Assembly: GCA_038065255.1 (NCBI GenBank)
Contig: JBBTRI010000017.1
Span: forward strand, 1-34,453
Source: Patescibacteria group bacterium
Lineage (GTDB): Bacteria > Patescibacteriota > Patescibacteriia > JACQRZ01
Length of the DNA stretch: 34,453 bases
Direction of reading: 5' to 3'
The position numbers and the translations under genes are program-made. The notes beneath the pieces are model-generated. The model saw nothing but the letters and a program-made list of their open reading frames with translations, made no database searches and had not been told where the DNA came from. The stretch's first letter is position 1, and the number at the start of each line of letters is the position of its first letter. Below are positions 1-34,453 of this stretch, piece by piece.

Positions 1-322
1 AGGCGGCAATACCCCATTCTTCACGTGTGAAGCCCTTAAATTTGTATAATCCAAAAAGTACTGCACAGCGTACACTTAAAAAAAGCGCTCCATTGATAAT
101 AAAGATTGGATTGCGCTTTACGATTCCATAGATAATCGTTGAGGTGCAGAGCGCTACAAAGAATAGAAACCACCGAGTTGAAAGCGACTCTCCGGATTTA
201 TTACGCCACACCATCACAGCTTGACTAAAGACCACGCCTACTTCTAGGATCGAAATAAGGGTAATAGTGATTTCCCAAAACAGCTTTGAATCAAAAAGTG
301 CTTCAAGATATGGAATGTACAC
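1..322 (-). CDS. SemiSWEET/PQ-loop-like small membrane protein (3' part outside window)
   Basis: The reading frame runs off the left edge, so only about 107 N-terminal residues are visible. Three hydrophobic helices can be seen, and the first contains a PQ-loop-like stretch (SQAVMVWRNKSGESLSTRWF) as in SemiSWEET sugar transporters and related PQ-loop proteins. The canonical PQ is replaced by QA. The family forms small membrane carriers that work as dimers. I chose the GTG at 322 because an in-frame stop lies just upstream and because a TTGACA-17-TAGACT promoter would place the transcript start exactly at this GTG. The substrate is unknown. Other small three-helix families (for example lipid-A-disaccharide-synthase N-terminal-like proteins) share this look, so the family call is moderate. 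Confidence 0.6.
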   Translation of the reverse strand, partial: MYIPYLEALFDSKLFWEITITLISILEVGVVFSQAVMVWRNKSGESLSTRWFLFFVALCTSTIIYGIVKRNPIFIINGALFLSVRCAVLFGLYKFKGFTREEWGIAA

Positions 323-328
323 ATCGCT

Positions 329-357
329 AGTCTATTGACATATGTGCTATTTGTCAA
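329..357 (-). promoter_or_regulatory. Promoter of the SemiSWEET-like gene, leaderless geometry
   Basis: On the minus strand TTGACA (357-352), a 17-bp spacer and TAGACT (334-329) form a near-consensus sigma-70-type promoter. Standard spacing puts +1 at 322, the first base of the GTG start codon. Confidence 0.75.
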
Positions 358-411
358 GCATGTCATGAAACTTTTTTTAAAAAAAGCCCGCGATATCGCG
401 TGGCTTATACT

Positions 412-990
412 CTACAAATTCTGCGGAACACTTTTTTGGGGTAGCTGTATTTCTTCAAAGCTCCCTTCCGGAAGATCGAGTGCTTCCATGAATTTTTCAA
501 TTCCTTTTTTCGATGACATAATACTAAAAGAATTGCTTGACCGATACCCAACTCCGCTTGATCCGATATAGAGTCTGGCGCCTTTTCGTTTTACAAATAC
601 AAATGCTTCAATAGCGCGCAGTATACCGCTTGGTGTATGCTTTCCCGAGAGAAGATCAATATCAATATCGACACCAACAATATGCGCTCTCACAGTTTGT
701 AGCGCACCAGCCATAGTAGGATGGAGTGAGTTGGGGTGAAGTAATGAGAATTCTTGAAGAGGCATACGCGACCAAAAAGATTCATCGGATACGTCCTTAA
801 GAAAGTCTCTTACGATATCAAAATCTCTTTTGATTTCAGGGGTAGCCGCCGTTCTTGTCGATACCTCTCTCATCTTTTGTATGATCCCCTCCTTTAATAG
901 TCGCACAAATGAAGGCTCTGGCGGGGTAATGCCGATTGTTGCAAGTTCCCTTTTCAAAAGTACAGTATGATCAATGGATTTCTTTTTCAT
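412..990 (-). CDS. Hypothetical protein, 192 aa
   Basis: I do not recognise this family. The protein is soluble, with no signal peptide or membrane segment. It has a charged helical N-terminal half (residues 1-80) and a C-terminal half predicted to be mixed alpha/beta (residues about 95-190). That half holds a run of alternating hydrophobics (VRAHIVGVDIDIDLLSG, AFVFVKRKGARLYIGSSG). The start at 990 is ATG followed by a lysine run. A TTGACA-16-TATACT promoter lies 23-50 bp upstream. The gene stands alone between the SemiSWEET-like gene and the C39-like protease, all on the minus strand. Coding potential is supported by the long open frame with a promoter and an ordinary amino-acid composition. 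Function is unknown. Confidence 0.7.
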   Translation of the reverse strand: MKKKSIDHTVLLKRELATIGITPPEPSFVRLLKEGIIQKMREVSTRTAATPEIKRDFDIVRDFLKDVSDESFWSRMPLQEFSLLHPNSLHPTMAGALQTVRAHIVGVDIDIDLLSGKHTPSGILRAIEAFVFVKRKGARLYIGSSGVGYRSSNSFSIMSSKKGIEKFMEALDLPEGSFEEIQLPQKSVPQNL

Positions 991-1012
991 GCTTATCCAT
1001 TCTTCGAAGAAA

Positions 1013-1040
1013 GAGTATAAAAAAATGAGAAATGTGTCAA
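1013..1040 (-). promoter_or_regulatory. Promoter of the 192-aa hypothetical gene
   Basis: On the minus strand TTGACA (1040-1035), a 16-bp spacer and TATACT (1018-1013). The predicted start is about 16 nt upstream of the ATG at 990. The leader has no strong SD. Confidence 0.7.
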
Positions 1041-1053
1041 TACTTTGCGTGAT

Positions 1054-1707
1054 TTATTTTTTAGAAACGACGATCATGTGTTTTTGAATACCTTTTCGCT
1101 TCTGATGATCTCCGGTTGGGTAATCATTGATCGCTTTAAAAAAACGTTTTTCAGGATAACGGAAATGCTCACCTCGTTTTGTTCCGGGGTCATTCGTAAT
1201 AAATTCTTTTGTTGCCTGGTCGTATCCAACTACAACGAGCATGTGGTGCTCAGGCCCCTGCCCAGTGTAATAGGGATTTTTGAGAATACGTCCATCGACT
1301 TGAATAAGAAGAATGGCGTCGCGGGCAAGTTCATGTATGAGATCCCCGATTGTTTTAATAAGTTTTGTCTGTGTGGCTGAATACGTATAATAACCTCTAA
1401 TAAGTCGTACTTCAGTATCATGCGGAGAGGTGTCGACAAACGAACCATATTTTTTCTTTTGGAAATCGCTTAACGCAATAATTTCTTTTTGTGCGGCTGA
1501 TCGTGTGAGTTTTTCATTCTGTACCCAGGTAAGAGCCATGATAACTGAAGCTTCCTCGCATCCATTCTGAAGCCGCGCATCCTTCCATTCGCCAAGGGGA
1601 GCCTGTGACGTAAAGGGAACGTTAGGGAAAAAAATTTCCTTTGCACTGACGTGCAAAGGTATTAGAAAAAGAAAACCAATAATACTAGTTATGATGAAGT
1701 GCTTCAT
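1054..1707 (-). CDS. Secreted C39-like (papain-fold) peptidase
   Basis: The 217-residue protein begins with a signal peptide (residues 1-22, ending HVSA-KE) and continues as one Peptidase_C39-like domain. The expected catalytic elements are visible: Cys50 in QNGCEEAS, the histidine pair His154/His155 in EHHMLVVVGYD, and Asn172-Asp173 in ITNDPG. Proteins of this family are extracellular or periplasmic cysteine peptidases of mostly unknown substrate. They are common in CPR and Firmicutes. The signal peptide places it outside the membrane, with the other wall-active enzymes of this region. The ATG at 1707 is supported by a promoter whose +1 falls at 1709. Catalytic residues look intact, so activity is plausible. 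Confidence 0.85.
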   Translation of the reverse strand: MKHFIITSIIGFLFLIPLHVSAKEIFFPNVPFTSQAPLGEWKDARLQNGCEEASVIMALTWVQNEKLTRSAAQKEIIALSDFQKKKYGSFVDTSPHDTEVRLIRGYYTYSATQTKLIKTIGDLIHELARDAILLIQVDGRILKNPYYTGQGPEHHMLVVVGYDQATKEFITNDPGTKRGEHFRYPEKRFFKAINDYPTGDHQKRKGIQKHMIVVSKK

Positions 1708-1715
1708 GAGTATAT

Positions 1716-1744
1716 AAGATACCAGATGAGGAGGATATAGTAAA
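1716..1744 (-). promoter_or_regulatory. Promoter of the C39-like peptidase gene, leaderless geometry
   Basis: On the minus strand TTTACT (1744-1739), a 17-bp spacer and TATCTT (1721-1716). The predicted +1 is about 1709 and the ATG is at 1707, leaving no room for an SD sequence. The -35 box is imperfect. Confidence 0.5.
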
Positions 1745-1763
1745 TGTATGATGGATCAAACTT

Positions 1764-1792
1764 TTGACATTAACGAATAGTTCTTTTAGTAT
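1764..1792 (+). promoter_or_regulatory. Promoter of the glycosidase-like lipoprotein gene
   Basis: TTGACA (1764-1769), a 17-bp spacer and TAGTAT (1787-1792). The predicted +1 is about 1799, leaving a short leader of roughly 20 nt to the ATG at 1819 without an SD. Confidence 0.7.
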
Positions 1793-1818
1793 TCTCGACA
1801 TGTACATTGACCGCTACC

Positions 1819-3021
1819 ATGGTAAGAAAGCATAGATTTTCTGCACGATTAGGTATCTCACTTTCTCTCGCATTTCTCTTCTCTGCATGCGCGGTGGTGC
1901 CAGTGCCAATTGCGTTACAGACTGTATCGCCAAGCACCACGCAGCAGACTGTTCAGCCGACGCTGTCACCAACACTTGCTCCATCTCCGTCACCGACGCT
2001 ATCGGTGGTGCCAAGTGCTACGCCAAGCGTGCTTCCTACAGAAGCCCCCTTTGACTACGAACGCCTGAAAGGAATGACTCTTGGTTTTACCTATTCGCTG
2101 CCACATAGCATGTGGTTGTGTGAAGGTGGGCGATGCGATCCGCGCGGCCTCTTGCTGACACTCATTCAGGAGCTTGCTCCAGAGATTTTGCGCTACGAGC
2201 TCTACTGGAATTGGGCGCAAGACGATGGACCGAACTCACTTAAGCTTGACTACAATCTTGAGTGGCAACTCAGATACGCAGCGCAAGCAGGAATCAAAAA
2301 AGTCATTCTCTGCTTGGGAAGGAAGGTGCCGCATTGGCCGGAGTATCATATTCCACCGTGGGTTGCCAAGCTTTCCGAAGAAGAGCAGAAGCGCTATCTT
2401 CTGGCTTACATCGAGATGGTTGTCAAAGCGTATGCAAGCGATACACGAATTTCGCATTGGCAGCTTGAAAATGAGCTGTACTATGCGGACGGAAGTACGT
2501 TTGGTATCGGCAAGCCCTTTAGCGATCAGGAAGCATTCTTTGCGCAACAGGCGGAGATTATTCGCAAGTATGACAAGCTCAATCGGTCGATCATCGCAAC
2601 AGTTTCCGGCGACAAAGGAGATTTTATCAAAACCGCAAAGAGCGCCAATATTCTTGGCTTTACGTTTTTCTCGATCTCCTATGATAACGGAGGATACGTA
2701 GAGCATACCTACGGCACTCCAAAAAGCGATTATGGCACTGCTGGTATGTTTCGAGCGAAACTCGCAGAGTCTGGGCTTGAAAGCTGGGACATAGAACACC
2801 AAGCAGAGACCTGGGCGCGAGAATCACTTCGAGATATTTCACTTGAAGAAGCCAGTAAAAGCATGAATCCGAATCGAGTGAAGCGGGACCTAACATTTGT
2901 GATGGACGCAGGAGTTACAACGGGTATATTCTGGGGTGCAGAGCAATGGAAGGATCTTGAAAGAAGGGGTGATTCTTCAATGCTTAACTTCATGAAAAAA
3001 ATCTTTGCGGCAGCAAAGTAA
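1819..3021 (+). CDS. Lipoprotein with TIM-barrel glycoside-hydrolase-like domain
   Basis: The 400-residue product starts with a lipoprotein signal (LAFLFSAC). A Pro/Thr/Ser-rich linker of about 45 residues follows, then a domain of about 320 residues resembling clan-A (beta/alpha)8 glycoside hydrolases of the GH5/GH39/GH42 type. The segment HWQLENELYY has the position and look of the acid/base Asn-Glu motif at the end of strand 4. The C-terminal GIFWGAEQW resembles the last barrel strand. A second catalytic glutamate may be in SWDIEHQAETW. By family, such proteins cleave or bind beta-linked polysaccharides on the cell surface. I start at ATG 1819 (MVRKHRF...) rather than the in-frame TTG at 1807. 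A rho-independent terminator follows directly, so the gene is probably monocistronic. The exact GH family and activity cannot be read from sequence alone. Confidence 0.75.
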   Translation: MVRKHRFSARLGISLSLAFLFSACAVVPVPIALQTVSPSTTQQTVQPTLSPTLAPSPSPTLSVVPSATPSVLPTEAPFDYERLKGMTLGFTYSLPHSMWLCEGGRCDPRGLLLTLIQELAPEILRYELYWNWAQDDGPNSLKLDYNLEWQLRYAAQAGIKKVILCLGRKVPHWPEYHIPPWVAKLSEEEQKRYLLAYIEMVVKAYASDTRISHWQLENELYYADGSTFGIGKPFSDQEAFFAQQAEIIRKYDKLNRSIIATVSGDKGDFIKTAKSANILGFTFFSISYDNGGYVEHTYGTPKSDYGTAGMFRAKLAESGLESWDIEHQAETWARESLRDISLEEASKSMNPNRVKRDLTFVMDAGVTTGIFWGAEQWKDLERRGDSSMLNFMKKIFAAAK

Positions 3022-3028
3022 TATGCGC

Positions 3029-3057
3029 GACCCGTCTGGTGAGATGGGTCTTTTTAT
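3029..3057 (+). terminator. Rho-independent terminator after the glycosidase-like gene
   Basis: A nine-pair stem (GACCCGTCT / AGATGGGTC with one G-T wobble) with a GGTG loop is followed by five T residues. It begins 7 nt after the stop codon. Confidence 0.85.
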
Positions 3058-3140
3058 TTTCGAGAGATGTTGACATAGTGAGTTCTAACTTCTAATACAC
3101 CATCCCCAGGTATTCTTGGATATTTATTTTTTATAAATGA

Positions 3141-3169
3141 AAGCCCCTCACTTTGAGAATAGGGGGCTT
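3141..3169 (-). terminator. Probable terminator of the GC-rich beta-strand gene
   Basis: Inverted repeat AAGCCCC (3141-3147) / GGGGCTT (3163-3169), 29 bp beyond the stop of the minus-strand gene. On that strand it is followed by an AT-rich tract rather than a clean T-run, so termination strength is uncertain. Confidence 0.5.
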
Positions 3170-3197
3170 CCAACTGCAGTTGAGAAAAAGGTACTAA

Positions 3198-3638
3198 TTA
3201 GAAACTTATGGTGAGTCGGGGGGAGATGATCAGCCCGACATCGGCTGATCCGCTCGCGAACGTGACGGTTGGTCCCATCCCGATCCCTACCCTCACGTTT
3301 TTCGTGAGAGAGACGGACGGAGCGACGAGGATAGCGCCAGAATGGGACGTAAGCGTGAGATTGGTCGAGTACGACCCGACCACGGCCACCCCTACGCCAT
3401 TGCCGATAGGGAGTGCAATCCCCATCCCAGCTCCGGGTAGGATTACTCCGTTCGGTGTCACCGCCGCGCCAATCTCGCCGATGAGCGCTTTCCCGTCACC
3501 GACAGGGACGGCAGTGCCGATGGTCGTGTAGATACTCGTTTTGACCGATGATCCCAGTCTGATTCCCGGGGACACACTGACCGTAATGCTCGGTGTTGCC
3601 ATTGCGAGGGCTAATCCACCGACGAGTGCGAAACTCAT
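3198..3638 (-). CDS. GC-rich, Gly/Val-rich beta-strand protein, possibly barrel-like
   Basis: The 146-residue product has a short hydrophobic N-terminus (MSFALVGGLALAMA). The rest consists almost entirely of alternating small and hydrophobic residues broken by Gly/Asn/Ser-Gly turns, and it ends in ...RLTISF. About eight to ten beta-strands with a terminal aromatic residue are the pattern of small outer-membrane beta-barrels. CPR bacteria are thought to have no classical outer membrane, so the role is unclear. The gene is much richer in G+C than its flanks. It has its own TTGACA-17-TATACT promoter and one of the strongest SD sequences in the window (GAGGAGGAAG, on the minus strand at 3651-3642). 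An opposite-strand open frame covers the same DNA but lacks these signals. No family is recognised. Confidence 0.7.
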   Translation of the reverse strand: MSFALVGGLALAMATPSITVSVSPGIRLGSSVKTSIYTTIGTAVPVGDGKALIGEIGAAVTPNGVILPGAGMGIALPIGNGVGVAVVGSYSTNLTLTSHSGAILVAPSVSLTKNVRVGIGMGPTVTFASGSADVGLIISPRLTISF

Positions 3639-3672
3639 GACTTCCTCCTCTTTTTGTTTTGCATGCGATTAT

Positions 3673-3701
3673 AGTATATCATATTTTATTGTATATGTCA
3701 A
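3673..3701 (-). promoter_or_regulatory. Strong promoter of the GC-rich beta-strand gene
   Basis: On the minus strand TTGACA (3701-3696), a 17-bp spacer and TATACT (3678-3673), nearly ideal. The leader of about 28 nt carries GAGGAGGAAG before the ATG at 3638. Confidence 0.85.
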
Positions 3702-3749
3702 TGGTGATAATACTAAAAAGTATTATAAATATAACTAATAATGCACATT

Positions 3750-3766
3750 ATGCCATGATATGGTAT
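3750..3766. promoter_or_regulatory. Candidate operator palindrome upstream of the TrmB-like gene
   Basis: Imperfect inverted repeat ATGCCAT-GAT-ATGGTAT, one mismatch per half-site. It lies 71-87 bp before the TrmB-like start codon, between two divergent promoters. It is a possible autoregulatory site, by inference only. Confidence 0.4.
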
Positions 3767-3785
3767 GATTAATAATTGCTAAATG

Positions 3786-3805
3786 TATTATAATTATCTA
3801 TAATA
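3786..3805. promoter_or_regulatory. AT-rich inverted repeat upstream of the TrmB-like gene
   Basis: Perfect 7-bp arms TATTATA / TATAATA separated by 6 bp. The tract is very AT-rich, so chance occurrence is plausible. It may be a second operator or simply promoter DNA. Confidence 0.3.
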
Positions 3806-3824
3806 ATAGTGTCATAAGAAATAT

Positions 3825-3830
3825 GATAAT
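3825..3830 (+). promoter_or_regulatory. -10 element of the TrmB-like gene, leaderless geometry
   Basis: GATAAT (overlapping TATGAT at 3822-3827) ends 6 nt before the ATG at 3837. Normal spacing would start the RNA at the ATG itself. The -35 region is weak, as often seen for regulated promoters. Confidence 0.5.
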
Positions 3831-3836
3831 GTAGCT

Positions 3837-5381
3837 ATGCTTGAGAACAATCTTGAATCTCTGGGGCTTACAAAAAACGAGATAACTGTGTATCTCGTAC
3901 TAGTTGAGAAAAAAAAATTAAAAGCAGGCGAAGTGATAAAAATAACGAAACTTCATCGGAACCTCGTGTACCAGGCATTAGAAAAGCTTGAACAGCGAGG
4001 GTTAGTATCAAAAATGATACAGAATAGTATTTTTGTTTTTGAAGCAAATCACCCTTCGCATTTGCTGGAATCACTTGATCAGCAGAGAATTATCGCACAA
4101 GAAGTTATTGACGAACTTAAGAAGCGTGAAGCAGGCGGACATCGTAATATTCGTGTGTATGATGGTATTGAGGGTATTTTACAAGCACGTAGACAGTCGC
4201 TTGAATTAAAGAGTGGAGAAACATTATATGCTTTAGGAGTTTTTCCGGTTTCTTCAGGTTTGGAATATAACAAAGAATGGGAGCGCTTTCATCAAGAGCG
4301 CGTAAAAAAGGAAATTAACTTTCGAGTTTTGTATGATCGAAAAACATCAAGCGAACATCTTTCATTAAGAAATACACAGGCCTTAACACAGGCGAGATAT
4401 TTGCCATCGAATGTAAAATCCCCAGTTCGATTTGAAATGTATGGGGATGTGGTATCTATTGTGCTTCCCAAAAGCGGACCTGTTACATTTTCACTCAAAT
4501 CAAAAGAAGCTGCCGAAGGGCTGCGAGAGTATTTTGAATATCTATGGAATCAAGAAGTGGTAGTTGAAAATGGAGTCGAAGCGATTGGCAATGCATTTTA
4601 TGAGATGCTGGCCGATCTTGAAAAAGAAGAAGAGTATTGTGTTATTGGCGCATCCGATACTTTTCAGCAAATAATGTCATCATCATTTTTTACGGCCTAT
4701 CATACACTACGAGTTGCAAAAGGAGTTCGCGTGCGCATGCTGACTCGCGCCGACTCTCTGGATCTTGTGCGAGAGAATAGTATCCGTGCTGGTGACACAG
4801 AAGGAAGGCTTAGTGAATTTCGCGTGATGAAAACCGGGCAATCTCTACCTATTCAGATAAATCTCTATGGCAAAAAAACCCTTTTGATTATCTACGGCAA
4901 AAACCCCTGTGTGATGCGTTTTGATCGCTCAGACGTGCATGATTTGTTTCAGAATTATTTTAACGAACTATGGAATCAAAAAACGCAGACACTGAACGGT
5001 TTTGATGGGATACGGCAGTTGTGCCAAAAGGTGATTGATGAAAAGAAAGACCTCTACCTTATTGCTGCAAATGGACATCTTTTGCGGGACCATAAGGAAT
5101 TTTATGAAGAATTTACTAGCCAGCGTGTACAGCATTCGATCAGTCTTCATGCGATTGCAATCGAGTCTGTACGAGGAACGCCTTTTGCTTCTCTGCCACG
5201 TGCGCACTTTAAATACCTTTCAGAGGATTTTGGAAGCCCGATGGTTGTGTGGATTTTTGGAGAAACTGTGGCGCATGTACTCTTTCAAAAACCGGAAATT
5301 GTTTTTCTGATCACCGACAGCACTGTTGCGTCGTACTACCGGAATTATTTTAAAGCCCTTCAGGATCTTGCATCGGAATAA
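3837..5381 (+). CDS. TrmB-family transcription regulator with three tandem sensor modules
   Basis: The 514-residue protein has an N-terminal winged helix (residues 1-75: LGLTKNEITVYLVLVE, then NLVYQALEKLEQRGLV), typical of TrmB. A short coiled linker follows (75-100). After it come three consecutive modules of about 125-135 residues (105-240, 246-382, 388-510). Each begins with a 'G-I/V..' helix and ends in related helices: EYFEYLWNQE, NYFNELWNQK and NYFKALQDLA. TrmB regulators bind DNA through the winged helix and small ligands, often sugars, through a phospholipase-D-like effector domain. One or two such modules is usual, so three is noteworthy. ATG 3837 is used because no SD or other start fits and a -10 box sits just before it. 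The neighbouring lipoprotein is a possible target. Confidence 0.85.
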   Translation: MLENNLESLGLTKNEITVYLVLVEKKKLKAGEVIKITKLHRNLVYQALEKLEQRGLVSKMIQNSIFVFEANHPSHLLESLDQQRIIAQEVIDELKKREAGGHRNIRVYDGIEGILQARRQSLELKSGETLYALGVFPVSSGLEYNKEWERFHQERVKKEINFRVLYDRKTSSEHLSLRNTQALTQARYLPSNVKSPVRFEMYGDVVSIVLPKSGPVTFSLKSKEAAEGLREYFEYLWNQEVVVENGVEAIGNAFYEMLADLEKEEEYCVIGASDTFQQIMSSSFFTAYHTLRVAKGVRVRMLTRADSLDLVRENSIRAGDTEGRLSEFRVMKTGQSLPIQINLYGKKTLLIIYGKNPCVMRFDRSDVHDLFQNYFNELWNQKTQTLNGFDGIRQLCQKVIDEKKDLYLIAANGHLLRDHKEFYEEFTSQRVQHSISLHAIAIESVRGTPFASLPRAHFKYLSEDFGSPMVVWIFGETVAHVLFQKPEIVFLITDSTVASYYRNYFKALQDLASE

Positions 5382-5400
5382 AAAAATCTTATACAGAGCC

Positions 5401-5428
5401 TTGACCTTTTCAATACCAACGATACACT
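5401..5428 (+). promoter_or_regulatory. Probable promoter of the 192-aa lipoprotein gene
   Basis: TTGACC (5401-5406), a 16-bp spacer and TACACT (5423-5428). The predicted +1 is about 14 nt before the ATG at 5449, with no SD in the leader. Confidence 0.5.
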
Positions 5429-5448
5429 CAACAGCGAGTACCTTGTCA

Positions 5449-6027
5449 ATGAATAACACGATACGTATTAGTATTGTATCGGTACTTTGTGCCAATGCGC
5501 TATCAGGATGCTTATTGAATATACGAGAATGGACGAAAGCAAAAATCGTGATTACTGAAATACCCCTTGTTCCTTCCGAAGGAGTCGTTGGTGATGATGG
5601 TTGGCTTGAAGCGAAAAGACTTAAGATTATCTCCAATCAAGATACATCACTCTTTTCACTGAGATTTTCGAAGCGCAGCCTTTTTCAAGATGATTCATCT
5701 CTTCGAATTCCTTATGACCCCATACCTGAATGGTCGATGAGTCGCGGAGCTCTTGTGGTGAATAATTTCACACAGGAAGTTGTTGATTATCGGCAGGGAG
5801 GATTTACTTTTTATAAGGACATTGAGCTTGCAGCGCATCGCGAAACAATGGTATCACTGGAAGTACGACTCTTACCTGTTGAAGACACGGGATGGATCAG
5901 TTTCTGTGTAAGTGGATATTCTCATCCTGATGATGGTGAAGTTACTGATCTGAGCTTCTGCAGTAAACCATTTATCGTCCATCCAAGAAGCCCTGACAAT
6001 AAAAAGAAAGAACCTTTGTCGCTTTAA
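5449..6027 (+). CDS. Putative lipoprotein, 192 aa
   Basis: The N-terminus reads as a lipoprotein signal peptide: a hydrophobic core with lipobox LSGC, so the mature protein would start at Cys21. The mature part (about 170 residues) looks like a beta-rich extracellular domain with two cysteines near the C-terminus (SFCVSGYS and LSFCSKPF) that could form a disulfide. It ends in a lysine-rich tail. I recognise no family. The frame is open further upstream, but ATG 5449 is the only start that gives an export signal and it follows a plausible promoter. It lies 67 bp after the TrmB-like gene in the same direction, so co-regulation is possible. A hairpin terminator follows immediately. Confidence 0.7.
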   Translation: MNNTIRISIVSVLCANALSGCLLNIREWTKAKIVITEIPLVPSEGVVGDDGWLEAKRLKIISNQDTSLFSLRFSKRSLFQDDSSLRIPYDPIPEWSMSRGALVVNNFTQEVVDYRQGGFTFYKDIELAAHRETMVSLEVRLLPVEDTGWISFCVSGYSHPDDGEVTDLSFCSKPFIVHPRSPDNKKKEPLSL

Positions 6028-6052
6028 ACCTCCAACTCAGGAGGTCTTTTTA
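6028..6052 (+). terminator. Rho-independent terminator after the 192-aa lipoprotein gene
   Basis: ACCTCC / GGAGGT stem (6028-6033, 6040-6045) with a 6-nt loop, then CTTTTTATT, directly after the stop codon. Confidence 0.8.
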
Positions 6053-6057
6053 TTAAC

Positions 6058-6088
6058 ATAAACACCTCCTTTCAGGAGATGTCTTTGT
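6058..6088. terminator. Second hairpin of the 'ACACCTCC...GGAGATG' type
   Basis: CACCTCC-TTTCA-GGAGATG (one mismatch), flanked by an A-rich 5' side and a T-rich 3' side. It is related to hairpins at 6704 and 8384. It may act as a back-up or bidirectional terminator between convergent genes. Confidence 0.5.
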
Positions 6089-6166
6089 GGTGTGCCATCA
6101 TGGAGGATGTTGGACCTGCATTTGAGTGAAGAGCTAGTAGTATGATTAATATTCCAGATCTTCAAT

Positions 6167-6673
6167 CTACGTCATGTTTTTCAAAAATAACTTAATCTCC
6201 ATATAGTTTTTAAAACGAACTATCTTTTTCTCTTTTGGCTGTCTTGCGAGAATACTTTCAATTCGAAGAGCATTGTTCTTTGGAAAGTTCCAGATAAATT
6301 TTAAAAATTCGAGATCAAGGACTTCGTCGCATCCATTTGCTGCATCGGGTCGTGTTTTTTTGTGAAACATGATTCTTCGCTTGATGACATTCCACAGACA
6401 CTGCCAGACAGGAAAGTCGAAGTAAAAAATCGTATCAGCATCTTGTATCCAGTGTTCCATTGAGTTGGTGTAATTGCCATCGATAATCCACCGATCCCTA
6501 GCTATCGCCGCAAGCACTTTCTTTTCAAAAACTTCTTTTTCTTCCTTAATCCACCCTGGTTTCCAAAAAAGTTGATCTAAGTGAATCACGGGAATATGCA
6601 AGTGATCGCTGAGTTTTTGAGCGAGCGTGCTTTTGCCAGAACCGCTTATTCCGATGATAAGTATTTTTTTCAT
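6167..6673 (-). CDS. FlaR-like P-loop kinase (adenylate-kinase fold)
   Basis: The 168-residue protein opens with the P-loop MKKILIIGISGSGKSTLA and continues with HLDQLFWKPGW and RWIIDGNY. These are the signature segments of the 'topology modulation protein FlaR'/adenylate-kinase-like family. An Arg-rich lid (NVIKRRIMFHKKTRPD) follows. Such proteins are cytoplasmic nucleotide-binding enzymes whose physiological substrate is not established. I start at ATG 6673 rather than the two further upstream ATGs. The P-loop then begins at the usual position, and a perfect TATAAT lies exactly 7 nt before this ATG, inside the longer frame. It is convergent with the lipoprotein gene. Intact Walker A and family length make it a probable active enzyme. 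Confidence 0.85.
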   Translation of the reverse strand: MKKILIIGISGSGKSTLAQKLSDHLHIPVIHLDQLFWKPGWIKEEKEVFEKKVLAAIARDRWIIDGNYTNSMEHWIQDADTIFYFDFPVWQCLWNVIKRRIMFHKKTRPDAANGCDEVLDLEFLKFIWNFPKNNALRIESILARQPKEKKIVRFKNYMEIKLFLKNMT

Positions 6674-6680
6674 ACATTCT

Positions 6681-6686
6681 ATTATA
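6681..6686 (-). promoter_or_regulatory. -10 box of the FlaR-like gene, leaderless geometry
   Basis: TATAAT on the minus strand (6686-6681) with 7 nt to the ATG at 6673, so the predicted +1 is about 6674. No clear -35 box was found. Confidence 0.55.
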
Positions 6687-6703
6687 CGTAATTTCTCCAT
6701 AAA

Positions 6704-6735
6704 CAAAAACACCTTCTTTTCAGAAAATGTTTACA
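6704..6735. terminator. Third member of the short hairpin family (degenerate)
   Basis: AAACACCTTCTTTTCAGAAA... aligns with the hairpins at 6058 and 8384, but several stem pairs are lost. Its position in the spacer upstream of the FlaR-like gene suggests a decayed terminator-like repeat. Confidence 0.3.
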
Positions 6736-6838
6736 TGTGGCGGCATTGCGGATAGTGCACTTTAGTTGGAATCGGAGCCGCTACCGGAGCCTGCAATTGC
6801 CACCATAGTATCTTGTGAAGCGTTTTATTTATCAGCTA

Positions 6839-6847
6839 TGTTATAAT
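6839..6847 (+). promoter_or_regulatory. Extended -10 promoter of the SleB-like gene
   Basis: TGT-TATAAT (6839-6847) is a textbook extended -10, with no good -35 box. The predicted +1 is about 6854, giving a leader of roughly 26 nt to the ATG at 6880. Confidence 0.6.
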
Positions 6848-6879
6848 TGATTCAAGAAGGAATTACGCAAAAGCTTTGT

Positions 6880-7668
6880 ATGCCAAAAATAATTATTTTA
6901 AAACTTACAAGTATCACATATTCGGGAAAATCGATAGGCGATGATATTGGGATTGAAATCGAGGTGCTTGGCAGCACGACTCAATTTGCTACGAAATTGA
7001 AAAAAAGTGAACATATAAAGACCAATCTTCAGATCGGCACAACAACCGTTGACAAAAAGATTGTCATGATTCCCGTAACGATTCGCGTGACTGAACGCGA
7101 TATTCTTTTTTCGGACAAAGGAAATATTAAAGCCACGATAAAAATAGATCCAAACGTATCGTTTCCGCAAATGTCGGTTCATCATGTGGATGTTAAGGAA
7201 TTCCGCGCATATCTGACCAAATCAACCGCGCGCTTTGAACTAATCATTGCGGCGAGCGTTGCGCGCGCAATCAAAAAACGCATCTCATCAGCAATAAACC
7301 TTCGTTGGACTGGCGATTTCCACGATGATCCCGAAGACATTATTTTAGCACGGCTTATTTTTGGTGAAGCGGAGGATCAGTCGCGTGAAGCAAAAATATG
7401 GATCGGCGGCTCCGTGCTCAATCGAGTCAGGGCCAAAGCATGGCCGAATACTATTCAGGACGTCGTTCTTCAGAGGGGGCAGTATGATCCTTTTAAAAAA
7501 ACTGATCGTAATTTCAAAAAGATCACAGACCCTCTCACAGGTGCAGGCAAAGCAAGAAAGACCGCGTGGGAGGAATCATACGAAATGGCACGCGGCCTTC
7601 TTTCCGGAAACATTGCAAATCCTTCGACCGCGACTCATTTCCATGGTCGTGGGATTTCTTGCGTTTGA
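6880..7668 (+). CDS. SleB-like cell-wall hydrolase with an N-terminal beta domain
   Basis: Of the 262 residues, the last 120 or so match the SleB/CwlJ-type hydrolase fold. The features are LARLIFGEAEDQ with the catalytic-type glutamate, then WIGGSVLNRV, WPNTIQDVVLQRGQYDPF and, near the end, NPSTATHFH. SleB enzymes are lytic transglycosylases best known from spore germination. In non-spore-formers they serve in wall turnover. The first 130 residues form a beta-rich domain I do not recognise, placed where a wall-binding or targeting module usually sits. No convincing signal peptide is visible, which is odd for a wall enzyme and leaves export unexplained. An intracellular role or non-classical export are alternatives. 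ATG 6880 was chosen over the TTG at 6847, which lies inside the promoter. Confidence 0.8.
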   Translation: MPKIIILKLTSITYSGKSIGDDIGIEIEVLGSTTQFATKLKKSEHIKTNLQIGTTTVDKKIVMIPVTIRVTERDILFSDKGNIKATIKIDPNVSFPQMSVHHVDVKEFRAYLTKSTARFELIIAASVARAIKKRISSAINLRWTGDFHDDPEDIILARLIFGEAEDQSREAKIWIGGSVLNRVRAKAWPNTIQDVVLQRGQYDPFKKTDRNFKKITDPLTGAGKARKTAWEESYEMARGLLSGNIANPSTATHFHGRGISCV

Positions 7669-7749
7669 TTTCTAACACATGTAGTACCAAAGGGAAATTT
7701 CCTTAAGAAAATCGACGACACTTCTTTTTATTGGAGTCAAAACTAGCGT

Positions 7750-8334
7750 ATGGCCTGTAGAAACCATATATACAAAACTGTGCTTATTATCTCTTGGCTT
7801 CTTTTCATTGGCGCGGGTGTGTTTTTTGTAATTCAGTTACGAACACAAAAAGCCGTCATAGATGAATTGCTTATTCAACTGAAGAAAGAAACCGAATATC
7901 CGCCCCCCATCACAAGTAATGAAGACTCAAGTGATGAGCGATCGCATTTCACCTTCTCTCCAGACAAGAGATATGTCGCGTTTGTCCAAGATGTATTTAA
8001 GGAATATGGAGAGGATTATGATCGGTATTGGGCGTTGAAGATTTTTGATCCCGCGACAAAAGAAGAACAATCACTTCTAGTTGATGATTCAAGATTATCC
8101 GGCTATGAATGGCTGAACGCTGAAATAATTCGTGTATTCCATAACGGAGGTACAGGAGTTCGTGCCTTCAAGGACATACGTATTGGAGACGCGCTCGTAT
8201 TTTTTAAGGATTCCAAATATACTGCAGAGCACTCAAAATTTTGGATGCCGGATAAAACATACACAACAGAAGTGGTAAACTCACAAAAGGCGAGTGAGGC
8301 GTATTACGAAAAGAACAACACAATCCCCGAATAA
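7750..8334 (+). CDS. Membrane-anchored hypothetical protein, 194 aa
   Basis: One N-terminal transmembrane helix (residues about 10-29, VLIISWLLFIGAGVFFVIQL) is followed by a 165-residue domain with the topology expected outside the cell. The segment FTFSPDKRYVAFVQD resembles one blade of a TolB/WD40-like beta-propeller. Only one or two such blades fit in the length, so this may be a fragmentary propeller or an unrelated fold. No cysteines follow Cys3. No family is recognised. It follows the SleB-like gene by 81 bp on the same strand and ends before a hairpin terminator, so the two could form one unit. There is no clear SD or promoter. Confidence 0.65.
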   Translation: MACRNHIYKTVLIISWLLFIGAGVFFVIQLRTQKAVIDELLIQLKKETEYPPPITSNEDSSDERSHFTFSPDKRYVAFVQDVFKEYGEDYDRYWALKIFDPATKEEQSLLVDDSRLSGYEWLNAEIIRVFHNGGTGVRAFKDIRIGDALVFFKDSKYTAEHSKFWMPDKTYTTEVVNSQKASEAYYEKNNTIPE

Positions 8335-8383
8335 TCATAGTACTATACTGAATCGGAAGCACTCATTGACCTTTGAGCTAGAA

Positions 8384-8421
8384 AACAAAAACACCTCCCT
8401 TTCGGGAGATGCTTTTTCCTT
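8384..8421 (+). terminator. Rho-independent terminator after the membrane-anchored gene
   Basis: An A-rich 5' flank leads into stem ACACCTCCC / GGGAGATGC with a TTTC loop and one internal mismatch, followed by TTTTT. It is the best-formed member of the recurring hairpin family. Confidence 0.7.
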
Positions 8422-8449
8422 TGTCTTCGAATGTATGTTCGGAGGCAAA

Positions 8450-8521
8450 GGTGGCCAACGGGAATTGAACCCGTGACAGCGGTACCACAAACCGCAGTTT
8501 TACCACTAAACTATGGCCACC
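8450..8521 (-). tRNA. tRNA-His (GTG)
   Basis: The minus strand folds into a full cloverleaf: acceptor GTGGCCA/TGGCCAC, anticodon loop TTGTGGT with anticodon GTG, and T-loop TTCAATT. A genomically encoded G at -1 (8521) faces C73 (8450), the hallmark of tRNA-His. CCA is not encoded. Confidence 0.95.
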
Positions 8522-8527
8522 ATACTA

Positions 8528-8881
8528 TTATTTTGCGGCTGCCAGAAACAGACCGACGACGAGAAGAAGAATACCAATTACATTGATGAATGTCAATTGT
8601 TCTTTAAGAAAAAAGAAAGACAAGATAAGCAGCGTGACAAATGCAAGATTTTGAACGAGGGGGAATCCAAAACTTATCGGCAAGCGCTGGAGTACAAGCG
8701 CATAGACAGGGAAACTTCCCACAAGAAAGAATATGCCGATCAGAAGCATGGGCGATGTGAACATTTTGCCAAATGTTTCCATGGTAAGCGTTTGAGGAAT
8801 GTCCTTTGATGATAGTTTGATTAAGAGATTGCCTACCGCGCCGCTCGTTATCGCGATGAATGCGAGAAAAAATGTTTGCAT
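8528..8881 (-). CDS. EamA/SMR-type small membrane transporter-like protein
   Basis: The 117-residue protein has four predicted transmembrane helices, with the motif ITSGAVGNLLIKLSSK in the first. It also has the DMT-superfamily tail (FPLVQNLAFVTLLILSFFFLKEQLTFINVIGILLLVVGLFL), where the sequence FFLKEQLTF..IGILLLVVG is typical of EamA/EmrE-like proteins. It is the size of a single four-helix unit, so it would need to dimerise. Known relatives export drugs, metabolites or undecaprenyl-linked aminosugars. The substrate here cannot be inferred. The gene sits between tRNA-Arg and tRNA-His on the same strand and may be transcribed with them. The ATG at 8881 follows TAATCT by 9 nt, again without an SD. 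Confidence 0.8.
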   Translation of the reverse strand: MQTFFLAFIAITSGAVGNLLIKLSSKDIPQTLTMETFGKMFTSPMLLIGIFFLVGSFPVYALVLQRLPISFGFPLVQNLAFVTLLILSFFFLKEQLTFINVIGILLLVVGLFLAAAK

Positions 8882-8904
8882 AAAAAATGAAGATTATGTC
8901 GTAC

Positions 8905-8979
8905 TGGTACCCCCGCCAGGAATCGAACCTGAATTTTCTCCTTAGAAGGGAGGTGTTTTGTCCATTAAACTACGGGGGC
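8905..8979 (-). tRNA. tRNA-Arg (TCT)
   Basis: Minus-strand cloverleaf: acceptor GCCCCCG/CGGGGGT (G-U closing pair), anticodon stem CCTCC/GGAGA around loop CTTCTAA with anticodon TCT, and T-arm CAGGT-TCGATTC-CTGGC. The discriminator A is followed by CCA in the DNA (8907-8905). Confidence 0.93.
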
Positions 8980-9017
8980 ATTACGGTTTAACGTATCATA
9001 ATAAGAAAGAAACGCAA

Positions 9018-9659
9018 TTATTTCCTTTTCAAAATGCATAATTGCCATTTACGTTTTGGATTATAGTCATCAATTAAATCTTTTCGTTTCACATGGTATG
9101 TATCTAAAAGTTTTGGTAAAAATTCTGAATAATATTTTTCTGCTTTTGCCTGTGATCGTGCAGATACTTGCATCGGAGAAAATCGCTTGAATTCTTCAGG
9201 GGTAACAGGCGGATCATCATTCCATAGCGCAGAAAGAAATATGCCGGGATGAATAGTGAAGCGGAACTCTCCTCCGGGTTTTAAAACGCGAAGCGCTTCC
9301 TTAAGAATGCGTTCGATATCTGCAATATGCTCTACTGAAGAAGGCGGTCCGGCAAGTGATATAATCGTATCAAAACTCTCATTTTCAAATGGCATCTCTT
9401 CGGCTCCTCCAACTACATAGGGAATATCAACAGGAAGTCCTTCAGGGAAATTGTGTTCAGGATATTTTTCGAGAGATGTAACACGAATACCCTTTGCCTT
9501 TGCGATTCGAGCGAAGTTTGCATCACCTGCGCCGATATCAAGCACTTCTTTTCCGCGCAGGCTGTTTGGTGTTACGCCCATTTCCCGAAGGCGGCTAATC
9601 GTTTCTTTTTTAAGTTTTTCCGGAATGTGTGGAGAGAGTTGTTTTGACTCATCAAGCAT
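9018..9659 (-). CDS. Class I SAM-dependent methyltransferase
   Basis: The 213-residue protein has the Rossmann methyltransferase motifs. Motif I is VLDIGAGDANFA (about residues 39-50). Acidic motif II is SLEKYP, followed by GGAEEMPFENESFDTIISLAGP (motifs III/IV) and LKEALRVLKPGGEFRFTI (post-motif). It belongs to the broad Methyltransf_11 group, so the substrate cannot be assigned. ATG 9659 lies 3 bp after the stop of the Xer recombinase gene, so the two are co-transcribed from the leaderless xer promoter and are probably translationally coupled. The C-terminal 60 residues are rich in Lys/Arg/Tyr and may contact substrate. A role in small-molecule or macromolecule methylation is equally possible. 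Confidence 0.85.
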   Translation of the reverse strand: MLDESKQLSPHIPEKLKKETISRLREMGVTPNSLRGKEVLDIGAGDANFARIAKAKGIRVTSLEKYPEHNFPEGLPVDIPYVVGGAEEMPFENESFDTIISLAGPPSSVEHIADIERILKEALRVLKPGGEFRFTIHPGIFLSALWNDDPPVTPEEFKRFSPMQVSARSQAKAEKYYSEFLPKLLDTYHVKRKDLIDDYNPKRKWQLCILKRK

Positions 9660-9662
9660 ACA

Positions 9663-10613
9663 TTATTTCTTTCGCACTTTGCCATGGAAGGCCTTGTGCA
9701 CATCTCGAAGTTGCTGGTTGGTGATATGGGTATAGATCTGTGTAGTGGTGATGCTGGCATGGCCTAGGAGCGATTGCACGGAGCGAATGTCTGCGCCGTT
9801 CATTAGAAGATCAGTGGCATACGAATGCCGCAGCGTGTGGGGAGAAATTTGTTTTGTAATGCCGGCGACTTTCGCATATTTCTTTATGATGCGCTGGATG
9901 CTTCGGGGAGTTAGAAATAGTTCTTGTGTTTCGGTAGTGCGGCGTGGGTTGAATGCCCGATCATGCCGAATAAAAAGAGGCTCAAACAAATCTTTCCGCA
10001 CATCAAGATATGATTTCACATGCTCCTGCGCTCGCGAGGATAGAAATACAAGGCGGTATTTGTCACCCTTGCCTCGAATGGTAAATTCGTCACGTTTGAG
10101 GTTGATACTATCGCGCTTCAGCGATGCAAGCTCAGATACGCGCATACCAGTACTAAACAACAGTTCTAAAATAGCTCGATCACGTTTTTTGATAATCAGT
10201 GCTTCCCCGCTGCGTTCTGTTGCGCTGAGCAGCCGTTCAAGATCGTCGGCATCCAAAAACTCCACAGTGCGCTGGGGTATTTTTGCAAGTTCAATTTTTT
10301 CCGGGGCGAGTGCCGGAATATCGCGCTTGGAAAGATATTTCAAAAACGACCGTATGGCAATTATGTGGTAATTCTGCGTATTCTTTTTCAGTGGTTTTGT
10401 GCCATGGAGCCTGTTCAGCCAGAGCCGGTATTCATGGATGGTATCAAGAGTGATATCACTCGCTTTTTTTATGCGGTGCGTGTCGGCCCATTCCAAAAAA
10501 CGATTAAGATAAAATTGGTAATTTTCTACCGTCTTCAGAGAACGGTTTCTTTCTACTTCGAGATATTCAAGAAATTGTCTGATAGTGGTGGCAAGCATAG
10601 TTGTGCGACGCAT
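9663..10613 (-). CDS. xerC-like: Tyrosine recombinase of the XerC/XerD/XerA type
   Basis: The 316-residue protein has the SAM-like N-terminal DNA-binding domain (residues about 8-97) and the complete catalytic set: Arg158 (GMRVSEL), Lys182 (GKGDKYR), His259 and Arg262 (HTLRHSYAT), His285 (GHAS) and the Tyr294 nucleophile (TTQIYTH). By family it resolves chromosome dimers at a dif site. A single Xer of this type, as in archaea and many CPR genomes, would work as a homotetramer. No phage or integron genes are nearby, which favours the housekeeping role over an integrase. The ATG at 10613 is supported by a promoter with +1 at about 10614. The methyltransferase gene follows within 3 bp. Length and motifs are intact. 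Confidence 0.9.
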   Translation of the reverse strand: MRRTTMLATTIRQFLEYLEVERNRSLKTVENYQFYLNRFLEWADTHRIKKASDITLDTIHEYRLWLNRLHGTKPLKKNTQNYHIIAIRSFLKYLSKRDIPALAPEKIELAKIPQRTVEFLDADDLERLLSATERSGEALIIKKRDRAILELLFSTGMRVSELASLKRDSINLKRDEFTIRGKGDKYRLVFLSSRAQEHVKSYLDVRKDLFEPLFIRHDRAFNPRRTTETQELFLTPRSIQRIIKKYAKVAGITKQISPHTLRHSYATDLLMNGADIRSVQSLLGHASITTTQIYTHITNQQLRDVHKAFHGKVRKK

Positions 10614-10620
10614 GACTGGA

Positions 10621-10649
10621 AGTGTAATCTTATTTCACTTTCTTGACAA
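10621..10649 (-). promoter_or_regulatory. xer promoter, leaderless geometry
   Basis: On the minus strand TTGTCA (10649-10644), a 17-bp spacer and TACACT (10626-10621), then 7 nt to the ATG. Predicted +1 is 10614. The -35 box overlaps that of the divergent rpsO promoter. Confidence 0.75.
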
Positions 10650-10671
10650 TATACCCATCGCATGATATCTT
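10643..10671 (+). promoter_or_regulatory. rpsO operon promoter, sharing its -35 with xer
   Basis: TTGACA (10643-10648), a 17-bp spacer and TATCTT (10666-10671). The predicted +1 is about 10678, giving a leader of roughly 86 nt. Confidence 0.7.
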
Positions 10672-10705
10672 TAATCCATTGAATTCATAACGCTTGACTC
10701 GGTTC

Positions 10706-10726
10706 TTCGTCGATCTCCTCGACGAA
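10706..10726 (+). promoter_or_regulatory. Hairpin in the rpsO leader, candidate S15 autoregulatory element
   Basis: Perfect 8-bp stem TTCGTCGA / TCGACGAA with a TCTCC loop, 24 nt upstream of the AGGAGGT ribosome-binding site. rpsO leaders of several bacterial groups carry unrelated structures that bind S15 and repress translation. Whether this one does so is inference. Confidence 0.5.
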
Positions 10727-10763
10727 CTACTGGGCATTGGCGATACAAAGGAGGTCCACATCT

Positions 10764-11108
10764 ATGTTGGATAAAAAAGTAAAGGAGAAGATTATCAAAA
10801 AATACGCCACGCATGCGGGCGACACCGGCTCAACGCAGGTGCAGGTGGCAATTCTCACCGAGGAAATCACCCGCTTGACGGAGCATCTCAAAGAGCACCG
10901 CAAGGATCATTCTTCCCGCAGAGGACTTTTGAAAAAAGTAGGAGAACGCCGAAGGCTTCTGCGTTATCTTGCTTCTGAAGATCTCGCAGCGTACCAAGAC
11001 CTTGTCAAACGCCTCGGACTGAAAGTGAGGGATTTCGGCAAAAAGGAAGAAGAAGATGCTTTTGATGCAGCGCTCGTTGCGCAAGGCGATGCAGTGCAAG
11101 CTGCGTAA
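10764..11108 (+). CDS. rpsO: Ribosomal protein uS15 with C-terminal extension
   Basis: The 114-residue protein contains the whole S15 fold, including [42 protein letters not shown] and [13 protein letters not shown]15 binds the central domain of 16S rRNA early in 30S assembly. After the usual end (GLKVR, about residue 91) there is an extra acidic/alanine-rich tail of about 23 residues ([19 protein letters not shown]). The ATG at 10764 is preceded by an ideal AGGAGGT 8-9 nt upstream, so the in-frame upstream TTG is rejected. The gene is first in an operon with the NYN nuclease and pnp. rpsO-pnp adjacency is a widespread bacterial arrangement. Confidence 0.97.
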
Positions 11109-11127
11109 TCAACCTTACCCTTGGCTT

Positions 11128-11715
11128 ATGAAACATAAAGATCAGCGCGTGGGAGTGTTCATCGATGTGGGCAATATGTACCACTCGGCAAAGAATCTTT
11201 ACGGCACGCGCGTGAATTTCCAAGAAGTGTTGAAGACGGCAACGTCATCACGCTTGCTTATACGCGCTATTGCGTATGTTGTACGTTCGCACTCATCGGA
11301 AGAACAGAGTTTTTTTGAAGCGTTGGAAAAACAAGGATTTGAACTCAAAATAAAAGACTTGCAGGTGTTTCCCGATGGCACGAAGAAGGGCGATTGGGAT
11401 GTCGGGCTGTCGGTTGATGCAATCAAGTCTGCCGATAAGCTTGATGTTGTCGTGCTGGTAACCGGCGATGGCGACTATATTCCGCTCGTTTTGTATTTGA
11501 AAGAAAACAAAGGCTGCATTGTTGAAGTAATGGCATTCGGCAAGACGACATCCGCAAAACTTGTCGAACAAGCTGATGATTATATTGACTTGGATAAGGA
11601 TCGCAGTAGATACCTCATGCACGCGCATGGCAATGTCAAGCGATCCGGAGTGGCGCCAAGCAAGAGTTCTTCTCGAAAGCCCAAGTCGCTGTATGATATG
11701 GTGGAAGGTCGCTAG
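11128..11715 (+). CDS. NYN/LabA-like (PIN-fold) putative ribonuclease
   Basis: The 195-residue protein is a NYN domain, the PIN-like nuclease fold also called DUF88 or LabA. The acidic metal-site residues are in place: Asp13 (VGVFIDVGNMY), Asp91 (KKGDWDVGLSVDA) and Asp114/Asp116 (VTGDGDYIPLV). A basic, serine-rich tail (residues about 165-195) may bind RNA. Characterised NYN proteins cleave RNA. The substrate here is unknown. It starts 19 bp after rpsO without an SD and is followed by a hairpin and then pnp, in the same orientation. Insertion between rpsO and pnp suggests a job in rRNA or mRNA processing alongside PNPase. This is a context inference. Confidence 0.88.
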   Translation: MKHKDQRVGVFIDVGNMYHSAKNLYGTRVNFQEVLKTATSSRLLIRAIAYVVRSHSSEEQSFFEALEKQGFELKIKDLQVFPDGTKKGDWDVGLSVDAIKSADKLDVVVLVTGDGDYIPLVLYLKENKGCIVEVMAFGKTTSAKLVEQADDYIDLDKDRSRYLMHAHGNVKRSGVAPSKSSSRKPKSLYDMVEGR

Positions 11716-11734
11716 GTGATGAAGATCAAATAAG

Positions 11735-11765
11735 GAATCATGAATATTCGTGATTCATTCTTTAC
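11735..11765 (+). terminator. Hairpin between the NYN gene and pnp (terminator or attenuator)
   Basis: Ten-pair stem GAATCATGAA / TTCGTGATTC (one G-T wobble) at 11735-11756, followed by ATTCTTTACT. The T-tract is poor, so partial termination or a processing/stabilising hairpin is as likely. Confidence 0.5.
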
Positions 11766-11786
11766 TCTTCATAACGCTTTCCTAGT

Positions 11787-11840
11787 CGTCGGATACATAG
11801 AGACTCTTCATCGGAATGGATGGAGACCTAATATCTGACG
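11787..11840 (+). promoter_or_regulatory. Two-stem leader structure upstream of pnp
   Basis: An outer 9-pair stem CGTCGGATA (11787-11795) / TATCTGACG (11832-11840, one wobble) encloses an 8-pair stem TCTTCATC (11805-11812) / GATGGAGA (11819-11826, one wobble) with a 6-nt loop. It ends 12 nt before the GGAAAGG ribosome-binding site. In E. coli the pnp leader is a double-stranded RNase III target through which PNPase controls itself. An analogous role here is inferred. Confidence 0.6.
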
Positions 11841-11867
11841 GTTAGTGCAAGTGGAAAGGTTTTGTGT

Positions 11868-13997
11868 ATGCAAAAAACATTTGAGATGGAGATCGGCGGC
11901 AAAACGCTGTCTCTTGAAGTCGGCAAACTCGCACAGCAAGCGTCGGGTTCTGTCGTGTGTCGCTATGGCGATACGGTCGTCTTGGCCACAGTCGTCATTG
12001 GCTCAAAAACCAATGACACCATTGATTATTTCCCCCTCATGGTGGAATACGAAGAGCGTTTGTATGCGGCGGGCAAGATCAAAAGCTCACGCTTTATTAA
12101 GCGCGAAGGAAGGGCAACTGATGAAGCAATTCTCACTGCACGCCTCATTGATCGCGCTATCAGGCCGTTGTTTGATGACCGCATGAGAAATGATGTGCAA
12201 GTCATCCTGACGGTGCTCTGTATTGATCAAGAAAACGATCCCGATATTCCTGCAATGATCGGCGGTATCGCCGCTTTGATGCTTTCAGACATCCCTTGGA
12301 AAGGGCCATTAGGCGGTATTCGAATAGGTACCATCAATGGTGAATGGGTGATCAACCCGAGTTATGAAGCACGTACAAAAAGCGAACTAGACTTGCTTGT
12401 TGTGGGCACATCGGAAAAAGTCATTATGATTGAGGCGGGTGCACGGCAGGTATCTGAAGACGTTACCTATGGCGCGATTGAATTTGGCCTCAAGCATATT
12501 GGAAAAATTTGCGCATTTCTCGAGACTGTCCAAAAAGAAATGGGTACGCCAAAAAGAACCGTCGAAGATATGCTTAAAAAACCCGATGAAGAAGAGATGC
12601 TTACACCGGAAATTATTGAGAAGGTGCGCAATTGGCTGAAAGAAAAGCTCCCAGCCTACCTTACTACAAAAGAAAAAGTCACAAAAAAAAGCCGCAAAGA
12701 GGCCGTAGGGAAGCTCAAAGCAGATTTGGAAGAAATGCTGAAGGGTGAACAAGTAGGCAAAGAGAAACGGAAAAAGTGCATGCTGATTGCCGAAGAAGAA
12801 GCGGAACAGGAAGTGAGTAGAGCAATCTTACAGGAAAACAAGCGTGTTGACGGGCGAGCGATGGATGAAATTCGTCCCTTGGCTGCAGAAGTTGCCGTAC
12901 TCCCGCGTACGCATGGATCAGGATTGTTTTCGCGCGGTGAGACACAAGTGCTTTCTATCGCTACACTCGGTTCGCCCGGAGATGAGCAGACACTTGATGG
13001 CATGGAAGAGGTGGGCAAGAAGCGCTTTATGCATCATTATAACTTCCCTCCGTACTCTGTTGGTGAAGTTAAGCCGATGCGCGGTCCTTCGAGGCGCGAT
13101 GTCGGTCATGGCGCATTGGCGGAAAAAGCGCTTCAATCAGTGCTTCCCTCAAAAGAAGAATTTCCCTACACCATTCGTGTTGTGTCTGAAGTGCTCGGCT
13201 CAAACGGCTCAAGTTCTATGGGATCAACCTGTGGCACAACGCTCGCGCTCATGGATGCCGGCGTGCCAATAAAAGCTCCGATTGCGGGTATTGCAATGGG
13301 GCTCGCATCAGATGAACAAGGGAATTACAAAGTACTTACGGATTTACAGGACTTGGAAGACGGCGATGGCGGCATGGATTTCAAAGTTGCCGGCAGCAAA
13401 GACGGCATTACCGCAATCCAGCTAGATACCAAAACACATGGATTATCCTTGGCAATCGTAAAGGAGACGCTTACTAAAGCACATGTGGCGCGATTGAAGA
13501 TTTTAGATGTCATGCTTGCGGCAATCCCTGTGGTGCGGCCGGAGCTTTCAAAATACGCACCCCGCATTATCAGCCTACAGATCAATCCGGATAAGATCCG
13601 AGATGTCATCGGCCCCGGGGGCAAAATAATCAATGAAATCATTGACGCTACGGGCGTACAGATAGATATCGAGCAAAGTGGTCTGGTCATGATCACGTCG
13701 ACTAATGAAGAAGGCGGCGCCCGAGCGCTCGAATGGGTGAAGCGCCTGACACGCGAAGTAAAAGTTGGCGAGATATTTGATGGCAAAGTTACGCGCCTTA
13801 TGGACTTTGGCGCATTTGTGGAAATTCTGCCCCGCCAGGAAGGCTTGGTACATATTTCCGAACTTGCGCCGATGCGCGTGAATAAGGTGTCCGATGTGGT
13901 CAAAATCGGGCAACAGGTGAAGGTAAAAGTGATGCAAATCGACGAACAGGGGAGAATCAACCTTTCGATGAAAAGAGTAGCGGAGGATACTAAGTAA
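11868..13997 (+). CDS. pnp: Polyribonucleotide nucleotidyltransferase (PNPase)
   Basis: The 709-residue protein has the full PNPase architecture. RNase PH domain 1 holds CRYGDTVVLATVV near the start. A helical linker is rich in Lys/Glu (about 240-315). RNase PH domain 2 holds HGSGLFSRGETQVLSIATLG and FMHHYNFPPYSVGE. A KH domain has IGPGGKIINEI at about residue 582. The C-terminal S1 domain holds DGKVTRLMDFGAFVEILP and EGLVHISEL. PNPase degrades RNA 3'-to-5' with phosphate and can add tails; it acts as a trimer in the cytoplasm. ATG 11868 follows GGAAAGG by 8 nt, so the in-frame TTG at 11862 is rejected. It is the last gene of the rpsO-NYN-pnp unit, with its own structured leader. Length and domains are typical. 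Confidence 0.98.
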   Translation: MQKTFEMEIGGKTLSLEVGKLAQQASGSVVCRYGDTVVLATVVIGSKTNDTIDYFPLMVEYEERLYAAGKIKSSRFIKREGRATDEAILTARLIDRAIRPLFDDRMRNDVQVILTVLCIDQENDPDIPAMIGGIAALMLSDIPWKGPLGGIRIGTINGEWVINPSYEARTKSELDLLVVGTSEKVIMIEAGARQVSEDVTYGAIEFGLKHIGKICAFLETVQKEMGTPKRTVEDMLKKPDEEEMLTPEIIEKVRNWLKEKLPAYLTTKEKVTKKSRKEAVGKLKADLEEMLKGEQVGKEKRKKCMLIAEEEAEQEVSRAILQENKRVDGRAMDEIRPLAAEVAVLPRTHGSGLFSRGETQVLSIATLGSPGDEQTLDGMEEVGKKRFMHHYNFPPYSVGEVKPMRGPSRRDVGHGALAEKALQSVLPSKEEFPYTIRVVSEVLGSNGSSSMGSTCGTTLALMDAGVPIKAPIAGIAMGLASDEQGNYKVLTDLQDLEDGDGGMDFKVAGSKDGITAIQLDTKTHGLSLAIVKETLTKAHVARLKILDVMLAAIPVVRPELSKYAPRIISLQINPDKIRDVIGPGGKIINEIIDATGVQIDIEQSGLVMITSTNEEGGARALEWVKRLTREVKVGEIFDGKVTRLMDFGAFVEILPRQEGLVHISELAPMRVNKVSDVVKIGQQVKVKVMQIDEQGRINLSMKRVAEDTK

Positions 13998-14017
13998 ACT
14001 TCTTAAATTACAAAACT

Positions 14018-14194
14018 CTTCGCTCTAGGTATTCATCTCTCGGGGCCGTAATTTTCCTGCTAGAAAATTACTTAGATTCCTCGCCGTCGCTCGTCAAAAA
14101 CCCCTCCAGACGAACACTTAGGCGGAGTTCGTATTTCAGAGCTTCAACCTTCGCTAGCTGCTTAAAAGGCATCTTAGCGGAGCATAGAGCAAAG
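14018..14194 (+). ncRNA. Folded element downstream of pnp (candidate structured RNA or long 3' UTR)
   Basis: This gene-free stretch can fold as a multibranch structure. The closing stem is CTTCGCTCTA (14018-14027) with TAGAGCAAAG (14185-14194), 9 of 10 pairs. Inside are three hairpins. The first is GTAATTTTC / GAAAATTAC (14048-14071, 9 pairs). The second is ACGAAC / GTTCGT (14110-14132). The third is CGCTA..TGCTT / AGGCA..TAGCG (14152-14179). No convincing ORF or promoter is seen. It could be the 3' UTR of the pnp operon, a separate small RNA or a palindromic repeat found elsewhere in the genome. The next 80 bp hold a strong terminator and the promoter of the next gene. Confidence 0.4.
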
Positions 14195-14215
14195 GAGAAC
14201 AAGTGTGTGGGTCGC

Positions 14216-14245
14216 GAAAAAGCCGGGTAAAACCGGCTTTTTTCG
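14216..14245 (+). terminator. Strong rho-independent terminator of the pnp operon
   Basis: CGAAAAAGCCGG / CCGGCTTTTTTCG stem with a GTAAAA loop and a T6 tract. The sequence is symmetric enough to work in both directions. Confidence 0.9.
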
Positions 14246-14276
14246 TATGGTTATGCTAAAAGTGTCCAAATGACCC

Positions 14277-14305
14277 TTGACAAAATCATGTAAATAGTGT
14301 ATACT
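14277..14305 (+). promoter_or_regulatory. Consensus-like promoter of the GC-rich lipoprotein gene
   Basis: TTGACA (14277-14282), a 17-bp spacer and TATACT (14300-14305). Predicted +1 is about 14312, giving a leader of about 25 nt with a GAAAGGAG ribosome-binding site. Confidence 0.88.
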
Positions 14306-14336
14306 GGTAAAGAATCAGCACGAAAGGAGACAAATC

Positions 14337-14702
14337 ATGCTGAAAGCCCATCGGGCTCCCTTGGTCGCGGCGATCTTCCTGGCCGGGATGTTGGCAATCC
14401 CTGGATGCCAGCCCGGAAGTCACCCCGCGCCCTCGCCGACCCACAAGGTTGGCAAACCCGTTTCCCTCATCGTCCAGTTGCGGCGGGAGAAGTCGCGGCG
14501 GATCAAGGCCGAAGCCAAGGTCACGGAGCTGCGCAAGCTGCTCCGGCAGGCCAAGGTGCGGCGTACGGTCGCCAAGTCGGACGCAACGAACGTCAATGTT
14601 CGCCACTCCGGCAAGGTTGATCTGGGCGGAACGGTCCGCCTGGAGATCGTCGCCCCCGCCGACATCAACGTCGTCCCTCTCCCCGCCCCGGCGGGAAAGT
14701 AG
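14337..14702 (+). CDS. GC-rich small lipoprotein with a basic coiled-coil
   Basis: The 121-residue product has a lipoprotein signal (VAAIFLAGMLAIPGC, mature Cys near residue 24). A Pro/Ser/His linker and a basic helical segment follow (LRREKSRRIKAEAKVTELRK, about residues 48-80), likely a short coiled coil. The C-terminal stretch is beta-prone and ends in a Pro/Ala tail. No family is recognised. The DNA is strikingly GC-rich, with GCC/GTC/CGG-type codons unlike the AT-leaning neighbours. It is also packaged with a consensus promoter, a good SD (AAAGGAG, 9 nt before the ATG) and its own terminator. Such a self-contained unit suggests horizontal acquisition or strong selection for high expression. 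Two other frames are also open because of the GC content; only this one has the SD and export signal. Confidence 0.8.
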   Translation: MLKAHRAPLVAAIFLAGMLAIPGCQPGSHPAPSPTHKVGKPVSLIVQLRREKSRRIKAEAKVTELRKLLRQAKVRRTVAKSDATNVNVRHSGKVDLGGTVRLEIVAPADINVVPLPAPAGK

Positions 14703-14727
14703 AAGAAAGGCAGGTATGAACACCCGC

Positions 14728-14771
14728 GCCCGAGCAGATCCTATCGGATCATAAGCCTCGGGCCTTTTTTT
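14728..14771 (+). terminator. Terminator of the GC-rich lipoprotein gene
   Basis: Outer stem GCCCGAG (14728-14734) / CTCGGGC (14757-14763) with inner GATCC-TATC-GGATC, then a T7 tract. Confidence 0.9.
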
Positions 14772-14784
14772 GTCACATAAACCA

Positions 14785-14813
14785 TTGACAAACTTGCGAA
14801 GCGGTGGTATACT
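14785..14813 (+). promoter_or_regulatory. Promoter of the 53-aa/113-aa gene pair
   Basis: TTGACA (14785-14790), a 17-bp spacer and TATACT (14808-14813). Predicted +1 is about 14820, 16 nt before the ATG at 14836. Confidence 0.88.
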
Positions 14814-14835
14814 ATCTTGCTAACCACGCACAGCT

Positions 14836-14997
14836 ATGAATATATCACACGGACAATTACGACAGGCGCGAAAGGATTTCAAAAAAACGCTTGCCGACAT
14901 CAAGCGGGATGAAGTGCGGATTCTTGCGTCACTAGGAACAGAAATTGACCGGCAGAAATCACAGCACCTATTACAATCATTGCAACCTAAATTCTAA
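14836..14997 (+). CDS. Small charged protein, 53 aa
   Basis: A 53-residue ORF begins MNISHGQLRQARKDFKKTLA. It is dominated by Arg, Lys, Asp and Gln and has heptad-like hydrophobic spacing, so it is probably one or two helices. It has no signal peptide. It is supported by a consensus promoter ending 22 bp upstream. It lies just 11 bp before the next gene in the same direction, so the two form an operon. There is no SD, as for many genes here. Function is unknown. The basic helical character would suit a nucleic-acid or protein adaptor, but this is only a guess. Confidence 0.65.
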   Translation: MNISHGQLRQARKDFKKTLADIKRDEVRILASLGTEIDRQKSQHLLQSLQPKF

Positions 14998-15008
14998 CAC
15001 CCGCCTCT

Positions 15009-15350
15009 ATGTCGGACACATTCGAAAGAAGCTACGAACAACAACTCAATGAGATGATGGAGCGAGAGCGCACGCGAGAAGAATCGGAAAGGAATAGTGA
15101 GGTGACAGAGCGCGTGATGGAAGCAACAGAGGCAGAACTTGAACTCACCATGCAGCGAGCGCAGGAACTGTCGCTTACCGACCAAGAATGCATGACAGAG
15201 CTTGCTCAAGGCTACCTTCAGGATGCCCTTGAGATGGGAATTGAGCAAAAAATGCTTGCTGGCCTTACCGAACAGCTTGAAACAAAAAAACAACAGCGCC
15301 TCGAAGCCTACGCCCTGCTTCAAACACGCTTACAGCAAAAAGCAGCGTAA
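15009..15350 (+). CDS. Glu/Gln-rich helical protein, 113 aa
   Basis: The 113-residue product is almost entirely predicted alpha-helix, with a Glu/Arg-rich first half (NEMMERERTREESERNSEVT) and a Gln/Leu-rich second half. Together these look like a coiled coil or helical bundle. It has no signal peptide or membrane segment and a single cysteine. I recognise no family. It follows the 53-aa gene by 11 bp under the same promoter. One partner is basic and the other acidic, so a complex between them is an attractive but untested idea. It converges on htpX with only 9 bp between the stops and no obvious terminator. Confidence 0.75.
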   Translation: MSDTFERSYEQQLNEMMERERTREESERNSEVTERVMEATEAELELTMQRAQELSLTDQECMTELAQGYLQDALEMGIEQKMLAGLTEQLETKKQQRLEAYALLQTRLQQKAA

Positions 15351-15359
15351 AATTCTTTT

Positions 15360-16181
15360 CTACATCTGTTCAAGGCGGCGGATGCGCTCTTCCATGGGGG
15401 GGTGCGTGGAGAAGAGATTGATTAAAAATGAAGGTTTGAAGGGGTTAACGATAAACAGGCTTGCCGTTGCCTGCTGGGCACCGGTGGGTTGGATCGGATG
15501 CATTTGAGAGGCTACGCCAAGCTTGCGCAATGCGGATGCAAGGGAATGCCCATGTCCAAGAAGGTGTGCTCCGCTTGCATCGGCTCCATATTCACGCGTG
15601 CGTGAAACCGCCATTTGAATGAGCATGGCAAGGAGGGGAGTAACAATAATAAGCAGCAGAAATACCAGTGGATTGCCCCGGCCTTCTTCATCCCGTCCAA
15701 GGCCAAACCCAATCATATGTACAAGGTAGGAAATAGCTCCCGCGAGGGTTGCCGCCATGGTGCAAACCAAAATATCATTATTTTTAATATGTGAGAGCTC
15801 GTGAGCAAGAACGCCTCGTAGTTCATCCTCTGTCAGGAGGGATAGGATACCCGTGGTAATGCCGATGCATGCATGTCCGGGATCCCTTCCTGTCGCAAAG
15901 GCATTTGGGGTGGGCATATCAATCTTGTAGACTTTTGGCATGGGAAGGCCTGCCTGCTGGGTAAGGCTGCCAATAATTCTGTATACAGCAGGATACTCTG
16001 CCATATTCATTTCTTTGGCTCTGTAGAGAGCTAAGACGATCTTATCCGAAAACCAATAGCTCCCCATGTTTATAACCAGCGCAATAATAAGCGCTAGGGA
16101 AAGCCCCTGTTCACCTCCAAACAAATAGCCAATTCCCAAGAACAACCCGGTTAGAAGACCTAAGTAGATGAGTGTTCGCAT
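15360..16181 (-). CDS. htpX: HtpX-type M48 membrane metalloprotease
   Basis: The 273-residue protein has two N-terminal transmembrane helices (about 3-21 and 25-41). The zinc motif HELSH is at residues 127-131. There are two further membrane segments, and the third zinc ligand lies in SRTREYGADASGAHL. The family tail ends with THPPMEERIRRLEQM. HtpX degrades misfolded membrane proteins and cooperates with FtsH in well-studied bacteria. ATG 16181 was chosen over the in-frame ATG at 16238. A TTGAAA-17-TAGTAT promoter lies within that extension, and the homologous start MRTLIYLG fits the family. Length is normal. It is the first of two M48 proteases in this window. Confidence 0.95.
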   Translation of the reverse strand: MRTLIYLGLLTGLFLGIGYLFGGEQGLSLALIIALVINMGSYWFSDKIVLALYRAKEMNMAEYPAVYRIIGSLTQQAGLPMPKVYKIDMPTPNAFATGRDPGHACIGITTGILSLLTEDELRGVLAHELSHIKNNDILVCTMAATLAGAISYLVHMIGFGLGRDEEGRGNPLVFLLLIIVTPLLAMLIQMAVSRTREYGADASGAHLLGHGHSLASALRKLGVASQMHPIQPTGAQQATASLFIVNPFKPSFLINLFSTHPPMEERIRRLEQM

Positions 16182-16216
16182 AGATAATGAGTTTTTGATT
16201 ACTAAAAGATATTCAA

Positions 16217-16245
16217 ATACTATCAAAAAAGCCACCATTTTTCAA
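16217..16245 (-). promoter_or_regulatory. htpX promoter
   Basis: On the minus strand TTGAAA (16245-16240), a 17-bp spacer and TAGTAT (16222-16217). It decides the start codon because the longer reading frame would overlap it. Confidence 0.7.
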
Positions 16246-16307
16246 GAATAAGGTGTGATTATGCTGTGGATAAGATATAGGATAAAGTGGCAAAAGTGTG
16301 GATAAAT

Positions 16308-16344
16308 AGTTGATACAGAAATTGAACACAAATAGGTATCAACT
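16308..16344. repeat. Perfect 9-bp inverted repeat with 19-bp spacer
   Basis: AGTTGATAC (16308-16316) and GTATCAACT (16336-16344) lie between the DnaA-box-like sites and the AT-rich tract. It is a candidate binding site for a dimeric protein, upstream of both htpX and the candidate ncRNA. Confidence 0.5.
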
Positions 16345-16401
16345 CAATAATATATTATAAATAAAACAAAAATAGCTAATTTATTATAGTAAGTTCGTAA
16401 A

Positions 16402-16430
16402 TTGACCATGTGGATTTTTTGTGCTATACT
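16402..16430 (+). promoter_or_regulatory. Promoter of the candidate ncRNA
   Basis: TTGACC (16402-16407), a 17-bp spacer and TATACT (16425-16430). Predicted +1 is about 16437. Confidence 0.8.
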
Positions 16431-16436
16431 TATCTA

Positions 16437-16872
16437 CAGATGAGTCAAAGAATGAACCTTTACTGGGCAGACTGTCGGTTATCCCGCTCATCCATAACCG
16501 AGAGAGGCGGCGATTACAGAAATCGTCGTAACAGCCTATCTCGTTCCCCTCTCCTAGTCCTCGAAAGGAATAGTTTCCGACCTATTACACGAAAAAACAA
16601 AAACAAAATAAGGTGACGTCTGATTCTCATAAAAGGCCCAAAGCGCACTTGGATCTTTTATGAGGGTCAGAATTACACCAAGGAACTGGAGGGAGGACAA
16701 GCGCTTCACGTCGGTAGAAGCCATCTCGTACCGCTTTTGGATAACCTTGATTCGCATATTGAGAGATCAGCATGCAATTAGGCCCATAAGCGACATGCGG
16801 GCGCGATCACTAAACAAACAACAAAAAGCTCCCATTTTGATGTGGGGGCGCAGGTGATCTGCGCCCCCTTTT
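16437..16872 (+). ncRNA. Candidate structured non-coding RNA, about 435 nt
   Basis: The unit runs from a good promoter to a strong terminator without a convincing gene. It holds many helices that can be paired by eye. One is CGGTTAT / ATAACCG. Another is GAGAgAGGC / GCCTaTCTC enclosing GGCGATT / AATCGTC. CTAgTCCT / AGGAaTAG has a CGAA loop. An A-rich single-stranded linker follows, then a 17-pair helix (16619-16635 with 16655-16671; two G-U pairs, otherwise perfect). Next come CAAGG / CCTTG and GCATG / CATGC. The terminator is GGGGGCGCAG / CTGCGCCCCC plus T4 (16844-16872). I looked for signature segments of RNase P RNA, tmRNA, SRP RNA and common riboswitches and did not see them. A 58-aa ORF (ATG 16440) overlaps the first third. 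Its basic, low-complexity product and overlap with the stems make it less likely than RNA. Confidence 0.55.
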
Positions 16873-16891
16873 GGTATATGGGGGTTTTTAG

Positions 16892-16897
16892 TATAAT
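16892..16897 (+). promoter_or_regulatory. -10 box of the dksA/traR-like gene
   Basis: Perfect TATAAT; predicted +1 is about 16904. The -35 region falls in the T-run of the preceding terminator and is weak. The leader (about 32 nt) can pair AATTGG with CCAATT just before the ATG. Confidence 0.5.
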
Positions 16898-16935
16898 TAG
16901 GTAATAAAGATTTGTAATTGGCAGTTTTCCAATTT

Positions 16936-17298
16936 ATGGCACTTCAACAACCATTTTTAGATAAACAGCAAGAAAAGCTTCTTTCTGATAAGCAAAAGAT
17001 AGAGCAGGATTTGGCGCGCTTCACTGTGCGCGATGGGGATTCGTTCAAAGTAATCTGGAACGAAAAGGGAGCCGGCGATGAAGATAATGCTGATGAATCC
17101 CGTGATTATGCCGATGCGCTTGCACTTCAGGGTACACTGAGTTCTGAGCTTAATGATATCAACACTGCGCTAAGCCATATTAAAGACGGAACCTATGGCC
17201 GCTGTAGCGCATGCGGCACGGATATTGCTGAAGCCCGCCTGGAAGCCCGCCCAATGGCAACGCTGTGCATTACCTGCCAGGAAAAATCAGGGCGCTAA
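16936..17298 (+). CDS. DksA/TraR-family zinc-finger protein
   Basis: The 120-residue protein has an N-terminal coiled-coil hairpin (about residues 8-85, with a central acidic stretch GDEDNADESRDYADAL). A C-terminal four-cysteine zinc finger follows (Cys90, Cys93, Cys111, Cys114: YGRCSACG...ATLCITC). Members bind RNA polymerase through the secondary channel and modulate initiation, classically with ppGpp, or serve related structural roles. In CPR genomes such proteins often precede lspA, as here: lspA follows after 6 bp. ATG 16936 is preferred to an in-frame TTG at 16918. Whether it acts on transcription here is not known. The tip residues are not obviously the DksA DxxDxA motif, although DESRDYADA is suggestive. 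Confidence 0.85.
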   Translation: MALQQPFLDKQQEKLLSDKQKIEQDLARFTVRDGDSFKVIWNEKGAGDEDNADESRDYADALALQGTLSSELNDINTALSHIKDGTYGRCSACGTDIAEARLEARPMATLCITCQEKSGR

Positions 17299-17304
17299 TG
17301 CACT

Positions 17305-17736
17305 ATGCGCCAGTTGATGCTTGCTTTTGCTCTGCTTGTTTTGGTTTTTGATAGAGTTCTCAAGCAATGGGCACTTTTGTCTCCCCATGCAAGCACAGTG
17401 ACTATTAACCCCCGGTATTTTTTTTGGATCGAAATCGGATACCCTTTTTCACATTGGGTAGCTGTTGTTTTTTTTCTTGCAGCTTGTGCCGCTGTTCTTG
17501 CTATATGGCGGAGACTTGATTGCGAACAGAGAAAAAATGCCAGCGCGGCAATCATTCTTTTTTTGGGTGGAAGCGCAAGTAATGTGATTGACCGCACTTT
17601 CTATGGCGGTGCAATTGACCTCATTCCCTTGTTTTCGTTATCACTTATTAATATTGCAGATGCAGCTATTGTTGTGGGTGCTGCGATCCTTATTTCCATG
17701 CTATGCCGTCGAAAGTATACTCAGGTGCTCTCATAG
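17305..17736 (+). CDS. lspA: Signal peptidase II, lipoprotein signal peptidase
   Basis: The 143-residue protein has four predicted membrane helices. The two family motifs carry the catalytic aspartates: SASNVIDRTFYGGAIDLI (Asp105) and SLINIADAAIVVG (Asp119). The N-terminal FDRVLKQWA corresponds to the usual DQLTK segment. LspA removes the signal peptide from diacylated prolipoproteins after Lgt has acted; an lgt gene is at 32314 and three predicted lipoproteins are in this window. The sequence is divergent and short, but both aspartates are present. It follows dksA/traR by 6 bp and overlaps comM by 34 bp, indicating one operon. No SD was found. Confidence 0.88.
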   Translation: MRQLMLAFALLVLVFDRVLKQWALLSPHASTVTINPRYFFWIEIGYPFSHWVAVVFFLAACAAVLAIWRRLDCEQRKNASAAIILFLGGSASNVIDRTFYGGAIDLIPLFSLSLINIADAAIVVGAAILISMLCRRKYTQVLS

Positions 17737-19244
17737 GCATTGAATGTGAGCGCGTAGAAGTGGAGTGCGATGCCGGCAGCGGGCAGTTTTGTTTTATTAT
17801 TGTCGGATTGCCGGACATGGCGGTACAGGAGTCTCGTGAGAGGATTCGCGCTGCTCTCAAAAATTCCGGACTGCCGTTTCCGCGAGGGAGGGTGACTGTC
17901 AATCTTGCTCCGGCAGATGTTCGAAAAGAAGGCCCAGCTTATGATCTGCCTATTGCCTTGAGTATTCTCTGTGCAGATGGGGAGATAGTAGCGTCATTTT
18001 CAGATCAAGGAAGGGTATTTGCCGAAACAAGCCTCTTTGCAGGAGAGTTGTCGCTTGATGGAGATGTGCGGCCCGTGAGAGGTATACTGCCGTTGGCACT
18101 ATTAGCAAAGCAGCTTGGTATTGATACGTTATTTGTAGCGGAGGAAAATGCAGATGAAGCATCGTTAACAGAATGTTTGAGTGTTTATGGCATACGTTCA
18201 TTGCGAGAACTTATTGAATTTTTTCAGGGAAAGCGCGAGCTTGCATGCCATCAGCGCAGCGATGAAGTACATAAAGAATCAGAAAAAGAGCACATTGATT
18301 TTTCGCATATTCGCGGTCAGGAACATGCGAAGCGCGCACTTGAGATAGCCGCTGCCGGAGCACATAACATACTCTTTTCAGGCCCACCAGGCTCCGGAAA
18401 GACACTTCTTGCGCGTTCACTGCAATCAATACTGCCCCAACTTACCCTTAATGAGTCGCTTGAAGTAACTGCAATCCACAGTGCTGCAGGGCTTCTATCG
18501 CGCCAACAGCCGTTTGTAAATAGTCGCCCATTCCGCAGTCCGCACCATACGGCATCAACAGCAAGCCTGGTCGGTGGCGGAAGTATTCCTCGCCCCGGTG
18601 AGATGAGCTTGGCGCATCGAGGAGTATTGTTTATGGATGAGTTTCCGGAATTTTCCAGAAGCAGCCTTGAAGCGCTGCGTCAACCGCTTGAGGATGGACA
18701 CGTCACGGTGAGCCGCTCATCGGGGACGGTGCGGTTTCCTGCACAGTGCATGCTTGTGGCGGCACAGAACCCCTGTCCCTGCGGAAATTATGGAAAAGAA
18801 ACAACACAATGCACATGTACGGCATCGGCAATTGCGCATTATCAGAAAAAAGTTTCCGGTCCTCTTATGGATCGCATTGATTTATTTGTGGATGTGCCGC
18901 GTGTATCGTATGACCATCTTTCTGCTTCTTCGTATTCTGAGCAATCGTCTGTCGTTCGAGAACGCGTGGCTCAAGCGCGCAGCATTCAGAAGCAGCGCTT
19001 TGCATCTAACACCTACACCACAAATGCAGAAATGCGCTCTATTGATATCGATCGATGGTGCACTCTTGAAAACGATGCACGAAATCTGCTCGGAAAAGCC
19101 GTAGGGCAGCTATCGTTATCTGCGAGAAGTTATTATAGGATTTTAAAAATTGCACGGACTATCGCTGATCTTGAAGGTTCTTCATGTGTGGCGCTTTCGC
19201 ATGTTGCAGAAAGCCTGCAGTATAGGCACAAACCTCTTATCTAA
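17703..19244 (+). CDS. comM: ComM/YifB-type AAA+ helicase-like ATPase (Mg-chelatase family)
   Basis: The 513-residue protein has the ComM layout. The N-terminal ChlI-type domain includes FIIVGLPDMAVQESRERIRAA, PRGRVTVNLAPADVRKEG and YDLPIALSIL. The AAA+ core carries Walker A GPPGSGKT (residues 227-234), Walker B VLFMDEFPEF and ARNPCPCGN-like AQNPCPCGNYG. A C-terminal lid domain follows. In competent bacteria ComM is a hexameric helicase that extends branch migration of incoming DNA during transformation, and it is widespread in CPR. Translation starts inside lspA (34-bp overlap), and the end overlaps the convergent M23 gene by 8 bp. All ATPase motifs are intact. Confidence 0.93.
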   Translation: MPSKVYSGALIGIECERVEVECDAGSGQFCFIIVGLPDMAVQESRERIRAALKNSGLPFPRGRVTVNLAPADVRKEGPAYDLPIALSILCADGEIVASFSDQGRVFAETSLFAGELSLDGDVRPVRGILPLALLAKQLGIDTLFVAEENADEASLTECLSVYGIRSLRELIEFFQGKRELACHQRSDEVHKESEKEHIDFSHIRGQEHAKRALEIAAAGAHNILFSGPPGSGKTLLARSLQSILPQLTLNESLEVTAIHSAAGLLSRQQPFVNSRPFRSPHHTASTASLVGGGSIPRPGEMSLAHRGVLFMDEFPEFSRSSLEALRQPLEDGHVTVSRSSGTVRFPAQCMLVAAQNPCPCGNYGKETTQCTCTASAIAHYQKKVSGPLMDRIDLFVDVPRVSYDHLSASSYSEQSSVVRERVAQARSIQKQRFASNTYTTNAEMRSIDIDRWCTLENDARNLLGKAVGQLSLSARSYYRILKIARTIADLEGSSCVALSHVAESLQYRHKPLI

Positions 19245-20580
19245 TGTGAATGAGCGGATTAACACGTGAGCCATTTCGCAATATTTCAAAGTGAAGGTGG
19301 GGCCCCGTAGAGCGCCCGGTACTTCCTACCATTGCAATAACATCGCCTCGTTCTACGCGTTCGCCCGCGCTGACAAAGAGCTTGCTTGCATGCCCGTAAC
19401 GTGTGCGGTACCCGTTGCCATGGTCGATGAGTACCGTTCGCCCGTAGCCGCTCTGCCAACCGGAAATGATGACTACACCCTGTGCAGCAGCATAGATTTT
19501 ATTTGAAGGAGGTCCTGCGATATCAACGCCGGAGTGGCGCCAGCTGAAATACTGAGTAATGCGACTTGCACTTGTAGGCCATAAGAATCGAAGAACCCTT
19601 CCGATACGCTCAGGAATCGCTTTGACGCTCGGTGGTTTGAGAATATTTTGCAGTCTTCCGATAAGTGTTGTATTCCTTCTTCCTGACGGCAGTACTGTTT
19701 TCATAATTCCGTTTGGGATAATCAACGCATCATCCACTGAAATTGCGCCGTTTGGCGGGAGATTGTTAAATGCGAGAACCTGGTCCATGTCAGCATTGTA
19801 GAGTGTTGCAATGCGTCCGATGGTATCGCCGCGTTTTACTCGATGCAATACTCCATCAACAGGAAGGATTGTAAGTTTCTGCCCAACCGTAAGACGGGAT
19901 GTTGCATTGAGGTTGTTTGCCCACAGGATGGAATTGAGCGAGAGATTAAAACGCGCCGCAATAGAGCTTGCCGTATCTCCCGGTTGAATGGTATAGGTTC
20001 GGAGTGCATTGATCGATTGGGCGCCTTCCTGCGACGATGGAAGCGTTGGTTTGATGAGCGCTCCGGAATTTAATGCGATCCCTCCCGGCGGAGTAAATGA
20101 TGTAGAGGGCGGTTGTGGGAGAGGGGTGCTTGGAACACGAAGTCCGGAAAGAGGAACGTATTCCCCTGCGCTTGATAGAGAGGGGGCGCTATCTTCGATT
20201 GCGGATTCATCCGTAGGAAAAACGTAGTAGACCAACAGATTATCCGGTGCGAGATTGGATGCTTCAGTGGTATCGAGTGTAATATTAAAAAAGGTCACAA
20301 GAATTCCTGCGCCGGCGAGTATGAGAGATAGAACGGTTTTTGATGAACACACGTAGAGGAAGGGATTTTTGATATGAATGCCGCTCAATCCCATACGGTA
20401 GCGAAAATGGACAAATGCTTTGTAGGCAAAAAATACCGGCCATTTCAGAAGCAGCTTTAATGTGATATAACAAAGTTTGAAAATGCCGCCAATAAGCGCA
20501 ACGGCTATTCGCTTTATAACAACAAAGAATTTTGCGCACACAATAAAGAGGTCGACAAGAATGTGCTTGAATGATTTCAT
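19237..20580 (-). CDS. LysM-LysM-M23 peptidoglycan endopeptidase, membrane anchored
   Basis: The 447-residue protein has a long hydrophobic N-terminus with two or three possible membrane helices (about 9-57 and 81-101). A Pro/Ser-rich spacer follows (about 125-190). Two LysM modules come next (YTIQPGDTASSIAARFN about 195-238; HRVKRGDTIGRIATLYN about 246-288). The lysostaphin-type M23 domain has HSGVD (349-353), YGHAS (His397) and GPHLHFE (His428, His430). LysM binds peptidoglycan and M23 cuts the peptide bridge, so this is a wall-remodelling enzyme facing outward. The zinc ligands are intact. ATG 20580 rather than 20643 is chosen because a promoter predicts +1 at 20581. It is divergent from the nucleotidyltransferase-like gene, with overlapping promoters. 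Confidence 0.92.
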   Translation of the reverse strand: MKSFKHILVDLFIVCAKFFVVIKRIAVALIGGIFKLCYITLKLLLKWPVFFAYKAFVHFRYRMGLSGIHIKNPFLYVCSSKTVLSLILAGAGILVTFFNITLDTTEASNLAPDNLLVYYVFPTDESAIEDSAPSLSSAGEYVPLSGLRVPSTPLPQPPSTSFTPPGGIALNSGALIKPTLPSSQEGAQSINALRTYTIQPGDTASSIAARFNLSLNSILWANNLNATSRLTVGQKLTILPVDGVLHRVKRGDTIGRIATLYNADMDQVLAFNNLPPNGAISVDDALIIPNGIMKTVLPSGRRNTTLIGRLQNILKPPSVKAIPERIGRVLRFLWPTSASRITQYFSWRHSGVDIAGPPSNKIYAAAQGVVIISGWQSGYGRTVLIDHGNGYRTRYGHASKLFVSAGERVERGDVIAMVGSTGRSTGPHLHFEILRNGSRVNPLIHIR

Positions 20581-20595
20581 GAAGCTTAGTATACG
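20567..20595 (+). promoter_or_regulatory. Promoter of the nucleotidyltransferase-like gene, leaderless geometry
   Basis: TTGAAT (20567-20572), a 17-bp spacer and TATACG (20590-20595), with the ATG 5 bp further at 20600. It overlaps the M23 promoter on the other strand. Confidence 0.55.
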
Positions 20596-20616
20596 AACTA
20601 TGAATGCGTCAGTCAA
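20588..20616 (-). promoter_or_regulatory. Promoter of the LysM-M23 gene, leaderless geometry
   Basis: On the minus strand TTGACT (20616-20611), a 17-bp spacer and TATACT (20593-20588), then 7 nt to the ATG at 20580. Predicted +1 is 20581. Confidence 0.8.
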
Positions 20617-21586
20617 TGATACTCGCTCGGTTCGCCCGCGCACACTGGAAGAATCAATGTATGCAACAATTGCATATTTTGACCTATTCGATTATCCGTT
20701 AACACCCCAGGAACTTTGGACATATCTTTTCTATCCTCCTGCCGGATGCACAATTTCTGAAATGTTAGAGAAAAGCAAAACCCACTCCGAACTCGAATGG
20801 TCGCAAGGATTCATTCATGCCAAAGGAAGAGGTTGTTGCGTGCAAGAGCGAATCGGTCGGTATTTGCACACTGAAAGAAAAGTGCGAAAAGCGCTGCGAT
20901 TTGCGCGGCTTGCCTCGCTTGTTCCCGGTGTTGCAATGATTGCATTGTGCAACACGCTAGCATTAAGCCATGCGCGCGATAGCAGCGATATTGATGTGTT
21001 TATCGTTGCGCGAAAGGGGTATTTGTGGTTTGTGCGCGCCGCATGCATTGTTCTCTCACTTTTTTTTGGCCCCCGCCTCTCCGAACAGCATATGCGTGAT
21101 GCACTATGCTTAAGTTTTTTTATACGCCGAGACGCCTGCGATCTTTCCCCTTGTGCTCTTAACCCATCTTGCGGAATTGATGACGTGTATCTTAGTCTCT
21201 GGGTATCGCGATGTGTGCCGATGTATGACGAAGGCGGGCAGGCCCAAGCATTTTGGGAGGCAAATCGTTGGACGGAAAACAGTATTCCTCATAGAATACC
21301 CTATATCCCAAACCACATGCGCTCGATTCACCCGAACGGCGTTTTGAGAGCAGTCAAAAAAATCCTTACCATAATACTTTTTCCATTTCAAGCACGTATT
21401 GAGCGCACATGCGCAATGATTCAGAAAAAAAGATTTCCCGAACGTATTCGTCGAGCTGCAAGCAGTGCAGGTTCAGGGGTTGTTATTACAGATCAGATAT
21501 TGAAGTTTCATCTTAATGACAGAAGGGAGTATTTTCAACAAGCGCTCATTGAGCGCCTACGGTCATGTCGTATATCACAAGTATGA
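20600..21586 (+). CDS. Nucleotidyltransferase-fold protein, CPR conserved type
   Basis: The 328-residue protein starts with a helical region carrying MYATIAYFDLFDYPLTPQELW, a segment I associate with a conserved CPR hypothetical family. A nucleotidyltransferase-like active-site strand follows: LALSHARDSSDIDVFIVA with Asp130/Asp132 in the DxD position. A membrane-like hydrophobic helix comes right after (VRAACIVLSLFFG). The C-terminal half is basic and cysteine-containing. The fold suggests transfer of a nucleotidyl group to a protein, RNA or small molecule, but the GS-x motif before DxD is changed to DSSD, so activity is uncertain. It overlaps the O-antigen-ligase-like gene by 4 bp (ATGA), so the two are translationally coupled. 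Confidence 0.7.
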   Translation: MNASVNDTRSVRPRTLEESMYATIAYFDLFDYPLTPQELWTYLFYPPAGCTISEMLEKSKTHSELEWSQGFIHAKGRGCCVQERIGRYLHTERKVRKALRFARLASLVPGVAMIALCNTLALSHARDSSDIDVFIVARKGYLWFVRAACIVLSLFFGPRLSEQHMRDALCLSFFIRRDACDLSPCALNPSCGIDDVYLSLWVSRCVPMYDEGGQAQAFWEANRWTENSIPHRIPYIPNHMRSIHPNGVLRAVKKILTIILFPFQARIERTCAMIQKKRFPERIRRAASSAGSGVVITDQILKFHLNDRREYFQQALIERLRSCRISQV

Positions 21587-22869
21587 TCATTCTCGATCGC
21601 ATAATCGTTACGTTCTTAGCAGCACTTCTTTTTCTTCTTCCATGGCAGACAGCATATATTGTAGATAGTGTTCGCAATTCAACGCAGTACGGCGTTGTTT
21701 CTTTTACGCTTTTAGACGGTGTTGTTGCGCTTCTCTGTATAGTGTTTGTCATTCGCACGGCAATGGGGAGAGTATATAAAACGAGTGCATGGAGAAAGAC
21801 ATCCATCCTTTCTGCTATGCTACTTGTGCTATTTGCACTACTTTCTACACGTTGGTCATCCGAACCTCTTATAGCATTCTTGGGATCGGTTCGTTTGGGA
21901 GAAGCGCTTATTGTGTGTGGACTTCTTATATATTACCGTGCACATTCCACGATGTTTATGGCGTCTCTTATGGTATCGGCAACACTGCAATCGGGTATTG
22001 CCCTTTGGCAATTTTTCCTTCAGGTAAGCCCTGCTTCATCCTGGCTAGGTATGTCATACCATTCCGGGCAGCAGCTTGGGGATGCGGTGGTAGAAGTATT
22101 CGACCAGCGGTGGTTTCGCGCATATGGCAGTATGCCGCATCCGAATATATTGGCAGCATTTGTATCATGTGCTTTGTTTGCAGCAAGCTCATTGGTTAAT
22201 CGCATCCCAACAAAACGAATTTTTTTTATTTTTTTGGCAGGGTGGATTATTTGTAATGCCGGACTTTTTTTCACATTTTCACGGGAAGTATGGCTTGGAA
22301 CACTCGTGGGAATGGTGGTGTTATTTGTAGTGAGAAGGCCGCGTTCCGTATTGTCTCATAGGATCACGCTGCCGATGATGCTTGGGCTTACAACAGTCGT
22401 CATATGGATAAGTTTGTCAGTGGCATATTGGGAGCCGCTTTCAGCTCGATTGGGAGTAGGGGGCTGGCAGCGTTTGGAACAAAAATCTATCAATGAACGA
22501 CTAGCATCGTTCAATGATGGATTCTCGCTTATAAAACAGTCACCGCTCCTTGGAGTCGGCATGCACCAATCCACTTTTGCGCTTAAAGAGCGTTCCTACC
22601 CCCAGCCGCCCCATAATATATTCTTACTTGTTGCATCGGAAATCGGAACCATCGGTTTGGCGCTATTCCTTGCCTTGATGTGCAGCGTGATAGTGTGTGT
22701 GCGAAGGGCCCAGAATACGCGAATGCCGATATTCCTTGGCGCGTTCTGTATGATTGGCATAGCCGGTTTGTTTGACCATTTTTTTTGGAGCGTACAATCG
22801 GGAATGTTTTTGTGGTGGATACCATTTGCCTTTTGGCACGTTGATGATACGCTAGAAGCAGAGCCTTAA
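21583..22869 (+). CDS. O-antigen ligase/Wzy-like polytopic membrane protein
   Basis: The 428-residue protein has about 11-12 predicted transmembrane helices. It has the O-antigen-ligase/Wzy_C signatures: FTFSREVWLGTLVGMVVLF in the middle, then SLIKQSPLLGVGMHQ and the extracellular loop ending PQPPHNIFLLVASEIG. Relatives join oligosaccharides to a lipid carrier, polymerise them, or attach glycans to proteins. In a CPR cell it probably builds surface polysaccharide or glycoprotein. I start at ATG 21583, which overlaps the previous stop as ATGA, rather than at ATG 21565. Coupling to the nucleotidyltransferase-like gene suggests a joint role in surface glycan assembly, which is inference. Confidence 0.82.
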   Translation: MIILDRIIVTFLAALLFLLPWQTAYIVDSVRNSTQYGVVSFTLLDGVVALLCIVFVIRTAMGRVYKTSAWRKTSILSAMLLVLFALLSTRWSSEPLIAFLGSVRLGEALIVCGLLIYYRAHSTMFMASLMVSATLQSGIALWQFFLQVSPASSWLGMSYHSGQQLGDAVVEVFDQRWFRAYGSMPHPNILAAFVSCALFAASSLVNRIPTKRIFFIFLAGWIICNAGLFFTFSREVWLGTLVGMVVLFVVRRPRSVLSHRITLPMMLGLTTVVIWISLSVAYWEPLSARLGVGGWQRLEQKSINERLASFNDGFSLIKQSPLLGVGMHQSTFALKERSYPQPPHNIFLLVASEIGTIGLALFLALMCSVIVCVRRAQNTRMPIFLGAFCMIGIAGLFDHFFWSVQSGMFLWWIPFAFWHVDDTLEAEP

Positions 22870-22897
22870 TAAGGAATAGTATATCTTCATACACTCT

Positions 22898-23941
22898 ATG
22901 GAACACTCTGCTCAAATTCAACAACCCATTAATGCATCGAAGTTCCGAAAGAAAAAAGAATCAATATATTTTATACTTGTTCTCCTTGTATCATTGGTGG
23001 TATGGGCAAGTGCTCTGTGGGGCCTGTATTATGGCATGGTAGCGCTTACCGCCAAGCCAAGTGCGGATGATGCAAATCTTTGTTATGGGAAACCATTGGA
23101 AGGCGATTCGGTATTTATTATTCCGGATACGTATAAGCAATCATATCTTGATGACGGTGAGTCATGCATTGATCCGTTAACTCTTGATCCCAAACAACGC
23201 GAAGTAGCGCTTAAGGAATACCGTGAAGAATTCGAAAAAGGACAAGAAGGGGAAGTTGGTCTTTCTGTGGCGTTTTTCATTCTTTTTGGGTTTTTACTGT
23301 TTGGCTTTCTCATGCATCTGTATATCTTAGCGTTTGTTCGTATGACTGCTGTTCGCGTGGGGCCCGATCAGTTTGCCTCCGTGTGGGAGTCTGCGCAACG
23401 CCTTGCAGCGCGCCTTGGCATGAAAAAAGTTCCGGACATATTCATACTCAATGGAGAAGGAATGCTCAATGCTTTTGCAACCAAACTGATTAGTAGAAAA
23501 ATAATCGTTCTTTTTTCTGATCTTGCAGAAGCCCTCAGCGAACCTGAACATCAGCTTCAACTGGATGCCGTACTTGCGCACGAATTGGGGCACCACGCAT
23601 TGGGACATACCAAGCTTTATTTGTGGCTGCTTTATCCCGGAGAATTTATTCCTTTCATTTCTCTTTCGTGGTCGCGAGAGCGCGAATACTCTGCCGATCG
23701 AGTGATGCAGGCGCTTATCGAAAATCCAGAAGCGTATGAACGCGGGCTTATTAAGCTTGCAGCGGGTAAGATGTTTGGCAACCTAGCGAATATTGATCGG
23801 TATGTTGATCAAATCAAACAGGAACGCGGTTTCATGGTGAAATGGGCGGAATATTTTTCTAGCCATCCATTTTTGCCGAAGAGGATCCGTGAACTTCGGC
23901 GATATAAAGAATTTCTTAACATCAAAAAAGGGATCGGATAA
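22898..23941 (+). CDS. Second M48-family membrane metalloprotease
   Basis: The 347-residue protein has a cytoplasmic N-terminus and a first membrane helix (about 24-48). An extra loop of about 70 residues follows (51-120, with two cysteines), then a second helix (about 121-147). The zinc motif HELGHHALGH is at 228-237. The third ligand lies in SREREYSADRV, with the typical tail HPFLPKRIRELRR. The large loop between the first two helices is not present in the HtpX encoded at 15360-16181, so the two are paralogues with different topology and probably different substrates. It lies 28 bp after the O-antigen-ligase-like gene. Its stop codon overlaps a 34-codon ORF by 1 bp. Confidence 0.9.
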   Translation: MEHSAQIQQPINASKFRKKKESIYFILVLLVSLVVWASALWGLYYGMVALTAKPSADDANLCYGKPLEGDSVFIIPDTYKQSYLDDGESCIDPLTLDPKQREVALKEYREEFEKGQEGEVGLSVAFFILFGFLLFGFLMHLYILAFVRMTAVRVGPDQFASVWESAQRLAARLGMKKVPDIFILNGEGMLNAFATKLISRKIIVLFSDLAEALSEPEHQLQLDAVLAHELGHHALGHTKLYLWLLYPGEFIPFISLSWSREREYSADRVMQALIENPEAYERGLIKLAAGKMFGNLANIDRYVDQIKQERGFMVKWAEYFSSHPFLPKRIRELRRYKEFLNIKKGIG

Positions 23942-24045
23942 TGATCTTGACAGAAATGTATCCTGCGATACTATTGTACGTGATGTTTATTATGTACCTT
24001 GACCTTTTCATGGCATCCCTAGATTGCAAGGGACAGCGATCATGA
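23941..24045 (+). CDS. Tiny hydrophobic ORF (34 aa) coupled to both neighbours
   Basis: A 34-codon frame begins MILTEMYPAILLYVMFIMYL and is essentially one transmembrane helix followed by a short basic tail. Its ATG overlaps the upstream stop (TAATG). Its TGA overlaps the downstream ATG (ATGA, 24042-24045), exactly the geometry of translational coupling on both sides. It has no SD. Promoter-like hexamers for the next gene (TTGACA at 23947, TACTAT at 23969) lie within it, so it may instead be non-coding leader DNA. Confidence 0.4.
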   Translation: MILTEMYPAILLYVMFIMYLDLFMASLDCKGQRS

Positions 24046-25679
24046 CACTTCAGTCGGTCGGAAGAATCGTAAAGAAGACGGAAAGATTCAGTGATCTTCA
24101 ATCAACGCTTGACGTGCGCGACTCCGAGCTTCGCGCAGAACGTGAAGAAACCAAACGACTTACCCGAGAGCTTGAAAGTGCATTAAAAGCAGCTCAACAA
24201 GCCAAGGATGAATTGGGCAAGCTTCAAGCGAGATTTTCGCAAGAGCAGTCTGGTGAAGCGGCCCGTGTAGCAGGAGAACTCGAAGCGCTCAAACGCGATA
24301 CTGCTTTTTGGACGCGTGCCGTTCCCGATAGAAATGAACGCATTGAGCTTTCCTCGCTTTTTGAATGGCAACTCTCGAGCTATGGGCGCATCGCCGAAGC
24401 AAGTGCACTCATTGATGGAAGACATGAGCTGATATCTGAAGTTCAGAGGAAAGAACGAGAGGCATCTCGTGCAGGGAAACAAGAAGACTTTGATAAATTC
24501 CGCGAACTCGCCGACTCCTATTATGCCGAAATTCGCCAACACCAAGCCGAGATAGATAAACAGCGTGCCATCATCGCCACCAAGATTGTTCCAATGATCG
24601 AACGTGTCATGACCAGCGATCCTCGCTCGATAGATGACGATATTCAACCAGACGAAGATGTGAAGGATGACACAGATCGCAAGGAGCTTGAACAGGGAGG
24701 TGAGAGTGGATCTCAGGATAGTGCGCCTGAAGTCTATCATCCTACCATCCAAATACATCAACCCCTGACAGCACTCGATCGTTACAAGCACACCCTTGTT
24801 TTTGCAGGTTGTGAGCACATACGCGAGATTATTGATCTCCTTCAGTGGCTTATAAGCGAGAATTTCGCAACCAAACTTTCAAAGTTTCTTATTCTTATTG
24901 AAGAAGATGCTTATGAAACACGAGTCGGGGAGACTGCAAAACTTAAGAAGTGGAATTATGACCAGAAAAATCGAGCATGCAAACTGATACGACTCCTTCT
25001 TGACGGTGTACCGATTTGGACATCCAATGAACTGTCAGAACGGCGTATTTTTCTCCGTATTGATCGCGAGGAAAAGCTTCAGCAATTCCTTCAAACTCTC
25101 GATGAGAGATTTCGCCGGCAAGTACAGGATCAAGAAAATACTCAAGTGTCTCAGCAAAAGCCACTTTCACCACCACCGATACAAAAGTGCTCTGTCGCGA
25201 AGCCGGCACAAAAATACAAGGGATTCACGTATTCGGGCAAAAAAGTATCTTTGCATCGAGATTTGGTTGGAAAAGAAGACCAATTCCTTGAGTATGTTCC
25301 TACTGGCCACTTTCTTGGTTCAATACAGGCAGGAGTTTCTTATGGCAAATTAAGGAGTTGCGGCTATGTAGAGAATTTTGAACAAACACTGCGCGAAGCA
25401 AGCAGGGGTGAATTGTCAAAGCGTATTGAGAAAAAACTTGTCACTGAAGCTCTTCCCGAGGGGAAAACCATCAACGGCATAATGAAAAGCGCTATGGCTA
25501 TAGAAAGTCATGTACAACAGCTCGATATCTTCAATTCCCAACAAGAATTCGATAGGGGCAAGGCAATCGAAAGGGCCTATGCCATTCTGATATCGAAAGA
25601 AGGATATGATGCCTTTACGGTCCGACGCGCCACCACAGATAAACGGCATTCAACATCACTCAGCCCCGCTCAATCATAA
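24042..25679 (+). CDS. Large coiled-coil orphan protein, 545 aa
   Basis: No family is recognised. The first 85 residues are a strongly charged coiled coil (SELRAEREETKRLTRELESA...). A helical domain follows (about 88-195, FWTRAVPDRNERIELSSLFEWQ), then an acidic low-complexity linker (about 196-235). A mixed domain comes next (about 240-360, with hydrophobic strands such as FLILIEEDAYETRVG). A Gln/Pro linker precedes a C-terminal helical domain of about 150 residues. There is no signal peptide or membrane segment, so it is cytoplasmic unless recruited by a partner. ATG 24042 follows AAGGGA by about 9 nt. A terminator overlaps the stop codon. The multidomain coiled-coil layout recalls scaffold or DNA-associated proteins, but nothing specific supports a function. 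Confidence 0.75.
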   Translation: MTLQSVGRIVKKTERFSDLQSTLDVRDSELRAEREETKRLTRELESALKAAQQAKDELGKLQARFSQEQSGEAARVAGELEALKRDTAFWTRAVPDRNERIELSSLFEWQLSSYGRIAEASALIDGRHELISEVQRKEREASRAGKQEDFDKFRELADSYYAEIRQHQAEIDKQRAIIATKIVPMIERVMTSDPRSIDDDIQPDEDVKDDTDRKELEQGGESGSQDSAPEVYHPTIQIHQPLTALDRYKHTLVFAGCEHIREIIDLLQWLISENFATKLSKFLILIEEDAYETRVGETAKLKKWNYDQKNRACKLIRLLLDGVPIWTSNELSERRIFLRIDREEKLQQFLQTLDERFRRQVQDQENTQVSQQKPLSPPPIQKCSVAKPAQKYKGFTYSGKKVSLHRDLVGKEDQFLEYVPTGHFLGSIQAGVSYGKLRSCGYVENFEQTLREASRGELSKRIEKKLVTEALPEGKTINGIMKSAMAIESHVQQLDIFNSQQEFDRGKAIERAYAILISKEGYDAFTVRRATTDKRHSTSLSPAQS

Positions 25680-25692
25680 GCGGGCTTTTTTA
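25662..25692 (+). terminator. Terminator overlapping the end of the coiled-coil gene
   Basis: AGCCCCGCT / AGCGGGCT stem (one bulged C) with an 8-nt loop and a T6 tract. The stop codon lies in the loop/stem. Confidence 0.85.
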
Positions 25693-25717
25693 TATTTATT
25701 ATTATTTTCAGCGCCTC

Positions 25718-25746
25718 TTGACAGGAAAGAAAATTTCTCGTAGAAT
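25718..25746 (+). promoter_or_regulatory. groES-groEL promoter
   Basis: TTGACA (25718-25723), a 17-bp spacer and TAGAAT (25741-25746). Predicted +1 is about 25753, with a leader of about 36 nt. No CIRCE inverted repeat is seen in the promoter or leader. Confidence 0.75.
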
Positions 25747-25788
25747 TGCACGTACTATCGCATCTTTATTCTTAAGCGAACTAACGCT

Positions 25789-26076
25789 ATGCAGCTCAAA
25801 CCACTCGGCGACCATATCATAGTCGAACCACTCTCATCCCAGGAGATGACCAAATCAGGTATTATTCTGCCGGAAACCGCAAAAGAAAAACCGGAACGAG
25901 GAACTGTTATTGCAGTCGGACCCGGAAAGATTTTGGATAATGGACAGCGTGCGCCTATGGACGTGCAAGTAGGCAATGTTATCGTGTTCAAACGATACAG
26001 CCCCGATGAATTTAAATTCGAAAATAAAGAATATCTTATTCTCTCTCAATCAGATGTGTTGGCAATTGTCGCCTAA
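25789..26076 (+). CDS. groES: Co-chaperonin GroES
   Basis: The 95-residue protein is a standard GroES: KPLGDHIIVEPLSSQEMTKSG (with the mobile loop around residues 17-32, GIILPETAKEKPERG) and GTVIAVGPGKILDNG. It forms the heptameric lid of the GroEL folding chamber. It lies 22 bp before groEL and is the first gene of the operon after a TTGACA/TAGAAT promoter. There is no SD before the ATG. Length and motifs are typical, so it is confidently functional. Confidence 0.98.
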   Translation: MQLKPLGDHIIVEPLSSQEMTKSGIILPETAKEKPERGTVIAVGPGKILDNGQRAPMDVQVGNVIVFKRYSPDEFKFENKEYLILSQSDVLAIVA

Positions 26077-26086
26077 CATATTCTAA

Positions 26087-27745
<1,659 letters not shown>

Positions 27746-27769
27746 AATTTTCGAAAGAATTTCCCATTC

Positions 27770-27797
27770 AAGAGAGGCTTTGCAAAGAGCCTCTTTT
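27770..27797 (+). terminator. Terminator after groEL
   Basis: AAGAGAGGCT / AGCCTCTT-type stem (AGAGGCT 27773-27779 with AGCCTCT 27788-27794) and a T4 tract. The sigma-factor gene starts about 20 bp later, so some read-through is possible. Confidence 0.8.
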
Positions 27798-27815
27798 GTA
27801 TTAGGATGAAACTCA

Positions 27816-29540
27816 ATGGAAGAGAGTACATCGTACTTTGATAATATTGAATTTGAAGAAGAACGCCAGCGATTATGGAGATTGTATCATCAGTATCCAC
27901 GGCCATCAGATCATAATTATCGCATTACCCTGATACGGAAAATCGCCGTGCTTCATGGCGGGTATGCAAAGCTGCCAAAGCTTTCCGAACAACAAAAAAC
28001 AATTCTCGAAATGTACTATGAGTGGAATGTAAGCAATGCAAGTATCGGGATGAGAATCGGCGTACGGGAAAAGATTATTCATCAAGAACATGATGTCGCA
28101 TTGCAACTCCTTGAGCACTATAACAATGCGTCTGTGCCGGAAAATCGCATAATTCCCATTCGCGCGCCAAGAGTATCTTCTTTGAGGCAGTCACCGGTAG
28201 GATACACATCATTTGCCATGCCTACTTCAATCAATGATTTTTGGGAAAGGTATGATAGTGAAACAAACTGGCGGCGTAAACGAGAAATGATGCGGGCCTA
28301 TCTTGCGGCATTTCCTCCCGAGGACACATTCTTTATCGAGAGGGAACATATGGCGGTGCAGGAGCTTGTTGTGGAAGGGAAGGATGTATCGAGTGTGATG
28401 CACGCAGAGGGTGTCAGCAGGCAAACAATCCACAACCACTTCAATGGAGCGCTTGATAAGCTTCGCATTCGCGACGGTGTCGCACCACTTCATCAGAAAA
28501 AAGGTGCAGAAAAAAAACGAAAAGCATCTCTAATCCCATCAGTCAGAAAGCCTATAAGAAAAAAATCTGAACTAAGGGGTGAAGAAATGCTTGTGGCGTA
28601 CTTGGCAGACCCGATGAATAAAAAACTTCGAGATCAACTTGTCTTGGAGTGGGTGCCCCTCATACATTTTGTCATTAAACGTAAAGTGTATGTTAATCTT
28701 GCACATTTTGAATATGACGATTACGTGAGCATGGGAATGGCGGGACTTCTTAAAGCTGTCGATTCATACGATCCTGCGAGAGGAACGTTCAAAACGCACG
28801 CTATAAACCAGATTACCTATGCCATTCAAAATGGTACAAAGAGCGAGCTGGGCGTTCATAACGCTTATGTGCGCGCCATGGCAATTGCCAATGAAGTGAA
28901 AGAGATAGAAAAACAGGAAGAGGTAGGAGCTCTTGATACAAAAATGAGCGAGAGAAAGTCGAAACTTCAACGCCAACTTGAGAGTATCATGTTGGTTATT
29001 AAGGTGGATTCACTGGACCGTCCACTAGGGGACAAGCATGACGGAATCCAGCTTTCACTCGATCGGCGCATTACCTATGCAGAAGCTGTCCGTGAAGATT
29101 CGGCAACAGAGATGTATCTTGATAGACTAGCGGAATACATTTGTATTCTTTCCCAGAGGGAACAGGATGTTCTGTATTACACGCTCTATGAGGGTGTGAC
29201 CCCCACAATGATCGGCAGAAAGTATGGAATAACAAAAAAAGTGGTGGAATGTATGATTGATGACGCTGTGGAGAAACTGAGAAGAGCCTTCTTTCAATCT
29301 GACGAATCCCATGATGATATACGCAAGGCGTCAATCGCAGGATACGATCCTGATAGTGAAGTCTTTCAATCAGCTTTTGCATTACTATCCTATAAACAGA
29401 GAGAGGCGCTTCGACTCCGAGAAGAAGAGGGCTTTACCCTTGAAGTAGCCGGAAAGCGACTCGGCGTGACTCGGGAACGCATACGGCAGCTAGAAGCAAG
29501 TGCCCGACAACAACTTAAAGAATTCATGAAAAAATCTTAA
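27816..29540 (+). CDS. Sigma-70-family factor with unusual multi-HTH architecture
   Basis: The 574-residue protein contains a clear sigma region 2 (about 272-342: LVLEWVPLIHFVIKR, DYVSMGMAGLLKAVDSYDPA, RGTFKTHAINQITYAIQNG). A region-3-like stretch and the classic linker SLDRPLGD (399-406) follow. Two region-4-like modules come next (about 440-493: LSQREQDVLYYTLYEGVTP...; and 520-572: LSYKQREALRLREEEGFTL, ending in VTRERIRQLEASARQQLKEF). Before region 2 there are two further HTH-like segments (56-103, LSEQQKTILEMYYEWNVSNA; 173-217, IEREHMAVQELVVEGKDVSS with GVSRQTIHNHF) and a basic linker. Sigma factors normally have one region 4. ATG 27816 follows GGATG by 7 nt. It lies directly after groEL, so a stress link is possible but unproven. 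A terminator follows. Confidence 0.85.
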   Translation: MEESTSYFDNIEFEEERQRLWRLYHQYPRPSDHNYRITLIRKIAVLHGGYAKLPKLSEQQKTILEMYYEWNVSNASIGMRIGVREKIIHQEHDVALQLLEHYNNASVPENRIIPIRAPRVSSLRQSPVGYTSFAMPTSINDFWERYDSETNWRRKREMMRAYLAAFPPEDTFFIEREHMAVQELVVEGKDVSSVMHAEGVSRQTIHNHFNGALDKLRIRDGVAPLHQKKGAEKKRKASLIPSVRKPIRKKSELRGEEMLVAYLADPMNKKLRDQLVLEWVPLIHFVIKRKVYVNLAHFEYDDYVSMGMAGLLKAVDSYDPARGTFKTHAINQITYAIQNGTKSELGVHNAYVRAMAIANEVKEIEKQEEVGALDTKMSERKSKLQRQLESIMLVIKVDSLDRPLGDKHDGIQLSLDRRITYAEAVREDSATEMYLDRLAEYICILSQREQDVLYYTLYEGVTPTMIGRKYGITKKVVECMIDDAVEKLRRAFFQSDESHDDIRKASIAGYDPDSEVFQSAFALLSYKQREALRLREEEGFTLEVAGKRLGVTRERIRQLEASARQQLKEFMKKS

Positions 29541-29570
29541 GGACCCACACAATTGCAAGGGTCCTTTTTC
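29541..29570 (+). terminator. Terminator after the sigma-factor gene
   Basis: GGACCC (29541-29546) / GGGTCC (29559-29564) with a T5 tract directly after the stop codon. Confidence 0.85.
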
Positions 29571-29611
29571 TTGCTTGTCCGTCGGGAGCTTCTTTGGTAG
29601 GGTAGGAGTAT

Positions 29612-30859
29612 ATGCAAGATCTCTTTGATTCGCAATTACATGCAAAAGAGCATGCTCCGCTTGCAGACAGGATGCGTCCGAGGGTGTTAGAAGAAATCAT
29701 TGGACAGGAGCATCTTTTAGGAAGCGGTAAAGTGCTTCGCCAGCTTATCGAGCAAGACGAGTTGCGTTCGCTTATCTTTTGGGGGCCTCCGGGGGTAGGG
29801 AAAACCACAATAGCCTCTGTAATCGCTCGGCATACAGGGGCGCATTTTGTTCCGTTGAGTGCCGTAAGTGCAGGAGTGAAAGAAGTGCGAAAGGTTGTTG
29901 AGGATGCGCAAGGTAATCTTAAATTCAACAGAAAAAAAACAATACTTTTTTTGGACGAGATTCATCGTTTCAATAAGGCGCAGCAGGATGCGCTTCTTCC
30001 TGCGGTGGAGCAGGGTATCATTGTGCTTATTGGCGCAACAACGGAAAATCCATCTTTTGAGGTGAATTCGGCATTACTTTCCCGATCGCGCGTTTTTGTG
30101 TTGAACCCACTCTCAGAAGATTCCCTTTCATGCATTATCGATGCCGTGCTTTCTGATAGTACTCGAGGGCTTGGTAAACAGGAGTTGTATACCGCTTCTG
30201 ACGCGCGGGAGTTTTTGATCGGTGCCGCAAATGGTGATGCGCGTACGCTCCTCAATGTGCTTGAGCTCGCATCATTTATACTCGCACAAACAGGGAACAA
30301 GGAAATAACCGCCGAAGTTGTAGCAGAAAGCATGCAGCAAAAAGCGTTACGCTATGACAGAGCGGGCGAAGAGCATTACAACGTGATATCCGCATTTATC
30401 AAGAGCATGCGTAATTCAGATGCAAGCGCAGCGTTGTATTGGCTAGCAAGGATGATTGATGCCGGTGAAGATCCTGTTTTTATCGCTCGCAGAATGGTGG
30501 TGTTTGCATCGGAGGATATCGGAAATATCCAGCCAACAGCATTGGTGGTTGCCAATGCTGTGTTTCAGGCAGTGCATGTCATTGGTATGCCGGAAGCGCG
30601 TATTAACCTAGCTCAAGGAGTTGTGTACTTGGCCGAATGTAAGAAAAGCAATCGCTCATACCTAGCTCTCGGTAGGGCAATGGAGGATGTAAAAAAGTAC
30701 GGCAATCTGCCAGTGCCTCTTCATCTTCGAAATGCACCAACAAAACTGATGAAAGACTTGGAGTATGGAAAGGGGTATCGATATGCGCATGATTTTGAAG
30801 AAAAAACAACTGATATGCAGTGCCTGCCTGACGAGTTGAAAGATACAAATTATTTGTAA
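29612..30859 (+). CDS. rarA: Replication-associated recombination protein A (RarA/MgsA)
   Basis: The 415-residue AAA+ ATPase has Walker A GPPGVGKT (58-65), Walker B ILFLDEIHRFNKAQQDALLP and sensor 1 IGATTENPSFEVNSALLSRSRVF. The family-specific C-terminal region includes YWLARMIDAGEDPVFIARRMVVFASEDIG and LPVPLHLRNAPTKLMK. RarA/MgsA (WRNIP1 homologues) acts as a tetramer at stalled forks, interacting with SSB. Length is slightly below the usual 440 because of a short C-terminus. ATG 29612 has a good SD (GGTAGGAG, 5 nt upstream). It sits between terminator-bounded units and is probably monocistronic. Confidence 0.96.
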   Translation: MQDLFDSQLHAKEHAPLADRMRPRVLEEIIGQEHLLGSGKVLRQLIEQDELRSLIFWGPPGVGKTTIASVIARHTGAHFVPLSAVSAGVKEVRKVVEDAQGNLKFNRKKTILFLDEIHRFNKAQQDALLPAVEQGIIVLIGATTENPSFEVNSALLSRSRVFVLNPLSEDSLSCIIDAVLSDSTRGLGKQELYTASDAREFLIGAANGDARTLLNVLELASFILAQTGNKEITAEVVAESMQQKALRYDRAGEEHYNVISAFIKSMRNSDASAALYWLARMIDAGEDPVFIARRMVVFASEDIGNIQPTALVVANAVFQAVHVIGMPEARINLAQGVVYLAECKKSNRSYLALGRAMEDVKKYGNLPVPLHLRNAPTKLMKDLEYGKGYRYAHDFEEKTTDMQCLPDELKDTNYL

Positions 30860-30880
30860 GATGCATAAGGATGCTTTTTT

Positions 30881-30889
30881 TGCTATACT
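30881..30889 (+). promoter_or_regulatory. Extended -10 promoter of pyk
   Basis: TGC-TATACT (30881-30889) with no good -35 box. Predicted +1 is about 30896, leaving a leader of about 29 nt. Confidence 0.6.
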
Positions 30890-30904
30890 TCACACTAATT
30901 ACCC

Positions 30905-30928
30905 ATGAGCAATAACGCTAGTATATGA
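30905..30928 (+). CDS. Possible 7-codon leader peptide overlapping the pyk start
   Basis: ATG at 30905 opens a frame MSNNASI whose TGA (30926-30928) overlaps the pyk ATG (30925-30927) as ATGA. It lies in the short leader after the predicted transcript start. It could couple translation to pyk, which itself has no SD. A chance occurrence cannot be excluded. Confidence 0.3.
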   Translation: MSNNASI

Positions 30929-32304
30929 AATTTACTAAAATAGTATGCACGATCGGCCCAGCATCGGAAAAGCGGCAGATCTTGGAAAAACTTATTAAAG
31001 CAGGCATGAATGTCGCGCGGTTGAATTTTTCCCATGGTACGTATGCGCAGCACGCACGTCTTATTCGCAATATTCGCGCAGCGGCGAAGAAATGCGGAGA
31101 GCCGGTAGCTATCCTGCAGGATTTGCAGGGGCCGCGCATCCGCATTGGAGAGATCAGTGCACCTGAAGGCATCAAAATGCAAAAAGGGGAAAAAATTACC
31201 CTTGTTCCTCAGAGAGATTTCAAAGCTAAGAGCACTCTGAAGCTGTTGCCCAATCAATATGAGGGGTTGGCGCATGATGTGAAAGCTGGAAACCACATTC
31301 TTATCGCAGACGGCACTATGGATTTGCGTGTTGAGTGCGTAAAGGAGCTTCATATCACCTGTAGTGTTGTTGTTGGAGGGACTGTGAAATCGCATAAAGG
31401 AATCAACGTGCCAGGCGTTGCGCTTTCTACTGATGCGATTACAGAAAAAGACAAAAAAGATGTTGCATTTGGGATAAAACAGGGTGTTGACTATGTCGCG
31501 TTATCATTTGTTTCAAATGAAAAAGATATTCTTCGCTTGCGCGCACTCATGAAGCGTATTAATCCCAGAACAGGAGCATCAATTGGGATCATTCCAAAAA
31601 TTGAACGACCCGAAGCTGTGAAACGATTCGGAGCCATTCTGGCTGTTTCGGATGGCATTATGGTCGCGCGAGGCGATCTTGGTATTGAGGTACCGGCAGA
31701 AAAAGTGCCCGTGATCCAAAAAACATTGATACGCAAGTGCATTGCAGCACACAAACCAGTAATTGTTGCAACACAAATGCTCGAATCCATGACGCAGAAT
31801 AGCAGGCCGACTCGGGCTGAAGTGTCTGATGTTGCAAATGCCGTTGTGGATCATACTGATGCGGTCATGCTTTCAGGAGAGAGTGCTGCGGGGCTCTATC
31901 CTGTTGAGGCTGTGGATATTATGGCGCGGACGCTTCACGAAACAGAGCGATCGAGCTTCGATGACTATACGTGCGGACACGGCGCAAAAGAAAAGGAGTT
32001 AATGGATATGGTTGCCCATGCTGTTGCGGATGCAGCGCTTACCAAACAGATCAAGCTTATTGTGATACAAGAAGATGATGAAGCGTTTGTACGATCAGTC
32101 GCAAGTCATCGGCCCGAAGTGCGCATTATCGCATTTTCCAACAATAGCGTGAGCGCGCGAAAGCTTAATCTTGTACGGGGAGTAACGGTGTTTCCGCAGC
32201 CAAAAAATACCTTTGCATTTCTTAAGAAACAAAAACTTGCAAAAAAGGGAGATCTCATTGCTGAACTTGAACGAAACGAACTCGAGCTTGAGAGGATTTC
32301 GTAG
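30925..32304 (+). CDS. pyk: Pyruvate kinase
   Basis: The 459-residue protein shows CTIGPASEKRQILEKLIKAG and VARLNFSHGT at the N-terminus. The B domain follows, then the active-site segment IPKIERPEAVKRF with the catalytic lysine. The Mg-binding motif IMVARGDLGIEVP and the K+/substrate loop ATQMLESMTQNSRPTRAEVSDVANAV come after, and a regulatory C-domain runs to residue 459. It makes ATP and pyruvate from phosphoenolpyruvate, the last step of glycolysis, often the main ATP source in CPR cells. The C-terminal domain is a little short, without an extra PEP-utilising domain. It is followed by lgt after 9 bp, so the two form an operon despite unrelated functions. Confidence 0.98.
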   Translation: MKFTKIVCTIGPASEKRQILEKLIKAGMNVARLNFSHGTYAQHARLIRNIRAAAKKCGEPVAILQDLQGPRIRIGEISAPEGIKMQKGEKITLVPQRDFKAKSTLKLLPNQYEGLAHDVKAGNHILIADGTMDLRVECVKELHITCSVVVGGTVKSHKGINVPGVALSTDAITEKDKKDVAFGIKQGVDYVALSFVSNEKDILRLRALMKRINPRTGASIGIIPKIERPEAVKRFGAILAVSDGIMVARGDLGIEVPAEKVPVIQKTLIRKCIAAHKPVIVATQMLESMTQNSRPTRAEVSDVANAVVDHTDAVMLSGESAAGLYPVEAVDIMARTLHETERSSFDDYTCGHGAKEKELMDMVAHAVADAALTKQIKLIVIQEDDEAFVRSVASHRPEVRIIAFSNNSVSARKLNLVRGVTVFPQPKNTFAFLKKQKLAKKGDLIAELERNELELERIS

Positions 32305-32313
32305 GAGAGCACC

Positions 32314-33159
32314 ATGTTGTTACACGATTGGGTACCGCCTGCTACAATCGAGATAGCCGGCATCACTGTGTCGCTCTATGGTCTCACTATGGCACTGGGA
32401 CTTGTGAGTGCATATGTTCTAATGCTGTACCTGGCGCGCCGGTCGGACCGCGCGCAAGGAACTGATTTCGAGAATCATGTCGATGGGTTGTTCTGGTGGT
32501 CGTTCGTATGCGGTCTGATTGCTGCGCGGCTTTTATTTGTACTCTATCATCCTGACTTCTTTATATCAGCACCCCAAGAGATTATTGCCATCTGGCATGG
32601 AGGGATAGTATGGCATGGTGCGCTTGTTGGCGGCATCGCAGGATCTGTCGCGTATTGTCGTTTAAAAAAAATATCATGGTTTGGCATTGCGGATCTAGGA
32701 GTGCCCGCAATTGCACTTGGTCAAGCGATTGGTCGGTGGGGGAATTATTTTAATCAAGAAAATTATGGACTGCCCACAACCCTGCCATGGGGTATACCCA
32801 TTGATGCAATGCATCGGATAGCAGGCTATGAGGGGTTTGCCTATTTTCACCCCACCTTTTTGTATGAATCGAAATTTGACCTCATGCTCTTTGCAGTTCT
32901 GTTTATTATTCTCATACGGTGGGTTTTAGTCAAAAAGGCGGCATGGTATCGCAGCGGGATGCTTTTTGCAGCCTATCTTGCGCTCTATTCGTTGGGGAGG
33001 TTTTTGATAGAGTTTTTACGCATTGATACCGTTCCTGAATTTTGGGGCCTTCGCCTGCCCCAATGGTGGAGTATTGATCTTATTATCATTTCACTTGTTG
33101 GAATAACGGTTTTGTATGCATATCGAAATAACAATACTTGCATATCTCAAAAAAGATGA
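32314..33159 (+). CDS. lgt: Prolipoprotein diacylglyceryl transferase
   Basis: The 281-residue protein has seven predicted membrane helices. The Lgt signature is GQAIGRWGNYFNQENYG, with WHGGIVWHGALVGGI before it (the conserved HG..HG region) and LYSLGRFLIEFLR near the end. Lgt transfers diacylglycerol from phosphatidylglycerol to the lipobox cysteine, the first step in lipoprotein maturation. LspA at 17305 performs the second. The ATG follows GGAGAG that overlaps the pyk stop, showing coupling to pyk. Predicted lipoproteins at 1819, 5449 and 14337 are candidate substrates. All signature residues look intact. Confidence 0.96.
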   Translation: MLLHDWVPPATIEIAGITVSLYGLTMALGLVSAYVLMLYLARRSDRAQGTDFENHVDGLFWWSFVCGLIAARLLFVLYHPDFFISAPQEIIAIWHGGIVWHGALVGGIAGSVAYCRLKKISWFGIADLGVPAIALGQAIGRWGNYFNQENYGLPTTLPWGIPIDAMHRIAGYEGFAYFHPTFLYESKFDLMLFAVLFIILIRWVLVKKAAWYRSGMLFAAYLALYSLGRFLIEFLRIDTVPEFWGLRLPQWWSIDLIIISLVGITVLYAYRNNNTCISQKR

Positions 33160-33165
33160 TATACT
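33138..33165 (+). promoter_or_regulatory. tRNA-Asp promoter
   Basis: TTGCAT (33138-33143), a 16-bp spacer and TATACT (33160-33165), inside and just after the end of lgt. Predicted +1 is about 12 nt before the mature tRNA. Confidence 0.65.
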
Positions 33166-33183
33166 AGCTGAATATTGCTGTTT

Positions 33184-33260
33184 GGACCGGTAGCTCAATT
33201 GGTTAGAGCACCCGCCTGTCACGCGGGAGGTTACGGGTTCGAGCCCCGCCCGGTCCGCCA
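33184..33260 (+). tRNA. tRNA-Asp (GTC)
   Basis: Complete cloverleaf: acceptor GGACCGG/CCGGTCC, D-arm AGCTCAATTGGTTAGAGC, anticodon stem CCCGC/GCGGG around loop CTGTCAC (anticodon GTC), and T-loop TTCGAGC. Discriminator G and an encoded CCA end. Confidence 0.97.
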
Positions 33261-33301
33261 GAAATGAAACAAAATTACATTATTAATCAGTAACACTATC
33301 T

Positions 33302-33382
33302 ATGAACAAATCACGAAAAATGGCATTGAGAAAGCGCCGCAAAAAGGGAGGGAAAAAGATCGCATCTCTCCGGAATCGTTAA
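33302..33382 (+). CDS. 26-residue very basic peptide, possibly ribosome-associated
   Basis: A short ORF begins MNKSRKMALRKRRKKGGKK and continues to residue 26. About half of the residues are Lys or Arg. Its size and composition recall tiny ribosomal proteins such as bTHX or the COX24/AURKAIP1-like peptides, though I cannot match it to a family. It lies between tRNA-Asp and rpsT (23 bp before the latter) on the same strand, a translation-gene context. There is no SD, as for rpsT. A chance ORF is possible because the frame is short. Confidence 0.5.
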   Translation: MNKSRKMALRKRRKKGGKKIASLRNR

Positions 33383-33405
33383 TTTACTTTTTATTATTTC
33401 AACGT

Positions 33406-33672
33406 ATGGCACATAAACATGCTGCAATAAAACATTTGCGTCAAACAAAAAAACGTACTGCACAAAATACTAATGTCAAAAAATCGCTTACCTATTTACG
33501 CAAAGCCGCACTCAAAGCTATTGAAAAAAAGGACCAAAAAGAAGCATTGAGATTGTACGGAGAGTTTCAAAAAGCGGCTGATCGCGCGGCAGGAAAAAAT
33601 ATTATCAAGAAAAACACTGCGGCACGGAAAAAATCCCGCATACTTACAAAGGTCAATGCCTTGAAAGCCTAA
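33406..33672 (+). CDS. rpsT: Ribosomal protein bS20
   Basis: The 88-residue protein is highly basic. It has the S20 pattern HAAIKHLRQTKKRTAQNTNVKK at the N-terminus and DRAAGKNIIKKNTAARKKSR toward the C-terminus. It binds 16S rRNA in the 30S body as a three-helix bundle. It commonly neighbours holA in bacterial genomes, which is also seen here (convergent). No SD precedes the ATG. A compact terminator follows immediately. Confidence 0.96.
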   Translation: MAHKHAAIKHLRQTKKRTAQNTNVKKSLTYLRKAALKAIEKKDQKEALRLYGEFQKAADRAAGKNIIKKNTAARKKSRILTKVNALKA

Positions 33673-33673
33673 A

Positions 33674-33697
33674 AAACATCCCCTCGGGGATGTTTTA
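33674..33697. terminator. Bidirectional terminator between rpsT and holA
   Basis: AACATCCCC / GGGGATGTT stem with A-rich and T-rich flanks on opposite sides. It lies between the two convergent genes and overlaps the holA stop. Confidence 0.85.
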
Positions 33698-34453
33698 TAT
33701 TTTATTCAGTGATCGTTCAATAGTGTGAAGGAGTGCACTGCCGACTGGAATCGGGCGTGATTTGAGTAATCGCTCCAGTTGGATGAAGGCAAGCGCGGCG
33801 GTTTTTAGAAAATCAAGCGATAGCGGTTTCACTTGGCGCGAAACAATTCTGATTCTTTCAATTTTCCAGTTGAGAGCTGTTGCACTATGCTGTTCTGAAA
33901 GCGCTCGTGCCAGCATGTCTTTGATGACGAGCATTGCATGCAGCTGATTTTGAAAAAAAGAGCATATGCCAAGCACGCTTGATGTATCGTGCAAATGTTC
34001 TTGTTTGAGTATTTCGTAGATACACTTTAATGTTTTGCCGGTATCCTTTTGAATAAATACACCCATACTTTCAAAAATATGCGCATGTGATGGTTGTGGA
34101 CAGAGAAGTGCAATATCATGATGTGTTATGGCGCGCGCGCTAGCGTACGCAGCGAGCTTGCCAAGCTCGTTCCAGAGAAGCCAGAGGTCGTAGTGTTCCT
34201 GTTCCGATGCAAAGCGGGATACTTGGGGTGGATCAAAACGGTTAAGAAAGACAGTCCGAGCTTCTTTGGTCATGGACGCATGGAGTTCGATCAGTGACGA
34301 ATCAACCCATTTTGATAAGGCAGCTCCATGGGGTATATCGAACGTCTCAATGCGGATACTATTTTTCTTCTCAAGAGCACAGAATGATTTGTAGAGCGAA
34401 AGCCGCTTATCAATGCCGCCTTCCATCATAAGAACAAATGTATCTTGGTGGAG
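33695..34453 (-). CDS. holA: DNA polymerase III delta subunit (HolA)-like, 5' end outside window
   Basis: The visible 252 residues are the C-terminal part of a clamp-loader delta subunit. They include LMMEGGIDKRLSLYKSFCAL (end of the ATPase-like domain), then LWNELGKLAAYASARAITHHDIALL and IFESMGVFIQKDTGKTL, and the helical collar that ends with FLKTAALAFIQLERLLKSR. In the family, delta opens the sliding clamp during loading. The frame is open to the right edge, so the N-terminal part lies beyond it; the internal ATG at 34429 is not the start. Sequence similarity is weak by eye. The convergent rpsT neighbour, a common arrangement, strengthens the call. Confidence 0.78.
   Translation of the reverse strand, partial: LHQDTFVLMMEGGIDKRLSLYKSFCALEKKNSIRIETFDIPHGAALSKWVDSSLIELHASMTKEARTVFLNRFDPPQVSRFASEQEHYDLWLLWNELGKLAAYASARAITHHDIALLCPQPSHAHIFESMGVFIQKDTGKTLKCIYEILKQEHLHDTSSVLGICSFFQNQLHAMLVIKDMLARALSEQHSATALNWKIERIRIVSRQVKPLSLDFLKTAALAFIQLERLLKSRPIPVGSALLHTIERSLNKI

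Follow-up and report, generated by a model that had tools for sequence, protein, structure and literature searches.

A probable new family of large structured RNA, often encoded upstream of dksA, in Patescibacteria

In a 34,453-nucleotide stretch of DNA from a Patescibacteria group bacterium (the window), approximately 700 bp without a convincing gene separate htpX (15360–16238, minus strand, divergent) from dksA, behind which lspA and comM complete an operon. What does this space encode? The original prediction, made from the letters alone, had placed a large structured non-coding RNA there, 435 nt long and bounded by a promoter and a strong terminator. Comparison with other Patescibacteria genomes supports a standalone gene for a trans-acting large structured RNA of a new family, a reading to which we assign a probability of roughly 0.8.

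Both predicted boundaries were recovered. The window promoter (TTGACC-17-TATACT) matches the consensus at 10 of 12 positions, and a terminator-like hairpin at 16844–16868 is followed by a T-run. The terminator is, however, a larger, two-storey structure than first described: in the form shared with homologues, an inner hairpin is enclosed by pairing of GGGCGCGATCAC (16799–16810) with GTGATCTGCGCCC, which runs to 16866. Promoter scores of at least 10 occur in 92% of 131 homologues compared with 19% of shuffles, with the -10 element a median of 80 nt (interquartile range 70–96) 5′ of the core, and the best downstream terminator averages -28.2 kcal/mol in homologues compared with -16.7 kcal/mol when shuffled. 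The RNA gene, flanked by a predicted promoter and terminator of its own, is thus probably a separate transcription unit. A 5′ CUUUANAA motif, spotted by eye, occurs in 13% compared with 8% by chance, which is not clearly above expectation; neither this motif nor the AU-rich terminator-loop motifs are claimed as conserved.

The 449-nt stretch 16437–16885 has a minimum free energy (MFE) of -155.2 kcal/mol, compared with -120.7 ± 6.4 kcal/mol for shuffles (z -5.4), and none of 100 shuffles folds as stably. The long helix at 16619–16671, predicted with 17 pairs, comprises 18 consecutive pairs in the MFE fold, and the predicted A-rich linker is also present. The predicted CGAA-capped stem (about 16558–16569) can form, yet it lies outside the conserved fold because the bases of its 5′ side are part of the long-range helix A. 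The conserved core consists of helix A, hairpin H1, the A-rich linker, hairpin H2 and hairpin H3, with a kissing pseudoknot that had been missing from the original prediction. Only three elements have invariant sequence: in helix A, ACU and the GGU facing it; the A-rich linker; and, in H2, the GG/CC base. The H2 interior differs in length among genomes. The window's own helix A is divergent, including at ACU/GGU.

Table 1. Features of the RNA gene and its conserved neighbour in the window.
Feature	Positions	Strand	Remarks
Promoter of the RNA gene	16402–16430	+	-35 TTGACC 16402–16407; -10 TATACT 16425–16430; TG before the -10
Predicted non-coding transcript, about 436 nt	16437–16872	+	Promoter, terminator, fold z -5.4, homologues
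5′ domain, two variable hairpins (16439–16492 and 16499–16543)	16439–16543	+	MFE fold only; sequence not conserved
Helix A, 5′ strand	16547–16560	+	Pairs with 16683–16696; family consensus CUUCUCUACUNUUC
Hairpin H1	16569–16586	+	Loop 16574–16581 holds CCGAC (16577–16581), complementary to the H3 loop
A-rich single-stranded linker, AAAACAAAAACAAAA type	16587–16611	+	
Hairpin H2	16612–16679	+	Base GGUG/CACC, GG/CC near-invariant; contains helix 16619–16671
Helix A, 3′ strand	16683–16696	+	Family consensus GAANGGUAGAGAAG; near-invariant U.G wobble in the family
Hairpin H3	16703–16721	+	Loop GTCGG (16710–16714), predicted to kiss CCGAC of H1; permutation tests
3′ domain, long imperfect hairpin H4	16728–16798	+	Predicted, fold of 16722–16872 only
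Two-storey terminator	16799–16872	+	Outer stem 16799–16866 around hairpin 16828–16849, then TTTT
dksA/traR-family gene (PF01258)	16936–17298	+	Conserved neighbour, outside the RNA

A BLASTN search with the entire intergenic region found only short, chance-like matches in 57 related genomes, and homologues were therefore sought by synteny upstream of dksA. This gene was found in ten genomes of the family, one of them the window's own, and all nine others carry a positional counterpart upstream of it. The 5′ part of the counterparts comprises a promoter, a pyrimidine-rich strand, a hairpin with a CCGAC-like loop and an A-rich linker (shortest in locus L037); on the 3′ side follow a hairpin of the GGUG/CACC type, a partner strand rich in purines, another hairpin whose loop resembles GUCGG, and a large terminator. 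Among 40 genomes from many families of the class, about half have a recognizable arrangement of this kind upstream of dksA.

MAFFT and RNAalifold did not align the core when given ten full-length sequences. For training of a covariance model, R1, the core was cut by hand and N-padded, and variable loops were trimmed to hold the MAFFT register, an approximation confined to training. R1 has 133 positions and 29 pairs and was trained on 11 sequences; the window and loci L039, L040, L054, L055, L059 and L086 were held out. It finds the held-out window at 16546–16721 as the only match in the 1.09 Mb genome, with a score of 25.6 bits that is modest because of the divergent helix A. Within the class, R1 matched 78 of 230 genomes at E ≤ 0.01, exactly once each. 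A second model, R2, trained on 81 matches in an alignment that includes the window, matched 144 of 381 class genomes at E ≤ 1e-3, one copy each; the 62% without a match at this threshold may reflect real absence or missed divergence. In the phylum scan, R2 matched 29 of 380 genomes at E ≤ 0.01, of which 20 lie outside the class, each with a single match. All these genome counts are lower bounds, because the scans used strict search filters. Named genomes fetched via DksA represent Candidatus Uhrbacteria, Falkowbacteria, Buchananbacteria, Magasanikbacteria, Kerfeldbacteria, Komeilibacteria, Veblenbacteria and other Parcubacteria-group metagenome-assembled genomes, which together form the GTDB class ABY1; R2 finds the RNA in 37 of their 64 dksA loci (E ≤ 0.1), always upstream and on the same strand. 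The family is about 380–530 nt in length, occurs in one copy per genome, and extends through one Patescibacteria class and into other classes.

One weak extra R1 match (L097 188–314) and one extra R2 match (L182 777–897) were treated as chance. R2 also matched an 8.5 kb contig assigned to a bin of Candidatus Firestonebacteria, a lineage outside Patescibacteria (L249:1753–1972, 35.7 bits), with a dksA-like gene downstream; this match represents either misbinning or a wider distribution.

The homologues contain abundant compensatory changes, which the original prediction had named as a check. On an alignment of 80 distinct sequences fitted to the model, and hence biased towards the structure, 92.2% of cells form standard pairs, two-sided changes occur at 27 of the 29 pairs, and 440 cells are changed on both sides, compared with 131 ± 11 when shuffled and 44–84 in slid controls. 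In helix A, 93.2% of cells are paired and 13 of 14 pairs have two-sided changes, with the wobble position being U.G in 74 and U-A in 4 of the 80 sequences. The linker motif AAAA[CT]AAAA is found in 92.6% of 135 cores (3.9% expected). These comparisons demonstrate conservation of the predicted fold.

Because the covariation alignment was fitted to the model, a test on the loops of H1 and H3, whose pairing is absent from the model, is stronger. The two loops are unpaired in the model and tend to be complementary within genomes, and their sequences differ between genomes: CCGAC/GTCGG in the window, and elsewhere CTGAC/GTCAG, GCTAAC/GTTAGC, ACTGGC/GCCAGT, TTCCGAG/CTCGGAA, CCCTAAC/GTTAGGG, TGGCC/GGCCA and others. 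The longest Watson–Crick run between them has a mean of 4.31 bp within a genome, compared with 3.06 ± 0.10 bp when partners are permuted, and 0 of 20,000 permutations reached 4.31 bp. The signal was repeated in two further sets (4.56 compared with 3.13 ± 0.16 bp, and 4.19 compared with 3.15 ± 0.14 bp), the second of these overlapping the first set tested in some genomes. Complementarity maintained through such changes demonstrates that the H1 and H3 loops are conserved as a putative kissing pseudoknot. At loci L163, L164 and L064, H1 has a very short loop (UUCG-type in L163 and L164) and no kissing partner; the pseudoknot has therefore been lost in some lineages.

In the structure that we propose, helix A would enclose H1, the A-rich strand and H2, with H3 just outside. 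Pairing between the H3 and H1 loops would hold the core together as a compact pseudoknot through which the A-rich strand passes, and this strand may dock on a helix as a third strand or bind a partner. The RNA most likely acts in trans, in a structural or regulatory capacity or as a ribonucleoprotein; in the mechanism that we favour, the core would be the platform on which a protein of the gene-expression machinery binds, in functional coupling with DksA. DksA is an RNA-polymerase factor, and, going by synteny alone, the partner could be DksA itself or the transcription machinery, a tentative and rather doubtful identification.

The loop sequences fit intramolecular and intermolecular contact alike, and the H1–H3 kissing may be intermolecular. 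An RNA-only scaffold or homo-oligomer of the kind formed by OLE, ROOL and GOLLD, in which H1 and H3 would kiss between molecules, is for this reason a serious rival, although we consider it unlikely. Kissing loops join monomers in RNAs of this type (PMC12286853), and the RNA resembles them in being large and multi-domain, with a deeply conserved fold, kissing-loop contacts, a poorly structured linker and a function that is incompletely understood. However, at about 380–530 nt it is smaller than ROOL and GOLLD, its architecture is different, and it has neither a match to an Rfam model nor other Rfam similarity. Moreover, it is located on Patescibacteria chromosomes, in single copy beside housekeeping genes and near dksA, rather than phage-borne, and no phage or tRNA-island context was seen.

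The favoured explanation also has a more specific version, in which the RNA would be a 6S-like regulator of RNA polymerase and a partner of DksA, replacing or complementing 6S RNA. Its linkage to dksA is phylum-deep, it is encoded in single copy by its own gene as 6S RNA is, and a 6S search of the window's own genome found none; the possible link to the transcription machinery comes only via dksA synteny. Against this, the conserved fold has no apparent single rod with a central bubble, the RNA is about twice the size of 6S RNA, and the 6S model (RF00013) does not match it. In three genomes (G243, G323 and G375) a 6S-like match and the RNA coexist on different contigs; the RNA is therefore not 6S itself, and a 6S-like role has a low probability. 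A survey for 6S-like RNAs in Patescibacteria gave matches in 14 of 145 genomes at E ≤ 0.01 (for example, G251:C1:522179–522331, G243:C37:5884–6039 and G287:C12:138813–138972), only one of them above the Rfam gathering threshold, which suggests that 6S is under-annotated in the phylum.

Other known RNAs gave no match either. Rfam 15 (4,227 models) at the gathering score identified only three tRNAs in the window and nothing for the RNA, a lax search of 16200–17000 gave only chance-level matches, and 20 homologous loci yielded only tRNAs. RNase P RNA (RF00010) and tmRNA (RF00023) are of the same size class and contain pseudoknots, but neither model matches here, and the genome (G000) carries its own copies elsewhere, at G000:C10:44785–45385 (136.9 bits) and G000:C19:14920–15327 (128.1 bits), respectively; ARAGORN also found no tmRNA in the window. 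SRP RNA was considered because none was found in the window's own genome, and was rejected because a strict domain IV motif with a GNRA-type cap occurs in 0 of 133 homologues. The original prediction had reported the signatures of all three RNAs as absent, which agrees with these searches, and its interpretation of a large structured non-coding RNA gains support from the lack of an Rfam family together with the compensatory changes. A group I intron P1 helix, suggested by the U.G wobble in a pyrimidine/purine helix, was rejected, as no Rfam intron model matches. The RNA family lies outside everything curated in Rfam and is a new family; the open-access literature searched, a scope that leaves out subscription papers and bioRxiv, contained no published description of it.

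SRP RNA was not located in G000 by RF00169, or above the cut-off in 11 genomes of family f1 by RF01854, whereas RNase P RNA and tmRNA were easily found; the SRP RNA of these genomes may be very divergent.

The position of the RNA raises the possibility of a cis-acting leader, a riboswitch or attenuator, of the dksA–lspA–comM operon. Long structured leaders such as large riboswitches often lie upstream of the same gene and, like attenuators and like this RNA, end in a terminator. Among the 78 class matches, a dksA place is listed for 58, and in 43 of these the RNA immediately precedes dksA in the same orientation. Other classes retain the link: 11 of 20 matches are followed within 1 kb by dksA in the same orientation (with one gene between at L176). 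The remaining class matches comprise 15 with dksA elsewhere, 4 in genomes with no detectable DksA and 16 with no dksA place listed. Linkage to dksA and its loss in some genomes are both evident; with linked copies in and beyond the class as well as unlinked ones, the association is ancient and favoured, and not required. The genes beside unlinked copies vary and include rnhB-, cca- and methyltransferase-like ones. Furthermore, 77% of the named loci with linkage have a promoter-like site in the interval from the terminator to dksA, compared with 10.5% of shuffles, the window's own being weak and not clear. Given the copies that lie apart from dksA or in genomes with no detectable DksA, it is quite improbable that the RNA is simply a leader of dksA. 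Action in trans, with a functional or historical coupling to dksA, is very probable.

The copies away from dksA at L122, L123, L138, L142, L144, L145, L154 and L157 have recurrent neighbours. The unlinked RNA is often 3′ of a cytidylate-kinase-like gene (PF13189 in L138) and 5′ of an rnhB-, methyltransferase- or lspA-like gene; in another group it precedes a gene resembling that of the CCA-adding enzyme.

An open reading frame (ORF) of 58–68 amino acids (start 16410/16440) is open in the window, but a small-protein gene is scarcely credible, as is an unremarkable intergenic region that folds by chance: the ORF at 16440 matches nothing in Pfam and has no relative among the ORFs of 132 other homologous regions, and covariation and kissing-loop complementarity contradict a chance fold. 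Among 208 ORFs within the RNA, the 30 similar pairs are confined to small groups of related loci. The RNA gene lacks a coding function. Elsewhere in the window, at positions 14286–14723, several long ORFs overlap on the two strands, one of them lipoprotein-like (14337–14702, 121 amino acids), in a patch that is apparently G+C-rich relative to its surroundings.

Patescibacteria (CPR) are ultra-small bacteria that account for a large share of bacterial diversity and have genomes of about 1 Mb. In such genomes, the fold, the single copy and often the dksA neighbour of this RNA have been kept while its sequence drifted beyond the reach of BLAST, which points to strong selection for some function; the RNA is new and probably important. 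With the covariance model and the kissing-loop test, it can be sought directly in metatranscriptomes and tested at the bench. It may be an overlooked ancestral RNA of Patescibacteria, comparable in size to tmRNA and RNase P RNA, with an undescribed core function, perhaps exerted together with DksA in transcription control or in substituting for lost proteins, a possibility that we rate at somewhat below even odds.
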